From Peribacillus loiseleuriae (GTDB lineage: Bacteria > Bacillota > Bacilli > Bacillales > DSM-1321), in NCBI RefSeq assembly GCF_001183985.1, contig NZ_LFZW01000001.1:4020059-4084058 (forward strand): a stretch of DNA of 64,000 bases. The letters are read 5' to 3'. This document shows, in pieces, positions 1 to 64,000 of the stretch. Both the position numbers and the translations under genes were made by a program. Below the pieces are notes generated by a model that saw only the letters and a program-made list of their open reading frames with translations, did not search any database and was not told the DNA's origin. Every line of letters begins with the position of its first letter. Positions within the stretch are counted from its first letter, which is position 1.

Positions 1-511
1 TATTACCAGCAACCGTATCAGATTTCAAGGGTGTTTTGAGCGATCGGACGTTAAACTTTGCAATTTGTCGTATCCGTTCAGGTTCCCACCCTTCTTTCTC
101 TAGCATCTGACGATCGATTAGCCGGTATGTATTTCCCAAATCAAGCGCATACAGAATCCGTGTTTCAGCTGTATGTTCATCAAATAAAAACGGATTCCCA
201 GATGTCGCTTCTGTAGGAAATGAGGTGGACCGAATGACTGGAAAGATGTTTTTTTCCTTACCAATCAATGTGTGCTCTTCACCCATCACCTGCAATGCTT
301 CCTCTACATAATAAACAACTTCATCAATCGCTTTTTCTTTTGAATTTTCCCAATTTGCAACGATTTTTGGCAACTCAATTGAAATGCCTTTTCCAGTTAC
401 CGTGTTTTCAATTCGAAGAACATCTGTCTTACTATTAAAGTCATAGCTGCGGTATTGCGAACCTAACCGCTCTTTCATAAGTTTCATGATCTTCTTACTA
501 TCCATTTTCAT
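1..511 (-). CDS. ytpQ: DUF1444 family protein YtpQ, C-terminus beyond the window
   Basis: Only the first ~170 residues are present; the gene runs off the left edge. It begins [12 protein letters not shown] at an ATG at 509-511, with AAAGGAGTG about 12 bases upstream. The ATG at 516-518 is excluded because that frame stops after six codons. I recognise the sequence as the DUF1444/YtpQ family, whose biochemical role is unknown. It follows the thioredoxin gene ytpP in the same direction, as in B. subtilis. The frame is open to the window edge with no disruption. Confidence 0.8.
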
Positions 512-538
512 TCAGCATTCTTCACTCCTTTGATTATT

Positions 539-622
539 GTATGAAGGAACAAGGACGGAGCTCAGGCTTACGTACTTTATTTTGAGTTGGTTTAGCTTTT
601 TAAAATAAGACGCTCTTCATAC
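539..622. repeat. Short copy of a GTATGAAG-ended repeat
   Basis: Between ytpQ and ytpP, GTATGAAGGAAC (539-550) and CTTCATAC (615-622) form terminal inverted repeats around AAGGACGGAGCTC and ACGTACTTTATT. The same words recur in the same order in a longer copy at 1047-1210, on the other side of ytpP. It may also act as the hairpin between the two genes. Confidence 0.5.
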
Positions 623-635
623 TTGATATGAAATA

Positions 636-947
636 TTATAAGGATTCGATAAAGTCTTTGATTTCTTGCTCCGTTTTACGGTCTTTGCTAACAAAACGCC
701 CCAGCTCTTTTCCGTTATCATACGCAATAAAACTTGGAATGCCAAAAACATCATTTTCTACACAAAGATCAATAAATTTATCACGGTCAATATGTACGAA
801 GGAATAATCAGCGTATGCCGCTTCAATGCCTGGTAAAATCGGTTCAATCACTCTGCAATCTCCACACCAATCTGCTGAAAACAAGAAAATATGTTTCCCT
901 TCATTTTTTAACGTTGTAAATTGCTCCATAGATTCTAAATTCTTCAT
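636..947 (-). CDS. ytpP: Thioredoxin-like protein YtpP
   Basis: A 103-residue thioredoxin-fold protein, probably a cytoplasmic thiol-disulfide reductase or electron donor; its exact partner is unknown. The redox site is WCGDC (residues 27-31), where most thioredoxins have CGPC, and the conserved cis-proline motif GIPSF follows. I start at the ATG at 945-947 (MKNLESMEQ) rather than five codons upstream, because GGAGGG lies 8 bases before it. ytpQ lies downstream on the same strand, as in B. subtilis. Length is normal for the family. Confidence 0.88.
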   Translation of the reverse strand: MKNLESMEQFTTLKNEGKHIFLFSADWCGDCRVIEPILPGIEAAYADYSFVHIDRDKFIDLCVENDVFGIPSFIAYDNGKELGRFVSKDRKTEQEIKDFIESL

Positions 948-1046
948 TCTAATTCCCTCCATGTATTCGATAAATTTTATCCCTCAACACTTATTTTGAT
1001 GATACCAAACTACTTCAGGATAAACCAACAATACGCAAACTTGTTT

Positions 1047-1210
1047 GTATGAAGGACATGGGGACGGGGCTTCGCAACTTACTACTATAGCCAATCTACA
1101 TTGCAGATATACGTACTTTATTAAGAAAATACTTCAAAATTCGGCTCCGCACCGCCACCATTGTGATTAGGGGAGTGTAGCGTGTTACAGGATGAATCCT
1201 TCATGATACA
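1047..1210. repeat. Longer GTATGAAG-ended repeat in the ytpP-chemoreceptor gap
   Basis: The 495-base gap 948-1442 has no credible gene. It holds this element: GTATGAAGGACA (1047-1058) and TCCTTCATGATACA (1197-1210) are near inverted repeats. Inside are GGGGCTTCGCAA and CGGCTCCGCACCGCCACC, which recur at 3637-3668 without the ~60-base interior. A small GGCGTTTTAACGCC hairpin lies just outside, near 1215. Together with 539-622 this suggests a small MITE-like element with deletion variants. Confidence 0.5.
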
Positions 1211-1278
1211 TGATAAAGGGTGGCGTTTTAACGCCATAGTTGTTTTGCATTTAAATTGGCAAGTATTACACCCTACTA

Positions 1279-1303
1279 TAAACCTAAGTCTTTTTGCCGA
1301 TTT
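1279..1303 (+). promoter_or_regulatory. Possible sigma-D promoter for the chemoreceptor
   Basis: TAAA (1279-1282) and GCCGATTT (1296-1303) are 13 bases apart, close to the motility sigma-D consensus TAAA-N15-GCCGATAT. It lies ~140 bases before the methyl-accepting protein start, a gene class usually transcribed by sigma-D. The spacer is short and the -10 has one mismatch. Confidence 0.4.
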
Positions 1304-1442
1304 TTTCTTTATATGATCGTCTGCCTTTTACAACTTTCTATTGTTATCAACAACTAAAAAATCTATAATATAGGAAATATTTCTTATATCGCAATAGTAT
1401 AGTACATACAATTACCTACTTATTCGGAAAGAGAGGAAGTTC

Positions 1443-3572
1443 ATGAAAACAATTAAAGCAAAAATCGGACTTATTATTTTCATATCATTAGTTAGTGTTC
1501 TTCTATTAATCGTTTTTAACATGATCGCAATGAGAATGCAAAATAACGTTAGAGAAGAACAGTCGATTCTCAATCAAGCTATTGAGGATAGTAAAGATCT
1601 TAAATATGAAATGGCGGATACGCGAAAATTCGAGCGACAGTATTTGAAAAATCCGAAAGCTTCCAATGCAAGATTTGTATTCGAGCGTGTCAGGAAAATT
1701 ATCGATACTTCTGCTTCATTAAAAGCAGAATACATCTCCTACCCTGACATGGTTCAGCAATTCAAACTCATTGAGATTCATTCTAAAGACTACGAAAAGA
1801 GCTTTAAGCAAATTGTTCAACTATATGAAAAAACGGGCTATTTCAACACGGAAGGCCTTCGAGCAGAGCTTGAAACTGACGGAAATAAAGTGGCGGATCT
1901 GCTTAAACATTCGAATCAGCAAGAGCTTTTCAACCAATTCTATATGATTCGGCTATTCGAACAACAATACATGGCAACGAAAGAACATACTCCATATACA
2001 GAATATTCGTCTCGGATAACTGACCTAGAGAATACAATAGCTAGTTCAGCCATTCCTCTTGTGCAAAAAGAGGCTCTTATTACTCAACTAAGCAAATATA
2101 GAAAGACAATGAGATCGATCGTAACAACCTATCTGGACACAACAACCATGACGTTGGCATTTGATACATCAGCACGTACAGTTGAAAAATCAGCTTCTGA
2201 TTTAGAAACCATTGTGCATGAGCAAGAAACGAAAATGAAACGTGCAAATGAAGAAAAGGTCAAACGGATTACTATTTCTCTTGTTGTAATCAGCGTTATT
2301 ATCATTTTGATTCTCTCGTCCATTGGCTATCTATTAATGGCATCGATGCGTTCTTCCATTTTCGCTTTAAAACATGGCGCAGATAAAATCGGTAGCGGTA
2401 ATCTGGCACATCAAGTAGTCATCAAACGAAAAGACGAAATGATGAGTTTAGCAGAAACTTTTAATAAAATGGCGGAAAAAGTTAAACACACATTACTTGA
2501 AGTTAGAAATTCAGCTGATCAATTGAACTCTTCTTCACAAAATCTAGCCGCTATTTCTGAAGAAACTTCTGCTCAATCCAATCAAGTAAATGCAGCCATT
2601 AAACAAGTTGCAGCTGGCGCGACACTACAATCTTTAGAGCTTGAGGAAAGCAATGTTATTTTACAAAAGGTAACGGATTCCATCTCAGAAACAGAAATTA
2701 TAAGTAAAGAAATTGTTATAGAGGCAAAACAAACAGAGAATGAAGGGCATGTTGGACTGAAAACAGTCGCAAGCCTTCAGGTGACATCTGAACAATTCCT
2801 ACAATTGGCTACACATTTGACGATGCAAATTCAGAGTGCATCTGAAAAATCACTTGCAATATCAGGTATTGTTGGAACAATCCAAGACATTGCTGAAAAC
2901 ACAAATCTTCTCGCCTTAAATGCAGCCATTGAATCCGCACGAGCTGGGGATGCTGGAAGAGGATTTAGTGTAGTGGCAACCGAAGTACGAAAGCTTGCGG
3001 AACGTTCCAAACATGAAGCCAATAGCATCCAAGATGTCATCCATACAATGAATGAACAAATGAATGCATTAATGATTGAATCGCAGAAATTTAATGAATA
3101 TAAAACGATTCAAAGTCATTCAGTCGACTATACAAAGAGCGCGTTTGAAAATATCGTTCAACATGTGGAACGAATCAGCTTGAAAATTGGTACCATCCAA
3201 CGTTCCATTAAAGATGTCCAAAACGCAAACACCATTCTCGTTCAAAAAATGGGGGATGTGTATCAAATATCAGAGCAAACCACCGGCGCTTCACAAGAAG
3301 TCAGTGCCTCAAGCGAAAGCCAATTAATGGCAATTACACAGGTAAGCGAAGCCGCAACAGAACTAAGCCATATCGCAGCTGATTTACAAACGGTCGTTTC
3401 CCAGTTTAATCTTGAGAAAGAAGTTAGCGAAATCCATTCTGAAAAGAAAAGAGCAAAAAAGACGAACCTAAAACGAAAGAAGATTCATTGGAAACCATCT
3501 TCTGTCATGAAGTTTAATAGAAGCAAAAAAGAGAAAAAAACTAAGTTACCAAAGCTAAAGAAAAACGCATAG
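1443..3572 (+). CDS. Methyl-accepting chemotaxis protein with a basic C-terminal tail
   Basis: A 709-residue transmembrane chemoreceptor. It has TM1 at ~7-27, an all-helical extracellular sensor of ~245 residues with no recognisable Cache or PAS motif, TM2 at ~275-300 ([13 protein letters not shown]), a HAMP domain at ~300-350, and the signalling coiled coil. The highly conserved hairpin tip is around residues 484-510 ([17 protein letters not shown]), where CheA and CheW dock. The last ~45 residues form a lysine-rich tail ([26 protein letters not shown]) instead of a CheR-binding end. GAGAGGAAG precedes the ATG. It stands alone, with no che genes nearby. The ligand cannot be read from sequence. 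Confidence 0.9.
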
Positions 3573-3578
3573 TACAAA

Positions 3579-3622
3579 GGAGAAAGCGGCTGACCCTTCT
3601 GGGACAATCTCTTTCTTTTTTC
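3579..3622. repeat. Family-A 3'-end element, degenerate copy downstream of the chemoreceptor
   Basis: AAAGGAGAAAGCGGCTGACCC, TTCTGGGACA and CTCTTTCTTTTTT form an imperfect hairpin with a T-run just after the chemoreceptor stop codon. The CTGACCC / GGGACA words are those of the dispersed GGGTCWGACCC family. It is probably the terminator of the + strand gene. Confidence 0.5.
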
Positions 3623-3636
3623 TGCAGAAAAGGGGT

Positions 3637-3745
3637 GGGGCTTCGCAAAATCAGCTCCGCACCGCCACCTTCATAAGGTTATACAATTCGACAACCTGAA
3701 CCTTTTTCATCGTTGAGCTTTAGAGCAGACGCTCATGGATGTTTT
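3637..3745. repeat. Family-B repeat (GTGGCGG / AACGATGAAAAAGG element)
   Basis: Read on the minus strand it contains ATGAGCGTCTG, AACGATGAAAAAGGTTCAGG, CCTTATGAAGGTGGCGGTGC and TTGCGAAGCCCCACC in that order. The same succession occurs on the plus strand at 38594-38710, and its first half at 36548-36620. This fills most of the 328-base gap between the convergent chemoreceptor and NTPase genes. Confidence 0.6.
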
Positions 3746-3857
3746 TTGAGAGCTCTATAGCTTATCGAACAATTACTTTGACGCATATTTTTTGATTTTG
3801 ACCCATAAATTCATATTTTCAAATATTGCATGTATGTGAGAACCGTTCGTTTAACAG

Positions 3858-3898
3858 AAAAAGGTTCTTCCTTCATTACGAAGAAAGAACCTTTTTTT
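3858..3898. terminator. Intrinsic terminator, 3' end of the DUF84 NTPase gene
   Basis: A stem AAGGTTCTTCCTT / AAGAAAGAACCTT is flanked by A and T runs, so it can work in both directions. It lies immediately after the NTPase stop codon on the minus strand. Confidence 0.8.
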
Positions 3899-3901
3899 AA
3901 A

Positions 3902-4426
3902 TTATCGCTGTTGTCCAAATTTATATTCATATTGCCCTACCAACATGCTCATAATATGGCTGAACATGTCTTCTCGGGTAATCCGTTCATTTGTAAATAC
4001 GCCAATCGCGCCTTCCTTTTTACGAATGCCGGCACGATTTGTGAAATCATCCATAACCGGTCCAAGCTCTTCTCCAGCGAGCAATCTTTTGGCTACTACA
4101 TCTGGTAGCAATATTCTCGCACCGCCCGCAATGAACACATCTGATGATTCCCGGACTGTTAGTGCTCCCCAATTGCAGAGGAACAATCCATGTTTTGTTT
4201 CGACAACTCCGCCTTCAAGGCCTATTCCAATTTGTGCATCACTTTCACTCAAGCCGTTTCTAGACCGATTCACGGCTCCCTCTATCGTTTCGTCATCAGA
4301 AAAGGGCTGTTCCTGTACACCAGATAGAACATTTAGTGATAAGATTTCAACAAGTTCTCCTGAAAATGCATTCTTCACTGCTTGCACTTTTGCTGGGTTA
4401 TAACTCCCGACTACAATTCGTAACAT
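3902..4426 (-). CDS. DUF84 (YjjX-type) NTPase
   Basis: A 174-residue protein of the inosine/xanthosine triphosphatase (YjjX, DUF84) family, thought to remove non-canonical purine nucleoside triphosphates. Family motifs are visible: the phosphate-binding N-terminus GSYNPAKVQAVKNAF, the acidic DDETIEGAVNRSRN and GIGLEGGV. I chose the ATG at 4424-4426 (MLRIVVGSYNP) over a TTG four codons earlier that sits too close to the AAAGGTG site. It is the second gene of a pair with ytoP, 18 bases downstream on the same strand. I did not find it in the remembered B. subtilis neighbourhood, so it may be an insertion into this conserved block. Confidence 0.82.
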   Translation of the reverse strand: MLRIVVGSYNPAKVQAVKNAFSGELVEILSLNVLSGVQEQPFSDDETIEGAVNRSRNGLSESDAQIGIGLEGGVVETKHGLFLCNWGALTVRESSDVFIAGGARILLPDVVAKRLLAGEELGPVMDDFTNRAGIRKKEGAIGVFTNERITREDMFSHIMSMLVGQYEYKFGQQR

Positions 4427-4444
4427 CGTACTTATCAAACACCT

Positions 4445-5518
4445 TTACCCGTTATTTAGAATGCTTTCAAGCGTCGTTTTATCACATGCACGTACTAATT
4501 TCCCAATCAGCTCACGTGCTGCCGCATAATCGTCGACATGGATCATAGAGGCAGCTGTGTGGATGTATCTTGAGCAAATGCCAATTACTCCACTTGGTAT
4601 TCCTTCATTCGCTTGATGCACACGTCCAGCGTCAGTACCACCTTGTGATACGAAGTATTGATATGGAATTGAATGGGTTTCTGCTGTATCTAAAATAAAT
4701 TCACGCATCCCCTTATGCGTCACCATCGTACGGTCAAGGATTCTTAAGAGAGCTCCTTTACCTAGCTGTCCAAATTCAGATTTATTACCGGACATATCAT
4801 TTGCTGGGCTCGCATCCAAAGCGAAGAAAATATCTGGCTTAATCATGAATGCAGAAGTCTGTGCACCGCGAAGGCCTACTTCTTCTTGAACCGTTGCTCC
4901 TGAATACAAATTATTTGGCAACGTCTCCCCTTGTAAGTCTTTCAAAAGTTCTATGGAAAGACCGCAACCATAGCGGTTGTCCCATGATTTCGCAAGGATT
5001 TTCTTTTCATTTGCCATCGGTGTAAATGGACAGATCGGGACAATTTGTTGACCAGGGATAATGCCGATTTTCATCGCATCTTCTTTATCATCGGCACCGA
5101 TATCAATCAGCATATTTTTAATATCCATTGGCTTCGAACGTTGAGACTCCTCAAGTAAATGAGGAGGAATCGAACCGATAACCCCTATTACCGGACCGTT
5201 ATCAGTAATAATTTGCACACGTTGCGCAAGTAAAACTTGGCTCCACCAACCGCCAAGTGGCTGGAAGCGAACCATTCCATTATCCGTAATCGATGTAACC
5301 ATGAACCCTACTTCATCCATATGACCGGCAACTAGTACAGTCGGTCCATCTACTGGTCCTTTTTTCAGACCAAAAATACTACCAAGGCGATCCTGAACAA
5401 TTTCATCTGAATATTTCTCAAGCTCAGATTTCATAAATTTTCTGACGGCATGTTCATTCCCAGAAGTGCCTGGCAACTCAGTCAACGTCTTAAATAACGC
5501 TAAAGTTTCTTGATTCAT
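4445..5518 (-). CDS. ytoP: M42 family metallo-aminopeptidase YtoP
   Basis: A 357-residue cytosolic aminopeptidase or endoglucanase-like peptidase of family M42, a fold that forms large self-compartmentalising particles. The two-metal site can be followed: AGHMDEVGF (His, Asp), the bridging Asp in DNRYGCGLS, the catalytic pair in [10 protein letters not shown], Asp in ALDASP, and the last His in AASMIHVDD. The start [10 protein letters not shown] is an ATG. The length equals B. subtilis YtoP as I remember it. It is transcribed with the downstream DUF84 gene. Substrates are probably short peptides, which is inference from the family. Confidence 0.92.
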
Positions 5519-5743
5519 TTTCTCTACCTCGAATCTGACTATTTTATGTACTCCTCCATTTTACAGAAAGTTGATGTTCGTTACCACTTACAGATTATTT
5601 TGCCCTAGCAATAAAATAGTTTGCATAATATGAACACGTACACCATAGAACATTATATCAGTGACTAATTATTGGGAAGTGATGACAATCTTTTGTATAC
5701 TAAGAGATAGATTTACACGTGAGAAAATGGAGGGGATCAGAGA

Positions 5744-6058
5744 ATGAACTGGAAAACATTCATACTAGGGGTTACTGCAGGTTTTGCTGCAGGCTATGCA
5801 ACGAAACAAGTATTGGAGCAATCAGGACCTCCTTCTCCTGAAAAGATATTAGATGTTGTGAAAGCAGCCGTTAAGAAGGATGGAAAAATTTACGGTTCTT
5901 GGATTTTGATGAAGCCTGAAACGTATCAAAAGTACGACCTCGATTATGAAGTGTATAAGGGTGGCATTACAAGGAGTATTAACAATACCCAAGAACAATT
6001 CGAATTTGTTGCCGATGCAACAACTGGAACAATTATTGATTTAATTTCGAAAAAATAA
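5744..6058 (+). CDS. ytzB: Small PepSY-like membrane-anchored protein YtzB
   Basis: A 104-residue protein with one N-terminal hydrophobic helix (FILGVTAGFAAGYA, residues ~6-20), followed by a single PepSY-like domain of ~75 residues ending DATTGTIIDLISKK. GGAGGGGATCAGAG precedes the ATG. PepSY domains are proposed to restrain peptidases or act near the envelope; the role of YtzB is not known. It is divergent from ytoP and convergent with ytnP, as in B. subtilis synteny. Confidence 0.85.
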   Translation: MNWKTFILGVTAGFAAGYATKQVLEQSGPPSPEKILDVVKAAVKKDGKIYGSWILMKPETYQKYDLDYEVYKGGITRSINNTQEQFEFVADATTGTIIDLISKK

Positions 6059-6066
6059 ACTGTCAC

Positions 6067-6160
6067 AAAAGGGTCTGACCTCACACTCCATACACAGTTT
6101 ACAGTGTTACATACACTTAATTTGAACTGTATTTGTAGTTGTGGGGTCTGACCCTTTCGT
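6067..6160. repeat. Family-A 3'-end element, long form, between ytzB and ytnP
   Basis: Two GGGTCTGACC cores (6071-6080 and near 6145-6155) bracket ~65 bases containing TACACAGTTTACAGTGTTAC, itself partly palindromic. It occupies almost the entire gap between two convergent genes. The interior resembles those of the copies at 20000-20093 and 32465-32551. Confidence 0.65.
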
Positions 6161-6181
6161 TGTGGAATGGTTCCTTATCTG

Positions 6182-7030
6182 TTATGGTCGTTCGCGTTTT
6201 ACTTCGGCTAGAATTTCTTTTCCCGTTTTGTCCCACTTTACTGCTCGGTAATAGGCATCATGATAAAAGCTGTACCATGCTCCTTTTTCTAGCCCCTCTT
6301 TCATCCACTTCTGTTTTTGATAGACGGAGTCCATCGGGTAATCATCATAGGCAAGCACCCATAAAACGTTATTATGTGCGTGCGTTGGCATAGTATCAGC
6401 CATGTGAATGAGCATTTCATCGCCACTTTCGATGACGACAACCGAATGGCCAGCGCTGTGTCCGCCTGTATGAATCATTTTGATCCCTTTTGTTATTTGC
6501 ATAGCTGTACTAAAAGGCTGAATTAAATGGGCAATAGCTTCCCAGTTTTCCCGCCAATATGTATTTCTTGAACGAATGTTTGGATTTTGCATTTCTTCCC
6601 ATTCGATATCAGATGTAATTATGGAAGCATTCTCAAAAACAGGTGCACACTCTTCTCCTATACGCTTAGTTAGTCCGCATACATGATCAAAATGTAAATG
6701 TGTCATTAACACATAATCAATATCGGATGGCTTTAGCCCAAGCTTTGCTAAATCTTCGGCCACTCTTGATTCTTCTTTTACACCATAGTTTCGTATTTGT
6801 TTTTCTGAAAATCTGCTATTTCCCACTCCTGAATCAATCAGCAGCTTTAATCCATTCGCTTCAATAAGAATGGGATCCGTCCGCAATTCAATTTGATTCA
6901 TGTCATTCACTGGATATTTTTTTGACCAGAGCGGTTTAGGAACAACACCAAACATTGCTCCCCCATCCATATAAGTAACGCCACCATTCAACCAAGTTAG
7001 CTTAATTTCTCCAATTTGTAATGTTTCCAT
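6182..7030 (-). CDS. ytnP: Metallo-beta-lactamase-fold lactonase YtnP
   Basis: A 282-residue MBL-fold hydrolase closely matching YtnP, described in B. subtilis as a lactonase-like enzyme that interferes with signalling in Streptomyces. The metal motif is [10 protein letters not shown]; a further ligand His lies in [10 protein letters not shown] and an Asp in [11 protein letters not shown]. No signal peptide is seen, so it is cytoplasmic. The ATG at 7028-7030 follows GGGGGAAATC. Its terminator is shared with convergent ytzB. The substrate assignment rests on family similarity only. Confidence 0.88.
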
Positions 7031-7217
7031 AGATTTCCCCCGCTTTTAAAACCGTCACCAGTCTGTTTTTATACAAGTCAAGTGTATCATTATTATCTAA
7101 TTATTGGAAATGTTGAATAAAAAGTACAAGCGCCTTCTCTCCATCAGATTGATTGGATTCGATCTTGGAAAGAGCGCTTACAAATTAAGTGATTCAGATA
7201 ATTAATTTTGTTTCCTG

Positions 7218-7264
7218 AGCAATAAAAAGTGCAGCCTTGCTCATAGGCAGGCTGCACTTTTTTT
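7218..7264. terminator. Strong bidirectional terminator after trmB
   Basis: AAAAAGTGCAGCCTTGC and the complementary GGCAGGCTGCACTTTTTTT form a ~14-bp stem with A and T runs on both sides, ending at the trmB stop codon. Confidence 0.88.
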
Positions 7265-7901
7265 ATCGAAACTGAGCTTCCATTCGGTAAATTCTACTAC
7301 CTAGATTCGAGAATTTTTCCTCATATTCCGTCATGATATTGCCTTCAAAATCACTATGATGAAGATCCAGACTGACATAAGACAGTAGCATTCCATATTC
7401 GGAAATGCTCTTTAACGATGATTCAAATAATCCTTGATTATCGGTTTTAAAATGAATTTCACCGTTTTGTGGTAAAATGTCTTCATAAATGCTCAGGAAC
7501 GTTTTGTAGGTCAACCGACGTTTTGCATGACGTGTCTTTGGCCATGGATCGGAGAAGTTCAAATACACTCGGTCTACTTCACCTTTCGCAAAAAATTTTA
7601 GTAAGTCGGCTGCATCCACACTGAGCAGCTTTAGATTGGGAATATCTGCTTCGATGACACGGTCAAGCGCAGCAACGATGACGCTTTTATATACTTCAAT
7701 TCCAATAAAATTCACATTTGGATGAGCTTTGGCCATTTCAGTAATAAAGCGACCTTTCCCTGTTCCAACTTCAATATAAAGCGGATTATCGTTCCCAAAT
7801 ACAGCTTGCCATTTCCCTTTTTGCTCTTCTGGGTTTGCAATAACATAATGGGAGAATTCATTTAATTTCTCGTCAGCCCAGGGCTTATTTCTTAAACGCA
7901 T
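7263..7901 (-). CDS. trmB: tRNA (guanine-N7-)-methyltransferase TrmB
   Basis: A 212-residue SAM-dependent methyltransferase that makes m7G46 in the tRNA variable loop. The SAM-binding loop is [12 protein letters not shown], and the family signature [17 protein letters not shown] is intact, including the Asp-Pro-Trp-Pro core. The start is [13 protein letters not shown] at an ATG. Length is standard. In B. subtilis this gene is ytmQ, next to ytnP and ytzH, and the same order holds here. Confidence 0.95.
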
Positions 7902-8063
7902 GATGACACCCCTAATAAAAAGATTCGTTCAAACCATAACACGGAATTGTACACCTCTGCAAGATGAATTTATTCTACATGTGTGCACAATCGACGACTT
8001 ATCAAATGAATAAAGAAAAGCAGCAGAGCGTACCCTAAAAGAAACTTCAGAAAGGGTGACGCT

Positions 8064-8342
8064 ATGCCGCTTTCACACGAGCATCAAATGACGTTATTAA
8101 AAGATATATTAAGCAACCATCAAACAGACTGCTGTGGCTCTATTTCAGAATACGAGCAGGTAGAACGACTTGTGAAGTCATTATTGGTCAACAACGGCGT
8201 TAATCAAAATGTAAAATCGATTTTACAGGATGTGTACCAATATAGTCAGAGTGGCATTTCCACTTCGGATTTAGACGAACACATCCAAACTCACCAAGAC
8301 CAGCTAACACAGTGGGTGGATGGTATGAATCAATATTCATAA
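8064..8342 (+). CDS. ytzH: YtzH-like protein
   Basis: A 92-residue soluble acidic protein, recognised as YtzH by sequence feel and by position between trmB and ytmP. It has two adjacent cysteines (DCCGS, residues ~22-26) and no other motif I can assign. AAAGGGTGACGCT precedes the ATG. Its TAA stop directly abuts the stop codon of convergent ytmP with no spacer, so the two mRNAs must overlap at their 3' ends. Function unknown. Confidence 0.82.
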   Translation: MPLSHEHQMTLLKDILSNHQTDCCGSISEYEQVERLVKSLLVNNGVNQNVKSILQDVYQYSQSGISTSDLDEHIQTHQDQLTQWVDGMNQYS

Positions 8343-9143
8343 CTATTCTAAAATGGATTCAAGGTTTTTAAGGAGAATATCCATTTCCTTTAACCGACTT
8401 TTACGTTTATGCCATTGAATCGAAATTAGCAACTGCGCTAACACATGCCATTTCATCCTCAATTGAAGGCCCGGCTCCAGCTTCACTCCATACCGCTCAA
8501 GCCAAGATCCCCACTGATCTTTTGGTATATATGAGTTAAGGAGGATGCCTAAATCAATAGCCGGGTCTGCAATCATAGCGCCATCCCAGTCAATTAAATA
8601 CAGCTTATTCTCCTTTGTAACCATCCAGTTGTTATGATTTACATCACAATGACAGACAACCTTATCATCACATTCAATCAAAGATAAATTTTCTTGTAAA
8701 AAATACAACGCTCGCTGTATCGACGAAATGCTCTGTATCTCCAAGTCGAGGTTATTTGTAATATTCTCTAACATGATGTCGGGCAGCAATGGCGATTTTC
8801 CCAGTCTTTTCAGCATGCTTAATAGCGGTTTAGATTGATGAATTTTCCGTAGAAGATGAGCAACGTTCTCTTCGTTCATTTCTTCATGCGTTAACTCCCT
8901 GCCGTCTAACCAGTGCTGTGCTGTAATGGTATCTCCATTTTCAAGCCTTCTTGTCCAAATGAGCTTAGGCACGATGCCCTCTGCTGATAGGACAGCAAGA
9001 AATGGAGATGAATTCCGTTTTAGAAAAAGTTTTTCATCATTGTTGACAGCAATGAAGGCTTCTCCTGTTGCTCCTCCAGCAGGAAATATCTCCCACTCCT
9101 GCCCTAATAAATGTTCCAATTGGTTCACCTTCAATTTCCTCAC
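8343..9143 (-). CDS. ytmP: Aminoglycoside/choline-type phosphotransferase YtmP
   Basis: A 266-residue small-molecule kinase of the APH/ChoK fold. The catalytic loop is VVCHCDVNHNNWMV, where Asp is the base and Asn binds metal; the DFG-like metal Asp is in LIDWDGA. An N-terminal ATP-anchoring segment contains EKLFLKRNSS. The start MRKLKVNQLEHLL sits at an ATG with weak upstream purines. YtmP's acceptor is not known; similarity to choline or thiamine kinases is possible. Confidence 0.85.
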   Translation of the reverse strand: MRKLKVNQLEHLLGQEWEIFPAGGATGEAFIAVNNDEKLFLKRNSSPFLAVLSAEGIVPKLIWTRRLENGDTITAQHWLDGRELTHEEMNEENVAHLLRKIHQSKPLLSMLKRLGKSPLLPDIMLENITNNLDLEIQSISSIQRALYFLQENLSLIECDDKVVCHCDVNHNNWMVTKENKLYLIDWDGAMIADPAIDLGILLNSYIPKDQWGSWLERYGVKLEPGLQLRMKWHVLAQLLISIQWHKRKSRLKEMDILLKNLESILE

Positions 9144-9519
9144 TTAATTGCCTCGTGGTGTTTTCTTTATATAATAGCTGTTTAAAAACTTCACTTTCAG
9201 ATTGAGTATATAATCTTAGTGTTTCCTAAAAACTTATCGCTTCTCATCCAATAAAATCCAAGAGTAAGTCGTGGTATCCATTTTTTAATTATACATGATA
9301 AATGTATCGTTAGAATAAAAAAGATAGCTATTGAACAATTTAACAATAGCTATCCTTTTTAAATTTTAGTTAAAAGCTAGTTTTTCGTCAAGTGGTATCA
9401 TCAAAACACATGAAATTATGTCTATATTTCCTGTAAAGCTTGATTGATCTTTACGTGCAAATCCCCAATAAAGTGAAACTTACTTTTCATATTCTGTGCT
9501 TCAGGTCTAATACCTCTAG
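9144..9519. other. Intergenic region with one terminator
   Basis: No gene is supported here. AAGATAGCTATTG / CAATAGCTATCCTTTTT (about 9321-9360) is a convincing intrinsic terminator, most likely for the minus-strand NERD-like gene. I saw nothing else. Confidence 0.7.
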
Positions 9520-10521
9520 TCAGCTTTTTCGGGATTCATCTTCACTTACAAATTGATTATGTTGATCCACATCCCATTCCAATCTTCTGCTCGATGTTGT
9601 CTGACAGTATTCTAGCAATCCTTGTGCCGCTTTTAACTGTTGGTGCTTTAATGGCGTTTGTACGCTTCTCATTTTCTCAAACCATTCTGGAAAGATGCGC
9701 TTGTCGAGAAACGTTATATCGTAAGGAGCTTGCGGATAATCAATGTATCCGTTGCGTGATAAGACAACCTTATGAATGGGTAGGCTAATCTCATACAACT
9801 CAAATAACTGGGAAACAATTTTTCCGGTCCGATTCAAGGCAATTAATGGATTTAATAGTTTCTTATCCGGATATTGATGGTGCCGACGTAGCCAAAACCG
9901 TTCATTCGACCCAATGAAAGCTGCATCCTCTTCTGCCTCCAAAAAGGTTATGCACCATACATCGGTAGGTCCTAATAAAATGACCTCTAATTCAATTGGG
10001 GCGTTTTTCAACACAAAGATTGGCTTGTAGAGGACTAGATATGTATCGGGAAAACGTTGTAAAAAGAAACGTAACTTTTCATCTAAAATATAGGAGTTAT
10101 CCATCCATGATTTTTCATGAATCGTGGAGCTTCCCCACTTTAATTGAAACTTCAAAAGTTGATTCAAGTAGTTTTGCTTTAAATCATCTAGACTCTTTGG
10201 CTCTGTAGGAAATTTCAACGAGAAAACATTCGTCTCATCAGAAGGCTTTTCCTTATATTCTGGCAGGTCTTTAGTGCCTTTTCCTATTAGACTTTTTACT
10301 TTGTTAAATAATCCTTTTTTTTCACCACGTTCTGCTTCCATTTGTCCAACATATTCTTGTTCTGCATAAAGCGTCACAAGCTCGCCAGCTGTGTAAGCTG
10401 TTTTCAGTTTCTCCCACTGCTGCTGCTTGAGCCGAACAAATTGGCTGGGATAACGATATATATCCTGCTCATATCTTGATATATAATCTTGAAGCTTTAT
10501 CAGCTGTCCCATATTCATCAC
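9520..10521 (-). CDS. NERD-like (nuclease-related) domain protein
   Basis: A 333-residue soluble protein. Residues ~130-290 look like a divergent NERD domain: a central IELEVILLGPTDVWCITFLE strand pair, then RFWLRRHHQYPDKKL and LNPLIALNRTGKIVSQLF. Catalytic residues typical of restriction-like nucleases are not clear. The first ~90 residues are charged and helical, with KGLFNKVKSLIGKG resembling a short amphipathic segment. The start MMNMGQLIKLQ has several Met options. It sits between thpR and ytmP in an otherwise conserved block. Function unknown; the NERD call is tentative. Confidence 0.6.
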   Translation of the reverse strand: MMNMGQLIKLQDYISRYEQDIYRYPSQFVRLKQQQWEKLKTAYTAGELVTLYAEQEYVGQMEAERGEKKGLFNKVKSLIGKGTKDLPEYKEKPSDETNVFSLKFPTEPKSLDDLKQNYLNQLLKFQLKWGSSTIHEKSWMDNSYILDEKLRFFLQRFPDTYLVLYKPIFVLKNAPIELEVILLGPTDVWCITFLEAEEDAAFIGSNERFWLRRHHQYPDKKLLNPLIALNRTGKIVSQLFELYEISLPIHKVVLSRNGYIDYPQAPYDITFLDKRIFPEWFEKMRSVQTPLKHQQLKAAQGLLEYCQTTSSRRLEWDVDQHNQFVSEDESRKS

Positions 10522-10549
10522 CGTCCTAGGCTATTTTATCGAGGGTATT

Positions 10550-10629
10550 GAAAGGGTCAGACCCCACAACTACAATATATCTATAACACTATAAACTAGG
10601 GGTCAGAGTGAGGTCAGACCCTTTTTTTT
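10550..10629. repeat. Family-A 3'-end element downstream of thpR
   Basis: AAAGGGTCAGACCCCACAAC on the left and GAGGTCAGACCCTTTTTTT on the right enclose CTATAACACTATAAAC, an interior similar to the long-form copies. The right half overlaps the thpR stop codon and would give the T-rich end of a terminator; the stem as a whole is longer than a normal terminator. Confidence 0.65.
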
Positions 10630-11183
10630 AGTGAAAATGTTGCGATTGGTTGATAGGATGGCGCTTGACCAAGATGAGTTTGGTATAACGTAACGGCAGC
10701 ACCTTGAAATCGATGGGCTCTATTAGATATATCGGCAAGTTCTTGCATTCGATGAAGTTGAAAAGCATTTTCAGTAAACTTTCTTGCGAGCGTAATATGT
10801 GGTTTGAATGGCTTTTTATCCAAAGTAAAGCAAGCTTCCTCACATGCTACATATATCTTTTTCCGCAGATTGTTCAGCTGTTCAGACGGCTTCATCCCCG
10901 CCCACAGAATCCGGGGCGTTTCAACATTTCCAAAGATGCCGATATTATCCAATTGCAGATCTATCCGAGATGCTTCCGTAAGAGCATCATTCACGAATTC
11001 CAAACTCTTTTGTCTCATTTCTTCTGGTGCATCTCCAAGAAACGCAAGTGTGATATGATAATCATCTTGGTGCAGCCATTTTTTAAAAGCGAATTCACTC
11101 TTGATCCTTTCACTTGTCTGCTTCAAAAATCCTTTCGTTTCATCTGGCAAAGTTAACGCATAAAAGAAATGTGTTTTCGTCAT
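10614..11183 (-). CDS. thpR: RNA 2',3'-cyclic phosphodiesterase ThpR
   Basis: A 189-residue member of the 2H phosphoesterase superfamily (formerly 2'-5' RNA ligase; ytlP in B. subtilis), which opens 2',3'-cyclic phosphates on RNA. Both catalytic HxTx motifs are intact: YHITLAFLGD near residue 43 and KPHITLARKF near residue 129. The ATG start MTKTHFFYALTLP gives the usual N-terminal strand. The stop codon is buried inside a family-A hairpin. No neighbouring RNA ligase or tRNA repair gene is present. Confidence 0.9.
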   Translation of the reverse strand: MTKTHFFYALTLPDETKGFLKQTSERIKSEFAFKKWLHQDDYHITLAFLGDAPEEMRQKSLEFVNDALTEASRIDLQLDNIGIFGNVETPRILWAGMKPSEQLNNLRKKIYVACEEACFTLDKKPFKPHITLARKFTENAFQLHRMQELADISNRAHRFQGAAVTLYQTHLGQAPSYQPIATFSLKKRV

Positions 11184-11210
11184 CTTCCAACTTCCTTTTA
11201 TTTTTTATTT

Positions 11211-11303
11211 TATCCTTATTTAACAAGCTGTATTACTTTTCGCGAGAGAATAAAAATAGGTGTGAGATGAAGAAGCCCCCTCTGATTGAAGTTTCACTAT
11301 ATG
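11211..11303. repeat. Family-C repeat, partial copy
   Basis: TTAACAAGCTGTATTAC, CGAGAGAATAAAAA, GATGAAGAAGCCCCC and AAGTTTCACTATATG follow the order of the full element at 36922-37086, with about 60 bases missing. It lies just upstream of thpR. Confidence 0.5.
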
Positions 11304-11316
11304 CAAGTTGATTACA

Positions 11317-11352
11317 TTCAAAAAAAGAGGACAGACTGCTCTGTCCCCTCGA
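11317..11352 (-). terminator. Terminator of the dat gene
   Basis: On the minus strand, GGACAGAGCAGTCTGTCC is followed by TCTTTTTTT, a compact GC-rich stem plus U-run ~95 bases after the dat stop codon. Confidence 0.75.
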
Positions 11353-11446
11353 TTACGGAAAGCGTACCTTCATATTGTAATCTAACTAGTTATCATCAGA
11401 TTTTTTTGGCGTTGGTTTCGTTATTTTGGGACTAAAAATTTTTGGA

Positions 11447-12316
11447 TCATTTCGCAACGGATTCAATAATATGACCGCACTGACGCTCGAGTTCTGCATG
11501 AAAAGCTTGTTGTATTTGACGTGTCACAGTACCTGGTTCACCGCTGCCAATTGATTGACCATCTATTTCAGTAATTGGCGTAATTTCAGCCGTAGTGCTC
11601 GTCATGATGACCTCGTCAGCTACCACGAGTTCTTCTAAAGTAAAGGCTTCCTCTTTATAAGCAACGCCTAAATCCTCACATATCTTAAGCATCACTTGTC
11701 GAGTAATCCCGTTTAAGATCAAGTTAGTAGCTGGATGTGTTTTCAGTTCACCATTCACTACGATAGAAATATTCGATGAGCTTCCTTCAGTTACCGTACT
11801 GCCACGATGCTGAATCGCTTCAAAGCAGCCCGTTTCTGCCGCTTTTTGTTTGGCAAGAATATTTCCAAGCAAGTTTAGACTTTTAATATCACAGCGAAGC
11901 CAGCGGATATCCTCGATTGTGATTGCCTTCGCTCCTGGCTTTAGTGCGCCATTGTATGGAACTTCTTTTGTGTAAGCGACATAAACCGGTGCAACATCCG
12001 TACTTGGGAATGGATGATTTCTAGGCGAAACTCCTCTTGTAAATTGCATATAGACCGTACCAAATGCGATCTCATTTTCGGCTACAAGTTCCTTTAGCTG
12101 AGCCTCGATTTCTTCTACCGTATATGGAATTTTGATACTGATTTTGTTCGCACTTTCAATTAGCCTCGTCAGGTGCATCTCACTCGTAAACAGCTTGCCG
12201 TTATAAACTCGGATGACCTCGTATACACCATCACCAAATTGATAGCCTCTATCTTCAAATTCTACCTTTATTTCGCTACGATTACGCATTTCACCATCAA
12301 GAAGCATCTTTTCCAT
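11447..12316 (-). CDS. dat: D-amino-acid aminotransferase
   Basis: A 289-residue class IV PLP enzyme that interconverts D-alanine and D-glutamate, supplying D-amino acids for peptidoglycan. The PLP lysine is in CDIKSLNLLGN, and the fold-type IV substrate and phosphate loops QFGDGVYEVIRV and TEGSSSNISI are present. I start at the ATG at 12314-12316 (MEKMLLDGEM), with AGGGGGAATC upstream; the open frame extends eight codons further into pepV. The gene overlaps the pepV translation signals by position and is surely co-transcribed. This Dat-PepV pairing, linking D-amino acids with peptide hydrolysis, is common in Bacillales. Confidence 0.9.
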   Translation of the reverse strand: MEKMLLDGEMRNRSEIKVEFEDRGYQFGDGVYEVIRVYNGKLFTSEMHLTRLIESANKISIKIPYTVEEIEAQLKELVAENEIAFGTVYMQFTRGVSPRNHPFPSTDVAPVYVAYTKEVPYNGALKPGAKAITIEDIRWLRCDIKSLNLLGNILAKQKAAETGCFEAIQHRGSTVTEGSSSNISIVVNGELKTHPATNLILNGITRQVMLKICEDLGVAYKEEAFTLEELVVADEVIMTSTTAEITPITEIDGQSIGSGEPGTVTRQIQQAFHAELERQCGHIIESVAK

Positions 12317-12336
12317 ATTAGATTCCCCCTTTGTCA

Positions 12337-13749
12337 TCACTTTGCCAATTCATAGATGGCTGCAGCATAAATAGCTGCCGCTTTTACCAGATCCTCAATC
12401 ACCATGTATTCATCCTTTTGATGAGCACGATCCTCACTGCCCGGGAATAGCGGACCGAATGCGACTCCTTCTGTCAATGAACGGGCATAAGTACCTCCGC
12501 CGATCGAAAGCAATTCAGCTCTTTCACCTGTTTCTTCTTCATATACTTTTTGTAGTGTTTTAATTAAGAAGCTTTCACTATCCACATGATGCGGAGTGGA
12601 GTGAGAGTTCGTTACAAGGCGCCAATCCAAGGATTTCAGATGAGCTTTGAGCTTCGTTGTCTGTTCTTCCCATTTATACGTAACCGGATAACGCATACTG
12701 AAGCCGATGCTGCTTTCACTTTCTTTCGAATAATTGAATCTGCCCGCATTCAACGTCAACTCCCCCGTCATTTCATCGCTATAGGCAATTCCAAGTTTGC
12801 TCGCACGTGTATCGTCAATTAAATATTCATTAATAAAACTAAAATACGTATTAGCGTGCTCATCCAGTTCTAAACTTGATAGGAAATTTGCTAGGCGCAA
12901 CCCTGCATTCACACCATTATTTGGTTCCATCGCATGGGCTGATACACCTTTAACCTCAAATAATAGTTCATTCCCCGTAGATGTGGCATTACCTATTAAC
13001 GAGTGTTTTTTTACATACGAATTGAAAAGACGTGCTACTTCTTCTTGATTAGCCGTTTCCACAATAGCTGTTGCAAAATCAGGGACCATATTCGTTCTTC
13101 GGCCAGATATAAAGCTCTTCACATTTACTATGGCTGTCTTCTGATTCATATTTGCAGGCTCTTGAATCATCGCAAAATCCCAAATTCCTTTTTCCGCATT
13201 TATGATTGGAAAATCAGCATCTGGTGCGAAGCCTAATGATGGCATTTCTTCTACTTCAAAATATCGGTCCACACAACGCCATTTGGATTCTTCATCTGTA
13301 CCGATGATCATTCGGACACGCTTACTTAAAGGTAAACCAAGCTCTGTCACTGTTTTCATCGCATAGAAAGCCGCCATTGTCGGCCCTTTATCATCAAGCG
13401 CGCCACGGGCAAAGATTTTTCCATCGCGAATTTCAGCTCCAAATGGGTCTGAGCTCCAGCCGTCTCCTTCTGGCACCACGTCTACATGGCAAAGGATTCC
13501 GACGACCTCTTCCCCTTCTCCCATTTCAATATGACCAGCGATATTGTCTACATTTTTAACTGTGAAATCCGCTTTCTCTCCAAGCCTTAACATGTAGTCG
13601 AGCGCTTCTTTTACACCTGTGCCAAATGGAGCTTCTTTTGTTCCATTTTCTTCGTCTAAAACACTTTTAATCTTTAAGAGATTTTGTGTATCTTGCAACA
13701 AATCTAGTTTACGGCTCTCTATTTCATTACGCCAATTTATTTTATTCAC
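12337..13749 (-). CDS. pepV: Dipeptidase PepV (M20 family)
   Basis: A ~470-residue zinc dipeptidase, ytjP in B. subtilis. Metal and catalytic motifs are ILCHVDVVPEGDGW, GALDDKGPTMA and GTDEESKWRC; the lid domain includes GVSAHAMEPNNGV, and the last His is in EDRAHQKDEY. I propose the GTG at 13747-13749 (MNKINWRNEIES), with AGGAG ten bases upstream, since PepV proteins begin with a short segment before INW. A GTG seven codons earlier is also open. dat follows directly. It probably releases amino acids from imported dipeptides. Confidence 0.9.
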   Translation of the reverse strand: MNKINWRNEIESRKLDLLQDTQNLLKIKSVLDEENGTKEAPFGTGVKEALDYMLRLGEKADFTVKNVDNIAGHIEMGEGEEVVGILCHVDVVPEGDGWSSDPFGAEIRDGKIFARGALDDKGPTMAAFYAMKTVTELGLPLSKRVRMIIGTDEESKWRCVDRYFEVEEMPSLGFAPDADFPIINAEKGIWDFAMIQEPANMNQKTAIVNVKSFISGRRTNMVPDFATAIVETANQEEVARLFNSYVKKHSLIGNATSTGNELLFEVKGVSAHAMEPNNGVNAGLRLANFLSSLELDEHANTYFSFINEYLIDDTRASKLGIAYSDEMTGELTLNAGRFNYSKESESSIGFSMRYPVTYKWEEQTTKLKAHLKSLDWRLVTNSHSTPHHVDSESFLIKTLQKVYEEETGERAELLSIGGGTYARSLTEGVAFGPLFPGSEDRAHQKDEYMVIEDLVKAAAIYAAAIYELAK

Positions 13750-13837
13750 AGTACGCTCACTCCTATTCACATCACTGTTCTATTTTAACATTTCCTCAAA
13801 ATTCCCTTCAATTTAAAAAGATATAAAATAAATGACA

Positions 13838-13885
13838 AGGGACTGCCCCATAACGAAAGGTTCAGACCTTTTTTAGACAATCTCC
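13838..13885. repeat. Family-A 3'-end element downstream of pssA
   Basis: GGGACTGCCCC is followed by GAAAGGTTCAGACCTTTTTTAGACA. The core has decayed to AAAGGTTCAGACCTTT, still palindromic, with a T-run toward the minus-strand downstream side and a stop codon of pssA just upstream. Confidence 0.55.
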
Positions 13886-13889
13886 AATT

Positions 13890-14585
13890 TCATTCTGAAT
13901 CTTTCCTGCTCTTCACGAATCGATACCCTAAATACGTGATATAAAGCGGGGTGGCGATATAGATGAGATAAGGAAAGTTTTGATAGGTGCCTTTATAAAT
14001 CGCAAATAGAGAACAGCCAAGAAATGCGGTTACAATTGTACCGTATTTTGGAAGTGGTATTTCTTTCAAGCTAGGAATTCGGATTTTACTCACCATTAAA
14101 AAGCAAAGCGCTGTAAAGACAACTGTCGTAATGATATTGGGTAGTTTACCTCCAAATAAGGTAAGTAACGCCAGAATTCCACCGGCCGCTGTAATCGGAA
14201 CTCCGATAAAATAATTCATCGATGATTTCGTTGAGCTAATGTTAAATCTTGCTAAGCGGAATGCACCGAATAGTGGAAACAGTCCAGCTACAATCAATCC
14301 TAACAAACCAAAATGGAAAAAATATGTATAATAAACAAGAAACGAGGGAGCAACACCAAATGTAACAATATCGGCCAATGAATCTAGTTCTTTTCCTAAT
14401 GCGCTGTCCGCTTGTAACATTCGTGCCAACCGGCCATCCATACTGTCCAGCATCATACCAATCAAGATTAAGATGGCAGCATTACTATATTGACCATTTG
14501 CCGCAAAGCCTATCGATAAAAAACCACAATACAAATTTCCTAACGTAACAAAATTCGGTATCATTTTTTTAAATCTCACTATCAC
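13890..14585 (-). CDS. pssA: CDP-diacylglycerol-serine O-phosphatidyltransferase PssA
   Basis: A 231-residue integral membrane enzyme making phosphatidylserine from CDP-diacylglycerol and serine, the first step to phosphatidylethanolamine. The CDP-alcohol phosphotransferase motif is complete: DSMDGRLARML, then G and two Asp in ALGKELDSLAD. About seven hydrophobic segments are present. I use the GTG at 14583-14585, with GGAG eight bases before. It is longer than the ~177-residue B. subtilis PssA as I recall it; the extra sequence is the C-terminal TM pair after IPLPKYGTIV. The usual psd partner is not in the window. Confidence 0.9.
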   Translation of the reverse strand: MIVRFKKMIPNFVTLGNLYCGFLSIGFAANGQYSNAAILILIGMMLDSMDGRLARMLQADSALGKELDSLADIVTFGVAPSFLVYYTYFFHFGLLGLIVAGLFPLFGAFRLARFNISSTKSSMNYFIGVPITAAGGILALLTLFGGKLPNIITTVVFTALCFLMVSKIRIPSLKEIPLPKYGTIVTAFLGCSLFAIYKGTYQNFPYLIYIATPLYITYLGYRFVKSRKDSE

Positions 14586-14611
14586 TCATCACACTCCGTC
14601 CACATTATTCT

Positions 14612-14680
14612 TTTATCCCGGTTGAACTACTTATCTGTGGGGGATGAAAAAACCCACTGATGGATGTTTCCTTTATGTAT
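14612..14680. repeat. Family-C repeat, partial copy upstream of pssA
   Basis: TTTATCCCGGTTGAAC, GTGGGGGATGAAAAAACCC, ACTGATGG and TTTATGTATG match successive blocks of the full copy at 36922-37086, with the middle missing. Confidence 0.5.
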
Positions 14681-14802
14681 GTCACATAAAAAAGACAAAA
14701 CCTAAACAAATAATTTTGTCTAGGCTAGGCTCTACTTATATATTATATCATTGATTTTGAATTTTGATGTTAACCGATGTTCTACAATCTCTCACTTTAT
14801 AC

Positions 14803-15750
14803 TCAGCCTTTTTTTGCAACAGATTGGTCGGCTGCTCGTACTTGGACTTCAAGCGTTCCATTTTTTGTATCCACTATGGCCTTAATCATAACAGGAAAGT
14901 CTTTATTATTTAAAAACTTAAAGTCCTTTCCTCCATACGCTACGGTAGCGTCACGATCTACCGGAACATAGGAAACACCCAGCGAATGGTGGTGCAGCTC
15001 TACAATTTCTAGGCCTAACTTGTCTATAGCATTGTAGAGTGTACTAGATGTCTGGCAAATTCCACCGCCAATTCCTTCTACCATTTCCTTGTTCACAATT
15101 TCCATAGCTTTTTGGTAGCCTCTTTCAGCAGTAGCTTCACCGACAACTAAATTATAATAAAACCTGTCTCCAGGACCTAATATGACCCCATCAATCTCCT
15201 TAGCGGATAAAACAATATTGGTCGTTCTTCCTTTAATAGAAGCATTGAAGTGGGTCTTATAAGAGGCTAGCACATCTTGATTCACATTTGCAGCCGCTTC
15301 AGCCGTTATATTAGGCGCACTTTCCGTAATAGGTACTTCAATTTCTCTTTGAAAAAATGTAACATTCTGTAGCATTGTTACAAAGGCTGCCTTATCTACC
15401 ACGACTCTGTTACTGCCTGCTTTCATTGTCCCATCAGAATTTAGTCGGGCCGGGACCATAGGCTGATCGTATTTCTGTTCCAATTCACGGGCAAGACTCG
15501 CTGCTTTTTCTTCACTATTAAATGAAGAAGGTTTTATTTTTTGTATTTCTCTTCCATCTCTCGAATCAATCAATGTTATTTCCTGTTCGACCCATTCTTT
15601 CTTAGAAAGCAGAAGTCCATGCTTCGTATGCTGACCAACGCCTTGAACTTCACTAGGCTTTACATGAGTAGCTGCTTCTCCATGCTTTACGTGCAGAACC
15701 AATCCCCCGACCATTGCAATTACCGCAAACAGCACAAGATATTTTTTCAA
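14803..15750 (-). CDS. VanW-family exported protein
   Basis: A 315-residue protein with an N-terminal signal or anchor helix (YLVLFAVIAMVGGLVL), a middle domain resembling the peptidoglycan-binding PG_binding_4 type (~60-170), and a VanW domain (~175-300). VanW hallmarks are GPGDRFYYN, GIGGGICQTSSTLYNA and ELHHHSLGVSYVP. It is related to B. subtilis YoaR, which is of similar length. VanW domains occur in wall-associated proteins and some vancomycin clusters, but their activity is not established, and nothing here indicates glycopeptide resistance. It stands alone between pssA and sipS. Confidence 0.85.
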   Translation of the reverse strand: MKKYLVLFAVIAMVGGLVLHVKHGEAATHVKPSEVQGVGQHTKHGLLLSKKEWVEQEITLIDSRDGREIQKIKPSSFNSEEKAASLARELEQKYDQPMVPARLNSDGTMKAGSNRVVVDKAAFVTMLQNVTFFQREIEVPITESAPNITAEAAANVNQDVLASYKTHFNASIKGRTTNIVLSAKEIDGVILGPGDRFYYNLVVGEATAERGYQKAMEIVNKEMVEGIGGGICQTSSTLYNAIDKLGLEIVELHHHSLGVSYVPVDRDATVAYGGKDFKFLNNKDFPVMIKAIVDTKNGTLEVQVRAADQSVAKKG

Positions 15751-16161
15751 TTTTCCCCCACCTATTTCCCCCAGATTTTCTCTTCTATTTATTACTAGAC
15801 TATTACTTTTCTAACATTTTTATTAAAAAACACCTGATTTATTTCCAATTGTAACCTGTTAATTCCTTTTCGGCAATGATATATTATCCGTTTTTATCAA
15901 GTAAAACGACAAAACTTTTCTAGTTCTTTAGCAAGCAGAACCATAGAGTATATTCCTTATTGGCGCAGGATATGATCGTTACATTCTTATAATACGAAAA
16001 TCTCAAATGTGAAGTGATGAATGGGTTTAACTAACACTAAAGCATCACGTCTTTTAGAGATGGACTTATGAAAATTCAGCACAAGCAAAGAAAAAGGGTC
16101 TGACCTCACTACCTGTATATAGGTAGTGAGGTCAGACCCTTTTCAGACATCCTCATTTGTC
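15751..16161. other. Intergenic region before the signal peptidase 3' end
   Basis: About 410 bases with no supportable gene. A 16-codon frame starting near 16021 lacks coding character. Its only structured feature is the family-A hairpin at 16092-16144. Confidence 0.6.
16092..16144. terminator. Family-A element as a perfect 23-bp hairpin, 3' end of sipS
   Basis: AAAAGGGTCTGACCTCACTA on the left pairs without mismatch with TAGTGAGGTCAGACCCTTTT on the right, around a short CCTGTATATAGG centre. It lies 17 bases after the sipS stop codon and ends in TTTT. This is the cleanest copy of the family in the window. Confidence 0.75.
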
Positions 16162-16692
16162 TTACTTTATTAATTTAATTTCTTTCACCGGCCAATAGAC
16201 AAAGCTTGCTTTTCCGACGACTTGATCAATGGAAATGGTGCCAATTTCCCTGCTATCGAGGCTATTTTGACGGTTATCTCCCATGACGAATAATTGACCT
16301 TCTGGAACGGTTTCATCCAAGGTGAAATCCCATGTCAATACTCCGTCCGTCATTTGTTTGTATTCATTTAAATAGGGTTCTTCTACAGGTTTGTCATTGA
16401 CATACAAAACATCGTTTTCATATTTAATTCGATCACCTGGAAGTCCAATGACCCGTTTAATATAATCCTTTTTTTCAGTCGCATGAAAAACGACAACATC
16501 AAACCGATGAATGTCTTCAATATCGGTTCCCATTTTATTTAGCACAACACGCTCATGATTGTGTAATGTGGGCATCATCGACTCACCGTCTACGATAATT
16601 GGAGCAAATATAAAGGTACGAATAGCAAATGCAAGTAAAACGGCGATTAATATAGCCTTTACCCATGAAAATATCTCTTTGCGCTCTTCCAA
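16162..16692 (-). CDS. sipS: Type I signal peptidase (SipS-like)
   Basis: A 176-residue membrane-anchored leader peptidase that cleaves secretory signal peptides outside the membrane. One N-terminal TM helix (ILIAVLLAFAIRTFIF) is followed by the nucleophile in DGESMMPTLHN (Ser ~38) and the general-base Lys in DYIKRVIGLPGDR, with the later box VMGDNRQNSLDSR. The single TM and short length are the P-type (Firmicute) pattern. The symbol is given by similarity; several sip paralogues usually exist and I cannot say which this is. Confidence 0.88.
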   Translation of the reverse strand: MEERKEIFSWVKAILIAVLLAFAIRTFIFAPIIVDGESMMPTLHNHERVVLNKMGTDIEDIHRFDVVVFHATEKKDYIKRVIGLPGDRIKYENDVLYVNDKPVEEPYLNEYKQMTDGVLTWDFTLDETVPEGQLFVMGDNRQNSLDSREIGTISIDQVVGKASFVYWPVKEIKLIK

Positions 16693-16923
16693 ATTCTTTT
16701 CCCCTCTTTCTTAAAAACCCTGACTTATTTATACCTCAAAACATCTACAGAAATCCAATATTTATTATTCCCAATACGCATATCGCACTCTTATGTTTTT
16801 AATTTCCATTTTCACTTTATTTGGCTGACAATTTGTTCTCTTGCTTCCCTTTAACAAATATAGCATTAATTGAGTCGATATTCGATAAGGTTAGTTGCAT
16901 CTAATTTTTCAACCACCTCATAA

Positions 16924-16974
16924 CAAAAAGGTCAGACACCACAACCACTTGTGCGAGGCCCGACCCTTTTTTTA
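16924..16974. terminator. Family-A 3'-end element after the DEAD-box helicase gene
   Basis: AAAAAGGTCAGACACCACAA pairs imperfectly with GTGCGAGGCCCGACCCTTTTTTT. The right arm ends in seven T on the + strand; the A-run gives the U-tract for the minus-strand helicase, which stops 13 bases away. Confidence 0.65.
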
Positions 16975-16986
16975 AAACCTTCTTTG

Positions 16987-18429
16987 TTATTTCCTTTTTG
17001 CTTCATTTACCTTTAGTTGTTTCCCTTTAATTGTCGTATCTTTCATCACCCGCAAAACTTGCGGACCTTTTCCATTTAAGATTTCAACATAGGATACATG
17101 GTCCTCAATGGTGATAATCCCAATATCATCAGCAGATACACCGCTAATTTTTGCAATGGTTCCAACAAAGTCGACTGCCCGTAACTTCTTTTTCTTGCCA
17201 CCATTAAAATAGAGTTTCATGATTCCTTTATTTAATGTGTCTGCTTTATCTTTCTTCAACACTGGTTGAGCATTCATTTTCATTTCGAAAGCTGCTTGCT
17301 TACCGGCAACCTCATCGTCGGATGGGGCCTTTCTTTTTTCAATTTCAAAACCGATATATGCTTCAATATCTGCTAAAAATCGATCTTCAAAAGGCGTGAC
17401 AAATGTGATCGCCTGCCCTGTTTTCCCAGCACGCCCTGTTCTTCCAGTACGGTGGACATATCCTTCTTTTTCCAATGGAAGATCATAGTTGATTACATGT
17501 GTAATGCTATCAATATCAATTCCTCTTGCTGCCACATCAGTTGCAATTAAATAACGGAATTCCCCTCTACGATAATCATTCATGACAGCCAAACGATCTT
17601 CCTGCACCATCCCTCCGTGAATTTTATCACAGTCATAATCCAAATCGGTCAACTCATCAACTAACTGATCGACGCGGTCTTTCGTTCGGCAGAAAATAAT
17701 ACAGCTATCTGGATTTTCTACAACCGTTATATCTTGAAGAAGTTTAAATTTCTCCTGTTCGTTAACTTCGATAACGGTATGATGGATTGTATTTGTCGTG
17801 AGGCCTGTTGCCTTAATCTCAATATCACTTGGTTTATTCATATATTTATGCGTCATGTTCTTAATACTTTCCGGCAGTGTTGCGGAGAAAAGAAGGGTTA
17901 CACGATTTCTTGGTAGCGCCTGAATAATCGCTTCTACTTGGTCAATGAAACCCATATTCAACATCTCATCTGCTTCATCTATCACAAGATAAGTTAGTTT
18001 ATCTAAAGCAATTGTCCCTCGTTCAATATGATCAAGCACCCTGCCAGGCGTCCCTACAACAATATGGCTCTTTTGCTTTAACTCAGCTTGTTGCTTTGCA
18101 AATGGTTGCTTACCATAAACTGCGGTCGCTTTAATTCGTTTGAAACGGCCAATGTTTATAATATCTTCTTTCACTTGAACCGCTAACTCTCGCGTCGGAG
18201 TCAAGACAAGTGCTTGTGGCTTGTTTTCATTCCAATCCACTTTTTCACAAATAGGAATTCCGTATGAAGCCGTCTTCCCACTCCCTGTCTGTGATTTCAC
18301 AACAAGATCTTTATTTTCAAGCACTAGCGGAATCACTTTGCTTTGAACTTCTGTGGGAGCCGTGAAATTCATACTCGTTAACGCTTTTACTATTTCATCA
18401 CTTAATCTATATTCTTTAAAACTTTTCAT
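16987..18429 (-). CDS. dbpA: DEAD-box RNA helicase, DbpA/YxiN type
   Basis: A 480-residue ATP-dependent RNA helicase. Motifs in order: the Q motif around [25 protein letters not shown] (Walker A), [35 protein letters not shown] and [10 protein letters not shown]. The C-terminal ~75 residues ([20 protein letters not shown]) form the DbpA RNA-binding domain, which in YxiN/DbpA recognises hairpin 92 of 23S rRNA. It therefore probably acts in large-subunit assembly. The start is [15 protein letters not shown] ~360-base region upstream contains no gene. Confidence 0.92.
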
Positions 18430-18729
18430 CAGTTTGCCTCATTTATTATGAATTTTTATTATGTTTCCCATTTGTCCAAGCTTTCATTATACGCGAAATA
18501 TAGAAGCAAAAGGGTATTTGGGTTAAATAATTGATTTCACGCTTATGTTTAAAAGTGATCGTATTGCTTGGACACATTAAATGCCAAAATTGTTTAGTGT
18601 CGTGCAATTTTTTCTACACTTTACTTTACAAATCTTTATTCGAATCATGAAGTTAAAGCACAACTTCGAAAGTGCCCAAGAAGGCGGCCGCCTTCCCTTA
18701 GACAATATTTCCCAATCCAGAAGCAATGA
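18430..18729. other. Intergenic region upstream of dbpA
   Basis: No credible gene. Open frames on both strands around 18577-18774 are mutual shadows and overlap the family-A hairpin. It presumably carries the helicase promoter and leader, but no clear -35/-10 pair stood out. Confidence 0.5.
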
Positions 18730-18779
18730 AAAAAAGGGTGGTCTCAAAGCAAGGGCCAGGCCCTTATGAGACACCCTCC
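18730..18779. terminator. Family-A element variant after the DUF4064 gene
   Basis: AAGGGTGGTCTCA pairs with TGAGACACCCT, enclosing AGGGCCAGGCCCT. The core is AGGGCCAGGCCCT instead of GGGTCTGACCC, and both arms changed together. It lies 12 bases after the DUF4064 stop codon. Confidence 0.65.
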
Positions 18780-18790
18780 TATAAATTCTT

Positions 18791-19225
18791 TCACACCGTT
18801 ACATATGGATCTTTTTCTATATTTTTCGGTTTACGAACGAGGCACATGATTCCAGCAATCAGGAATAAAATTGCCTGAAGCAATCCTAAACCGACCGATA
18901 ACAAGCCAACGAGCACAGCCGTTATGATGAAGAAAACTCCAGCCATCGTCTGACGCTCACTTTTTAGAATGAAAATAGAAACAAGACCAAGCACAATGCC
19001 AATTCCTGATGCAACTATAATCATCCAGCCAAACCCTCCGATAGCATCCATTACCATAGAGAAATCTTCCATTGTAATGGTTGGATCATTGGTTAACTCC
19101 CCTTCTATTGCTTGTCTAATTCCATCATTTTGCTTCAAAGCTATAAAGAAAATCCCGATAAAAGTCAGTATTATTGAAAGTAGAATTCCAACAATTGCTA
19201 GTATATACTCACCTGTACGCTTCAA
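18791..19225 (-). CDS. DUF4064 small membrane protein
   Basis: A 144-residue membrane protein with four predicted helices: ILAIVGILLSIILTFIGIFF, a glycine-rich pair around FGWMIIVASGIGIVLGLVSI, and MAGVFFIITAVLVGLLSVGL. A short positively charged tail KPKNIEKDPYVTV follows. I recognise DUF4064, of unknown function. I choose a TTG start at 19223-19225 (MKRTGEYILAI), with GGGGGG six bases upstream; the open frame extends eight codons further. Monocistronic, with a family-A hairpin at its 3' end. Confidence 0.75.
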   Translation of the reverse strand: MKRTGEYILAIVGILLSIILTFIGIFFIALKQNDGIRQAIEGELTNDPTITMEDFSMVMDAIGGFGWMIIVASGIGIVLGLVSIFILKSERQTMAGVFFIITAVLVGLLSVGLGLLQAILFLIAGIMCLVRKPKNIEKDPYVTV

Positions 19226-19548
19226 ATTAATCCCCCCTAAATTAATCACTCAACTTCATTCTGAATCATTATCGACCTATGGCAATATTGAGAACCAAGC
19301 CTATTAAAAATACCCAATACTTCTCTAGAAACCTTGTAGGATAAAAAAGTGCTCGTCTCGAGTAAAACCAATTGAAGAAATCATCTCAAATGAATAGGCT
19401 CTTTTCTCCTTTTATGGTACTAGATTTATTACGATTCACGCAATCAAAATTGCTCCTCATTAATCATTTAAGAAGAGGCAATATCATTGTGCTTAGTTAG
19501 TCAATGGCATGTGCTACTATAGGAATAGATTTAAACTTGGAGGTTTAT

Positions 19549-19971
19549 ATGGATAAAAAAATTGATCATATTGGGATAGCTGTACGTGACTTAGGAAATA
19601 GTATTGATTTTTACCTGAGGGTGTTAGGTGGGCAATTAATAGATCGTTACAAAAGTGAGGTGATTGGTGTAGAAAGTGAAATTGCAATAATTGAATTAAA
19701 CGGGGAAAGAATCGAACTGCTTGCACCAACAAACAACACGACTTCTCCGATTGCCCGATTCATTAAGCAAAAAGGCAAAGGCGTTCATCATATTGCTTAT
19801 CGAGTTGAAGATTTGGATGAAGCTTTACTCGAACTGAAACAACAAGGCATTCGGATTTTGGAAAACTCCTTACGTATCAACAAACATGGCAGAAGACTTA
19901 TCTATTTAAATCCAGCTGATACTGAAGGAACCATTATTGAATATTGTGATTATCCGAATCAAACGGATTAA
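19549..19971 (+). CDS. VOC-family protein, methylmalonyl-CoA epimerase-like
   Basis: A 140-residue vicinal-oxygen-chelate protein. Four metal ligand positions are visible: His in KIDHIGIAV, Glu in GERIELLAP, His in GVHHIAYRV and Glu in GTIIEYCDY. This matches methylmalonyl-CoA epimerase and related lyases. No mutase or propionyl-CoA genes are nearby, so the substrate is uncertain and a glyoxalase-like role is possible. The ATG at 19549-19551 is chosen because TTGGAGG lies 8 bases upstream; the open frame begins 15 codons earlier without an RBS. Confidence 0.82.
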   Translation: MDKKIDHIGIAVRDLGNSIDFYLRVLGGQLIDRYKSEVIGVESEIAIIELNGERIELLAPTNNTTSPIARFIKQKGKGVHHIAYRVEDLDEALLELKQQGIRILENSLRINKHGRRLIYLNPADTEGTIIEYCDYPNQTD

Positions 19972-19999
19972 TTCATAACTTTTAAAAAAAGTATAAAAC

Positions 20000-20093
20000 G
20001 AAAAGAAGTTGACCTCACACTCTATACGTCGTTTATAGTGTCACTTACACGTCATATAAGCGATATATAGTAGACGGGAGGTCTAACATTTTC
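20000..20093. repeat. Family-A 3'-end element, long form, decayed
   Basis: GAAAAGAAGTTGACCTCACA and GACGGGAGGTCTAACATTTT are eroded versions of the core arms. The interior CTCTATACGTCGTTTATAGTG resembles the copies at 6067 and 32465. It sits between the convergent VOC and DsbA-like genes. Confidence 0.55.
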
Positions 20094-20120
20094 GTACCTA
20101 TTCATTTCTATTAAATGTGA

Positions 20121-20831
20121 TCACTTTTCGGGAACAGCACAAGAACCATCACTGCAACTATTATCCGTTGAAGCTTCATTTAAGATTTGCAGTGGATTTT
20201 CTTCAGCCCAAACCTTATTTAATGTTTCTAAAAACAATTCGGTCGGTTGCGCACCAGAAACGCCGTATTTTCGATTAATAACGAAAAATGGTACCCCTGA
20301 AATTCCCAATTGACTTCCTTCATGTTCATCTGCCCTTACTTCTTCAGTGAATTGATCACCCGCAAGCATGTCAGTTACTTCTGTTTTATCCAGACCGACT
20401 TGTTCAGCAAGTAAAGCAAGTGTTTCTTGATTCCCGATATGCTGGGATTCTGTAAAGTACGCATGAAATAGCCTCTCGTTCATCTCTTTTTCTTTTCCTT
20501 TTGCAAAAGCAAATTGCATCAACCGATGCGCATCAAATGTATTGGTAGGTATCATCGTATCAAAGTGATAGTCTAATCCTTCTCCTTTTGCTTGGCTTAT
20601 TACATTGGCACTCATTTCTTTCGCTTGTTCAACTGATGTACCATATTTTTTTGCCAGCATTTCGTGAATATTCATCCCCGTATCTCTTTTGGCATGTGGA
20701 TCTAATTCAAAGCTTTTAAATTCAACCTCTACTTCTGATTGATGTGCGAATTGGGACATTGCTTTTTCAAAACGGCGTTTGCCAATATAGCAAAACGGAC
20801 ATTGATAATCAGACCATACTTCAACTTTCAT
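20121..20831 (-). CDS. DsbA-family (FrnE-like) oxidoreductase with a Cys-rich tail
   Basis: A 236-residue cytoplasmic DsbA-fold protein of the FrnE/2-hydroxychromene isomerase-like group. The redox motif CPFCYIGKRR is at residues ~11-20, followed by a helical insertion and the cis-proline loop GISGVPFFVINRKYGVSGAQ. No signal peptide is seen. The C-terminus carries an extra CSDGSCAVPEK, a second CxxxxC pair. Family members are linked to polyketide maturation or oxidative-stress thiol exchange. The ATG follows GGAGGTACCACC. A ~480-base gap lies upstream. Confidence 0.87.
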   Translation of the reverse strand: MKVEVWSDYQCPFCYIGKRRFEKAMSQFAHQSEVEVEFKSFELDPHAKRDTGMNIHEMLAKKYGTSVEQAKEMSANVISQAKGEGLDYHFDTMIPTNTFDAHRLMQFAFAKGKEKEMNERLFHAYFTESQHIGNQETLALLAEQVGLDKTEVTDMLAGDQFTEEVRADEHEGSQLGISGVPFFVINRKYGVSGAQPTELFLETLNKVWAEENPLQILNEASTDNSCSDGSCAVPEK

Positions 20832-20867
20832 GGTGGTACCTCCTAGATGTTATTTTTTACTGAAGAT

Positions 20868-21268
20868 TTGCCCGTGCAAGCTGTTAGCACGGCTTTAGAC
20901 ACGGGATAATAGTGAGGTCACATACGGAGTACCACTAAAACCCAAGGTGTGTGATACTTTAAGTATTTGAAAAATACAACGACAATTATATAATATCCCT
21001 ATCTAGGATGTTTCTTGAAAACTGAAAATAGGGAGTTGTGTTAGGAAAAACGTCTGTCATGTAAAATTTTCAACGTTCAACATATCGTCATCTTAAATGA
21101 CAACCCTATAAAAAGTATCGTCGATTGAACGGCGTAGTCGGCACCGACCTTGCCCCTTAAGTGAAATTCTTTCAAGTATTGCTCACCACTGCCATTTCTT
21201 ATGGAAGATAGTAAGTGAGATGTTTGTGAGAAAGAACCCCTTCGGCTTTAGCCATGGGAGTGGTCAGC
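20868..21268. mobile_element. Probable IS200/IS605-type relic without transposase
   Basis: The 480-base gap has no gene. At its left end CCGTGCAAGCTGTTAGCACGG forms a hairpin followed by CTTTAGACACGGG. At its right end AACCCCTTCGGCTTTAGCC and ATGGGAGTGGTCAGC form the hairpin-plus-tail typical of the right end of tnpB elements as I remember them. Both ends share CGGCTTTAG...GGG. No tnpA or tnpB reading frame remains between them. This is an inference from end structure only. Confidence 0.45.
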
Positions 21269-21312
21269 AGTCATCTATACGTTTCCTTTCTTCTCTCTTA
21301 TAAAAAGTCGGC

Positions 21313-22263
21313 TTAAATCTTCCGCAACTTAATGGTACGAATATCATGAGTGGCAGCCTTTGTTAGAATTAAATCAGCTCGCGTCTTAGTCGGCTCAATA
21401 TTATGAAGCAGATTTACTTTATTAATCCGATTCCAAATATCCGCAGCAACAATGCAAGCTTCACCATCGGAAAGAGACGCATAACGATGGAAGTAAGACT
21501 TCGGATTGTGAAAAGCTGTTTCCTTTAGTTTCATGAACCTGTCTATATACCATTCCTTCAAATCTTCCTCCACTGCATCCACATAAATGGATAAGTCAAA
21601 GAAGTCTGAGACAAATACACTTGGTAATGACTGATCCTGAAGTATAGGGGTTTGCAACACATTTATTCCTTCTACAATCACGATATCTGGCTGATCGATG
21701 ATCTCATTTTGACCTGGCAGGACATCATAATACAAATGTGAATAAACTGGTGCTGAAATGGTTGGAGCGCCTGATTTTAACTGTGCCAGAAATTTTATAA
21801 GTTCACGAATATCATAGCTTTCTGGAAATCCCTTTCTTTGCATTAACCCCTTTTGCTCCAATACGGAGTTCGGAAAAAGGAAGCCATCTGTTGTTACAAT
21901 TTCAACCTTTGGATGATTATGCCATTTCGAGAGCAAAGCTTTAATTATTCTTGATGTCGTACTTTTCCCAACCGCAACACTACCCGCAATCCCGATAATA
22001 TAAGGTATTTTACGGGTGTTTTTTCCAAAAAAGGTATCAGTTACAGAGTGAAGCTGCTGAGAAGCCGTCGCATATAAATTAATAAGCCTCGCTAACGGAA
22101 CGTAAATATTTGTAACTTCATCCATTGATATATTTTCATTGATTCCTTGTAATTCTTCTAACTCATCTGCTGTCAATGTCATCGGTGTGTTAAAACGTAA
22201 TCTTGCCCATTCCTCTTTGGTAAATGTCATATAAGGAGAATAACTATTCATGGTTGTAATCAT
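21313..22263 (-). CDS. coaA: Pantothenate kinase type I
   Basis: A 316-residue kinase catalysing the first step of coenzyme A synthesis. The P-loop is [15 protein letters not shown] (~residues 91-105), with family motifs [21 protein letters not shown] and [12 protein letters not shown]. It is the CoaA (bacterial type I) fold, not the CoaX type. An ATG at 22261-22263 follows AGGGG; GTG one codon upstream is also open. Activity is normally feedback-inhibited by CoA. The downstream side carries no close co-oriented gene, so it is probably monocistronic. Confidence 0.92.
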
Positions 22264-22266
22264 CAC

Positions 22267-22840
22267 AGGCCCCTTTTAATTCAAATCATTGAAAACGTCT
22301 ACATCTTCTGTTTTTATTAATCCCTATTTTAGTTAATTTCCATTAAGAATGAAAGGGAAAAGATAAATATCTTTAAAAACCAACATAAAATCCCACCTTA
22401 AAACCATTAGGATGAATTACGGTGGAATTTACAATATTACCGAATCATGAAAAGATACTAACTTAATATTTTTTGAAATAGGTATCTATAAAATAGAATA
22501 AAACTAAAACAGACTTGCCACTTATTGAACAAGTCTGTTTTAGTTTCTATATACCATGAACGATCGATACCCCTCTTTTTTGGGATTCTCCAGGCCATTA
22601 CCTGTAATTACGACTGAAAAATACGAGGTCAGAGCAAAATCAAGGGACACGTAAAGAGATCATTTCGAGCTGAAATCAAGATTGCGCGCCGGAACCTGAA
22701 ATTCACAAACCAAAGCCGTTTTTTTCGATCTGAAGTGAAAATAAAAACGAAAATCTTTCGTACAACATTTAATACAGTATTAAATCATAATTATTAAGAT
22801 TTACAAAATATGACTTCATATCATTTCCTAGTTCTTTTAC
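22267..22840. other. Gap between coaA and the CobW gene: long hairpin, degenerate repeats and a Zur-like box
   Basis: No gene is supported in 570 bases. It holds a 15-bp perfect stem (ACTAAAACAGACTTG / CAAGTCTGTTTTAGT, 22503-22545), which is a likely terminator. Degenerate ~20-base units (TTTCGAGCTG..., TTGCGCGCCGGAAC...) occupy 22650-22745. AAATCATAATTATTAAGATTT at 22783-22803 is two changes away from a Zur box. Confidence 0.6.
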
Positions 22841-24037
22841 TTATTGCTGAGTCAGCTGCCAGACAAACGGGTCCTTAAGTTTACTCCATTCATCATTGAA
22901 CTCATCTGGCGTAAGTAAGCATTTATCCAATTCGTTTGTAATCATTTCAACATTTAACTCCATCCCTATGAACACTAGTTTCGTATGACGGTCTCCGAAT
23001 TCTTCATCCCATGTTTCATTCAAACCTGGATTTTGTCGTAAGATTTCTTCCTGTTGCGATATTGACAAAGAGGCTACCCAATAGGAGATTGGCTCAATAC
23101 TTACAGATGGACCGGCTTGTGATAGTAGCAAGGCTACGTTATTTCTGCTTGCACACCAGGCAATTCCTTTTGCACGTACAATTTGAATGGGCATCGATCC
23201 GGCCCATTTATTAAATCTTTCTGAATGGAAAGGAAATTTTCTTTCATATACGAAAGATACTATTCCATATTCTTCCGTTTCGGGCGTATGTTGTGCAGGT
23301 CCTAGATTAAGCTCCTTTAACCAACCTGCCGCGGCACTTGCTTTGTCAAAATCAAACAACCCCGTGTTCATAATTTCTTTCGGTTGAACTGTACAGTTAA
23401 CAGAACGAATAATCTTCGCTTGAGGCTGAAGCGTTCTTATAACTCTTTCTAGTTTTTCTAAATCTTCAGGTGCAACTAAATCACATTTATTCAAAATAAG
23501 AACATCACAAAATTCAATTTGGTCAATTAATAAATCGGCGATATTTCGAACGTCGTCTTCTCCCACCGCTTCTTTACGATCAAGCAGTGAATCACCTGAT
23601 TCGAAATCATGCCAAAATCGATTCGCATCGACTACCGTTACCATTGTATCCAGTTTACAGAATCTGGTTAAATCAATCCCCAGTTCTTCATCAATATAGG
23701 AGAATGTCTGAGCAACTGGAATAGGCTCGCTAATCCCAGAGGATTCAATTAATATGTAGTCAACATCACCTTGTCTTGCTAACTTTTCCACTTCAACAAG
23801 CAAGTCTTCACGCAATGTACAGCAAATGCAACCATTGGACATTTCCACTAACTTCTCTTCTGTTCGAGAAAAACCGCCTTGCTTTTGCACTAATTCACTA
23901 TCAATATTCACTTCACTCATATCATTTACGATGACGGCAACTTTAAGTCCCTCACGGTTATGTAAAATATGATTGAGCAATGTTGTTTTACCTGCTCCTA
24001 AATAGCCACTTAGTACTGTAACTGGTATTTTTTCCAT
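22841..24037 (-). CDS. CobW/COG0523 GTPase, YciC/ZagA-like zinc metallochaperone
   Basis: A 398-residue G3E GTPase. The Walker A is [11 protein letters not shown], the zinc-binding [10 protein letters not shown] motif is intact, and a guanine-specificity LNKCDLV follows; the C-terminal CobW_C domain spans ~260-380. Family members are zinc chaperones or allocators used in zinc starvation, and a near-perfect Zur box lies in its upstream region (24306-24326). No zinc ABC transporter is adjacent. I assign the YciC/ZagA branch from the Zur site and length; a role in another metal pathway is less likely. Confidence 0.88.
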
Positions 24038-24145
24038 TCGAATCTTCCTTTCTAAATTTTTTCTGATTACAAGTAATCTTTAATAGAAATACACTTATTC
24101 ACAAAAGTTGTAGTCTATTATCTGAGATAAACACACCAATATGAG

Positions 24146-24262
24146 CACGTTGCGAACCAAATTTAAGGTTTACGTGCCGCTTTAAGCACTTTTCGAGCCG
24201 GATTTGAGTTTTTCACGCCAGAATGAGTACTTTTCGAGCCGGATTTACGATTTTCTCGTCAC
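24146..24262. repeat. Degenerate ~20-bp repeat array in the CobW gene leader
   Basis: Six successive units of about 20-21 bases, such as TTTCGAGCCGGATTTGAGTT, TTCACGCCAGAATGAGTACT and TTTCGAGCCGGATTTACGAT. Two units are almost identical for 17 bases. The array lies between the Zur box and the start codon, so it would be in the 5' untranslated RNA. Confidence 0.65.
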
Positions 24263-24305
24263 CAAATGGTAACTAAGTACTTAATTTCCATCTCATCCAC
24301 GTTAC

Positions 24306-24326
24306 AAATCGTAATTATTACGTTTT
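24306..24326 (-). promoter_or_regulatory. Zur box upstream of the CobW GTPase
   Basis: AAATCGTAATTATTACGTTTT matches the B. subtilis Zur consensus AAATCGTAATNATTACGWTTT almost completely. It is the only sequence of this quality in the window. It lies ~270 bases upstream of the CobW start and just past the terminator of the preceding gene, the expected position for a zinc-repressed promoter. Confidence 0.85.
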
Positions 24327-24378
24327 GTAAGTCATAACAAAATTAGCATATTTTATTTTAATATGCAAGACCTTTTAA

Positions 24379-24418
24379 TAAAAAAGACTTCTCTCCAATT
24401 AAAGAAAGAAGTCTTTTC
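24379..24418. terminator. Terminator of the M48-ankyrin gene
   Basis: AAAAAGACTTCTCTCC and GAAAGAAGTCTTTTCC form the stem, with A and T runs; it ends at the stop codon of the M48-ankyrin gene. Confidence 0.8.
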
Positions 24419-24421
24419 CAA

Positions 24422-25711
24422 TTATTTATTAAAAAGTTCGATTAATTCTTTGTTTTGTAAGTCCTGCGCATAATCCATAGCCGATAAGCCTTCCATATCT
24501 TTTATGGCTGGATCAGCACCATACTCAAGAAGTAATGCAACTAGTTCCACATTTTCTAAATAAGCTGCAAGATTCAGCGGTGTCGTGGCATACGAGTCTA
24601 ATAAATCAACAGTTGCACCCTTTTCCAGCAGTATTTTAGCTGTTTCGGTATTTTCACTGGACACTGCTAGATGAAGTGCACTTTGGCCGTAATCGTCGGT
24701 CTCATTCATATCTGCACCATCTGCAAGAAGCGAAAGCATAATCTCCGTGTCATTTTCTGAGACTGCGATCATAAGCGGTGTATAGCCTTCCATTCCAGAG
24801 TCTTCTTGGAACATAGCAGCAAAATCACTATTCGAAAGAGAATCGATCGCTGAAGCAATACCGACCCCTGCTGCAATAGGCAGAGCTGCAAATAGCAGGA
24901 TACTGAGGCTAATCCCTAATATGACAGTTGTTTTTTTCTCTTTAATTAGTTCCTTTTCTTCCGGAAATGACCAATTATCCAACGCATTTAAGCGCTTTGG
25001 AAGGTGAGGGTGTGTGGAGAGCTTTTCGCTTAACCAAGCAAAAAATCCCGACTCTTCGCGAATTTGATTCACAAAGGCATCCTGATTTACTTTCGGAGCC
25101 AGTTTCTTTCCGATGGCAAGCATAGTAAGAGCCCGCTTAGATGCTTCAATATTCTTTACATGATAAGCCGCATAGCGGTCACATGTATATTCACAAGCGC
25201 GCATATACGCCTCGCCAATTAGTGGAATAAACATTGCAGGAAGAACAAGCATATGCACCAACACATGTCTTCGCTTAATATGAGCGAATTCGTGAGCAAG
25301 CACGAACATCAGCTCATCTTCCTTTCCTTCTTCTGTCAAATCAAATAGCTCGGAATAAATAACAACCATATTTTTCCCAAAAAAACGAGTGGCGAACGCA
25401 TTCAACATCCCCGAAGACTCCAACACGTACATAGTGGGTATCTTCATATCCATCTCTTTCGCAAGTAATTCTGCTTTTTCATAAACGCCAGAAAATTGTA
25501 TTTCACTAATCCGAACGCCATTACGACGAATATGGGCCATCGATAAGCCATGGACAAATAATGACAATAAAATGAGCGCTCCAACAATCACAATTCCAAT
25601 AATGCTAACGGCTAAAAATACATACATCATAATACTAAAAATCATTGTGAAAATAAAATACACTTTCTCTTTCCGGTAAACAAGATCATTTCTAAATCTT
25701 TCTTCTAGCAA
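24422..25711 (-). CDS. HtpX-like M48 metalloprotease fused to ankyrin repeats
   Basis: About 429 residues. Two N-terminal TM helices (VYFIFTMIFSIMMYVFLAVS and IVIVGALILLSLFV) are followed by a zinc protease domain with HEFAH in VLAHEFAHIKRRH and a downstream Glu in EAYMRACEYTCDRYAAYH. A third hydrophobic segment (VILGISLSILLFAALPIAAG) follows. The last ~125 residues are about four ankyrin repeats (GYTPLMIAVSENDTE, GQSALHLAVSSENTE, ATTPLNLAAYLENVE, GLSAMDYAQD). HtpX proteases degrade damaged membrane proteins. The ankyrin tail probably selects or tethers partners, which is inference. The TTG at 25709-25711, with GGGGG upstream, is the likely start. Confidence 0.85.
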   Translation of the reverse strand: MLEERFRNDLVYRKEKVYFIFTMIFSIMMYVFLAVSIIGIVIVGALILLSLFVHGLSMAHIRRNGVRISEIQFSGVYEKAELLAKEMDMKIPTMYVLESSGMLNAFATRFFGKNMVVIYSELFDLTEEGKEDELMFVLAHEFAHIKRRHVLVHMLVLPAMFIPLIGEAYMRACEYTCDRYAAYHVKNIEASKRALTMLAIGKKLAPKVNQDAFVNQIREESGFFAWLSEKLSTHPHLPKRLNALDNWSFPEEKELIKEKKTTVILGISLSILLFAALPIAAGVGIASAIDSLSNSDFAAMFQEDSGMEGYTPLMIAVSENDTEIMLSLLADGADMNETDDYGQSALHLAVSSENTETAKILLEKGATVDLLDSYATTPLNLAAYLENVELVALLLEYGADPAIKDMEGLSAMDYAQDLQNKELIELFNK

Positions 25712-25732
25712 CCCTTTTCCCCCTATTAACAA

Positions 25733-26063
25733 TAATTGAATACATTGGAATTATACCTAGTAATTCACATAGAACCAATCAGTATTTCCCCCAAAAAAGC
25801 GATTGAAGATGAATAAAATAAGAATACACGCATAGATTAACGATGAAAAGTAAAATTTTTGTAAATTCCATAGTTTTTTTCTAGAATTTCAATGAATAAA
25901 GAGGTAGAATAAAGACAAATGACAACTTGAATTTTGCGTCATGTTTCAGGGGAGTTTTTTAGGATGGGTAAAGCAAGTACATAGTGGCAGTTGAAATGCT
26001 GTCCATCATATCGGTTGTTTTCATTTGTATTGATGCTAATGAAAAAGAATAAGGAGTGATTTT
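25733..26063. other. Intergenic region upstream of ytzE
   Basis: About 330 bases. Two very short frames (MGKAST near 25963; a 22-codon hydrophobic one at 25984-26052) are too short and weakly initiated to support. It presumably holds divergent promoters for ytzE and the M48 gene. Confidence 0.5.
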
Positions 26064-26285
26064 TTGAAACCTTCAACAAATCGCATGTTAACCCGTATTA
26101 AATCCGTTTATATGTTTATTAGTAATAACGGTACGGTTTCTACTCAGGACCTTGTAGAAGAATTTGGCATCACTCCTCGAACAATACAGCGCGATTTAAA
26201 TGTGTTAGCTTATAACGACTTAGTCAAAAGCCCAAGCCGCGGACTATGGACCACAACAAGCAAAAAAGTAAAGTTGTCATCTTAA
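26064..26285 (+). CDS. ytzE: Small DeoR-type HTH regulator YtzE
   Basis: A 73-residue protein that is little more than a DeoR winged-helix domain: IKSVYMFISNNGTVSTQDLV, then TPRTIQRDLNVLAYNDLV as the recognition helix. No sensor domain follows, as in B. subtilis YtzE. The TTG at 26064-26066 is used, with AAGGAG seven bases upstream. Targets are unknown. Convergent with the pseudouridine synthase gene, sharing a terminator. Confidence 0.85.
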   Translation: MKPSTNRMLTRIKSVYMFISNNGTVSTQDLVEEFGITPRTIQRDLNVLAYNDLVKSPSRGLWTTTSKKVKLSS

Positions 26286-26366
26286 AGCTAAATCTGCAGT
26301 TTTTTAAAGATTTTTCACCATGAATTTACAAGTTAAAGAAATATAAGAATCGTACCCATCTACTAG

Positions 26367-26404
26367 AAATGAGGCCGACTCATACAGTCCGCCTCATTTT
26401 TTTG
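26367..26404. terminator. Bidirectional terminator between ytzE and the RsuA-family gene
   Basis: AAATGAGGC and GCCTCATTTTTTT form a 9-bp stem with a loop of ~13 bases and T-runs outward. Confidence 0.82.
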
Positions 26405-26408
26405 CCTA

Positions 26409-27125
26409 TTATTGTTGTCCTGTCCGTAAAGCCCCAAGTTCATCATCGGTCAATTCACGATATTCTCCAAGTTCAAGTCCTTCATCCAGCGCAAGGCTCC
26501 CCATCGAAATACGCTTCAGATAGACAACCCGTTTGCCCACTGCTTCAAACATCCTTTTTACTTGATGAAATTTCCCTTCCATAATCGTTAATTCAATATC
26601 AGAAGTAAGTCCTGATTTTAAAATTTTCAACTCTCCTGGCTTCGTATGATAGCCATCATCCAGTGTTACACCTTTACTGAATTCCTCAATATCACTCTCC
26701 GTCACTTCACTGTTAATGACTGCGAAATACGTTTTCGGGACATGTTTTTTTGGGGAAAGCAACTGGTGAGCGAGCTGGCCATCATTTGTAATCAAAAGTA
26801 ACCCTTCTGTATCCTTGTCCAAACGACCAACAGGAAAGGGCTCCATTGCTGCATCCTCTGGTTCAAGTATATCAATGACCGTTTCCTGAAAATTATCTTC
26901 CGTAGCAGAAATAAGTCCTTGTGGTTTATTCATCATCAAATAAATGAACTCTCTATATACCACTTGTTCGTTATGTACCGTTACATGATCCACTTCTGGG
27001 TCAACATGTGCCTTCGCATCTTTCACAACTTGCTCATTCACGATGACAGCGCCTGATTTAAGCAAACTTTTCACTTCTTTTCGGCTACCATATCCGACAT
27101 TTGCTAATAATTTATCAATTCTCAT
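26409..27125 (-). CDS. 16S rRNA pseudouridine synthase, RsuA family
   Basis: A 238-residue pseudouridine synthase. An S4 RNA-binding domain (MRIDKLLANVGYGSRKEVKSL, broken by NEQVVKDAK) precedes the catalytic domain with the aspartate in GRLDKDTEGLLL. The family signature KTYFAVI and the C-terminal EGKFHQVKRMF are intact. RsuA-type enzymes modify 16S position 516; B. subtilis YtzG/YtzF is the likely counterpart. I start at the ATG 27123-27125, preceded by GGAGGAAC. The open frame continues ten codons further without need. Confidence 0.88.
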   Translation of the reverse strand: MRIDKLLANVGYGSRKEVKSLLKSGAVIVNEQVVKDAKAHVDPEVDHVTVHNEQVVYREFIYLMMNKPQGLISATEDNFQETVIDILEPEDAAMEPFPVGRLDKDTEGLLLITNDGQLAHQLLSPKKHVPKTYFAVINSEVTESDIEEFSKGVTLDDGYHTKPGELKILKSGLTSDIELTIMEGKFHQVKRMFEAVGKRVVYLKRISMGSLALDEGLELGEYRELTDDELGALRTGQQ

Positions 27126-27485
27126 AAGTTCCTCCGGTACTATTTGTTCTTGCATCTCTTTAACATTTATTGTTTAAATGCGCATATTTCATTATAACAG
27201 GATACTTCTAAAAGAAATAAAAGTTCCATGCAAATGGTCCCCATTAATTCAGTCATCTAATCAATCTAATAATAAATACATACAATCCAACAACGAAAGG
27301 GTCAGACGCACATCTACGATATATCGTAGATGTGAGGCCAGACCCTTTTGGGACATCCTCTAACTATTAGAGATTGTTCAAATAGTCCGGTAAAAAAGCT
27401 TGCGGATTTCTCGGCTCTTTTTATCCTCCCTTTTTGAACACGCACTATTATGGAGAATGATTACTCTTCCCCAGTTTCTTTTTAC
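27126..27485. other. Gap upstream of the RsuA-family gene
   Basis: No gene. It holds the family-A hairpin at 27294-27360. From 27395 to 27420 a short AAAAAAGCTTGCGGATTTCTC / CGGCTCTTTTT segment may terminate ytgP. Confidence 0.5.
27294..27360. repeat. Family-A 3'-end element downstream of ytgP
   Basis: GAAAGGGTCAGACGCACATC pairs with GATGTGAGGCCAGACCCTTT through an inner TACGATATATCGTA palindrome. The right flank TTGGGACATCCTC is the conserved outer extension of the family. Confidence 0.7.
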
Positions 27486-29105
27486 TTATCCCTTCGCCTT
27501 TACTCCCAATTTTTGTGCTAAACGATCAATTCGACTCCCAAATAAGCGATGTGCTAATTTACTTTTTAGGGAGAAGGCTGCGTAGACAAGACCACCGAAA
27601 CCTACAGAAATTATTGTCATAATAATCGCTTGCCATCGAGATTCGGTTTGGAAGCCTAATAAAAATAATAAACTTTCGATTCCCCATACAACAAGTGCCA
27701 TAATTGCTGAAAAGATGCAAATGAGTATGCTCCTTTTCAGAACAAGTCTATAACTGAACTGGGTAAAGTAACGAATCACAAACAAATTTAGAATACACGC
27801 TGCTAAGAAACCTAACGTTGTAGAATAAACCGCTCCTTTTGTTTGAAACGTTTGAATGAATGGAATATTTATACTTAGTTTAATTAGCAATCCTACAAGT
27901 AAACTTAATACCGTATATTTTTGTTGATTAATTCCTTGCAGAACGGCAGCTGAGATAGAGAACAAGGCAAACAGGATAGCTGTCGGAGCATAGGCTTGTA
28001 GGATGCTTGCCCCAATTGGATCATGTTGATAAAACGATGAATAGATTGGATCCGCAAGAACGGACATGCCGATAACTGCTGGTATGGTTACGAATAATAA
28101 GATTTGAAATGCTTGATTAAGCTGTCGTGTGAAACCACCCATATTTTGATTTACATAAGCTCTTGTTACAGCCGGAATCAATGCCATTGAAAAAGCAGTA
28201 GCCAGTGTCATCGGAATCACCACGAGTTTTTGAACATATAGATTAAGAATCCCAAGCGCACCTTTTGCTTCTTCAGCGAGCCCTATAGAAACCATAGCTT
28301 TCGAATAGGTTAGTGAGTCCACCTGCTGGAAAAGCGGCATCGCAATTCCGACGAAAATAAACGGAATCGATGATACAAAGACCTCTTTATAAATTTCAGG
28401 CAATGATATGTCCATTTGCCCTCGATCTGCCAACAACTGTTCTTTTAATACTGGCTTATGCTTTCTCCAATACCAAAGAAGAACAAACATTCCCCCAATT
28501 GCACCGGCCGTAGCCGCAAAGGTCGCAAAGCTAATCGCGGTCACCAAATCGCCATCCATTACTTTTAACACGATAAATACACCTGATAAAAGAAAAGCAA
28601 TTCGTACAATTTGTTCAATAACTTGCGAAATTGCCGTTGGCTCCATTAATTGCTGACCTTGAAAATAGCCGCGAACCAAACTCATAACCGGTATAAAGAG
28701 TAATGCAAAGGAAACAGCTCGGATAACGGCCGTTACATCATCAGCTTTCAGTTTTATTCCCTGTGTTACATACTCGCCATATACAGGGGCAATCAAATAC
28801 ATCATTAAAAAAGCAAGAAATCCTGTTACAATCATTATTTTCAGACTTGATTTAAACAGCTTTTGACTGACTGCATATTCTTCTAATGCATTGTATTTTG
28901 AAATGAATTTCGATACAGCAAGTGGTAACCCTGCCGTGGCTAAACTGATGAATATTGTATATGGGACATATGAAAACTGGTACAATTCTCCACCATCATT
29001 ACCCACCATATTATTAAACGGAATAACATAAAATAGCCCTAATACTTTCGATAAAACCGAACCGAGCGTTAATATGAACGCTCCTTTTAAAAGCTTTGAA
29101 GACAT
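27486..29105 (-). CDS. ytgP: MATE/MVF-type polysaccharide or lipid flippase YtgP
   Basis: A 539-residue membrane protein of the MOP (Wzx/MurJ) superfamily with about 14 TM segments. The N-terminus KGAFILTLGSVLSKVLGLFYVIP is the recognised entry helix, with PLAVSKFISKYNALEE and VRGYFQGQQLMEPTA as signatures. In B. subtilis, YtgP is a lipid II flippase candidate (MurJ) that works redundantly with Amj. It therefore probably flips lipid-linked wall precursors. The ATG start is clear. Divergent from ytfP, as in B. subtilis. Confidence 0.9.
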   Translation of the reverse strand: MSSKLLKGAFILTLGSVLSKVLGLFYVIPFNNMVGNDGGELYQFSYVPYTIFISLATAGLPLAVSKFISKYNALEEYAVSQKLFKSSLKIMIVTGFLAFLMMYLIAPVYGEYVTQGIKLKADDVTAVIRAVSFALLFIPVMSLVRGYFQGQQLMEPTAISQVIEQIVRIAFLLSGVFIVLKVMDGDLVTAISFATFAATAGAIGGMFVLLWYWRKHKPVLKEQLLADRGQMDISLPEIYKEVFVSSIPFIFVGIAMPLFQQVDSLTYSKAMVSIGLAEEAKGALGILNLYVQKLVVIPMTLATAFSMALIPAVTRAYVNQNMGGFTRQLNQAFQILLFVTIPAVIGMSVLADPIYSSFYQHDPIGASILQAYAPTAILFALFSISAAVLQGINQQKYTVLSLLVGLLIKLSINIPFIQTFQTKGAVYSTTLGFLAACILNLFVIRYFTQFSYRLVLKRSILICIFSAIMALVVWGIESLLFLLGFQTESRWQAIIMTIISVGFGGLVYAAFSLKSKLAHRLFGSRIDRLAQKLGVKAKG

Positions 29106-29335
29106 CTAATCCCTTCCTGCCTATGTCAGTTACGTTTTCACGCTCTTTATCTTACCATATTACCTTCTTATTAAAAATTTATATTGATCTTTAAAAATAA
29201 GCATTTTTTTATTATCTCAAAGATTTTAGCAAAATCTCACATGAGGTACAAGCAAATGTTTTCAATTGTCGTTTTTACTTACTAGCTAGTTATGCTATAT
29301 AATGAAGAAATGAAAATAGTAAAGCTGGTGAAAAC

Positions 29336-30607
29336 ATGAAATATGATGTAATCATAATTGGCGGCGGCCCTTCTGGATTAATGGCTTCGATTGCCGCTGG
29401 AGAAAAAGGAGCGAATGTGCTTCTTATTGATAAAGGAGAGAAACTCGGACGAAAGCTAGCCATATCAGGCGGTGGCCGTTGTAATGTAACCAATCGTCTT
29501 TCGATAGATGAAATTATTAAACATATTCCGGGAAACGGACGCTTTTTATATAGTGCCTTTTCCGAATTTAATAATGAAGATATTATTGCATTTTTTGAGA
29601 AGCTTGGTGTTGAGTTAAAAGAAGAAGATCACGGGCGGATGTTTCCTGTTAATAACAGTGCCCAAAGCGTAGTCGATGCGTTGCTTGAACGCATGAACAG
29701 CTTGAAAGTAACGGTTTATAAAAATTCCCCTGTTGCAGAGGTGCTTTATGAAAATGACAAAACAGCAGGTGTGCTTTTAAAAGATGGACAAACCTTCACA
29801 GCAGGTAGCGTTGTTGTCGCAGTGGGCGGCAAATCTGTACCACAAACTGGTTCTACTGGTGATGGCTATGCATGGGCAAAGAAAGCAGGTCACACGATTA
29901 CCGAGCTTTTCCCAACCGAAGTACCTGTAACAAGCAATGAGCCATTCATTAAGGACAAATCTCTGCAAGGTCTTGCACTTCGCGACGTTGCCTTATGCGT
30001 CTTGAACGCAAAGGGCAAAACGCTGATCACGCACAGAATGGATATGCTCTTCACCCATTTTGGTATCTCAGGCCCTGCTGTTCTTCGTTGTAGTCAATTT
30101 GTCGTCAAAGAATTAAAAAAAGCAAAATCGCAAGCTGTAACGATGAAAATCGACGCTTTGCCGGATGCAAACAAAGAAGAAGTTTTTCAAGAAGTGATTA
30201 AATTAATGAAAGAAGACCCGAAAAAAGCGATTAAGAACACTTTAAAAGGCCTGCTTCCAGAACGTTATTTACATTTCCTGCTTGAAAAAAGCGGCATCGA
30301 TTTGCAAGAACAAGGTGGCAATTTATCACATGAAAAAGTCCGCCGTTTTTCTGAGCTATGCAAAGACTTTCTATTCACTGTTAATGGTACTCATTCCATT
30401 GAAAAAGCCTTCGTTACCGGTGGCGGAGTATCTGTGAAAGAAATCCAACCAAAGGAAATGGGTTCGAAAATCATGCCAGGCCTCTATTTTTGCGGAGAGA
30501 TCTTAGACATTCACGGTTACACAGGAGGCTACAATATTACCTCTGCGCTTGTAACAGGACGGCTTGCTGGAATGAACGCAGCTCTCCATGCTAAGGGTCA
30601 CGCATAA
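29336..30607 (+). CDS. ytfP: NAD(P)/FAD-dependent oxidoreductase YtfP (HI0933 family)
   Basis: A 423-residue flavoprotein. The FAD-binding GxGxxG is in [20 protein letters not shown], the second motif is [10 protein letters not shown], and the C-terminal [16 protein letters not shown] segment marks the HI0933/BaiN-like family. The reaction is unassigned. The TAA at 30605-30607 is intact, but the end overlaps the run-on reading frame of an IS3 transposase on the other strand, so the element landed ~30 bases after the gene without harming it. Confidence 0.92.
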
Positions 30608-31316
30608 TATTAAGAGCAGATACCAAAATCATATGGGTGAACTGACCCAATAAAGTTAGACAAAAAATCTTGGCAGCTTCTTGGACCTGAATCCGGTATT
30701 CTACTGGGATCAGGTCCTTTAATTTTGCCTTCATTCTTTTGTAATTGTAATAGTACATATATTCTTCTAGTTCTTGCTGGAAGTGTTCCATACTTTCGAA
30801 CTTTTGGAGATAGAGTAACTCAGATTTCAATAAGCCAAAGAAGTTTTCAATAACTGCGTTATCTAAACAATTTCCTTTACGGGACATACTTTGAGTACTA
30901 TTGTTTTGTTTGAGTGTCATTTGATACTGCCAGCCTTGATCTGAATGAAGGATGAGTTCGTCTCCTGGTTTCAATCGTCTAAGTGCTTGGTCCAACATCC
31001 TTGAAACAAGTGGATAAACAGGGCGTTTTTCGATATTGTAAGCAATGATCTCTCCATTAAATAAATCCAAAATAGGGGATAGATACAGTTTTTCTCCAAA
31101 CAAATGGAACTCTGTTACATCCGTTACCCATTTTTGATTCGGTTTCTTTGCAGAAAAATCACGTTTTAAAATATTCGGTGCAATTTTACCTACATTTCCA
31201 CGATAAGAACGATATTTTTTCAAACGTACTAGACATTTCAGTCCCAATCGATTCATTAAACGAAGTACGGTCTTCGGGTCCAATAGAATCTGGCGTTTCT
31301 TTAATTCTTTAGCCAT
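30591..31316 (-). pseudogene. IS3 OrfB (DDE transposase), N-terminus deleted
   Basis: A 241-codon remnant of an rve/DDE integrase. The three catalytic residues are still visible ([26 protein letters not shown]), with [13 protein letters not shown] between. The true N-terminal part lies upstream in another frame (IPRRTYYYWVKQLNRP, then [11 protein letters not shown] and stop). A segment corresponding to the usual HENKGRYGYRRI is missing at the joint. A second shortening appears between [10 protein letters not shown] and TQSMSRKG. The reading also runs past the end of the element. Non-functional. Confidence 0.82.
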
Positions 31317-31439
31317 TCTTCGATGACTGTTTTAACATCTCGGTATTTATCAGGACGATTCAGTTGTTTTACCCAATAATAATAAGTACGTCTTGGAATA
31401 CCTGCAATCTTAATAAAGTCGATAACTTTGCATTGTTTC

Positions 31440-31960
31440 CTTAGCTCATAGATTACTTGCGCTTTAATTTTTTCTGTAACTTTTCCTGTTCTTGAACTAA
31501 GGCATTCAACTTTTTTAAGTAAGCATTCTCCATTCGTAAACGTTCATTTTCTGCTTGTAAGGCCTCTAATGATCCTTCTACTGGTTGGTTTCTTTGTTTC
31601 TTTTTGCATGGATGGACGCCCCTTTTTCTTCAATTTAAGGCATCTAATCCTTCTGTTTCAACTTTCAGCTTCCAAGTCGAAATCGTACTAGGTGCTGGAA
31701 TATTGAAAATAGCAGCAGTTTCATACAAAGATGTCCCATGCTCGTTCATATAATTGAGTACGTCTAGTTTAAACGGAGCTGTATAATTTGTATAGTTTTT
31801 TATAAATTCTTCCTCACCATGATATCGATACTGTAAAACCCATTTTTTGATTGTATTAGGAGTGGTTCAATAGATCTCACTAAAGGTCCCATAACCACCT
31901 TCATTATGTAAATATTTTTGAACGGCTTCTAATTTCTTTTCCGCTGTAAATTTGGCCATA
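31440..31960 (-). pseudogene. IS3 OrfA (HTH) remnant with two stops and a frameshift
   Basis: The minus-strand reading starts MAKFTAEKKLEAVQKY and retains the HTH tract TTPNTIKKWVLQYRYHGEEE and a C-terminal leucine-zipper-like segment (LQAENERLRMENAYLKKL). An in-frame TGA follows GTFSEIY, a second TGA follows EGLDALN, and the reading shifts near KRGVHPCKKK, where a GRPSMQKETK reading exists in the next frame. Confidence 0.8.
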
Positions 31961-31967
31961 AAAAACA

Positions 31968-32005
31968 CCCCGTAAATGTTAGTGTAATGTCTAACATTTA
32001 CGGGG
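31968..32005. terminator. Perfect 16-bp hairpin at the right end of the IS3 element
   Basis: CCCCGTAAATGTTAG and CTAACATTTACGGGG are exact complements with a 7-base loop. It includes the right inverted repeat and lies just before the orfA start, where such hairpins usually block read-through transcription from outside. Confidence 0.7.
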
Positions 32006-32115
32006 CAGTTCATTTGGGGTCTGCTCTTTTTCAATTTTGACGCATAAATAAATGATCTTCGGGAATATTCTATTAAATGAAGCAGTTCGGCCGCCTGAGT
32101 CAGTCAGAATACTTG

Positions 32116-32182
32116 CCTATATCAGCCGCTTTTTTCATATATCAGCCAATTATATCAGCCATTTTTCTTATATTTCAGCCGT
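32116..32182. repeat. ATATCAGCC repeat cluster
   Basis: Four spaced copies of a short unit: CTATATCAGCCGC, CATATATCAGCCAA, TTATATCAGCCATT and TATATTTCAGCCGTG. Spacing varies around 15-20 bases. It lies between the IS element and cse60. Confidence 0.6.
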
Positions 32183-32213
32183 GAGCTGAATTCCTTTTCT
32201 CTACATACTTCTG

Positions 32214-32396
32214 TCACTTCTTATAGATAATCATCGCACTAAAACAATAAATTTGATCATCTTCTTCTTCCCCAGTCGTCGCAATATTGTATTTGATGTC
32301 CACAATCTTATTATCACGAATGTCTTCAAGAAATACATTCATTTCATCTTCTAGATCCTTTTCATGCTCATGATCAAACAATTTCACTTGAATCAT
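32214..32396 (-). CDS. cse60: Sporulation protein Cse60
   Basis: A 60-residue acidic protein beginning MIQVKLFDHEHEKDLEDEMN, recognised as Cse60 (YteV), which in B. subtilis is made in the mother cell under sigma-E. No catalytic motif is visible. A GGGGATAGCCG stretch precedes the ATG. I could not find a convincing sigma-E promoter by eye. Its neighbours (rhodanese, ytfP) match the B. subtilis ytwF-yteV-ytfP cluster, with the IS element inserted in between. Confidence 0.85.
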   Translation of the reverse strand: MIQVKLFDHEHEKDLEDEMNVFLEDIRDNKIVDIKYNIATTGEEEDDQIYCFSAMIIYKK

Positions 32397-32464
32397 CGGC
32401 TATCCCCTGCCTTTTTAGATACAGGGTTCCCCAAAATTAATGATACTATTCATCTTTTAGTAAA

Positions 32465-32551
32465 AAATGTGTCTGGCCTCACACTCTACATACGGTTTAT
32501 TGTGTCATACATTATATAAACCATATATAGTAATGTGGGGTCTGACCCATC
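32465..32551. repeat. Family-A 3'-end element, long form, downstream of the rhodanese gene
   Basis: TGTGTCTGGCCTCACACTCT and GTGGGGTCTGACCCATCTTT flank TACGGTTTATTGTGTCATAC and ATAAACCATATATAG, the interior shared with copies at 6067 and 20000. It lies 30 bases after the rhodanese stop codon. Confidence 0.65.
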
Positions 32552-32580
32552 TTTATCGGAATAGCCCGTCAAAATCTTCC

Positions 32581-32892
32581 TTATTTCACAATGACTTCAC
32601 CATTCCACTCAAGCATTCCGCCTTCCATATTTACAACTTTGTAGCCTTGTTCTTGTAAGTAATGTGCCACGTTTCCGCTGCGGCCACCAGAGCGGCAGAT
32701 GAAAATATATTCTTTCTCTTTATCAAAATAGTCAAGATTAGCAGGGATTTCGTTCATTCGAATATGTTTAGCCCCTTCAATGATTCCTTCTGCTACTTCA
32801 TCATCCTCACGAACATCGACAAGTTCTAGGTTCTCGCCTGCCTCTAACTTTGCTTCTACTTCTTCTGGCTTGATTGTTTTAATTTCTTCCAT
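32581..32892 (-). CDS. ytwF: Single-domain rhodanese YtwF
   Basis: A 103-residue rhodanese domain with the persulfide-carrying cysteine in FICRSGGRSGNVA and the entry motif ELVDVREDDE. Such proteins move sulfane sulfur or relay thiosulfate; the partner is unknown. The ATG at 32890-32892 (MEEIKTIKPEE) has GAGGTG six bases upstream. The open frame runs 22 codons further upstream with no initiation signal. In B. subtilis ytwF is the neighbour of yteV, as here. Confidence 0.88.
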   Translation of the reverse strand: MEEIKTIKPEEVEAKLEAGENLELVDVREDDEVAEGIIEGAKHIRMNEIPANLDYFDKEKEYIFICRSGGRSGNVAHYLQEQGYKVVNMEGGMLEWNGEVIVK

Positions 32893-33038
32893 TATAAGCA
32901 CCTCTATCTGGATTGATCTTTCCCGTATATTATAGCAAGGTTTATAGTGGATTGACATTTTTGTGAGATAGAGGGAGATCGTATGACTTGATAATTTCTA
33001 CTTTCATTCTTTTAATAGCTCTCGTTTTAGCGGATAAG

Positions 33039-33302
33039 TTAAAGTTTTCTCTCATCATTCATCATCGCATTCAACCCTTTATTCAAAAGAATCAAGAAGT
33101 AGTAAAGAACAAAGCTATTCACTAATAAAGGTAGTTTATGAAAATTCGTTTGCTTTAAACGGCTCCATTTCAAAATTTGAAAGCTTGTTTCTAACGATTC
33201 CTTTCCATGATAAGTCAACCATGTGAATGGAAAACCGAATGCTGGGCCTTGTGGAATAAGGAACATAAAGACATTAGGTAAAAATAGGCTCCATAAAAAC
33301 AA
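33039..33302 (-). CDS. Hypothetical small membrane protein
   Basis: 87 residues starting at TTG: a hydrophobic N-terminus FLWSLFLPNVFMFLIPQGP, a GFPFTWLTYHG loop and a second helix LPLLVNSFVLYYFLILL. The two-helix layout looks real, and no other frame competes. The initiation context is weak: an in-frame TGA sits eight codons upstream and only GAAGTGAG is a candidate ribosome site. It follows the rhodanese gene on the same strand at distance, reading toward it. I do not recognise the family. Confidence 0.5.
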   Translation of the reverse strand: MFLWSLFLPNVFMFLIPQGPAFGFPFTWLTYHGKESLETSFQILKWSRLKQTNFHKLPLLVNSFVLYYFLILLNKGLNAMMNDERKL

Positions 33303-33501
33303 GTTGTTTATATCTCACTTCGATCCACTTCCTTTTACATGTTTATTCTAAATATATTCACAATTAACGCATCGGACCTATTTTTTCATTCCACCAAAAA
33401 AACCCAGTTAACAAAGTATGCATGCTTTTTTCCAAACTGGTACAATAAAACAACTAGAATAGTCACAGATACCGACTTGGCGGATAGGAGTGGAATAATT
33501 T

Positions 33502-34635
33502 TTGAGAAAGGTGCGCTTTCTTTTTACTATATTGATTATTATTGGTGTATTTTGGTTTTTTTATGGAGAGAAGCTGAAGGAATCGGGTTTTCAGGCTGCA
33601 TTCTCAGAGCTGAAATCAGACGTAACATCTCTCAAAAATTCACCAGAGGTCTCATCTGGAATTGAAAAGCTGAAGGATGGCATGGGGAATCTCGTTGGCA
33701 TGGTGAATGGAAAATTACATTCTACATCAAATGAAGAGCAGCCTGATGTTAACCCAGTTACTAAGCCTCCGTTAGCTACACCAAAGCAAGCCTTTTCCAT
33801 TCATAACATTGAGCTCGGTGATTCGAAAACGGATGTAGAAAATCAGGTTGGAGCACCGAAACGCTCTTCTCTAAATGAATACGGAGTGGATTGGCATGCC
33901 TATCATGAAAATTATCAAAACTTCTTCATGGTCGCCTATGATGAACAAGGAAAAGTGGCCGGGTTATATACAAACCAAGATCTAATTTCATCCAAACAGG
34001 GCTTGAAACTTGGCACAGCAAAAGACACAGTCCTATCGCAGTTAGGGAACCCGCTAACGAAAATTCAAAAAGGGTTTGTATTTTATCAAATGGACAATGA
34101 TGAATACCATACTTTTCATATCGATCATAGCTATGTAACTGTTTTTTACGACAAGCATGAAGATAATACGGTGACCGCGCTGCAAATTATCAGTGATAAA
34201 CTTGAAGCAAAAAAGAAAGATTTCTTTGGGAATCCTAGCTCTGAGTTAAAGGAAGGGTTTGAGTACCAATTGTTCGACCTTACGAATGCATCGCGGGTGA
34301 ATCATCACCTTGGTGTGCTTTCTTGGAATGATGCAATTCGTGAAACAGCTCGCCATCATAGTACTGATATGGCCGTTCACAACTATTTCAACCACACCGA
34401 CCTCGAAGGTAAGTCTCCTTTCGACAGAATGGCAGCGGATGCCATCACATTTAAAATGGCAGGAGAAAATCTTGCAGCAGGCCAGCAAAGCAGCATCTTT
34501 GCTCACGAAGGGTTAATGAATTCACTCGGTCACCGGGAAAATAAGCTTCGCCCTGAATATCAAGAGCTTGGAGTTGGTGTCGATTTCAACTCAGAATCGA
34601 GACCATATTTTACGGAGAATTATGTAATGGAATAA
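33502..34635 (+). CDS. CAP-domain (SCP/PR-1) exported protein with N-terminal CAP-associated domain
   Basis: A 377-residue protein. A signal anchor (FLFTILIIIGVFWFFYG) is followed by a variable linker, a CAP-associated N-domain at ~100-235 with two GxxKxxVxxQxGxP-type repeats (GDSKTDVENQVGAP and GTAKDTVLSQLGNP), and a C-terminal CAP domain (~255-377) with VNHHLGVLSWNDAIRETARH and HNYFNHTDLEGKSPFDR. Its His and Glu residues fit the CAP cavity. B. subtilis YlbC has the same architecture. It probably acts at the cell surface; no activity is established. It starts at TTG, with GGAG 11 bases upstream. Confidence 0.85.
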   Translation: MRKVRFLFTILIIIGVFWFFYGEKLKESGFQAAFSELKSDVTSLKNSPEVSSGIEKLKDGMGNLVGMVNGKLHSTSNEEQPDVNPVTKPPLATPKQAFSIHNIELGDSKTDVENQVGAPKRSSLNEYGVDWHAYHENYQNFFMVAYDEQGKVAGLYTNQDLISSKQGLKLGTAKDTVLSQLGNPLTKIQKGFVFYQMDNDEYHTFHIDHSYVTVFYDKHEDNTVTALQIISDKLEAKKKDFFGNPSSELKEGFEYQLFDLTNASRVNHHLGVLSWNDAIRETARHHSTDMAVHNYFNHTDLEGKSPFDRMAADAITFKMAGENLAAGQQSSIFAHEGLMNSLGHRENKLRPEYQELGVGVDFNSESRPYFTENYVME

Positions 34636-34636
34636 A

Positions 34637-34708
34637 GGGGTATCCCAAAAAGGGTCTGACGCTCACTGCCTTAATGAACTAAAGCAGTGATATCAGACCT
34701 TTTTTTGC
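34637..34708. terminator. Family-A element between convergent CAP and LCP genes
   Basis: GGGTATCCCAAAAAGGGTCT, GACGCTCACTGCC and, on the other side, GCAGTGATATCAGACCTTTT with further T form a long stem. The outer TCCCAAAA extension is conserved in several copies. It fits as a shared two-way terminator. Confidence 0.72.
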
Positions 34709-34712
34709 TTTT

Positions 34713-35663
34713 TTATTCCTGATTAGCGAGGTTTTCATTGTCCTGTGATAAGAATTCTTTTAAAGCTTGTTTGTTTTTCTCATAATCAATTTTTAGGACG
34801 GCCCCCACGTTAACCCGTTCATTCTCATAAGAATCTTTAATAGGTATTCTTAAAGACTCCATTTTTTTAGATTTTCCAGCAATTAAACCTTTTCCGATTG
34901 CAAACATTGTTCCTATATCTACATTAGTATCAATGTATGGATCCGCAACTCCGAGTAACTTTGGAAGGTTAACTACACTTTGCATAGTCGCAGCCTGTTC
35001 CTTAACCTTAGACACCACTTCTTGTTGCCTTGCCACTCGACCAAAATCACTTAAGCGATCTTGGCGAAAACGAACATATCCTAACATTTCTTTCCCATGC
35101 AAAGTTTGTTTTCCTGGATGTAATGTCATATCAATTCCATAAGACATTTCATATGGAATATCCACTTCTATCCCGTTAGGTGCGATAATGTCGACAATTT
35201 TCGAAAAACCGTCAAAATCAACAATCGCATAGTAATTAATATCCACATCAAAGTTTTGTTTAATCGTATTCCTTAATAATTCTGGTCCCCCTAAAGCAAA
35301 AGCCGCATTAATTTTATGCTTCCCATGATCGGGAATATCAACATATGTATCTCGCATAATGGAAGCAATTTTGAAATCATGAGTATTCTGATTATAGTGA
35401 GCTATCATTAAGGAATCAGAATTCCCAATGTCTTCACCTCTAGTGTCACTTCCAATTAATAGAATATTAATTTCCCCAAATTGAGGATCCGCACCTTGAA
35501 ACGGATCAAACGTTGTTCCGTCATCCTTATACATCCCATCGCTCGCAACAGACAATCCTTGTTTATATTGATAAATACTATAAAGAACCACCATTAATGC
35601 TGTAAGAGTAACCAACAGGAAAAGAATTCTTTTCCATTTTCTTTTCACCCTTCTTCTCTTCAT
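34713..35663 (-). CDS. LytR-CpsA-Psr (LCP) family glycopolymer transferase
   Basis: About 316 residues. A cytoplasmic basic N-terminus (MKRRRVKRKWKR) is followed by one TM helix, then the LCP domain: NILLIGSDTRGE, MRDTYVDIPDHGKHKINAA and RFRQDRLSDFGRVARQQ, where arginines and the second-strand Asp bind the polyprenyl pyrophosphate. LCP enzymes attach teichoic acids or other polymers to peptidoglycan on the outside (TagTUV in B. subtilis). The ATG at 35661-35663, with AGGTG upstream, is preferred over a GTG four codons earlier. No polymer biosynthesis genes are adjacent. Confidence 0.88.
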   Translation of the reverse strand: MKRRRVKRKWKRILFLLVTLTALMVVLYSIYQYKQGLSVASDGMYKDDGTTFDPFQGADPQFGEINILLIGSDTRGEDIGNSDSLMIAHYNQNTHDFKIASIMRDTYVDIPDHGKHKINAAFALGGPELLRNTIKQNFDVDINYYAIVDFDGFSKIVDIIAPNGIEVDIPYEMSYGIDMTLHPGKQTLHGKEMLGYVRFRQDRLSDFGRVARQQEVVSKVKEQAATMQSVVNLPKLLGVADPYIDTNVDIGTMFAIGKGLIAGKSKKMESLRIPIKDSYENERVNVGAVLKIDYEKNKQALKEFLSQDNENLANQE

Positions 35664-35779
35664 GTATAACATCACCTATCACTTAAATTAAAATCTTACC
35701 GAAACAGTTGTTAAAAAACCAATTTATAAAAGTTAATTCAGGTATTTAATAAGTTAAAAAAATTAGAGATATTTTAGTC

Positions 35780-36433
35780 TCATTTTTTTATTGATAGTAC
35801 ATTTGTTACAAGTTGTACAGCAATCGCGTCGTCTAAATAGCCAATCGGAAATATGTAATCCGGAATGACATCTACTGGTAAAATGAAGTATAGGAGCGCA
35901 CTTCCAATTAAGGCAAGTTCACCTGGTGTTCCTTTCATCAAACGAAATTTCTCATACATATCCTTTAACCGATTAATAAACGGACCGATGCTCCCTACTT
36001 TTTGAAGCTTCTCTCCAAAGCTATTAAGAATGGTTTCCTTCCCTTCCTCTGTTTGTGTATATTGTTCATAACTAGCTAATTTCTGTTCCACACTTGTTAT
36101 CGTAAAATTTTTCATATCGATATTCGAGGATTCAAGAAGATTTTGTATGCTGTTAACAGACCTCTGAATATCTGAATCTAGCTTTTCCTGCTTCGGCTTC
36201 TGTTCAATATCATAACCAGCCGCTACAAATAATTCTGCGGTAGGCATACCAAGACTGTGAGCAAATTTTTGTAAGTGCTCGGGATTGGCTTTTCTTTTAC
36301 CATTTATGATCCGCGAGATCGTAGCCGTATCGATTCCAGTGAGCTCACTGAGTTTGCGCATGGATAATGACCGTTCCTTCAAGATTCCTTTTAACACCGA
36401 ACCAAGATTACTTTTGCTCATTTCTTCAAACAT
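35780..36433 (-). CDS. XRE-type HTH protein with C-terminal DUF1232 membrane domain
   Basis: A 217-residue protein. The HTH_3 at ~18-72 (LSMRKLSELTGIDTATISRII) is followed by a helical middle and a DUF1232-like end: LALIGSALLYFILPVDVIPDY, FPIGYLDDAIAVQLV. DUF1232 supplies a small membrane-embedded helical hairpin, so this is a membrane-tethered DNA-binding protein. GGAGGATTAGT precedes the ATG. A ~50% similar paralogue in opposite orientation lies beyond ytaF at 37937-38599, pointing to local duplication. Target unknown. Confidence 0.82.
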   Translation of the reverse strand: MFEEMSKSNLGSVLKGILKERSLSMRKLSELTGIDTATISRIINGKRKANPEHLQKFAHSLGMPTAELFVAAGYDIEQKPKQEKLDSDIQRSVNSIQNLLESSNIDMKNFTITSVEQKLASYEQYTQTEEGKETILNSFGEKLQKVGSIGPFINRLKDMYEKFRLMKGTPGELALIGSALLYFILPVDVIPDYIFPIGYLDDAIAVQLVTNVLSIKK

Positions 36434-36547
36434 ACTAATCCTCCTTTCTATAATCTATTAAACAACGTGAATGGTTTTAGTTAAAATAAAAACACTCCCT
36501 ATTCCCATACATAACATAGATAGAAGTTTTTGAGTTCATATTTTCTG

Positions 36548-36620
36548 AAGTAAACCTTTTTCATCTTACGATTAGCATCAGATGCTCATCGTTTTTTTAT
36601 ATAACCACCGGGGCGGTGCG
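36548..36620. repeat. Family-B repeat, partial copy
   Basis: Read on the minus strand: GATGAGCATCTGATGCTAAT, then AAGATGAAAAAGGTTTACTTC, with CGCACCGCCCC on the far side. The order of the blocks differs from the other copies because the GGCGGT block precedes, rather than follows, the ATGAAAAAG block. Confidence 0.5.
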
Positions 36621-36921
36621 AATATGTAGGAATTACAGATAATAAAGAAATGATTTAGGAAAATCGTCCAACATCTATATTTAGTGAACTACGTTATCGA
36701 ACTCTGACTAACATAGCCATGTAGTTAGAAAAGTACGTGCTAATAGGAAATATACATGCGCGTTGACGTTTTGTCAACGTTCGTGAATGATCTTGTCAAA
36801 TATAGTCATATTCTGTTATTAAATCCCTCCATTATTCCCCAATATTTATATTAGAAAAACACGCTCCGCATTTCCACTTGGCATACTGCATATTGATTTA
36901 TCGTATTATAAAGTAACATCC

Positions 36922-37086
36922 ATTTATCCCGGTTTAACAGGCTGTAATACCCCCACCTCAATTTTTGTGAGAGAATCAAGAAAAAGTAGGTGGAGGATAA
37001 ACAGCCTGTAAATCCCCGATTGGTTCAACTAACCATCAGTGGGGATGAAGAACCCCCCCATTGATGGTTAGTTTCACTTTATGTAA
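36922..37086. repeat. Family-C repeat, full copy (~160 bp)
   Basis: Blocks in order: ATCCCGGTTTAACAGGCTG, CCCCACCTCAATTTTTGTGA, GGTGGAGGATAAACAGCCTG, AATCCCCGATTGGTTCAACT, AACCATCAGTGGGGATGAAG and TTGATGGTTAGTTTCACTTT. CCATCAGTGGGG and CCCCCCATTGATGG are near inverted repeats. The whole is matched at 63391-63541 in the opposite orientation. Confidence 0.65.
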
Positions 37087-37177
37087 AGGGGCGTGTGAGT
37101 TTATTGATCACTCTGTCTTTTCTTTCACTAAGACATTTTTCTTAAACTTCACAGCTCCTGATGAACATCTGCCTACA

Positions 37178-37810
37178 TTAAAAGAATGCTGTAAATGCAA
37201 GCACTAAGATAATGATTCCACTCAAGATGGTTCCAAATTGACCTAAAGTAAATGAACCAATCCGGACATCTGCCAATTTGTACCCTAACTTCACACCTAT
37301 CCACACGCTGATGAAACTACCAATTGCAGCTGTTAAGGAAATAGCAAGCGGTGAAAATCCAAGTAAACCAGCACCTAAACCATTCGTCAGTGCATTGGCG
37401 GATAATGCAACACCAAGAACCACAGCTTCGCCCCAACCAATTGCTCCAGACTGATCGAGATCAGCCACTTCAGGATTTTCTAAAATACCTTTTATACTTT
37501 TTGACTGTGTATTTGAATCTTGAACGACTTGTGATTTTTCTTTTTTACGAGGGGTGGCCAAAAGAATGATTCGAACCCCAATAATGACTAATAAAAGGGC
37601 TCCAATAATAACTGGGAACATACCTGGAAGGATCTGGGAGAGCCACATTCCAAATGTAATTCCTGTTATACTCATAAGAAAACAAATCACAGCGATTAAT
37701 ACATTAGCACCAATCCCAACCCGGATCTTGCGAATCCCATAAGAAATTCCTACTCCTAAATTATCTATACTTGATGAAACGGCAAAAGCCAAAATGATTA
37801 GCCAAGACAA
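37178..37810 (-). CDS. ytaF: Sporulation membrane protein YtaF
   Basis: A 210-residue membrane protein with six helices. The entry helix WLIILAFAVSSSIDNLGVGI and the repeat GVALSANALTNGLGAGLLG are the paired transport-like motifs of the MntP/YtaF group. In B. subtilis YtaF is a sporulation membrane protein. The start TTG at 37808-37810, with AGGAG ten bases upstream, gives nearly the B. subtilis length. The open frame runs 17 residues further upstream. The possible substrate (a divalent cation) is inferred from the family. Confidence 0.87.
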   Translation of the reverse strand: MSWLIILAFAVSSSIDNLGVGISYGIRKIRVGIGANVLIAVICFLMSITGITFGMWLSQILPGMFPVIIGALLLVIIGVRIILLATPRKKEKSQVVQDSNTQSKSIKGILENPEVADLDQSGAIGWGEAVVLGVALSANALTNGLGAGLLGFSPLAISLTAAIGSFISVWIGVKLGYKLADVRIGSFTLGQFGTILSGIIILVLAFTAFF

Positions 37811-37936
37811 TGTCGAAACACTCCTTATTCTTTTTTTACATTGTATTGTTCGAATTGACAAAAAGTGCTTGTTCCTCTCAAAACTGTTGAGAAAAAATCA
37901 ACACTTCATTAAAAATTCATAAAGGAGTGAAAAGTG

Positions 37937-38599
37937 ATGTCGATGAAGAATGAAGAAGAGCGAAATCTTGGTTCCTTGATCAAAACATTGTTAAGGACGC
38001 GCTCCCTTTCCATGCGTAAGCTAAGTATGTTAACCGGTATTGATACCGCGACCATATCCCGAATAGCCAATAATAAACAAAAAGCAAAGCCATCGCATTT
38101 ACAACTGTTCGCTCATCATTTAGGCATTCCTTTAGCCAAATTCATTCAGGCGGCTGGTTACGATGTTGAACTACATGAAAAGAACGCTACTTCAGATTTA
38201 TCTATTTCGATCGAAACGATCCAAGAAATTCTTGTCTCGGCTAATCATTTAGAACATCAATTTAACCTAGAGCAAATTCATCATGAATTAACGAAGTATG
38301 AACAATTTGCTCTTACAAAAGAAGGGGAGCATAAGATTTTGGATGAGTTTGAACAAAAGGTCGATCAAGTTAGAGGGGCAGGTCCGTTTATTAATGAATT
38401 AAACAAGATGTACAACAGGTATTTGGAAGAAAATATCTCATCAGAAGAGCGTACAATCCTTGGTAGTGTTCTTTTATATTTTATTTTATCCACTGATATT
38501 ATCCCCGATTACGTGTTTCCATTTGGTTATTTGGACGATTGCTTAGTCGTTCAAATCGGCTTGGGTCGACTGGCGAAATTGGATCATAAACATCCATGA
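37937..38599 (+). CDS. XRE-type HTH protein with DUF1232 domain, paralogue
   Basis: A 220-residue paralogue of the protein at 35780-36433. The HTH has LSMRKLSMLTGIDTATISRIA and the tail has LGSVLLYFILSTDIIPDYVF, FGYLDDCLVVQIGLG. The ATG at 37937-37939 is used because GGAG lies 9 bases upstream; a GTG one codon earlier is open too. It reads away from ytaF and is followed by a family-B repeat. Membrane-tethered regulation is inferred. Confidence 0.8.
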   Translation: MSMKNEEERNLGSLIKTLLRTRSLSMRKLSMLTGIDTATISRIANNKQKAKPSHLQLFAHHLGIPLAKFIQAAGYDVELHEKNATSDLSISIETIQEILVSANHLEHQFNLEQIHHELTKYEQFALTKEGEHKILDEFEQKVDQVRGAGPFINELNKMYNRYLEENISSEERTILGSVLLYFILSTDIIPDYVFPFGYLDDCLVVQIGLGRLAKLDHKHP

Positions 38600-38710
38600 G
38601 CATCTGGTCCCAACTAAAACGATGAAAAAGATTCAGGTTCTAAAAATTGCATCTCCTTATGAAAGTGGCGGTACGGTACTGTTCTTTTGCAAAGCCCCGC
38701 CACTTTTCCC
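38594..38710. repeat. Family-B repeat, full copy
   Basis: CATGAGCATCTGG, ACTAAAACGATGAAAAAGAT, TCAGGTT, CCTTATGAAAGTGGCGGTAC, TTTTGCAAAGCCCCGCCAC. The GTGGCGG and CCGCCAC arms form a hairpin. It begins inside the last codons of the XRE-DUF1232 gene, so the element contributes the stop region. Confidence 0.6.
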
Positions 38711-38777
38711 CCAAAAAGAATGAGAACGACCTGATCCCTGCTGCAAGTAAGGGGGGAACCAGGCAGATTTAATACAT

Positions 38778-40124
38778 CTATTGGAGCTGAAGTACAATCT
38801 TTGCCATCGTAAAATAAATGATTAGACCTGTTCCATCAACTAAGGTCGTAATAAAGGGCCCGGAAACGATCGCTGGATCGACTCTTAACTTATGCAAAAT
38901 TAACGGTAAAACAGCAGCAACCATCGACGCCCAAATCACAATAAATAGAGCGGACACTGCGACAACAAGCCCTATATTCATACTGACACCAAGTAAATAG
39001 GCACGAAAGAGTACAACAATTCCCATAGTTATCCCTAGAAAAAGCCCTGTAGATACTTCCCTTCTAAAAACCTTGAACATATCCTTAAATTGCACTTCCC
39101 CAACCGCTAGTGCCCGAACTAATGTCGTGACCGTTTGAGAGCCCGTATTCCCACCAGTCCCAATCAAAAGCGGAACAAAAAAGGCTAAGGCAATTTGCTG
39201 TGAGAGTGTGTCTTCATAATGCCGCAGTACATTACTTGTATAGGCTTCCGCAACAAATAAGATCAATAACCAGCCAATTCTCTTTTTAAAAAGGCTCCAA
39301 ATGGAGTTTTTAAAATAGGGCTCATCTAAAGGCTGACTGCCCCCCAGCTTTTGAAAGTCTTCTGTTGCTTCTTCATGAATGACATCAATTAGATCATCAA
39401 CAGTTATAATGCCAATCATTCTTTGATCTTTGGCAACCACAGGAATGGCGACAAAATTGTATTTTGACAAGACATCAGCTGCTTCTTGTTGATGCATATC
39501 TACGGTAACCGAAATGGGCTCTCCTTGAAGAATTTCTTCTAACCTTGTTCCTGTTTTCGCTAATATAATTTCCTTCAACGATACAATGCCAACAAGTTCT
39601 CCATGGCTTCCTAACACATAAATATATGAAACGATCTCAGCTCCATGTCCCACTTTCCTTACGTGTTGCAAAGCTTGCTCGACCGTCCAGCTAATGCGTG
39701 CGGCAATATAATCGACTGTCGCTAATCTCCCGGCTGTATTCGGCTCATAATTCATCAGCGTATTAATTTTTCTCCTATAGTTTTCTGATAAAAACGCCAT
39801 CAACTTTTTTGCTTGATGAGGATGAATCGATAACAGTAAATTAACAACAGTATCACTTGACATTTCATTTAACAACGCAGATGTAAAACCATCCTTGATT
39901 CGATGTAAAATTACATACAGCAATTCTGGCTCTAAGTATTCAAGGATTTCAGTTGCGAGTGGTTTAGGACATATTATAATAAACGTTAATTGTTCTTCCT
40001 GTTCAAGTTCACTTAACATTGTCGCAATATCAAAAGGCTGAAAACGAGATAGAAAATCCATTAAAGATTGTTGATTTTGTTCCTGTAAAATTATTTTTAT
40101 TTCCTGAATCATGTTTTGATCCAT
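38778..40124 (-). CDS. mgtE: Mg2+ transporter MgtE
   Basis: A 448-residue channel with the standard architecture: an N-domain of superhelical repeats (IKIILQEQNQQSLMDFLSRF), two CBS domains (~130-255, including IIGIITVDDLIDVIHEEATED) that gate by Mg2+, and five C-terminal TM helices with FFVPLLIGTGGNTGSQTVT as the pore. The length matches B. subtilis MgtE. The ATG at 40122-40124 follows GGGGGT seven bases upstream. An M-box riboswitch with a terminator lies immediately upstream, so expression should fall when Mg2+ is plentiful. Confidence 0.94.
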   Translation of the reverse strand: MDQNMIQEIKIILQEQNQQSLMDFLSRFQPFDIATMLSELEQEEQLTFIIICPKPLATEILEYLEPELLYVILHRIKDGFTSALLNEMSSDTVVNLLLSIHPHQAKKLMAFLSENYRRKINTLMNYEPNTAGRLATVDYIAARISWTVEQALQHVRKVGHGAEIVSYIYVLGSHGELVGIVSLKEIILAKTGTRLEEILQGEPISVTVDMHQQEAADVLSKYNFVAIPVVAKDQRMIGIITVDDLIDVIHEEATEDFQKLGGSQPLDEPYFKNSIWSLFKKRIGWLLILFVAEAYTSNVLRHYEDTLSQQIALAFFVPLLIGTGGNTGSQTVTTLVRALAVGEVQFKDMFKVFRREVSTGLFLGITMGIVVLFRAYLLGVSMNIGLVVAVSALFIVIWASMVAAVLPLILHKLRVDPAIVSGPFITTLVDGTGLIIYFTMAKIVLQLQ

Positions 40125-40334
40125 CGTCATTACCCCCAATCAAATCATTGTAAAAAGGGCTATAGGATCGAATTTTTCAGTGAATCGATAGACGATGACT
40201 GAAATGTCACCCTACTTCCTCTTTTACCTTTTTTACCTATCACTTTCGAACTGGGTTCTCCGTCCATCTTCATCACCTCCATGAATATGAAAAATAGGTT
40301 GCTAACTTGTAAGAGATAAATTATTAACATAATT

Positions 40335-40606
40335 AAAAAAGCCTTTATTTCCAAAAAAGAGGAAATGAAGGCTTGGTTTTCGCATCAAATAAACCGTATA
40401 AGCTGTTCAAAACAAATAACGAACATAGCATAATTCGGTGTTTACCAGTTTCCCTCGTTTTAGTTTTAGCACTGTATAGCATAGGTCTATTACCAGCTAC
40501 ATTAAAAAAGACCTTATTCCGATCTTTCCTGTTGACCCATTGGCGTCTCTCGACATTTCTGGGCAGCAGCGTTTCTCTATACAGGAGCCTCACCTAACAG
40601 AATCCT
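40335..40606 (-). promoter_or_regulatory. M-box (Mg2+) riboswitch of mgtE with terminator
   Basis: On the minus strand the aptamer (40494-40604) has the hallmark blocks GTTAGGTGAGGCTCCTGTAT, ACGCTGCTGCCCAGAAATG, TCGAGAGACGCCAATGGGTC and AACAGGAAAGATCGGAATAA. This matches the M-box/ykoK class closely. The expression platform ends in a terminator: AGCCTTCATTTCCTC pairing with GGAAATAAAGGCTTTTTTA at 40337-40375. mgtE starts ~210 bases further on. Confidence 0.93.
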
Positions 40607-40685
40607 TATAATACTATTAAACTTTAATCAATATATGGCAACTTTGACAAAATGTCAACAGTTCATGCAAATTTTTTTAATGGAC

Positions 40686-41879
40686 TCACAGATTTGAATC
40701 CCTACTGAACATATATTTTTTTGATCGTATGTTCACACTTAATACTAATCCTAATGCAATCATATTCGTTAATAGCGCACTTCCTCCATAACTCAAAAGC
40801 GGCAGAGCAATTCCAGTAACCGGCATTAAACCAATGGTCATCGATATATTTTGAAAGATTTGGAAAGTGATTAGCCCTATAACTCCAGCACAAATATATG
40901 TACCAAACAGATGATTGGAATTAAAAGCAATAACCGTTATTCGGTAAATAAGAATAAAATATAAACTTATTAAAATAGATGAGCCAATAAAACCAAATTC
41001 CTCCCCAACGACAGAGAAAATAAAATCCGTATGTGCTTCAGGTATTTTACCGCTTTGGACTTGCGTTCCCTGATTAAATCCACTTCCAGCCATACGTCCA
41101 GAGCCAATTCCCAAAATGGCTTGAGTTAGTTGATAGCCATAACTTGAAGCAAACTCTTCTGGACTCAGCCAGCCATAGATTCTTTCCAATTGATGGGGCT
41201 TAATAGCTTTTGAAAAAATGTCGAAAAAATGGTTGTGTAAATAGACGAGAAAGCCAATTAAAGCTGTAAAACAAGACGCCAAGAGAGCAATCATTTTGAA
41301 TGAGACTCCTGATGCAATAATTAAACTAAATGTGATGGCAGCAATGACAAGTGCTGAACCTAGATCAGGCTGGACCAATATTAAATAGAACGGAATCATC
41401 ATGAGGATGACAACTCTTATCGTAATGAGAATGCTTTGTTTGAAAGTAAGATTCCGATTGGCAAGCCGTTGTAAAATGGTTGCTAAATAGATGATTAAAA
41501 ACACCTTCATAAACTCTGATGGCTGTAATTCAAAAAAGCCAAAGCTAATCCATCTTGTAGCCCCATTTTTAAACGTTCCAAACATGTGAACGAGAAGTAA
41601 TAAACCAATCCCTATAAAATAAAGTGGAGCTGCCAATCTTTCTAGCAATTCAAAATCAAATTTCGCTACCGCGACCATTACCACTGTGCCGATGACATAC
41701 CAAATTACTTGTCTTTTTACAAAATAAAAAGGATCCTGGGTTTCATACTGGCCTGATCCACTGTAAACAGCTAGTAAGCTATAAATAAATAGACAGAATA
41801 AAGTAAATAACAATAGATAATCAAGCTGTTGTTCATGTTTCTTCAATAAATTTTCACCACTCCATTTGTTTTTCATCAT
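40686..41879 (-). CDS. FtsW/RodA-family peptidoglycan polymerase (SEDS)
   Basis: A 397-residue SEDS protein with ~10 TM helices, which polymerises lipid II with a class B PBP. Signatures are PSEFMKVFLIIYLA, QPDLGSALVIAAI, GSGRMAGSGFNQGTQVQSGKIPEAHTDFIF and GEEFGFIGSS; the closest type is RodA. I start at the ATG at 41877-41879, because the open frame's extra 43 residues (MIARLSLVIHIF) are not family-like and AAAGGAAATT lies near this ATG. An M-box plus terminator lies upstream, and mgtE lies downstream in the same direction. Mg2+ control of a wall polymerase is inferred from this layout. Confidence 0.9.
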   Translation of the reverse strand: MMKNKWSGENLLKKHEQQLDYLLLFTLFCLFIYSLLAVYSGSGQYETQDPFYFVKRQVIWYVIGTVVMVAVAKFDFELLERLAAPLYFIGIGLLLLVHMFGTFKNGATRWISFGFFELQPSEFMKVFLIIYLATILQRLANRNLTFKQSILITIRVVILMMIPFYLILVQPDLGSALVIAAITFSLIIASGVSFKMIALLASCFTALIGFLVYLHNHFFDIFSKAIKPHQLERIYGWLSPEEFASSYGYQLTQAILGIGSGRMAGSGFNQGTQVQSGKIPEAHTDFIFSVVGEEFGFIGSSILISLYFILIYRITVIAFNSNHLFGTYICAGVIGLITFQIFQNISMTIGLMPVTGIALPLLSYGGSALLTNMIALGLVLSVNIRSKKYMFSRDSNL

Positions 41880-41951
41880 AAGGATGAATTTCCTTTGTTC
41901 ATAAATACCCAAAAATCGGTAAAGTACGCATAACTCTAGATAATTGAAACA

Positions 41952-42210
41952 TAAAAAATACACGATCTTGTGAAAGATGTGTATAACAAGACTAAGCCTG
42001 GCAATCAATTAAGTTAGAGATTGATGAATAATGCGTCCATACAATCCTTCAATCGTTTAAGCTTTAACACTACTGCAAAGGATTTTTAAAGCTACATGAA
42101 ACACAAACGACCTTATGTCGATGGTTCCTGTTGACCCATCGGTGTCTTTGGCCGTTTCAGAGCAGCAGATCTCCAGCATAGAAGCCTCACATAACAAGAA
42201 TAATAATCTA
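41952..42210 (-). promoter_or_regulatory. Second M-box riboswitch, upstream of the rodA-like gene
   Basis: Aptamer blocks on the minus strand (42092-42205): TTATGTGAGGCTTCTATGCT, ATCTGCTGCTCTGAAACGG, CCAAAGACACCGATGGGTC, AACAGGAACCATCGACATAA. They align block by block with the mgtE copy and with the M-box class. An intrinsic terminator follows at 41952-41986: ATACACATCTT pairs with AAGATCGTGTAT, then TTTTT. The terminator is ~75 bases before the rodA-like start. This is the arrangement of a Mg2+-off switch. Confidence 0.85.
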
Positions 42211-42401
42211 TTCACTAATCAACTACATCGTAAATGTTCGGGCAGAGGTTGTCAATATTAATTAAAAGTAGATGATCACTAAAAACACAATAAAAAAACG
42301 AGGATTGAAAGAGTTATTATTGAATCATTTTTTTGGCACATAACACGCTTTTTGTGAAAAAATAACTCACAAACGTCCATCTGACATGAAACTCAACTTT
42401 T

Positions 42402-42455
42402 TGTGCGACTGCTTGTCGCACAAAAAAGAGTGCCCAAAAGCGGACACCCTTTTTG
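42402..42455. terminator. Double terminator at the 3' end of the MFS gene
   Basis: TTTTTGTGCGACTGCTTGTC and GTCGCACAAAAAA form one strong hairpin at 42402-42430. A second, GTGCCCAAAAGCGGACACCC, follows up to the MFS stop codon. Confidence 0.8.
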
Positions 42456-43670
42456 TTAATGATTTAATCCATTTATTAAAGTTGTAGGCTGTCTTTTCTT
42501 AAGACTAAGCATCACAACAAAAGAGATGATATATAAGACTGCTAAATAAGTCATAGCTACTGTCATATCATAGCTTTGTAGAATATAACCAACGAGGATT
42601 GGTGATAGTCCACCTATCGCTCTTCCAAAGTTAAATATTGTGTTGGTAGCTGTACTTCTAATTTGAACAGGATAATAACTGCTGATCAAGGCTCCATATC
42701 CGGCAAACATCCCATTGGAAAAGAAGCCGACAATAGCACCACCGATTAATACCCCTGCACTGCCTTCTGCATACGAGTATAGAAATACAGCACATGCGGA
42801 GGCAAGAAGGAAAATACCAAAGGCTCGTTTCGCTCCAATTCGATCCATGAATTGTCCAAAGGTTAACATCCCAATGATCATGCCAACTGCTGTACTGATT
42901 GTCCAAAGGGCTGAGCTTGAAACAGATAGGCCTTGAGATTGTTGCAGCATGGATGGCAACCAAATCATTAAACCATTGTAGCCTGCAATCTGCACCGTTG
43001 CCATAATTGCTAGGGAGATCGTCGTCATCGTTGTTCTAGGTGTTTCAAATAATTGAAGCAGTTTGCCTTTCTCTTGTTTGCTGACGAACTTTTTCTGTTT
43101 TTGAGCTTCCATCCATTCAGGAGATTCATCTAGGTTCTTCCTCACAATAAAAGCAAATATAACTGGAAGGACACCAACGAAGAACAATGCGCGCCACCCC
43201 AAGGTAGGCAGAATGATGGCGCTAAGCAATGCTGCGAGAATGACACCATATTGAGCCCCAATACTTACATAAGAAGAAGCTCGTCCTTGTTTATTTTTTG
43301 GCCACGCCTCACTAACAAGAGCCATCCCAATCCCATACTCTCCTCCTGCACCCAATCCAGCGATAAATCTAAACACGTACACCTGCTCGATATTTGTAGC
43401 TAGTCCTGTTAAAGCTGTACCTATAGCGAACAATATAATCGTATAGGTAAAAATTCGCACCCGGCCAAACTTATCTGCCAAGATTCCGAAGATAATCCCG
43501 CCAGCAAGCATGCCGATATTCGTTATGGAAGAAATAAGCCCTCCCGTTGCTAAATCAATGTGAAACTCTGCAATAATCATTGACATGGCAAAAGAGATAA
43601 ACATGATGTCCATGCCTTCTAACGTTAAACCCGCTACTGACGCTACAACTGTTTTATTACGATAATTCAT
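42456..43670 (-). CDS. MFS transporter (AAHS-like, 12 TM)
   Basis: A 404-residue major facilitator with the motif GILADKFGRVRIF in loop 2-3 and FGQFMDRIGAKRAF in loop 8-9, plus FRFIAGLGAGGEYGIGMALV. These resemble the aromatic acid:H+ symporter and related sugar-acid groups. The substrate cannot be told from sequence. Start MNYRNKTVVASV at ATG, with weak purines upstream. Its leader has an attenuator-like structure ending at 43818-43857. No catabolic genes are adjacent. Confidence 0.85.
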   Translation of the reverse strand: MNYRNKTVVASVAGLTLEGMDIMFISFAMSMIIAEFHIDLATGGLISSITNIGMLAGGIIFGILADKFGRVRIFTYTIILFAIGTALTGLATNIEQVYVFRFIAGLGAGGEYGIGMALVSEAWPKNKQGRASSYVSIGAQYGVILAALLSAIILPTLGWRALFFVGVLPVIFAFIVRKNLDESPEWMEAQKQKKFVSKQEKGKLLQLFETPRTTMTTISLAIMATVQIAGYNGLMIWLPSMLQQSQGLSVSSSALWTISTAVGMIIGMLTFGQFMDRIGAKRAFGIFLLASACAVFLYSYAEGSAGVLIGGAIVGFFSNGMFAGYGALISSYYPVQIRSTATNTIFNFGRAIGGLSPILVGYILQSYDMTVAMTYLAVLYIISFVVMLSLKKRQPTTLINGLNH

Positions 43671-44086
43671 ATTGTTTTACCCTCCAGTTTATTCTTTTAG
43701 TAAAAAAACTTTTTATGCTTTGAGGGAATGGATATGCAATTGATCAATTACAAGAATATCTTCCATTCTCTTTTCAAGTCTCACAGGACTTTATTTAAAA
43801 GAGGTGCTATTCAAACAAAAATAAATGCCCTTCCGTCACAGAGGACAAAAGGGCATGAATGTACGTAGTTAGACTTAAAAATATAAGACTATCAAGCCAC
43901 CCTTTTCGGCCTCTCTGGACCGTATTAAAAGGAAATATTATATTGATATTTATATTATCAGGTTAGAAAGAAGGTTGCAATATTAATTGAATATGTGATT
44001 AAATATTTTTCATTGTAAAAATTACCTATAAATTCTGCCTTCTAGCTTAAATTCCACCAATTATTAGTAGCTAAATTATAAATCTT
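43671..44086. other. Leader region of the MFS gene with attenuator-like RNA
   Basis: No gene. On the minus strand the transcript would contain GGTCCAGAGAGGCCGAAAAG, GGTGGCTTGATAGTC and then a terminator ATGCCCTT(...)AAGGGCAT + TTATTTTT at 43818-43857, ~150 bases before the MFS start. GTCCTCTGTGAC in the terminator loop can instead pair with CAGAGAGG upstream, giving an antiterminator. I cannot name the class. Confidence 0.55.
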
Positions 44087-44290
44087 TCAGTCTCTTACCA
44101 GTAATCCTTTAGATTGTAAACCATGTAACAACAATTCTTTAATGTATGTTTCATCTTCGTTGTCAAAAATATCATCCAGCTCTTCTTCTGCAACGATATG
44201 ATACGACTCAAGATAACACCAAGCAGCAAATTTACTAATAGCTCTGATACGACTAGCTTTCAACTTTTTTGGTTTAACTGCAATTGTCAT
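44087..44290 (-). CDS. Hypothetical 67-residue protein
   Basis: A small protein with a basic N-terminus (VKPKKLKASRIRAISKFAAW) and an acidic C-terminal half (EEELDDIFDNEDETYIKELL). GGAGG sits nine bases before the ATG, which is strong evidence that it is real. I do not recognise the family, and no motif or TM is present. It lies in a gap between the MFS and the ger operon, on the opposite strand to ger. Confidence 0.72.
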   Translation of the reverse strand: MTIAVKPKKLKASRIRAISKFAAWCYLESYHIVAEEELDDIFDNEDETYIKELLLHGLQSKGLLVRD

Positions 44291-44464
44291 TTTGATTTAC
44301 CTCCAAACAATTAGATTGGACTCATTACGATCATTTTAACATTATTTTACACAAACTAACGATAAAATTCAGAAAATTCAAAATAAAAAAAGACTAAACC
44401 AATGTCTAGCCTTTCTTTCACAAGATTTACCTACTCTATATGGATAAAAATGAATGATCTTGTT

Positions 44465-44494
44465 GATGACTAATTTAGCTAATACGCATAATAA
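44465..44494 (+). promoter_or_regulatory. Sigma-G-like promoter of the ger operon
   Basis: TGATGA (44465-44470) and CATAATA (44488-44494) are 17 bases apart, near the sigma-G consensus TGAATA-N17/18-CATACTA. Germination receptor operons are usually sigma-G dependent, and it lies ~55 bases before the first start codon. Confidence 0.55.
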
Positions 44495-44547
44495 TTTCCA
44501 CTTTGCTTAAAATATATGTCAAACGAAGAAATCTGAGGTGACGAAAA

Positions 44548-45981
44548 ATGAAAAAGTTCCCTTTCCAAAAAAGCAATCATTCGCTAGCACCTCAGTTTGA
44601 TGAAGTCATACAACAGTTAAAGGAGTCTAAAGATTTTACAATCTTTATGTTTGGCATAGAGCATGATACTCTCTGTATTTCTTATTTTAATACTTTAATC
44701 GACACGGATATTTTACACAGAGACCTGCTTCCATATTTAAATAAATCTTCGTCTACTCTTGAAGCTGCTGTTTCAGCCTTGCCGATTGAAAATTTACTTT
44801 TCACTCAGAAACCTGCCGATATGCAAAAGCATTTATTAACTGGCTATATTTCAATAACGATGGAAGGGAAAAAAGATCAGGCCGTTTTAGTAAAAGCTGA
44901 TTCACAAAAGTCCCGAACTGTTTCATTGCCTGAGGTAGAGTTTAGCGTAATTGGACCAAAGGAATCGCTTGTAGAATCTCTCGATACGAATTTGAATCTC
45001 ATTAGAAAAAGATTACCGATCCAAGAGTTAAAGGTGGAGGAGTTAACTGTAGGAAAATTATCAAAATCAAGAGTGGCGGTCCTCCATATTGATGGCATCT
45101 GTAACAAAAAGAATGTTTCCACCGTTATTCAACGAATCTCGAATTTAGATGTGAAACAGATTATTGATAGTTCCTATATCTCTCAAATGATAGTGGATAA
45201 AAAAAATACGCCGTTTCCACAGTTTATTGATACAGAAAGACCAGACCGATTAGCTGCCGTGCTAGGTGAAGGCAAGCTAGTCATATTAGTAGATGGTGCA
45301 CCACACGGACTTCTAGGACCAGCTACGTTGGTGGAATTTTTTACTGCCTCTGAGGATTATTTTCTTAATTGGACAATGGCTTCATTTTTTCGTCTCGTCC
45401 GATTTTTTGCTGTCTTATTCTCGATTTTAATTACACCGATATATGTAGCAATTTTGACTTATCACTACGAATTGCTTCCTAAAAATCTGATCAATACGCT
45501 CGTTATTTCAAGAAGTGGAATTCCTTTTCCTCCTATTCTAGAGGCACTTGTGTTGGAATTGGTCATTGAGTTACTCCGTGAGGCAGGGGCAAGACTACCT
45601 ACCAAAGTTGGACAAACAATTGGTATCGTTGGTGGTATCGTCATCGGGACAGCTTCGGTCGAAGCAGGTTTAACGAGTAATGTACTATTAATTATTGTAG
45701 CATTATCAGCTCTTGCTTCCTTTACAACACCTGTTTATCAAATGGGTAATACGATTCGGCTCATTCGATTCCCATTTCTGTTAATGGCTTATTATATTGG
45801 AATATTAGGTGTTGCGATTAGCTTTTGTTTTATGCTCATACATTTGTTAAGAATCACGACACTAGGAAGACCTTATCTTGAGCCACTATACCCGCCAAAG
45901 CTTCATAGCTTAAAGGATTCTCTTATCCGTCTGCCATTTTCATTGCTATCTAAACGCCCTGCCCCAAAACAGAAAGACTAA
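44548..45981 (+). CDS. Spore germination receptor A subunit (GerAA/GerKA family)
   Basis: A 477-residue inner-membrane subunit of a germinant receptor. The ~240-residue hydrophilic N-domain is followed by the C-terminal membrane half with RLVRFFAVLFSILITPIYVA, the conserved PFPPILEALVLELVIELLREA and VGQTIGIVGGIVIGTASVEA. The ATG follows GAGGTGACG. It is the first of three ger genes spaced by a few bases. Spore receptors sense amino acids or sugars; the ligand is not predictable. Sigma-G promoter proposed above. Confidence 0.92.
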   Translation: MKKFPFQKSNHSLAPQFDEVIQQLKESKDFTIFMFGIEHDTLCISYFNTLIDTDILHRDLLPYLNKSSSTLEAAVSALPIENLLFTQKPADMQKHLLTGYISITMEGKKDQAVLVKADSQKSRTVSLPEVEFSVIGPKESLVESLDTNLNLIRKRLPIQELKVEELTVGKLSKSRVAVLHIDGICNKKNVSTVIQRISNLDVKQIIDSSYISQMIVDKKNTPFPQFIDTERPDRLAAVLGEGKLVILVDGAPHGLLGPATLVEFFTASEDYFLNWTMASFFRLVRFFAVLFSILITPIYVAILTYHYELLPKNLINTLVISRSGIPFPPILEALVLELVIELLREAGARLPTKVGQTIGIVGGIVIGTASVEAGLTSNVLLIIVALSALASFTTPVYQMGNTIRLIRFPFLLMAYYIGILGVAISFCFMLIHLLRITTLGRPYLEPLYPPKLHSLKDSLIRLPFSLLSKRPAPKQKD

Positions 45982-46004
45982 GTAAAAGGAGACTCTATTC
46001 ACAT

Positions 46005-47096
46005 ATGATTAATAAAAATGAACAAATTTCTCCATTCTTAGTCTTCTTTCTCGTTTTAAAAGTACAAATTGGGGTAGGAGTTCTGGGCTTTCAAAGACTC
46101 ATCATAAAATCAGCCGGAAACGATGCCTGGATTGCAGTCATTGCTGCTGGACTCCTGTTCTCAATCGTAATTTGGTGTATGTTTACTCTTCTAAATTCGC
46201 AGAAGCAGGACTTAATGGGCATCCATACTCAGCTTTTCGGAAAAGTCCTAGGTGGCTTTTTGAATATGATCTGGATCACCTATTGGCTGCTCATGGGCAT
46301 TGCTGTTTATCGAGCCTATGTTGAAGTTGTTCAGGCATGGATGTTTCCACAAATTAATGTAATGACTTTTAGTATCGTTTTTGCACTCTTAATTTATTAT
46401 ACAGTTTCTGGAGGTTTTCAAGTTTTAACTGGAATATGCTTTTTGGGCGTCATCATTCCTTCTTATTTGATATTAACAATCTTTTTCCCATTGGAATATA
46501 CAGAATTTCGCAACTTATTACCAGTATGGAATCACTCATATAAAGAAATAGCTTTGGCAACGAGAGATATGTCACTTAGCTATATGGGCTTTTCGACTTT
46601 ACTCATGTTCTACCCATTAATCAAGCATCAAAAAAAAGCAAATAAATGGGCGCAACTGGCAAATATTTTATCAATCCTATCGTATTTATTGCTGACGATT
46701 GTTTCAATCGGATTTTACTCCGAAAATCAAATCAGCAGGTATGTATGGGCTACACTGTCTTTTTGGAGTATCGTCGAAGTTCCTTTTATAGAACGGTTTG
46801 AATATATCGGCATCGCAACGTGGGTGATCTTTATCCTCCCTAATATTTGCCTATTTATTTGGGCAGCTACGAAAGGAACGTCTGTCCTATTTAAAGTAGA
46901 ACCTAACAGGATATCCATTCTTTTTCTAGTGATATTAATTGTTATGTCACTCGCTTTGAAAGATCGTGAAACTGTCAATACCTTTCAAGATTATATGTCC
47001 TATGTTGGTTTTATTCTTTATACAGTTTATATCCCTATCCTGCTTTGTCTATCATACATTATGTCAAAAATAAGGAAAAAAACGCATGAGAATTAA
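46005..47096 (+). CDS. Spore germination receptor B subunit (GerAB/GerKB family)
   Basis: A 363-residue APC-superfamily transporter-like subunit with ten TM helices; it holds the germinant-binding site in this family. The starting motif ISPFLVFFLVLKVQIGVGVLGFQ is typical. AAAAGGAG precedes the ATG, 23 bases after the A subunit. Its stop overlaps the C subunit start by 11 bases, indicating coupled translation. Confidence 0.92.
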   Translation: MINKNEQISPFLVFFLVLKVQIGVGVLGFQRLIIKSAGNDAWIAVIAAGLLFSIVIWCMFTLLNSQKQDLMGIHTQLFGKVLGGFLNMIWITYWLLMGIAVYRAYVEVVQAWMFPQINVMTFSIVFALLIYYTVSGGFQVLTGICFLGVIIPSYLILTIFFPLEYTEFRNLLPVWNHSYKEIALATRDMSLSYMGFSTLLMFYPLIKHQKKANKWAQLANILSILSYLLLTIVSIGFYSENQISRYVWATLSFWSIVEVPFIERFEYIGIATWVIFILPNICLFIWAATKGTSVLFKVEPNRISILFLVILIVMSLALKDRETVNTFQDYMSYVGFILYTVYIPILLCLSYIMSKIRKKTHEN

Positions 47097-48165
47097 AACC
47101 ATAGTACTATCTTCGATTATGAGCTTGTTTCTTTCGGGGTGTATGGATATCGAACCTACAGTATTAAATGAAATTAACATAGCAACAGCCGTCAGTTATG
47201 ATTACATCGATAAAGACCATTTTACATCTACCGCTGTCATTCCTTACTATATGCCGGATAAGAAAGTAAATAATGTTACCTTTACGGCGACTGCTTCTTT
47301 GAGCAAAGACGTCAGACAAAAAATGAATCAACAAACGGATAAACCCATTTACAGTGGAAAAATAGAAGTCATCTTATATAGTAAGGAGCTTGCTAAACAT
47401 GATTTAACGCGAATGACAGATACATTAATTCGCGATCCTTCTGTTGGGAATACCGTGTATTTAGCCATTGTAGATGGCAAGGCTGAGGATGTCTTAATCA
47501 AACAATTAGGAAACGTAGATAAAGGCACATACTTATCAAATGCAATTGAACATAATATCCAAAGCGGAATTCTCCCAAAAACTAATCTGCATTTATTTTC
47601 ATATGCGCAGAATGCAGAAGGTATGGACCCTTTTCTCCCAATAATCAAGCCTAAAAATGGGAATCCACTCATTACTGGTGTCGCCCTATTTAATCAAGGG
47701 GAATTCGTGTATCAAACAAAAGAGCATGAAAATGTCATTTTTAAAATGTTAGTAGAACAATCTTCTAACAAAGAAGGCTTTTCAGCGAAATTAGGGGAAA
47801 AGTTATTTGCGTCCGTCTATAATATTGCCTCAAAAGTTTCATACAACATCCCTGAACCGATGACCAATTCGCCTATCATAATTAATTTAAACATAGAAGC
47901 GGTTTTACGAGAGTTCACTGGTGATAAGGTTGATAAAAAAGAGATCAGAAAAATTGAAAAGAAGATGGAAAATGTATTAAAAAAACGAGCTGAAAAACTA
48001 ATTGTAAAACTTCAGAAACTTGATGTTGACCCGCTTGGAGTTGGTGAACAAGTACGAACAAGAACGAGAAGCTGGGATAAGAAGGAATGGGAGAAATTAT
48101 ATCCAAATATCCCTTTTCAAGTGAATGTCAAATTGAATATTCTCGAAAGTGGAGCGGTGGAATAA
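47086..48165 (+). CDS. Spore germination receptor C subunit, lipoprotein (GerAC/GerKC family)
   Basis: A 359-residue lipoprotein. The N-terminus ends in a lipobox, LFLSGC, with the cysteine near residue 19, so it is anchored outside the inner spore membrane. The body matches the GerAC family (EINIATAVSYDYI, RIRDPSVGNTVYLA-like region, WDKKEWEKLYPNIPF near the end). Needed with A and B for receptor function. It overlaps the B subunit gene by 11 bases. The operon ends with a hairpin at ~48192-48224. Confidence 0.9.
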   Translation: MRIKTIVLSSIMSLFLSGCMDIEPTVLNEINIATAVSYDYIDKDHFTSTAVIPYYMPDKKVNNVTFTATASLSKDVRQKMNQQTDKPIYSGKIEVILYSKELAKHDLTRMTDTLIRDPSVGNTVYLAIVDGKAEDVLIKQLGNVDKGTYLSNAIEHNIQSGILPKTNLHLFSYAQNAEGMDPFLPIIKPKNGNPLITGVALFNQGEFVYQTKEHENVIFKMLVEQSSNKEGFSAKLGEKLFASVYNIASKVSYNIPEPMTNSPIIINLNIEAVLREFTGDKVDKKEIRKIEKKMENVLKKRAEKLIVKLQKLDVDPLGVGEQVRTRTRSWDKKEWEKLYPNIPFQVNVKLNILESGAVE

Positions 48166-48189
48166 GTGTCGATTCATCAAAAATTGCAA

Positions 48190-48225
48190 AACAGCAGTGA
48201 GAATGGACAACTCTCACTGCTTTAA
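48190..48225 (+). terminator. Terminator-like hairpin of the ger operon
   Basis: GCAGTGAGA and TCTCACTGC form a 9-bp stem followed by only TTT-AA, so termination strength is uncertain. Confidence 0.6.
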
Positions 48226-48273
48226 CGTACTATCTATAACGAAAATCGTGATTATGATGTGGTACACCCACTT

Positions 48274-48362
48274 TTCTGAACCGACATCTGATTTACGAAC
48301 CGGATTCAACACTTTGCGAGCCGCTTTTCTGATTTGCGCGCTGGAACTAACTTTGCGAGCTA
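48274..48362. repeat. Degenerate ~20-bp repeat array downstream of the ger operon
   Basis: Units like TTTACGAACCGGATTCAACA, CTTTGCGAGCCGCTTTTCTG, TTTGCGCGCTGGAACTAAC and TTTGCGAGCTACATAT follow each other head to tail. They share the TTTGCGAGCCGG core with the arrays at 24146 and 22650. Confidence 0.6.
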
Positions 48363-48395
48363 CATATCATATTAACGGTTTCCAATTCCAAATTC

Positions 48396-49115
48396 TTAAA
48401 CGACCGTTACATTACTAAGGTCCGCTTTTCCTGCCTTCAAAAAATTATACGTCAATTTATCCATCGTGGCGCCGCTGAAATCAGCTTTCTTTATATCGGA
48501 TAAGCGGAACTGTACGTTTTTTAAAGTACTATGTTTAAACGATGCCTTTTTTAAGTTACACCCTTCAAATACCGTACCCTCAAACGTCTCACCTTCAAAA
48601 TTCAGACCCGCCAAATTGCTTGTTTTGAAAAAGGTTTTTTCATAGATGCAATTTTTGAACGTCGCTCCCTTTAAATTTGCTGCTTTAAAAAGCGTCTCTG
48701 TTAGATTCACATTCACAAAAATGGTATCTGCCAAATTACTGGATTTAAACGTACTATTCGTTAAATCGGAATCGGAAAAATCGGACCCTTTTAAATCACT
48801 GCTGTTAAACTTACCGTCGTGAACCGAAACTGAACGAAAATCGGAATCCACTAAACTTGATCGTGAGAAGTCCATTTGTATCGCTTTTTGAAGTTCAGTT
48901 TGCTGGAGGTTGATGGATTCGATTAATTCCGACACTTCACCAATCGAGTTAATCGTCATTTGATAAGCTTCCTCATCACTGTATCCACTCTTTTTATAAT
49001 CATTAAATTTCTCATTTAAATTATTCAAAAGCTCTTCTTCCAACTCTTTCGCCGTTTTCACTTCTTGATAAGGGGCAAAGATATTATGGACGTACTTGTT
49101 TAGTTGTTCTTGCAT
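48396..49115 (-). CDS. HAAS-domain protein with pentapeptide repeats
   Basis: A 239-residue protein. The N-terminal ~65 residues (YQEVKTAKELEEELLNNLNEK, then SGYSDEEAYQMTINSIGE) are a HAAS/permease-prefix domain, normally a membrane-protein cap paired with PadR regulators. The remaining ~160 residues are about 30 pentapeptide repeats (SDLKGSDFSDSDLTNSTF), forming a right-handed quadrilateral helix. No TM segment follows, unlike the usual HAAS proteins. It lies 16 bases after PadR. Role: probably target or modifier of the PadR circuit, which is inferred. Confidence 0.82.
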   Translation of the reverse strand: MQEQLNKYVHNIFAPYQEVKTAKELEEELLNNLNEKFNDYKKSGYSDEEAYQMTINSIGEVSELIESINLQQTELQKAIQMDFSRSSLVDSDFRSVSVHDGKFNSSDLKGSDFSDSDLTNSTFKSSNLADTIFVNVNLTETLFKAANLKGATFKNCIYEKTFFKTSNLAGLNFEGETFEGTVFEGCNLKKASFKHSTLKNVQFRLSDIKKADFSGATMDKLTYNFLKAGKADLSNVTVV

Positions 49116-49131
49116 CCTCTAAATCATCCTT

Positions 49132-49461
49132 TCAAAGCAGACCATCTAGAATCTGTTTAGCCTGCTCCCAATTTTTTATATTTTGTTCATATGTGTTTTC
49201 ACCAATTGCCGTGATTTTGTAATATTTCCTTCGTCCACCTTGATTTTCATTGCCCCAGTAGGACGTTATACTTCCCTCTTTTTCCATTCTCTTTAAACTT
49301 GAATACATGGTGGCTTCCTTTAATTCATACTGTTCACCTGAATTCGCATAGATCATTTTACTAATCTGATAGCCATATTTATCACCACTTAAAAGCAGCT
49401 TTAAAATCATCGTATCTGAATGGCCACGAAGCAAATCAGAAGATAGTTTAATATCTCCCAA
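49132..49461 (-). CDS. PadR family transcriptional regulator
   Basis: A 109-residue winged-helix protein with the PadR signature LKLLLSGDKYGYQISKMIY and the wing region SLKRMEKEGSITSYWGNENQGGRRKYYKIT. It is the short PadR-s2 type, with a C-terminal helix for dimerisation. It is probably autorepressing and controls the co-transcribed HAAS/pentapeptide gene. No inducer can be inferred. Confidence 0.9.
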   Translation of the reverse strand: MGDIKLSSDLLRGHSDTMILKLLLSGDKYGYQISKMIYANSGEQYELKEATMYSSLKRMEKEGSITSYWGNENQGGRRKYYKITAIGENTYEQNIKNWEQAKQILDGLL

Positions 49462-49589
49462 AGGCTCACCCCCTTTAGTATAATATACATCGAGTTACCA
49501 CGACAGTCAAGGTACTATATCTAATTAGGGCAATACATCGATTGATTAACCACTAATCCTGATTATTTTCTCTCTTTTGCAAGCACAAT

Positions 49590-49633
49590 AAAAAGCTGCG
49601 ACAAGTTCAATGTTTACTGTCACAGCTTTCTTT
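49590..49633. terminator. Terminator of the phosphotransferase gene
   Basis: AAAAAGCTGCGACA and TGTCACAGCTTTCTTTT form a stem with one mismatch and flanking A/T runs, just before the gene's 3' end. Confidence 0.7.
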
Positions 49634-49642
49634 TCACATTCC

Positions 49643-50578
49643 TTAAATTTTTCTTAAGATACTTAACAAATATGCATCCAACCTTTCTTTCATCATTTCA
49701 TCCGTCAATCCAGTTACGCCAAAAGCTGCCCAACCAGGATAAACTGTTGGCGGTCCAAAAAGAATATCAATCAAGGAAACGAGATCCCAATATGAATCAT
49801 AGCGAAAAGCTGAACCCGCATAATGCTGATAAGCAGTTAGAAATTGATCGGCCGTGGCAACGTCAAACAGTTGTGCAAGGTTAAGGCGACAATGTCCCAC
49901 ATCAACCCCAGCTGGTCCCAAGCACGCGTTCACCCAGTCAACAACTCCACCGACTTTGTTTTGACTCCAAAGAACGTTTGCTGGATGATAATCTCGGTGA
50001 ATGAAGCATAACTTTTCCTCTGGCCGAAATCCTCGCACAATTCTAATTGCTTCGCCCCATGCATCAGGATAGTCTGACCATGTCGGAATATCTAATGATG
50101 ATATGTCATTATATGTATAATAATCCCAAGGGAAATCAACGCCTTCTAACATGTGAATCGTCGATAGTGTCTCTGCCAAGCCATTCAACCAGTTGTCCAT
50201 ACATTTCGGGGTTAACTCCACATCCCCATCTAGCTTTGTCATCAACACTGAAGGTACTCCGCAAGAACTGCCTGTTTCATCCCATGCAATTATTTCTGGT
50301 GTTTTAATATCCAACTGTAAGGCAAGACGCAGACTTTCTGCTTCATGATAGGCAAGGTCAGGTTCTTCATGAAGCCATTCGTGATCATCAATCTGGCGTA
50401 AAACATATTTCTCTATATTCCTTTCATTACAGAGAGAAATACAGTAAATTCTTGATGAAGTACTCCCAGGAAGTCGTTGAACGGATACAACGCTAGCCTG
50501 AGGATTTACAGATTTCAACACCCAACCCAATACAAACTTTGGTAAATGATCTTCCAATCCAATCCACCCTTTATTCAA
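49643..50578 (-). CDS. Aminoglycoside-phosphotransferase-like small-molecule kinase
   Basis: A 311-residue APH-fold kinase. The catalytic loop is FIHRDYHPANVLW and the metal Asp is in GGVVDWVNACLGP; the N-lobe runs through EKYVLRQIDDHEW. It is more like homoserine or choline kinase-type enzymes than known resistance enzymes. The substrate is unknown. TTGGAAGATC at the start reads MNKGWIGLEDHLPKF from ATG. No resistance context is present. Confidence 0.82.
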   Translation of the reverse strand: MNKGWIGLEDHLPKFVLGWVLKSVNPQASVVSVQRLPGSTSSRIYCISLCNERNIEKYVLRQIDDHEWLHEEPDLAYHEAESLRLALQLDIKTPEIIAWDETGSSCGVPSVLMTKLDGDVELTPKCMDNWLNGLAETLSTIHMLEGVDFPWDYYTYNDISSLDIPTWSDYPDAWGEAIRIVRGFRPEEKLCFIHRDYHPANVLWSQNKVGGVVDWVNACLGPAGVDVGHCRLNLAQLFDVATADQFLTAYQHYAGSAFRYDSYWDLVSLIDILFGPPTVYPGWAAFGVTGLTDEMMKERLDAYLLSILRKI

Positions 50579-50726
50579 AATATTTGTCTTCTAATTCGAT
50601 CAGAAAGCTGTAATTTTGTTACTTCGCTATAAATTCATATTGATGTTCTAAATATCCTAATGCCTCAGTTAACTCTATACTCCATTATACTAAATGAAAA
50701 AAGACTACAGTCTAATGGGGGATGAT

Positions 50727-50770
50727 ACCAAAAAACCCACAATATTCATGAGATGTGGGCTATTTTCATA
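50727..50770. terminator. Terminator of the small membrane protein gene
   Basis: AAAAACCCACA and TGTGGGCTATTTT make a 7-8 bp stem with a 10-base loop. Confidence 0.65.
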
Positions 50771-50782
50771 TCCAATATTCAA

Positions 50783-51085
50783 TTACATCAACAAACTGAA
50801 GACCGGTGTTAAAACAATTAACAAAATTGCTGTAGCTAATATTAGTTGCGAGATGTGAATGGGCAGCTTTTCTCTCTCCTTCCCTTTATTATACCAACTA
50901 GAAAATTGTAGCTTATCTCGGTATAACACAAAGAGAGACATGTAAATGGCTATCATGCAAAGCCAATCATATTGATCCGTATGTAGACCAATTGATACGA
51001 AGATAAACTTGATTAATTGGCTAAGTATAGATCCTAAAAAAAGAAATATCGCCATAATCCGGATGAGCTCTAATACGATTCGCAT
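50783..51085 (-). CDS. Hypothetical three-helix membrane protein
   Basis: 100 residues: TM1 LIRIMAIFLFLGSILSQLIKF, TM2 WLCMIAIYMSLFVLY, a basic loop (DKLQFSSWYNKGKEREKLP), and TM3 QLILATAILLIVLTPVFSLL. AGGAGGAACGTG gives a good ribosome site for ATG 51083-51085. I do not recognise the family. Monocistronic. Confidence 0.6.
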   Translation of the reverse strand: MRIVLELIRIMAIFLFLGSILSQLIKFIFVSIGLHTDQYDWLCMIAIYMSLFVLYRDKLQFSSWYNKGKEREKLPIHISQLILATAILLIVLTPVFSLLM

Positions 51086-51332
51086 CACGTTCCTCCTATA
51101 CGAGCTTACTGTAAAAAATATTACTAAATATTGTTAAAATTAGCAATACTACTTCTGTCATTAAGTCTATTAGACTAACCTATTAGCCAAGAGATTGTGC
51201 GTAAGACTAGTCACTCGAACGTGGCAAGTGTAAGGGTAGACACTATAGACTTATTCTTTCTAACCACTTTAAAAAAGGGAATTCCATAATGAGTAATAGA
51301 ACTTTAATATCCTTTAAATAGTAATTGACTAT

Positions 51333-52463
51333 ATGATCTATATAGAACAAACTAATCCTATGCAATTACTTTGTATTGAAAAGGAGAGAAAAATTGATGC
51401 TACGCTCCTAACAGGGTTAATTTGTGGGGCATTACTTGGCTTTGTTATGCAAAGAGGCCGGTTCTGTCTTACAGGGGGATTCAGGGATATGTATATTGCA
51501 AAAGATAATCGCATGTTTTATGCCTTATTGATTGCAATTGCTGTGCAAAGTGTCGGGGTATACACGTTAATTCAGCTAGGTGTTATTGAATTTTCAGCAG
51601 GCACCTTTCCATGGATTGCCGTTATTGTTGGTTCGTTTATTTTTGGAATTGGGATTGTGCTAGCAGGCGGTTGTGCAACGGGAACATGGTATCGTGCAGG
51701 AGAAGGCCTACTCGGTAGTTGGATCGCTCTTTTTGGCTATATGCTAATGAGCGCAATTATGAAATCAGGTCCCTTGCTACCTGTAAATAACTCCATTCAG
51801 TCCTTCCAATTTTCCAATAATTCAATCGCTGAGACTACAGGTTTACCTGTTTGGGTATTTATTGCTATATTTGTCGCTATTGTAATAGGGATTGTGATGA
51901 AAGAACAAAGAAAGCCTAAAGTCATGATTCCAACTATGAGGCAAAGGCGTACAGGGCTTGCTCATTTATTATTTGAGAAACGTTGGCATCCATTTTTTAC
52001 TGCATTGTTAATAGGTCTAATTGCGATACTTGCCTGGCCGCTTAGCGAAGCAACAGGAAGAATGGCAGGTCTTGGCATTACGACACCATCAGCTAATATT
52101 CTCCAATTTTTAGTGACCGGAGATCAATCGATACTAAACTGGGGTGTTTTCCTCGTCATTGGAATTTTCCTTGGTTCTTTTATTGCAGCAAAAGCAAGCC
52201 GTGAATTTCGCTTTAGAATGCCCGATGCGAAAACGAGCATGACTAGCTTTATAGGTGGAATTATTATGGGCTTTGGCGCTTCTCTAGCTGGGGGATGTTC
52301 GATAGGTAATGGATTAGTTATGACAGCCATGATGACTTGGCAAGGCTGGGTTGCATTACTATTTATGATTTTAGGAACATGGACAGCATCCTATTTTGTT
52401 TTCGTTCGACCTAATTTGAAAAAGAAATCGGTTGCTAATAATCAAACTATTTTGAATACTTAG
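51333..52463 (+). CDS. TsuA/YeeE-type thiosulfate or sulfur transporter
   Basis: A ~376-residue membrane protein of the YeeE/YedE family, whose structure is known for TsuA as a thiosulfate-importing channel. The cysteines are in the three conserved spots: GRFCLTGGF, AGGCATGTWYRAGEG and AGGCSIGNG. The co-transcribed TusA-like gene completes a sulfur-relay pair. The start is uncertain: the ATG at 51333 has no RBS, while AAGGAG at 51381-51386 precedes codon 21, which is ATT. Homologues begin near this point (DATLLTGLICG), so translation may begin at AUU 51393-51395. Confidence 0.85.
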   Translation: MIYIEQTNPMQLLCIEKERKIDATLLTGLICGALLGFVMQRGRFCLTGGFRDMYIAKDNRMFYALLIAIAVQSVGVYTLIQLGVIEFSAGTFPWIAVIVGSFIFGIGIVLAGGCATGTWYRAGEGLLGSWIALFGYMLMSAIMKSGPLLPVNNSIQSFQFSNNSIAETTGLPVWVFIAIFVAIVIGIVMKEQRKPKVMIPTMRQRRTGLAHLLFEKRWHPFFTALLIGLIAILAWPLSEATGRMAGLGITTPSANILQFLVTGDQSILNWGVFLVIGIFLGSFIAAKASREFRFRMPDAKTSMTSFIGGIIMGFGASLAGGCSIGNGLVMTAMMTWQGWVALLFMILGTWTASYFVFVRPNLKKKSVANNQTILNT

Positions 52464-52475
52464 AAGGGATTATTC

Positions 52476-52700
52476 ATGAAAAAAACATTAGATGTGTTGG
52501 GCCAAGTTTGTCCTTTCCCGTTAGTAGAGGCAAAAGAAATCATTGAAGAAATTAGTTCAGGAGATGAATTAGTCATTCAATTTGATTGTACGCAAGCCAC
52601 TGAAAGCCTTCCACGTTGGGCCGCAGAAGCAGGTCATACTGTCACTAATTTTGAACAAATTGGTGAAGCTACCTGGACCATTACAGTACAAAAAAAGTAA
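52476..52700 (+). CDS. TusA-like sulfurtransferase
   Basis: A 74-residue TusA-family protein with the catalytic CPxP motif in GQVCPFPLVEAKEI (Cys ~13). It carries a persulfide and passes sulfur to acceptors. GAAGGGATTATTC precedes the ATG, and it lies 12 bases after the TsuA-like gene in the same operon. In other bacteria the TsuA-TusA couple imports thiosulfate and uses it for sulfur metabolism. Family assignment is clear; the acceptor is unknown. Confidence 0.9.
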   Translation: MKKTLDVLGQVCPFPLVEAKEIIEEISSGDELVIQFDCTQATESLPRWAAEAGHTVTNFEQIGEATWTITVQKK

Positions 52701-52714
52701 AAACATAAAGAGAC

Positions 52715-52757
52715 GAGGGAGTCTCATAAGGGCCAAACCCTTATGAGGCTCCCTCTC
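52715..52757. terminator. Family-A element variant between convergent tusA-like and SMR genes
   Basis: GAGGGAGTCTCATAAGGGCC and AACCCTTATGAGGCTCCCTC pair along almost their full length. Its core is AAGGGCCAAACCCTT, where the typical family has AAGGGTCTGACCCTT, and the outer arm is GTCTCAT/ATGAGGC instead of GTCCCAA/TTGGGAC. Two-way terminator position. Confidence 0.75.
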
Positions 52758-52789
52758 CTTCATTGAAAGTATTCCATATTAATAGTTCT

Positions 52790-53101
52790 TCAAGAAATAA
52801 GCTTCAAACCGACGGCTGAGCTGAGAATCAATGCTATACATACTAGTCGCTTCCACTCTCTTGCTTCCCCATATATGAACATCCCAACTAAAGCAGCTCC
52901 GACTGTACCAATTCCTGTCCAAACTGCATAGGCTGTCCCCATGGGAAGCTCAGTCATTGCATAGGATAACAGCATAAAGCTGACACCAAACGATAGAATT
53001 AGATAAAGCGCCGCATCCCATTTCTTCATCGCCAAGCGCTTCATGTTGATCACACCAAAAATCTCTAGACTGCCTGCCAAAATCACTGCTGCCCAATGCA
53101 T
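52790..53101 (-). CDS. SMR-type efflux subunit (first of a pair)
   Basis: A 103-residue four-helix small multidrug resistance protein. The essential membrane glutamate is in LAGSLEIFGVINMK, and GTAYAVWTGIGTVGAAL marks helix 3. Its start codon ATG overlaps the last base of the upstream SMR gene, as in heterodimeric pairs (YkkCD, YvdRS). It probably forms a heterodimer with the neighbour, exporting cationic compounds or guanidinium-like metabolites. The substrate is unknown. Confidence 0.9.
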   Translation of the reverse strand: MHWAAVILAGSLEIFGVINMKRLAMKKWDAALYLILSFGVSFMLLSYAMTELPMGTAYAVWTGIGTVGAALVGMFIYGEAREWKRLVCIALILSSAVGLKLIS

Positions 53102-53451
53102 TAGGCTTTCCCTCCTTCTACCTTTGTACCTTCTTCATCATTCGTTAACATCTTCAATCCGATTACCCCGCAAATAAGGGTTCCGACGAGTATCATTTTT
53201 AGCAATTTAAATGGTTCACCGAAAACGACCATTTCTACGATTACAGTTCCAGCTGTACCGATTCCGGTGAAAACAGCATACACAGTTCCAATTGGTAGGT
53301 GCTTTGTTGCTTTCACTAACACTATGAAGCTAACAACTATCGTTGCTCCGGTTACAACCCACTCCAATATATTGTTGGAATATTTCAATCCTGAAACCCA
53401 AACAATTTCCAGAATTCCAGCTAATAGTACATAGATCCAATTGATATTCAT
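53101..53451 (-). CDS. SMR-type efflux subunit (second of a pair)
   Basis: A 116-residue four-helix SMR protein with glutamate in LLAGILEIVWVSGLK and GTVYAVFTGIGTAGTVIVE in helix 3. Start ATG 53449-53451 overlaps the TetR stop. Pairing of two non-identical SMR genes downstream of a TetR repressor suggests an inducible obligate heterodimer, with the repressor controlling all three. Confidence 0.9.
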   Translation of the reverse strand: MNINWIYVLLAGILEIVWVSGLKYSNNILEWVVTGATIVVSFIVLVKATKHLPIGTVYAVFTGIGTAGTVIVEMVVFGEPFKLLKMILVGTLICGVIGLKMLTNDEEGTKVEGGKA

Positions 53452-54041
53452 TTTTTATCCAATCCTTCCTCTTGTGTAACAAACCCACGCCAAAAAATCG
53501 GCCATGCAGCACGAACGCGATTTTTGTAGCGCTCTGACCCACTGTATATAAGTTCGAGAACCGTTCCATCAACCAGTGTAAGATAAGCAAGTGCAGATTC
53601 CATCACGTTTGAAATGTAGAGATTTCCACTTCTGTTTCGAAGCCATCTTGCCAAGATCCTCTGCATTTGTTCAAGGAATGGATTCACGAGATCACAAACA
53701 TCCTGGTGCAGCTTTGATGGAGGAAAAAAGGAAATTCGTAACAGAAATCTCGCATGATCATTTTCCATGTTTTCTTTTTCAATCCAATCAAAAAATCCTC
53801 TCAAAGCATCCTCAATCGATTTATTTTCTTGCGATTGAAAGTATTCGATTACTCTTCTTTTTTCCGTTTCCATCGCATAGTTCACGACAGCAAAAAACAA
53901 CTCATCCTTACCTTTATAGTGAGCATATATGCTTGGTTTTTTAATGCCAACTTCTTCCGCTATTTTACTAAGGGACGCCCCTTCATATCCATCTCTTGCA
54001 AACTGAATAAGAGCTACGTTACGAATTAACTCAGCACTCAC
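53448..54041 (-). CDS. TetR-family repressor of the SMR pair
   Basis: A 197-residue regulator. The HTH is GASLSKIAEEVGIKKPSIYAH, followed by a ligand-binding region. I use the GTG at 54039-54041 (MSAELIRNVAL), with GGAGG eight bases upstream. The open frame extends 20 codons further upstream without an RBS. The proposed operator-promoter lies at 54054-54101. Ligand unknown; a drug-like cation is likely. Confidence 0.9.
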   Translation of the reverse strand: MSAELIRNVALIQFARDGYEGASLSKIAEEVGIKKPSIYAHYKGKDELFFAVVNYAMETEKRRVIEYFQSQENKSIEDALRGFFDWIEKENMENDHARFLLRISFFPPSKLHQDVCDLVNPFLEQMQRILARWLRNRSGNLYISNVMESALAYLTLVDGTVLELIYSGSERYKNRVRAAWPIFWRGFVTQEEGLDKK

Positions 54042-54053
54042 ATTCCAAACCTC

Positions 54054-54101
54054 CCTAACGGTCGTTAGGAATATAATATACCAGATGTTTTTGTCTGTCA
54101 A
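54054..54101 (-). promoter_or_regulatory. Promoter and operator of the TetR-SMR operon
   Basis: On the minus strand: TTGACA (54096-54101), 17 bases, TATTAT (54073-54078). The near-perfect 16-bp palindrome CCTAACGGTCGTTAGG (54054-54069) lies just past the -10, at the transcription start. This supports autorepression by the TetR protein. Confidence 0.75.
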
Positions 54102-54227
54102 ACCATGATTGTCCTTACATAGGTGGCAAATTCAATTGCATGTCCTATTTTTTGCCCCTGCATGTATCGAACCATGCGCTTAATACAAGTTGCTATTTGT
54201 CATTTATTCCAAAATGAAAAAACAATG

Positions 54228-54281
54228 ATTGACTCAACCAATGTACTACATGTATAGTACACATATACAAAGTGTATGTAC
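54228..54281 (+). promoter_or_regulatory. Promoter region of the ABC exporter operon with two palindromes
   Basis: TTGACT (54228-54233) and TATAGT (54253-54258) are 19 bases apart. GTACTACATGTATAGTAC (54243-54260) covers the -10, and ACATATAC / GTGTATGT (54261-54280) follows. Both palindromes look like binding sites of a dimeric repressor, perhaps GntR or PadR type. Confidence 0.5.
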
Positions 54282-54327
54282 CGCATAATACACACATTTA
54301 AATTGATTACACAAGGAGGTCATATAA

Positions 54328-55089
54328 ATGGAATCACCAGTAGTAGAGGTACGTAACGTACAAAAGGTTTATGGAAAAAAGGGGGGCAACCAGTTTAAGG
54401 CGCTAAACGATGTTTCTTTTTCTATGCAAGAAGGGGAATTTGTTGGGATTATGGGGCCTTCCGGATCGGGGAAAACGACGTTATTGAATGTGATTTCAAC
54501 ACTTGATCAAGTAACGTCTGGCAATATTAAAATTGACAATGTCGATATTACCGATATGGGGCAAGATGAGCTTTCTGATTTTCGCTCACAAAAATTAGGC
54601 TTTATTTTTCAGGATTTCAACTTGTTGGAGAATATGACTATTGCCCAAAACATTGCCCTGCCCCTGTATTTACAAGGAACTCCTACGAAGGATGTGGATG
54701 CAAAAGTCATGACGGTCGCGAAACGTTTAGGGATTGAAGATTTGCTGCAAAAATATCCTGCAGAAATCTCAGGCGGTCAAAAACAACGTTCTGCCGCTGC
54801 CCGAGCTCTCGTTCATGAACCAACTGTCATTCTTGGAGATGAACCGACAGGAGCACTTGATTCAAAAAATGCAACAAGCTTGCTTGAAACAATGAAAGAC
54901 TTAAACGATAGGCAAAATGTGTCCATTATGATGGTAACCCACGATCCATATAGCGCAAGTTATTGCCAGCGGATTATTTTTATCCAGGATGGCAAACTTC
55001 ATAAGGAAATTCACCGCTCAGCCACTCGTGAATTATTTTACAAGGAAATTCTCGACGTTCTTGCACAGCTCGGAACGAAGGACGCATAA
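54328..55089 (+). CDS. ABC transporter ATP-binding protein (BceA-like)
   Basis: A 253-residue ATPase of the MacB/BceA family. Walker A GPSGSGKTTLL, Q-loop FIFQDFNLLEN, signature SGGQKQRSAAARAL, Walker B TVILGDEPTGALD and H-loop VTHDP are all present. GGAGG lies before the ATG. It is followed after 16 bases by its permease. BceAB exporters confer resistance to lipid II-binding peptides and are normally controlled by an adjacent BceRS system, which is missing here. Confidence 0.93.
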   Translation: MESPVVEVRNVQKVYGKKGGNQFKALNDVSFSMQEGEFVGIMGPSGSGKTTLLNVISTLDQVTSGNIKIDNVDITDMGQDELSDFRSQKLGFIFQDFNLLENMTIAQNIALPLYLQGTPTKDVDAKVMTVAKRLGIEDLLQKYPAEISGGQKQRSAAARALVHEPTVILGDEPTGALDSKNATSLLETMKDLNDRQNVSIMMVTHDPYSASYCQRIIFIQDGKLHKEIHRSATRELFYKEILDVLAQLGTKDA

Positions 55090-55105
55090 GAAAGGAGAAA
55101 CATGG

Positions 55106-56944
55106 ATGTTACTAAAATTATCACTCGCCGGAATGAAGGGCAAACTGAAGGATTATTTTGTCTTATTATCCGGGCTCGTCATGACAATTTCCGTTTTTTA
55201 TATGTTCCAAACACTTTCTTGGAATACAGAGTTTATTAAATCCAATGCAATGATTCGAAACATTCAACTCGTATTTATTGTTGGTTCTGTACTGCTTTCA
55301 GTCGTAACCATTCTGTATATGCTCTACACAAACACCTTCCTACTCTCTTTACGACAAAAGCAATTTGGCATGTATATGATGCTTGGGGCTAAGAAAAAAA
55401 GCATCAAGAAAATTATGTTTGTTGAAACAATAGTGATTGGTGCAGCATCTTTAGTCATTGGAGTTTCCATCGGAATAGGACTCGCTTTCATGGTTGGGTA
55501 TCTACTTGCTGGACAACTTAACATCACATTAGAAGGTTATCAATCATTCTATCTACCAGCCGTATTGGCAACCTTTGTCTTTTTTATCGTCGTATTCCTA
55601 TTTACAGCCTTAATCAATCATATCAAGTTATCGAGAGTTCAAGTGTTGCAACTGATCTATTCAGACGTTCACCCTGACGACATACCGATTCAAAAAAAGA
55701 AAAATAGTTGGTTGATTTTACTTGGTCTAATTCCCTTAAGCCTTGGCTATGTTTCCTTAATTTTCATGGAACAGCTCCGTGAGATTGGCTTGTTCGCAGC
55801 ACCAACATTAACGACACTCGGAACCTACTTATTGTTCATAGGTTTCCTTCCTGTCATAGTCAATCGAATGCAAGCCAACAAACGCTGGACAACAAAAGGT
55901 ATCACATCCTTCACGTTTGCCCAGTTGAATTTTAGAATTCAAGGTTTGACAAAGATATTAGCAACTGTAGCTATGCTTATTGCCCTAGGAGCAGGAGCGA
56001 TTTCTGCCGGTCTCGCTTTCAAAAATAGTGCCTCACAAATGGCAGACATGATGGATGTATACGATGCAATCATCAAAAATCCGGACACCGAAGAAAAAAC
56101 GATCTTAAAAAGCATTCATTTCACTGAAGAGAATCAATACCGGTTCAAAGAAGATGCTGACTATACGTATTATCTGAGAGATGACTTAAATAATCAGCGT
56201 CCACTTTTATTAATTTCAGATGGAAGAAAGCCCAAATTCAAACGGGTCACGGAAGACCTTCCAGAAGGGAAAATCTCATTAAGTAAAGTGAAGAATCCAG
56301 AAATGGGTCAACAGCTCTCAGATGAATGGAGCAGAGCCTTATGGAATTTTCAAACTAATTACCGAGAATTCAAGCAAATGATTGTCCTAGATGCAGAAAC
56401 GTATCATGAAATACAGGGACAAGAGATGCTTATGTATATTGGAAAAAGCGACAAGTTCACGGACTATTTACATGAATGGCAAGAAATTGATAAGCTTGCG
56501 TTAGAGAAAGAACCAAACCTAACAGCAGATGACTTAACAAGCAAATATTCCTTTTATAACATGTATAGTAGCTTTACAAGCGGGACGATGTTCATGGGCT
56601 TCTTTTTAGGCATTGCCTTTCTCGCGATGATGGCAAGCTGCCTGATGTTCAAAATATTATCAGGTGCGTCTAAAGATACATCACGCTACCAAATGCTGAG
56701 GAAAATCGGTGTAAGGCGGTCTGAGCTTTCTATATCTATTTATAAAGAATTGTTTATCATCTTCCTATTTCCTGCAATCATTGGCCTGGCCCATGTGTTA
56801 ATTGGTATGAATATGTTCTCTTTCATTATCTTAAATCCGTACTACCGTATTTGGGTCCCAATTATCATTTTCTTGCTTATTTATGGTGTATATTATGTAA
56901 TTACAGTAAAATTGTACAAACAAATCGTGCTGCCGAAAGAATAA
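55106..56944 (+). CDS. ABC transporter permease (BceB-like, FtsX domains)
   Basis: A 612-residue permease with ten TM helices in the BceB pattern: TM1, two FtsX-type blocks, and an extracellular domain of ~200 residues between TM7 and TM8 (residues ~330-510, DVYDAIIKNPDTEEKTILK... KSDKFTDYLHEW). The conserved cytosolic stretch KQFGMYMMLGAKKKSIKK is present, as in BceB. I use ATG 55106-55108 with AAAGGAG upstream; the ORF's longer N-terminus overlaps the ATPase gene. It likely protects against a cell-wall-targeting peptide, inferred by family. Confidence 0.9.
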   Translation: MLLKLSLAGMKGKLKDYFVLLSGLVMTISVFYMFQTLSWNTEFIKSNAMIRNIQLVFIVGSVLLSVVTILYMLYTNTFLLSLRQKQFGMYMMLGAKKKSIKKIMFVETIVIGAASLVIGVSIGIGLAFMVGYLLAGQLNITLEGYQSFYLPAVLATFVFFIVVFLFTALINHIKLSRVQVLQLIYSDVHPDDIPIQKKKNSWLILLGLIPLSLGYVSLIFMEQLREIGLFAAPTLTTLGTYLLFIGFLPVIVNRMQANKRWTTKGITSFTFAQLNFRIQGLTKILATVAMLIALGAGAISAGLAFKNSASQMADMMDVYDAIIKNPDTEEKTILKSIHFTEENQYRFKEDADYTYYLRDDLNNQRPLLLISDGRKPKFKRVTEDLPEGKISLSKVKNPEMGQQLSDEWSRALWNFQTNYREFKQMIVLDAETYHEIQGQEMLMYIGKSDKFTDYLHEWQEIDKLALEKEPNLTADDLTSKYSFYNMYSSFTSGTMFMGFFLGIAFLAMMASCLMFKILSGASKDTSRYQMLRKIGVRRSELSISIYKELFIIFLFPAIIGLAHVLIGMNMFSFIILNPYYRIWVPIIIFLLIYGVYYVITVKLYKQIVLPKE

Positions 56945-56957
56945 GAAAAGACTGCTA

Positions 56958-57055
56958 GTGAGTGTCCCAAAAGGGCCAAACCCTACCAACTTCGAATCTG
57001 TATATTCAAGATATAGAAGTTGGTGAGGTTTAACCCTTGGCTTTTTAGACCGACT
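56958..57055. terminator. Family-A element variant between convergent ABC permease and yunB
   Basis: GAGTGTCCCAAAAGGGCCAA, ACCCTACCAACTTC and GAAGTTGGTGAGGTTTAACC with CCTTGGCTTTTTAG give a long stem around an internal TATATTCAAGATATA palindrome. The core is AAGGGCCAAACCC, as in the 52715 copy. Confidence 0.7.
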
Positions 57056-57065
57056 AGTATTTGAT

Positions 57066-57842
57066 TTATTCCTTCTCTTCCTTTTTATCAGGAATAATCA
57101 TTGGATTAACATCACCTTGTTTGCTACCACCATTATAATACTGCGGAACTTTTCCTGGTAAAATCAAATCGCCAATTCGGACACGATTTTTTACGGTGAT
57201 TTCTTTTTCGACGGAAGGTATTATCACATGAAGTTTCACTTTTATATTAATAAAGATTTCCAAAATCATATTGTTAATTCCAGGTTCCTTTATCGTTGCT
57301 TCCACATCTGATATAACATTCCCTATAATTTCAAAACGAACAGGCACTTTTGGTCCTAGATTTGAAAACAAAGCGGCGTTTGTAGCCATACCTAAAGGAA
57401 TGTTATAGATGATGCCTTTTTCTTTCTCCGATTTTGCATAATCGATATTCGTATCATTTTTAAATGTTTGCAGGGTTTCGAGTTCGCCTTCTTTTATCGC
57501 TTCTAAATATTCCTGAACACGCATTGTTGTTTCAGAAGCAACATGATTATAGATATTAGGGTCAAAGCTATACCCTATTTGATCACCTGTTTGATGAGTA
57601 ACGATAAGCTTTCTAATATCAACATTTTGACTAATCTTTTTCTCTACAGCATCATTTATTGCTTCAGCAGCAAATTCCTCGGTTTTCGCTTCTGCTATTT
57701 CTATTAAATGAGGCTCAATTTTTTTATTAATAACCCAACCACTAAAAACTGTAGAAATAATGAAAAAAAGAAACGTAATCAAGATTACATACCTTGTAGG
57801 CAGAGGTCCACGTGCGGACTTAAATCTTCTGTACTTAACCAT
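57066..57842 (-). CDS. yunB: Sporulation protein YunB
   Basis: A 258-residue protein with one N-terminal TM helix (YVILITFLFFIISTVFSGWVI) and an extracellular region. I recognise the family signature around INDAVEKKISQNVDIRKLIV and the ending IPSVEKEITVKNRVRIGDLILPG. YunB in B. subtilis is a sigma-E-controlled spore protein needed for normal sporulation; its mechanism is unknown. Start ATG follows GGGGGGTTTTT. Confidence 0.85.
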   Translation of the reverse strand: MVKYRRFKSARGPLPTRYVILITFLFFIISTVFSGWVINKKIEPHLIEIAEAKTEEFAAEAINDAVEKKISQNVDIRKLIVTHQTGDQIGYSFDPNIYNHVASETTMRVQEYLEAIKEGELETLQTFKNDTNIDYAKSEKEKGIIYNIPLGMATNAALFSNLGPKVPVRFEIIGNVISDVEATIKEPGINNMILEIFINIKVKLHVIIPSVEKEITVKNRVRIGDLILPGKVPQYYNGGSKQGDVNPMIIPDKKEEKE

Positions 57843-57934
57843 AAAAACCCCCCTACTTAGTTATATGTTTGTTCGAATTATTTCAAGAACAAAAATAACA
57901 AAAAGGGAAGGTTATATTATGATATCTTCTTACT

Positions 57935-58756
57935 TTATCCTTTCACAGAACCAGCCAAAAGACCTTTTACAAAATACTTTCCAAGCAAAATATAAACGAT
58001 CAATGTCGGTAGCGCCGCAAGCAAAGCACCTGCCATCTGAACATTCCATTGAACGATTTGGCTTCCTGAAAGATTTTGCAAGGCAACCATGACCGGTTGT
58101 TGATCAGATGTCGTAATCGTCACCGCAAAGAGAAATTCATTCCAAATGTTTGTAAATTGCCAAATAGCCACGACAACAAATCCGGAAATCGATAATGGAA
58201 TCATGATATGGCGGAAGACTCCTAGGAAATTGGCACCATCAATTTTGGCTGATTCAATCATTTCATCGGGAATGTTCACATAGAAATTACGGAACATCAG
58301 TGTTGCAATCGGAATGCCATAAACCACATGGACTAAAATTAAACCCGGTATTGTATTATACAATCCCACCTCACGTAAAAATTGAATAAGGGGAATTAGA
58401 ATACTTTGATAAGGTATAAACATTCCGAACAACATCAACGTAAATAAAATCTCTGACCCTTTAAATTTCCATTTCGATAACACATAGCCACTCATCGCAC
58501 CAAGCATGGATGATAGAATCGTTGCCGGAATGACTAAGTAAAAAGAATTCATTAAGTTAGGTGCAAGCTTCGAGAAGGCTTCCGAATAGCTACTGACATC
58601 TAGAACAGACGGAAATTTCCACATATTCGCTAAAGTAATTTCTTCTAAGGGCTTCAAACTTGTAATAATCAACACGTAAATTGGCATAAGAAAAAACAAG
58701 CTTACTCCTATTAATATAAGGTAGATGATTGGTTTGGAAATGCTACGCAATACCAT
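57935..58756 (-). CDS. Sugar ABC transporter permease (MalG-type)
   Basis: A 273-residue permease with six TM helices and the EAA loop near ESAKIDGANFLGVFRHIMIPL, which contacts the ATPase. GGAGGCTTAGG precedes the ATG. Last gene of the sugar operon, directly after the MalF-type permease. The operon has no ATPase gene, so it must use a shared MsmX-type ATPase encoded elsewhere. Confidence 0.92.
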   Translation of the reverse strand: MVLRSISKPIIYLILIGVSLFFLMPIYVLIITSLKPLEEITLANMWKFPSVLDVSSYSEAFSKLAPNLMNSFYLVIPATILSSMLGAMSGYVLSKWKFKGSEILFTLMLFGMFIPYQSILIPLIQFLREVGLYNTIPGLILVHVVYGIPIATLMFRNFYVNIPDEMIESAKIDGANFLGVFRHIMIPLSISGFVVVAIWQFTNIWNEFLFAVTITTSDQQPVMVALQNLSGSQIVQWNVQMAGALLAALPTLIVYILLGKYFVKGLLAGSVKG

Positions 58757-58757
58757 C

Positions 58758-59723
58758 CTAAGCCTCCCCCTTTCGACTACTGATTAAATAGGGCACCATG
58801 AAAATGGCCACGCTCAACAGCATAATAATCGCAATCGCCGCACCATTCGCATAATAATTTCCGCGGAATGTTGTTTCAAACATGTAAACACCAGGAACAT
58901 CCGTTACAAAATTCGCACCAGGTCCTGTCATCGAATAAATCAAGTCAAATATTTTCAAGGAAATATGCGCCATAATAATAATCACACTGACTGTAATAGG
59001 ACGTAATTGAGGAAGAATGATTTTCCAATAGATTTGAAATTCGGTTGCCCCGTCCATCCTGGCTGCTTCACGCGTTTCATCAGGAATCCCACGAAGCCCC
59101 GCAATATACATCGCAAGTGAAAATCCAGTCATTTGCCAAACAGCTGCAATTCCAACTGCAATCATCGCAACAGGCAGACCAAATTCGATTTGCCCCCATT
59201 TGAAACCAGCTAAAATCGTTGTATCTGTATACCATTTTGGGTGGATTCCAAAGGTTTTTAAAAATAAGTTAACACCTGTGGATGGGTTCAACAACCATTG
59301 CCAAACAACTCCTGTTACAACAAAGGATAAGGCCATTGGAAAAAAGAAAAGATTTCTGAAAATGGATTCGCCCTTGATTTTTTGATCAAGTAAAATGGCT
59401 AAGGATAAGCCTAGTAAAATAACCAAACCGATAAATAAAATGGTAAAGAATAATGTATTTCTCAAATCTGCTTGAAATCGAAAATCAGTAAACAGATATA
59501 GATAGTTCTTCAAGCCAGCAAAAGAAAAGTCTGGAATAAGTGAGTTCCAATTACTTAATGACACATACCCTGTCCAACCGATAAAACCATAAACAAAAAT
59601 AACAATAAGGATAAAAGAAGGCAGTAAAAAGACTAAGGCCATCAAATGATCAGATGATAATTTTTTCTTTTTTCTTGTCGCTTGTATTACGCTTTGAGAA
59701 TTAGTAGGTTTGACGGTTTCCAC
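58758..59723 (-). CDS. Sugar ABC transporter permease (MalF-type)
   Basis: A 321-residue permease with six TM helices; the EAA loop is ETREAARMDGATEFQIYWKIILPQ. The GTG start at 59721-59723, with GGGAGG eight bases upstream, is used. It is separated from the binding-protein gene by a terminator-like hairpin (59747-59785). Strong homology to glucose/mannose-type permeases is suggested by the operon partner. Confidence 0.92.
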   Translation of the reverse strand: METVKPTNSQSVIQATRKKKKLSSDHLMALVFLLPSFILIVIFVYGFIGWTGYVSLSNWNSLIPDFSFAGLKNYLYLFTDFRFQADLRNTLFFTILFIGLVILLGLSLAILLDQKIKGESIFRNLFFFPMALSFVVTGVVWQWLLNPSTGVNLFLKTFGIHPKWYTDTTILAGFKWGQIEFGLPVAMIAVGIAAVWQMTGFSLAMYIAGLRGIPDETREAARMDGATEFQIYWKIILPQLRPITVSVIIIMAHISLKIFDLIYSMTGPGANFVTDVPGVYMFETTFRGNYYANGAAIAIIMLLSVAIFMVPYLISSRKGEA

Positions 59724-59746
59724 TGCTATGACCTCCCTTTAAGAAA

Positions 59747-59785
59747 AGGTCCCTCATCCGATAACTTGATGAGGGACCTGTGTCA
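59747..59785 (-). terminator. Intercistronic hairpin in the sugar operon
   Basis: GGTCCCTCATC and GATGAGGGACC are perfect complements with a 9-base loop, followed on the minus strand by TTTTCTT. It sits between the binding-protein and permease genes and should reduce permease expression or protect the upstream mRNA. Confidence 0.8.
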
Positions 59786-59786
59786 A

Positions 59787-61061
59787 CTATTTAAGTTCAG
59801 ATCCTGCTGATTTCAGGGAACCAATAAATTGTTTGACATCTCCTTGTGTGACAAAGATGTTGACAGCTTGGTTCACTTTCGTAACAAAGCCTTCTGGAGC
59901 AGCAGATCCGTGCGCTAAGCTAGGGGTAAGGTTTGCTGTTTTAAAATCTTCAATCGTATCTTTTCCATATTGATCATACTTAGACACATCTGAATCGATC
60001 CGTGCAGGAATCGAACCTTTCAATGGGTTAAATGCATCTTGCCCTTCAACAGATCCTAATACACCCAAGAATTTTTTCACGTCGTCCCCATTTTTCAAAC
60101 CCTTTGGAAGACCGAATGTATCGGTAATAACCATGAAGTCGCCAGCTGTCTCAGGTGTTGGGATATAGCCAAAATCTTCATTTACAACAAGCTTTAAATC
60201 ATTAACAAAGTATCCTTTTGCCCAATCTCCCATTACATTCATAGCTGCCTCTCCATTCCCAACAAGCTGAGAAGCATCCTGCCAATTGCGAGAGCTGTGG
60301 TCTTCATTCACATAGGTGAGCATCTTTTTAAATACCTCGGCTGCTTCCATCACCTTTACGTCATCTAAAGCAATGTCACCTGTCCAAATCTTCTTGTAAT
60401 CTTCCGGTCCTAGCACCCCAAGTAAAATGGTTTCAAATAAGTGGGTAGCTGTCCAAGGTTCTTTATCTCCTAAAGCGAGTGGAGTAATTCCTTTTGCTTT
60501 CAAAGCATCTGCCACGTAAAAAAACTCGGTAAAAGTAGTTGGAGCTTTTAATCCATTCTCATCAAATATTTTTTTGTTGTACCAAAGAACATTACTGCGA
60601 TGAATATTTACCGGTACAGAGTAAATGTTTCCGTCCTTACTGACGAGATCAATTAACTCTTTCGGGAACTTGTCATTCCAGCCTTCTTCTTTATAAAGTT
60701 CATTTAAATTTTCCATTTTATCCGCTGCCACCCAGCTATCATTCAACTCTGAACCGCCATGAACCTGGAAAGTTGCGGGTGGATCATTCCCTTGCATCCT
60801 GCTCGCAAGCACAGCCTTCGCATTGGTTCCAGCACCACCCGCAACAGCTGCATTTTCAATGGGTATATCGGGATATTTTTCTTCAAATAGGGCAATAAGC
60901 GCTTTCAAACCATCTTCCTCCCCAGCGCCCGTCCACCAACTGAAGATATCAAGCTTGCCTTTACTTTCCTCTTTCCCTCCAGTAGAGCTAGAATTTGAGC
61001 TACATGCAGACAAAATAAGGGAAAACACTACTAAGAACGACAGTATCAATTTCTTCTTCAT
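59787..61061 (-). CDS. Sugar-binding lipoprotein, glucose/mannose type
   Basis: A 424-residue lipoprotein with lipobox LILSACSSN (Cys ~20). The mature sequence closely resembles glucose/galactose/mannose-binding proteins of Thermus and Pseudomonas as I recall them: DIFSWWTGAGEEDGLKAL, YSVPVNIHRSNVLWYNKK, GDWAKGYF and GQDAFNPLKGSIPAR. AGGAGGATGAAGA precedes the ATG. A cre-like site lies just upstream. The likely ligand is glucose or a related hexose, based on family similarity. Confidence 0.9.
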   Translation of the reverse strand: MKKKLILSFLVVFSLILSACSSNSSSTGGKEESKGKLDIFSWWTGAGEEDGLKALIALFEEKYPDIPIENAAVAGGAGTNAKAVLASRMQGNDPPATFQVHGGSELNDSWVAADKMENLNELYKEEGWNDKFPKELIDLVSKDGNIYSVPVNIHRSNVLWYNKKIFDENGLKAPTTFTEFFYVADALKAKGITPLALGDKEPWTATHLFETILLGVLGPEDYKKIWTGDIALDDVKVMEAAEVFKKMLTYVNEDHSSRNWQDASQLVGNGEAAMNVMGDWAKGYFVNDLKLVVNEDFGYIPTPETAGDFMVITDTFGLPKGLKNGDDVKKFLGVLGSVEGQDAFNPLKGSIPARIDSDVSKYDQYGKDTIEDFKTANLTPSLAHGSAAPEGFVTKVNQAVNIFVTQGDVKQFIGSLKSAGSELK

Positions 61062-61079
61062 TCTTCATCCTCCTTGTTT

Positions 61080-61093
61080 TGAAAACGCTTCCT
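61080..61093. promoter_or_regulatory. cre-like site (CcpA) upstream of the sugar operon
   Basis: TGAAAACGCTTCCT matches the cre consensus TGWAANCGNTNWCA with mismatches confined to its right end. It lies just upstream of the binding-protein ribosome site, a position for carbon catabolite repression by roadblock. Confidence 0.65.
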
Positions 61094-61217
61094 ACATTAT
61101 GTTACATACTACATACGCTTTGAAAACTCCTCTATTTTTATAGAAGAAGGGAGAGTAAGAATTTTTTGAAGAAGATTGCCACTTTCATTTAATTGGTAAA
61201 AATTCTATTTCAAAAGA

Positions 61218-61264
61218 AAAAAACCCATCGTTGCCTATTTTAAAATAAGCATCAATGGGTTTTC
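61218..61264. terminator. Terminator downstream of ndh
   Basis: AAAAAACCCATCGTTGC and CATCAATGGGTTTTC pair through an AT-rich inner stem (CTATTTTAAAATAAG). It ends near the ndh stop codon. Confidence 0.75.
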
Positions 61265-61275
61265 TACCGATTAAA

Positions 61276-62463
61276 TTAATAAGCTAAGCTATACAAAGCT
61301 TTAATATGTGCAAGGTAACGAATGTTACTTGCTTCTTTCATTAATGTAGCCGGAAGACCTTTAAGTGGAATATCGTTGCCACCGATTGTTGCAACACCGT
61401 CTTTGCGGCCAAGGCTTGCAAGTGTGCCAGAATTAATTGGTGCAAATTTCTCAAACGTTGCATCTTGTAAATATGCGAATAAGTTATATCCTACTAATTC
61501 ACCCATTTGCCAAGCATTTTGTGCAGTTGGTGCGTATGGACGACCACCTTCTTCAGGGAAGGCAACAGCACTGTCACCGACAACAAATACGTCTGAGTGA
61601 GAAGAAGATTGTAGATACTCATTAACTGTCGCACGGCCACGATCGACTGCAAGTCCAGACTGACCAACTAGTGGATTCCCTTGTACGCCGCCTGTCCAAA
61701 CGAATGTATTTGCAATGATTTTTTGACCATCTTTCAAATCAATCTCATTACCAGTAACATTTGTTACAGGAAGACCTGTTAAGAATGTAACTCCGCGTGC
61801 TTCTAAGCTTGTTGTTGCACGTTCAATTAAATTGTCTGGAAGTACAGGCAAGATTTTTGGACCTGCTTCTACTAGCTTTAATTTAATTTCTTTCGGATCT
61901 ACACCATGGCTTTTCGCAAGCTCAGGCATAATATCTGCAAGTTCGCCAACTAGTTCAACACCAGTTAGTCCACCGCCACCAATTACAATGGTTGCATCTG
62001 CTTCATTTTTAGATTTTGCATACTCACGAATGCGTTCTTCAACATGTGCGTAAATTTTGTTAGCATCATTTGCTGATTTTAATACCATGCTGTGTTCTTC
62101 TAGTCCTGGGATACCGAAGTATGCCGTTACACTTCCCAAAGCGACAACTAGAGCATCATATGATAAAGTAGCACCATTTGATAATTTCACTTCTTTATTG
62201 TCTGCAGAAAATGATTCAACTTTTGCAATTTTAAGATCGATATCTTTGCCTTTTAGAAGTTTGTCCAATGGCATTGCAACCGCTTCTTCAGCAACATTAT
62301 GTGCTGCTAAACGGTGTAATTCAGTGATGATTTGGTGCGTGGGAAACTGATTGATAACAGTTACCTCTGCTTCAGCTTTACTTAGATATTTACGAACAGT
62401 TAAAGCAGTAAGTAGCCCGCCGTAACCTGCACCTAAGATAACAATATGTTTTGAAATTGACAT
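61276..62463 (-). CDS. ndh: Type II NADH dehydrogenase
   Basis: A 395-residue membrane-associated flavoprotein transferring electrons from NADH to menaquinone without proton pumping. The FAD motif is VILGAGYGGLLTAL and the second nucleotide fold is VIGGGGLTGVELVGEL; VVGDSAVAF follows. It closely matches B. subtilis Ndh (YjlD). The upstream DUF1641 gene is yjlC. The ATG follows GGAGGATACACG. The operon may be under Rex control (see the Rex-like site). Confidence 0.93.
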   Translation of the reverse strand: MSISKHIVILGAGYGGLLTALTVRKYLSKAEAEVTVINQFPTHQIITELHRLAAHNVAEEAVAMPLDKLLKGKDIDLKIAKVESFSADNKEVKLSNGATLSYDALVVALGSVTAYFGIPGLEEHSMVLKSANDANKIYAHVEERIREYAKSKNEADATIVIGGGGLTGVELVGELADIMPELAKSHGVDPKEIKLKLVEAGPKILPVLPDNLIERATTSLEARGVTFLTGLPVTNVTGNEIDLKDGQKIIANTFVWTGGVQGNPLVGQSGLAVDRGRATVNEYLQSSSHSDVFVVGDSAVAFPEEGGRPYAPTAQNAWQMGELVGYNLFAYLQDATFEKFAPINSGTLASLGRKDGVATIGGNDIPLKGLPATLMKEASNIRYLAHIKALYSLAY

Positions 62464-62503
62464 CGTGTATCCTCCGTCCTTACTTTTTCATATGTTTAAT
62501 AAA

Positions 62504-62935
62504 TTACTTTTGATTACGTTGTGCATTAACTTCAAGGAACGCATTAGCGAAACGGAATAGTTTCTGTGCTTGTGGATCTTTTAGCATTTTTAACAGTCCA
62601 AATAGACCAACTACATCTTTGCTTTGGTCTGCACGGTCTTTTGCTTCAATAGCAGTTTGTGCAAGTGATTTTACTGAACCAACTACAGGTCCTGCAACTT
62701 CTTTAATTGCTCCAACCGTATCATTTTTTAAGATCTCGTCAGTAGCTACTAATTGAGCATAATCATAAGATTTCGTCAAAATATTAACAATTTCCGTTAA
62801 TTTCGGAAGTTGCTCTACTAAGGCGTTCAAAGATTCTTGAACCTCTGGTTTTAAAAGCTGATCAAGGATATCAAGTTGTTCTTGGGTAGCAGACAACTTC
62901 TTTGTTTCTTGTTCTTTAGCGATTGTTTCTGACAT
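62504..62935 (-). CDS. yjlC: DUF1641 protein YjlC
   Basis: A 143-residue, mostly helical cytoplasmic protein of the DUF1641 family; SYDYAQLVATDEILKND and GLFGLLKMLKDPQAQKLFRF are typical. The ATG at 62933-62935 (MSETIAKEQ) follows GGAG by eight bases; the upstream TTG at 62941 is also open. In B. subtilis it forms the yjlC-ndh operon, which Rex represses at high NADH. Function is unknown, but a link to respiration is reasonable. Confidence 0.88.
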   Translation of the reverse strand: MSETIAKEQETKKLSATQEQLDILDQLLKPEVQESLNALVEQLPKLTEIVNILTKSYDYAQLVATDEILKNDTVGAIKEVAGPVVGSVKSLAQTAIEAKDRADQSKDVVGLFGLLKMLKDPQAQKLFRFANAFLEVNAQRNQK

Positions 62936-63034
62936 ATCCAATTCTCCTTTACTATAAGCAATTTAGCTTTTAATGTTTGGGGCAAAAGGGACCCCATTTG
63001 TAAGAACTCTCAAATCGATCGGGATTTTTTAGAG

Positions 63035-63053
63035 TTCGTGAAACATAACACAA
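63035..63053. promoter_or_regulatory. Possible Rex operator upstream of yjlC-ndh
   Basis: TTCGTGAAACATAACACAA lies just downstream of the proposed -10. Its inverted halves TTCGTGAAA and AACACAA resemble Rex sites (TTGTGAAATAATTTCACAA) but the spacing is one base shorter and several positions differ. Confidence 0.35.
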
Positions 63054-63390
63054 ATACTAATATGGTTTAAGAATAGCATAAGTCACCCGTAGTCGTCGAC
63101 AAGTATAAGACGAATAAGTTACATCTGATTAATTAAGTCTTACGTCGGCCGCAAAAAATTTACGACAAACATATAAATTCGGGTGAATAAATAATACTTC
63201 TATGCTTACCATTTCCAGTAAACTTTAAAAAATACCTTTAATAAAACCATTAAAACGTTAAAGGTTTTATTTTAAAATCACCTAATTAAAAATAGTAAAC
63301 CTTGGCTAAAAAGGTCTATTTTTAGCTTACCTTCCCATTTAAAGGACGCATCTATATTATAATCTATTTGCACAAATGTTTCATTAAAAA

Positions 63391-63541
63391 TAAAGTGAAA
63401 CTTCATCAGTGGGAGAGTTTTTATTCCCCACTGACGGTTAGTTTCACCAATCGGAGATTTACATGCTGTTTACCCATTTACATTTCCTCCTGTTTCTCTC
63501 CTAAAAATTGACTTAGGGGTTTTACAACTTGTTAAACTTGG
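63391..63541. repeat. Family-C repeat, full copy in opposite orientation
   Basis: Read on the minus strand it follows the blocks of 36922-37086: AGTTTAACAAGTTGTAAAAC, CCCTAAGTCAATTTTTAGGA, GGGTAAACAGCATGTAAATC, TCCGATTGGTGAAACTAACC, GTCAGTGGGGAATAAAAAC and CACTGATGAAGTTTCACTTT. Confidence 0.65.
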
Positions 63542-63718
63542 TTTACCATTTTTTATTTTTTAAATATATGAATATTTAGGTTTGTGATTGTATCTTTTAT
63601 GGAAAAGTTCATGATTTATTAATTTGGACTCCATTAGATAATCATTTGAATATATCGATTAAGAACCATACAAAAATAGACCACCTAATGAAAATTAGAT
63701 GATTTATTTTCCTGCACA

Positions 63719-64000
63719 TTAATATTTAAATAACATAGCAACTAATTGATAGCCTGAACCAATTGTCCAAAACACTACGTAGTCGCCTCGTTTAATCCGT
63801 CCAGATTCAATCCCTTCATGTAAAGCGATGAAAGGACTGCTTGTGCCCGTATATCCAAATCGATCTCCAACATAGATAACTTGGCTGTCAGCAATCTGAA
63901 ACCGCTTCCGGATTTTCAAAATATTCACCAAGGCAAATTGTGAGAAGCAAAAGGCGTGAATGTCACGGGCGGTAAGCTGATTCCTCTCTAACAGGACTTC
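63719..64000 (-). CDS. KAS III-like (FabH-family) condensing enzyme, C-terminal part
   Basis: The last ~94 residues of a thiolase-fold enzyme; the rest lies beyond 64000. The reading runs unbroken from the window edge (LLERNQLTARDIHAFCFSQF, then ALVNILKIRKRF, FGYTGTSSPFIALHEG, GRIKRGDYVVFWTIGSGYQL). FSQ holds the place of the catalytic His region of FabH (HQAN-type), and GYTGTS the place of GNTSAA. Both positions differ from canonical FabH, so it may be a specialised acyl-condensing or acyltransferase member. It stops at TAA 63719-63721. There is no start inside the window. Confidence 0.72.
   Translation of the reverse strand, partial: EVLLERNQLTARDIHAFCFSQFALVNILKIRKRFQIADSQVIYVGDRFGYTGTSSPFIALHEGIESGRIKRGDYVVFWTIGSGYQLVAMLFKY

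Follow-up and report, generated by a model that had tools for sequence, protein, structure and literature searches.

According to PMC4072509, nearly all M-boxes precede corA, mgtA or mgtE, and Nramp-related genes form a further class of targets. The locus described here resembles the Bacillus subtilis mgtE/ykoK M-box (the ykoK leader, RF00380) in its aptamer family, in the order of promoter, aptamer and terminator, and in being presumed OFF at high Mg2+, but its target is a wall polymerase gene rather than a metal transporter and its aptamer is degenerate. The Mbox leaders of Mycobacterium tuberculosis are similar in that an M-box leader is followed by uORFs, the targets are non-canonical and mgtC is co-transcribed; there the targets are pe20 or rv1535 and the platform is translational and Rho-dependent, whereas the SEDS leaders reported here carry hairpin and T-run terminators (PMC12810186, available part). 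Accessory SEDS genes have also been described. The Listeria operon lmo2689-lmo2686 holds a Mg2+-type ATPase (lmo2689), FtsW2 and RodA3 (PMC6686043, accessible sections), and thus joins accessory SEDS genes to an MgtA-type gene; we find such a run behind a Listeria M-box, although there, unlike in our locus, mgtA lies between the M-box and the SEDS genes. Enterococcus faecalis likewise expresses an accessory SEDS pair conditionally, but under the two-component system CroS/R, and the word ‘magnesium’ does not occur in the accessible text of PMC12724132. We found no paper joining an M-box to RodA, FtsW or SEDS genes, which is weak evidence of absence as most subscription papers lay outside the search. 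Relief of wall-elongation defects by Mg2+ is an old laboratory fact on whose mechanism, to our knowledge, there is no agreement. Such Mg2+ rescue is described in the available portion of PMC7478892.

The window, by which we mean the whole 64,000-nucleotide stretch of Peribacillus loiseleuriae DNA that was analysed, yielded three Rfam matches by cmscan, two RF00380 M-boxes and one PyrR site, all on the minus strand. The first M-box (42040-42205, minus strand; 58.4 bits, E 4.4e-10, model positions 1-169) scores above the Rfam gathering cut-off of 44 bits. It is preceded, 21 nt upstream, by a sigma-A-like promoter read in the sequence as TTGACA-17-TACGAT (42227-42255, minus strand) and followed, in the gap before rodA, by an intrinsic terminator, a hairpin with a T-run seen in the sequence and in folds (41953-41984, minus strand). 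The terminator ends 73 nt short of ATG 41879, the likeliest start of rodA (40686-41879, minus strand; 397 aa, P0001), which encodes a RodA-type SEDS peptidoglycan polymerase by PF01098, TIGR02210 and phmmer. The first-pass annotation had placed an M-box ahead of a RodA/FtsW-family gene with a terminator of its own about 75 bases before the start codon, and both elements are borne out. It had put the aptamer at 42092-42205 and proposed an Rfam cmscan of that region; the M-box is indeed there and above threshold, but the full aptamer is longer, reaching down to 42040. The second M-box (40444-40608, minus strand; 151.1 bits, E 1.9e-34), also anticipated, heads a leader with a hairpin and T-run terminator (40335-40374, minus strand; sequence and folds) and lies upstream of mgtE (38778-40139, minus strand, ORF as listed, start uncertain), whose Mg2+ transporter product matches PF01769, PF03448 (MgtE_N) and PF00571 (CBS). 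Beyond mgtE lie a gene with HTH (Cro/C1-type) and DUF1232 domains (37934-38599, plus strand), a gene for the MntP-type membrane protein YtaF (37178-37861, minus strand; PF02659, and TIGR02840 above cut-off) and a second HTH and DUF1232 gene (35780-36433, minus strand). Relatives of the first HTH-DUF1232 gene adjoin RodA-type genes in other genera. The PyrR-binding leader (43817-43936, minus strand; 61.7 bits, cut-off 54) is upstream of an MFS transporter gene (42456-43670), with no evident pyrimidine gene. Paired M-boxes about 1.8 kb apart, like those of the window, occur in four other genomes (L188 in G157, L189 in G047, G196:C5 and G221:C31), and their downstream genes class as MgtE where examined.

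Our preferred reading is that a sigma-A-like promoter and an M-box with its terminator control an accessory RodA-type SEDS gene that would be made when Mg2+ is scarce, and we give this a probability of roughly 0.62. At high cytoplasmic Mg2+ the aptamer would fold and transcription would end at the terminator, whereas a drop in Mg2+ would allow read-through and so supply an extra wall polymerase alongside MgtE, which could support wall synthesis under Mg2+ shortage. Both the Mg2+ response of the rodA leader and the role in wall synthesis are what we infer from this arrangement. The gene product matches PF01098 with 324.9 bits (cut-off 26.4) over profile positions 4-354 of 356 and exceeds the cut-off of the NCBIfam RodA equivalog TIGR02210 (360.8 vs 336.7 bits), while falling under those for FtsW (310.9 vs 337.5) and spoVE (245.5 vs 448.8). 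In a tree of 40 rows, RodA-side and FtsW-side rows part at 100/100, with the window protein on the RodA side. By phmmer its PEAHTDFIF motif aligns to PERHTDFIF and PFRHTDFVF in RodA/MrdB proteins of solved structure, and its Asp is what we take to be the catalytic aspartate. The genome holds six PF01098 matches in all. The gene is, as had been suggested, a rodA-like paralogue; it is one of several SEDS genes in the genome, and its product is a predicted glycosyltransferase.

The arrangement occurs twice in this genome. A block of HTH-DUF1232, YtaF, HTH-DUF1232, rodA and M-box is present in two copies about 130 kb apart (window 35780-42205 and L032:1139-5876). The genome (G000) yielded four M-boxes, two before mgtE genes and two before SEDS (rodA) paralogues. 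The second RodA (C1:4192387-4193562) is 89% identical to that of the window, and its aptamer scores 93.1 bits. Copy 2 retains the promoter and the terminator, the latter with 33/37 bases the same as in the window. In the window copy, and only there, mgtE and its M-box intervene between the HTH gene and rodA. Copy 2 has apparently lost its mgtE, since a 49-base M-box-like fragment (L032:4252-4300, nhmmer 26.5 bits) lies just downstream of its rodA, at the place of the window mgtE M-box. Between the copies rodA has dN 0.057 and dS 0.393 and is under purifying selection. A second M-box and rodA pair at another locus makes the pairing more than chance, and a chance M-box match is ruled out by copy 2 together with the repeats in other lineages. 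We also considered a plasmid or mobile origin and rejected it: the best plasmid matches to RodA are distant (40.7% identity for the first of the matches listed), one record of 225 falls in the 60-80% identity band, and the DNA shared with plasmids comprises only an IS3 transposase. Two relatives of the same genus carry parts of the arrangement. G029 has an orphan M-box leader (L030:2217-2372, 70 bits) that resembles the leader of rodA in copy 2 and is followed by neither a SEDS gene nor a matching terminator. G020 has a 76% identical RodA with a similar promoter and no M-box match; the pattern TTGACA-N17-TA[GT]GAT is found upstream of rodA both there and in copy 2.

The window rodA aptamer is the weakest example that we found, and copy 2 is the better case. 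Across 26 other M-boxes, including the genome’s two mgtE aptamers, we defined 102 near-invariant columns, of which 20 are altered in the window rodA aptamer, 11 in copy 2 and 17 in the G029 orphan (the mgtE aptamers show 0 by construction, both being among the 26). In the cmscan alignments the window rodA aptamer keeps 36/46 consensus pairs, copy 2 41/46 and the G029 orphan 35/46, against 45/46 for each of the mgtE aptamers. When the changes from copy 2 to the window were placed at random, a CM-guided count gave a mean of 27.2 pairs vs 36 kept (P 0.0004), so that the aptamer looked constrained in an alignment that is itself fitted to the structure. With an alignment made without CM guidance, the window keeps 25/41 of the copy-2 pairs, where random placement averages 27.0 (P 0.85); for the G029 orphan the figures are 37/41 and 33.7 (P 0.055). 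Because the unguided alignment failed to uphold it for the window copy, we do not rely on the CM-guided result. The two aptamers of the genome are identical at 121/161 positions (75%); between the same copies the figures are 102/134 for rodA fourfold sites and 442/577 and 61/79 for intergenic controls. Divergence of the window aptamer from its sister thus looks neutral, and the changes in its lineage show no avoidance of near-invariant columns. On whether the window aptamer still works the evidence points both ways and is mostly unfavourable: the leader descends from an M-box and retains its terminator, and it may be weakened or decaying. Given 36/46 pairs, 20/102 columns changed and fourfold-like divergence from the sister copy, expression when Mg2+ is scarce is likely for the family of SEDS-linked M-boxes and uncertain for the window copy.

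These data bring up the strongest competitor to our reading, namely that the aptamer in the window is a relic in decay: the M-box would have arrived with the locus and have served an ancestor, or would still serve the sister copy, with the window rodA now constitutive, silent or otherwise controlled. We regard this as a real though minority possibility, and it is compatible with our main explanation for the family as a whole. It would fit the aptamer's 58.4 bits, the poorest of the scores among the genome's four M-boxes, the changed near-invariant columns, the neutral-like divergence and the gene-less orphan leader of G029. Set against it are the conserved terminator, the intact and constrained rodA and the CM-guided pair count above random; copy 2 and the other lineages are unaffected by it. 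Folding adds a further point on the same side, as the P1 3' strand of the window leader can pair with the 5' arm of the terminator at -13.0 kcal/mol, matched in 2.3% of shuffles. For the same duplex the share of shuffles as good is 2.7% in G393, 7.4% (marginal) in G479 and 43% in copy 2. Equilibrium folding showed no switching: in five leaders, that of mgtE among them, the terminator arm stayed in the terminator at 0.88-0.99 whether or not the P1 strand was present, and G393 was the only one in which the value fell, from 0.22 to 0.01 on release of the P1 strand. We consider this test uninformative.

The first-pass annotation had suggested surveying M-box contexts for SEDS genes, and we found the pairing again at copy 2, in three genomes of another family (f58), in Paenibacillus tyrfis and in Listeria. 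M-box matches were found in 19/43 genomes of the family, 26/40 of a chosen set, 47/199 of the order, 87/250 of the class and 115/329 of the phylum, in overlapping samples whose matches were fetched only in part and, for searches of more than 40 genomes, with filters that miss weak matches. Among 271 loci examined, nhmmer matched an M-box in 261; the other ten (seven of family f72, L277-L283, plus L464, L467 and L469) contain no SEDS-like stretch. Removal of repeats left 228 M-box matches, a few of them fragments (e.g. L032), with at least 1 kb downstream in 225 and at least 3 kb in 93. A SEDS gene lies downstream of seven M-boxes: the window, copy 2, G393 (C207), G479, P. tyrfis, G379 and G393 (C104), the last two added after the automated pass had dropped them as repeats of shorter loci. 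Since P. tyrfis came from a search on the SEDS side, the rate on the M-box side is 6/~227, and SEDS-linked M-boxes are rare in this sample. SEDS genes further down are undercounted because most loci stop before the end of the 2.7 kb mgtA; extending twelve further M-box loci to 7-9 kb (L323-L334) revealed no SEDS gene. In six loci (L173, L199, L201, L239, L244 and L274) the M-box precedes a protein that resembles, by eye, a double ABC permease.

Full-strength aptamers are paired with SEDS genes in family f58 and in P. tyrfis. In G393 and G479, M-boxes of 152.2 and 149.3 bits are followed by a terminator, a uORF, a second terminator and the SEDS gene. G379 carries on one strand, with small gaps, an M-box of 155 bits, mgtA, mgtC, an MgtE_N/CBS gene, SEDS1 (FtsW-like) and SEDS2 (RodA-like), and P. 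tyrfis MSt1 has an M-box of 153.9 bits followed by mgtC, MgtE_N/CBS, SEDS1 and SEDS2. Other contigs of G393 hold an M-box with mgtA and SEDS1, and an M-box with mgtC and MgtE_N/CBS, with SEDS2 separate behind an M-box of its own; the components of the G379 run are therefore dispersed over three contigs in G393, each run with an M-box. Six leaders (three from G393 and one each from G379, G479 and P. tyrfis) align along their length and share one plan of aptamer, terminator, Shine-Dalgarno sequence, uORF of 41-53 codons beginning M[DE], and second hairpin with T-run, which makes the SEDS2 leader of G393 the same kind as the mgtA and mgtC leaders. The M-box stands directly before the SEDS gene, with no transporter gene between, in the Peribacillus genome (twice), G393 and G479. 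The six aligned leaders, L229, L245, L319, L320, L378 and L049, have two attenuators in tandem. Three M-box runs (L049:3069-3842, L319:5483-6256 and L378:1856-2626) encode a soluble MgtE_N and CBS protein that lacks the MgtE membrane part and may be a cytosolic Mg2+ sensor.

The first-pass annotation had proposed a direct genetic link between Mg2+ and wall growth from gene layout. The RodA-type paralogue, an M-box real by homology and its repeats at another locus and in other lineages partly sustain that proposal, while the degenerate window aptamer weakens it for this copy. The link exceeds an argument from layout because a second locus and further lineages show the arrangement too, and because the same pairing is seen in other bacterial lineages, Mg2+ shortage and wall growth may be linked through RNA. 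A known riboswitch class is found repeatedly with an unusual target, and the family rather than the window copy merits follow-up. A Mg2+ riboswitch on SEDS genes in several lineages would be a direct genetic link from Mg2+ status to wall growth that is open to testing, and the SEDS targets extend the M-box regulon past metal transport.

In a chromosome-size record of L. monocytogenes, a search with stricter filters found one M-box (153.3 bits). It heads an mgtA-like gene (52% to MgtA of G379) and a pair of SEDS genes with an overlap of four bases. The record is unlabelled there, and we match the run to lmo2689-ftsW2-rodA3 by the kind and order of its genes. The leader (L475:8163-8350) has, by eye, a short uORF (MDHHQ...) before mgtA. 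An M-box in L. monocytogenes, its gene not named, is recorded in the available part of the review PMC3179153; the term M-box is absent from the review PMC8079631, and the word ‘riboswitch’ from the main text of PMC6686043. Listeria is a model organism in which ftsW2 and rodA3 mutants exist (PMC6686043, accessible sections). Polymerase activity cannot be assumed for an accessory SEDS gene, given that the Listeria SEDS homologue Lmo0421 is reported to be without RodA/FtsW function (PMC6624303, available text). Plasmid SEDS loci of Listeria, Paenibacillus and Priestia have, by annotation, no adjoining Mg2+-transport gene; in that of Listeria a CorA-family gene lies about 5.7 kb away on the opposite strand.

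Listeria also supplies evidence for a second alternative, in which SEDS genes ride along in Mg2+ loci and answer mainly to wall stress, through CesR in Listeria and CroRS in Enterococcus, with Mg2+ control minor. In PMC6686043, ampicillin, penicillin, cefuroxime and moenomycin induce Plmo2689-lacZ, and neither MgSO4 nor EDTA alters its expression in BHI; the fusion may or may not include the leader. This is evidence against Mg2+ control under those conditions. CroS/R up-regulates the E. faecalis SEDS genes (PMC12724132, available part), and accessory pairs lie beside an HTH-DUF1232 gene or a two-component system in loci where we found no M-box. Against this stand the four cases in which SEDS lies immediately behind the M-box with no transporter between, in G000 (twice), G393 and G479, and we judge the alternative improbable. 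That the rodA-type M-box was retuned to another divalent metal such as Mn2+, as the YtaF/MntP-type gene in both block copies and the changed core positions might hint, seems very improbable, since full-strength leaders elsewhere accompany Mg2+ transport genes and, of two Nramp-linked M-boxes in the available part of PMC4072509, one is Mg2+-controlled and the other shows minor repression only.

We return to the reading in which the SEDS gene is made when Mg2+ is scarce, of which one extension can be offered tentatively. Low Mg2+ might trigger an isozyme swap, in which dedicated RodA/FtsW paralogues able to function with less Mg2+, or to save it, came under a Mg2+ riboswitch and evolved several times from different SEDS lineages. 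Zinc-starved cells exchange ribosomal proteins in an analogous way. Such a swap, if true, could be one genetic basis of the relief of wall-elongation defects by Mg2+.

The M-box/SEDS link probably arose at least twice, as trees separate the M-box-linked SEDS proteins and the relatives in the window clade that were examined outside this genome lack a nearby M-box. In the 40-row tree, window RodA falls in a clade of seven together with RodA2-type genes of Bacillus spizizenii and others of the order (100/99), and SEDS2 of f58 and P. tyrfis in a separate clade of ten (100/100). Listeria RodA3 lies outside both of these clades and Listeria FtsW2 clusters with FtsW1 of Listeria and the FtsW-like gene of the window genome (99/96), placements that are unsure as the Listeria rows have long branches; SEDS1 of f58 groups with other f58 genes (100/99). 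A tree of 122 rows without Listeria again sets window RodA apart from SEDS2 of f58 and P. tyrfis. By tree placement, three origins are probable. About 60 matches to window RodA at 51% identity or more were listed. Part of the carriers, 40 further genomes, were searched for M-boxes, and none has one within 10 kb of the gene; nor did nhmmer match an M-box in 29 loci (L115-L143). These results, with no M-box match in G020, rule out an ancient conserved pairing with the window RodA type.

SEDS genes also neighbor Mg2+ genes where no M-box was seen. Among 80 SEDS loci of 7-11 kb, MgtE or MgtC/MgtE_N-CBS occurs in seven (L041, L042, L044, L045, L048, L049 and L072) and CorA in one further locus (L081). 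Neither L041, L042, L044, L045 and L048 nor five SEDS2 loci (L365-L369) yielded an M-box by cmscan. In six of the loci (L041, L042, L044, L045, L048 and L072) mgtE adjoins a RodA-type gene with no M-box seen nearby. In G363, SEDS1 adjoins MgtE and SEDS2 adjoins a gene that is BcrC-like by eye. HTH-DUF1232 genes are found in only part of the loci, and we reject them as a required partner. An accessory pair of RodA-like and FtsW-like genes adjoins an HTH-DUF1232 gene in Bacillus spizizenii TU-B-10 (L035:4365-7324) and in L118, L119, L116, L037 and L138, and SEDS pairs beside HTH-DUF1232 genes are common among RodA2-type loci of the order.
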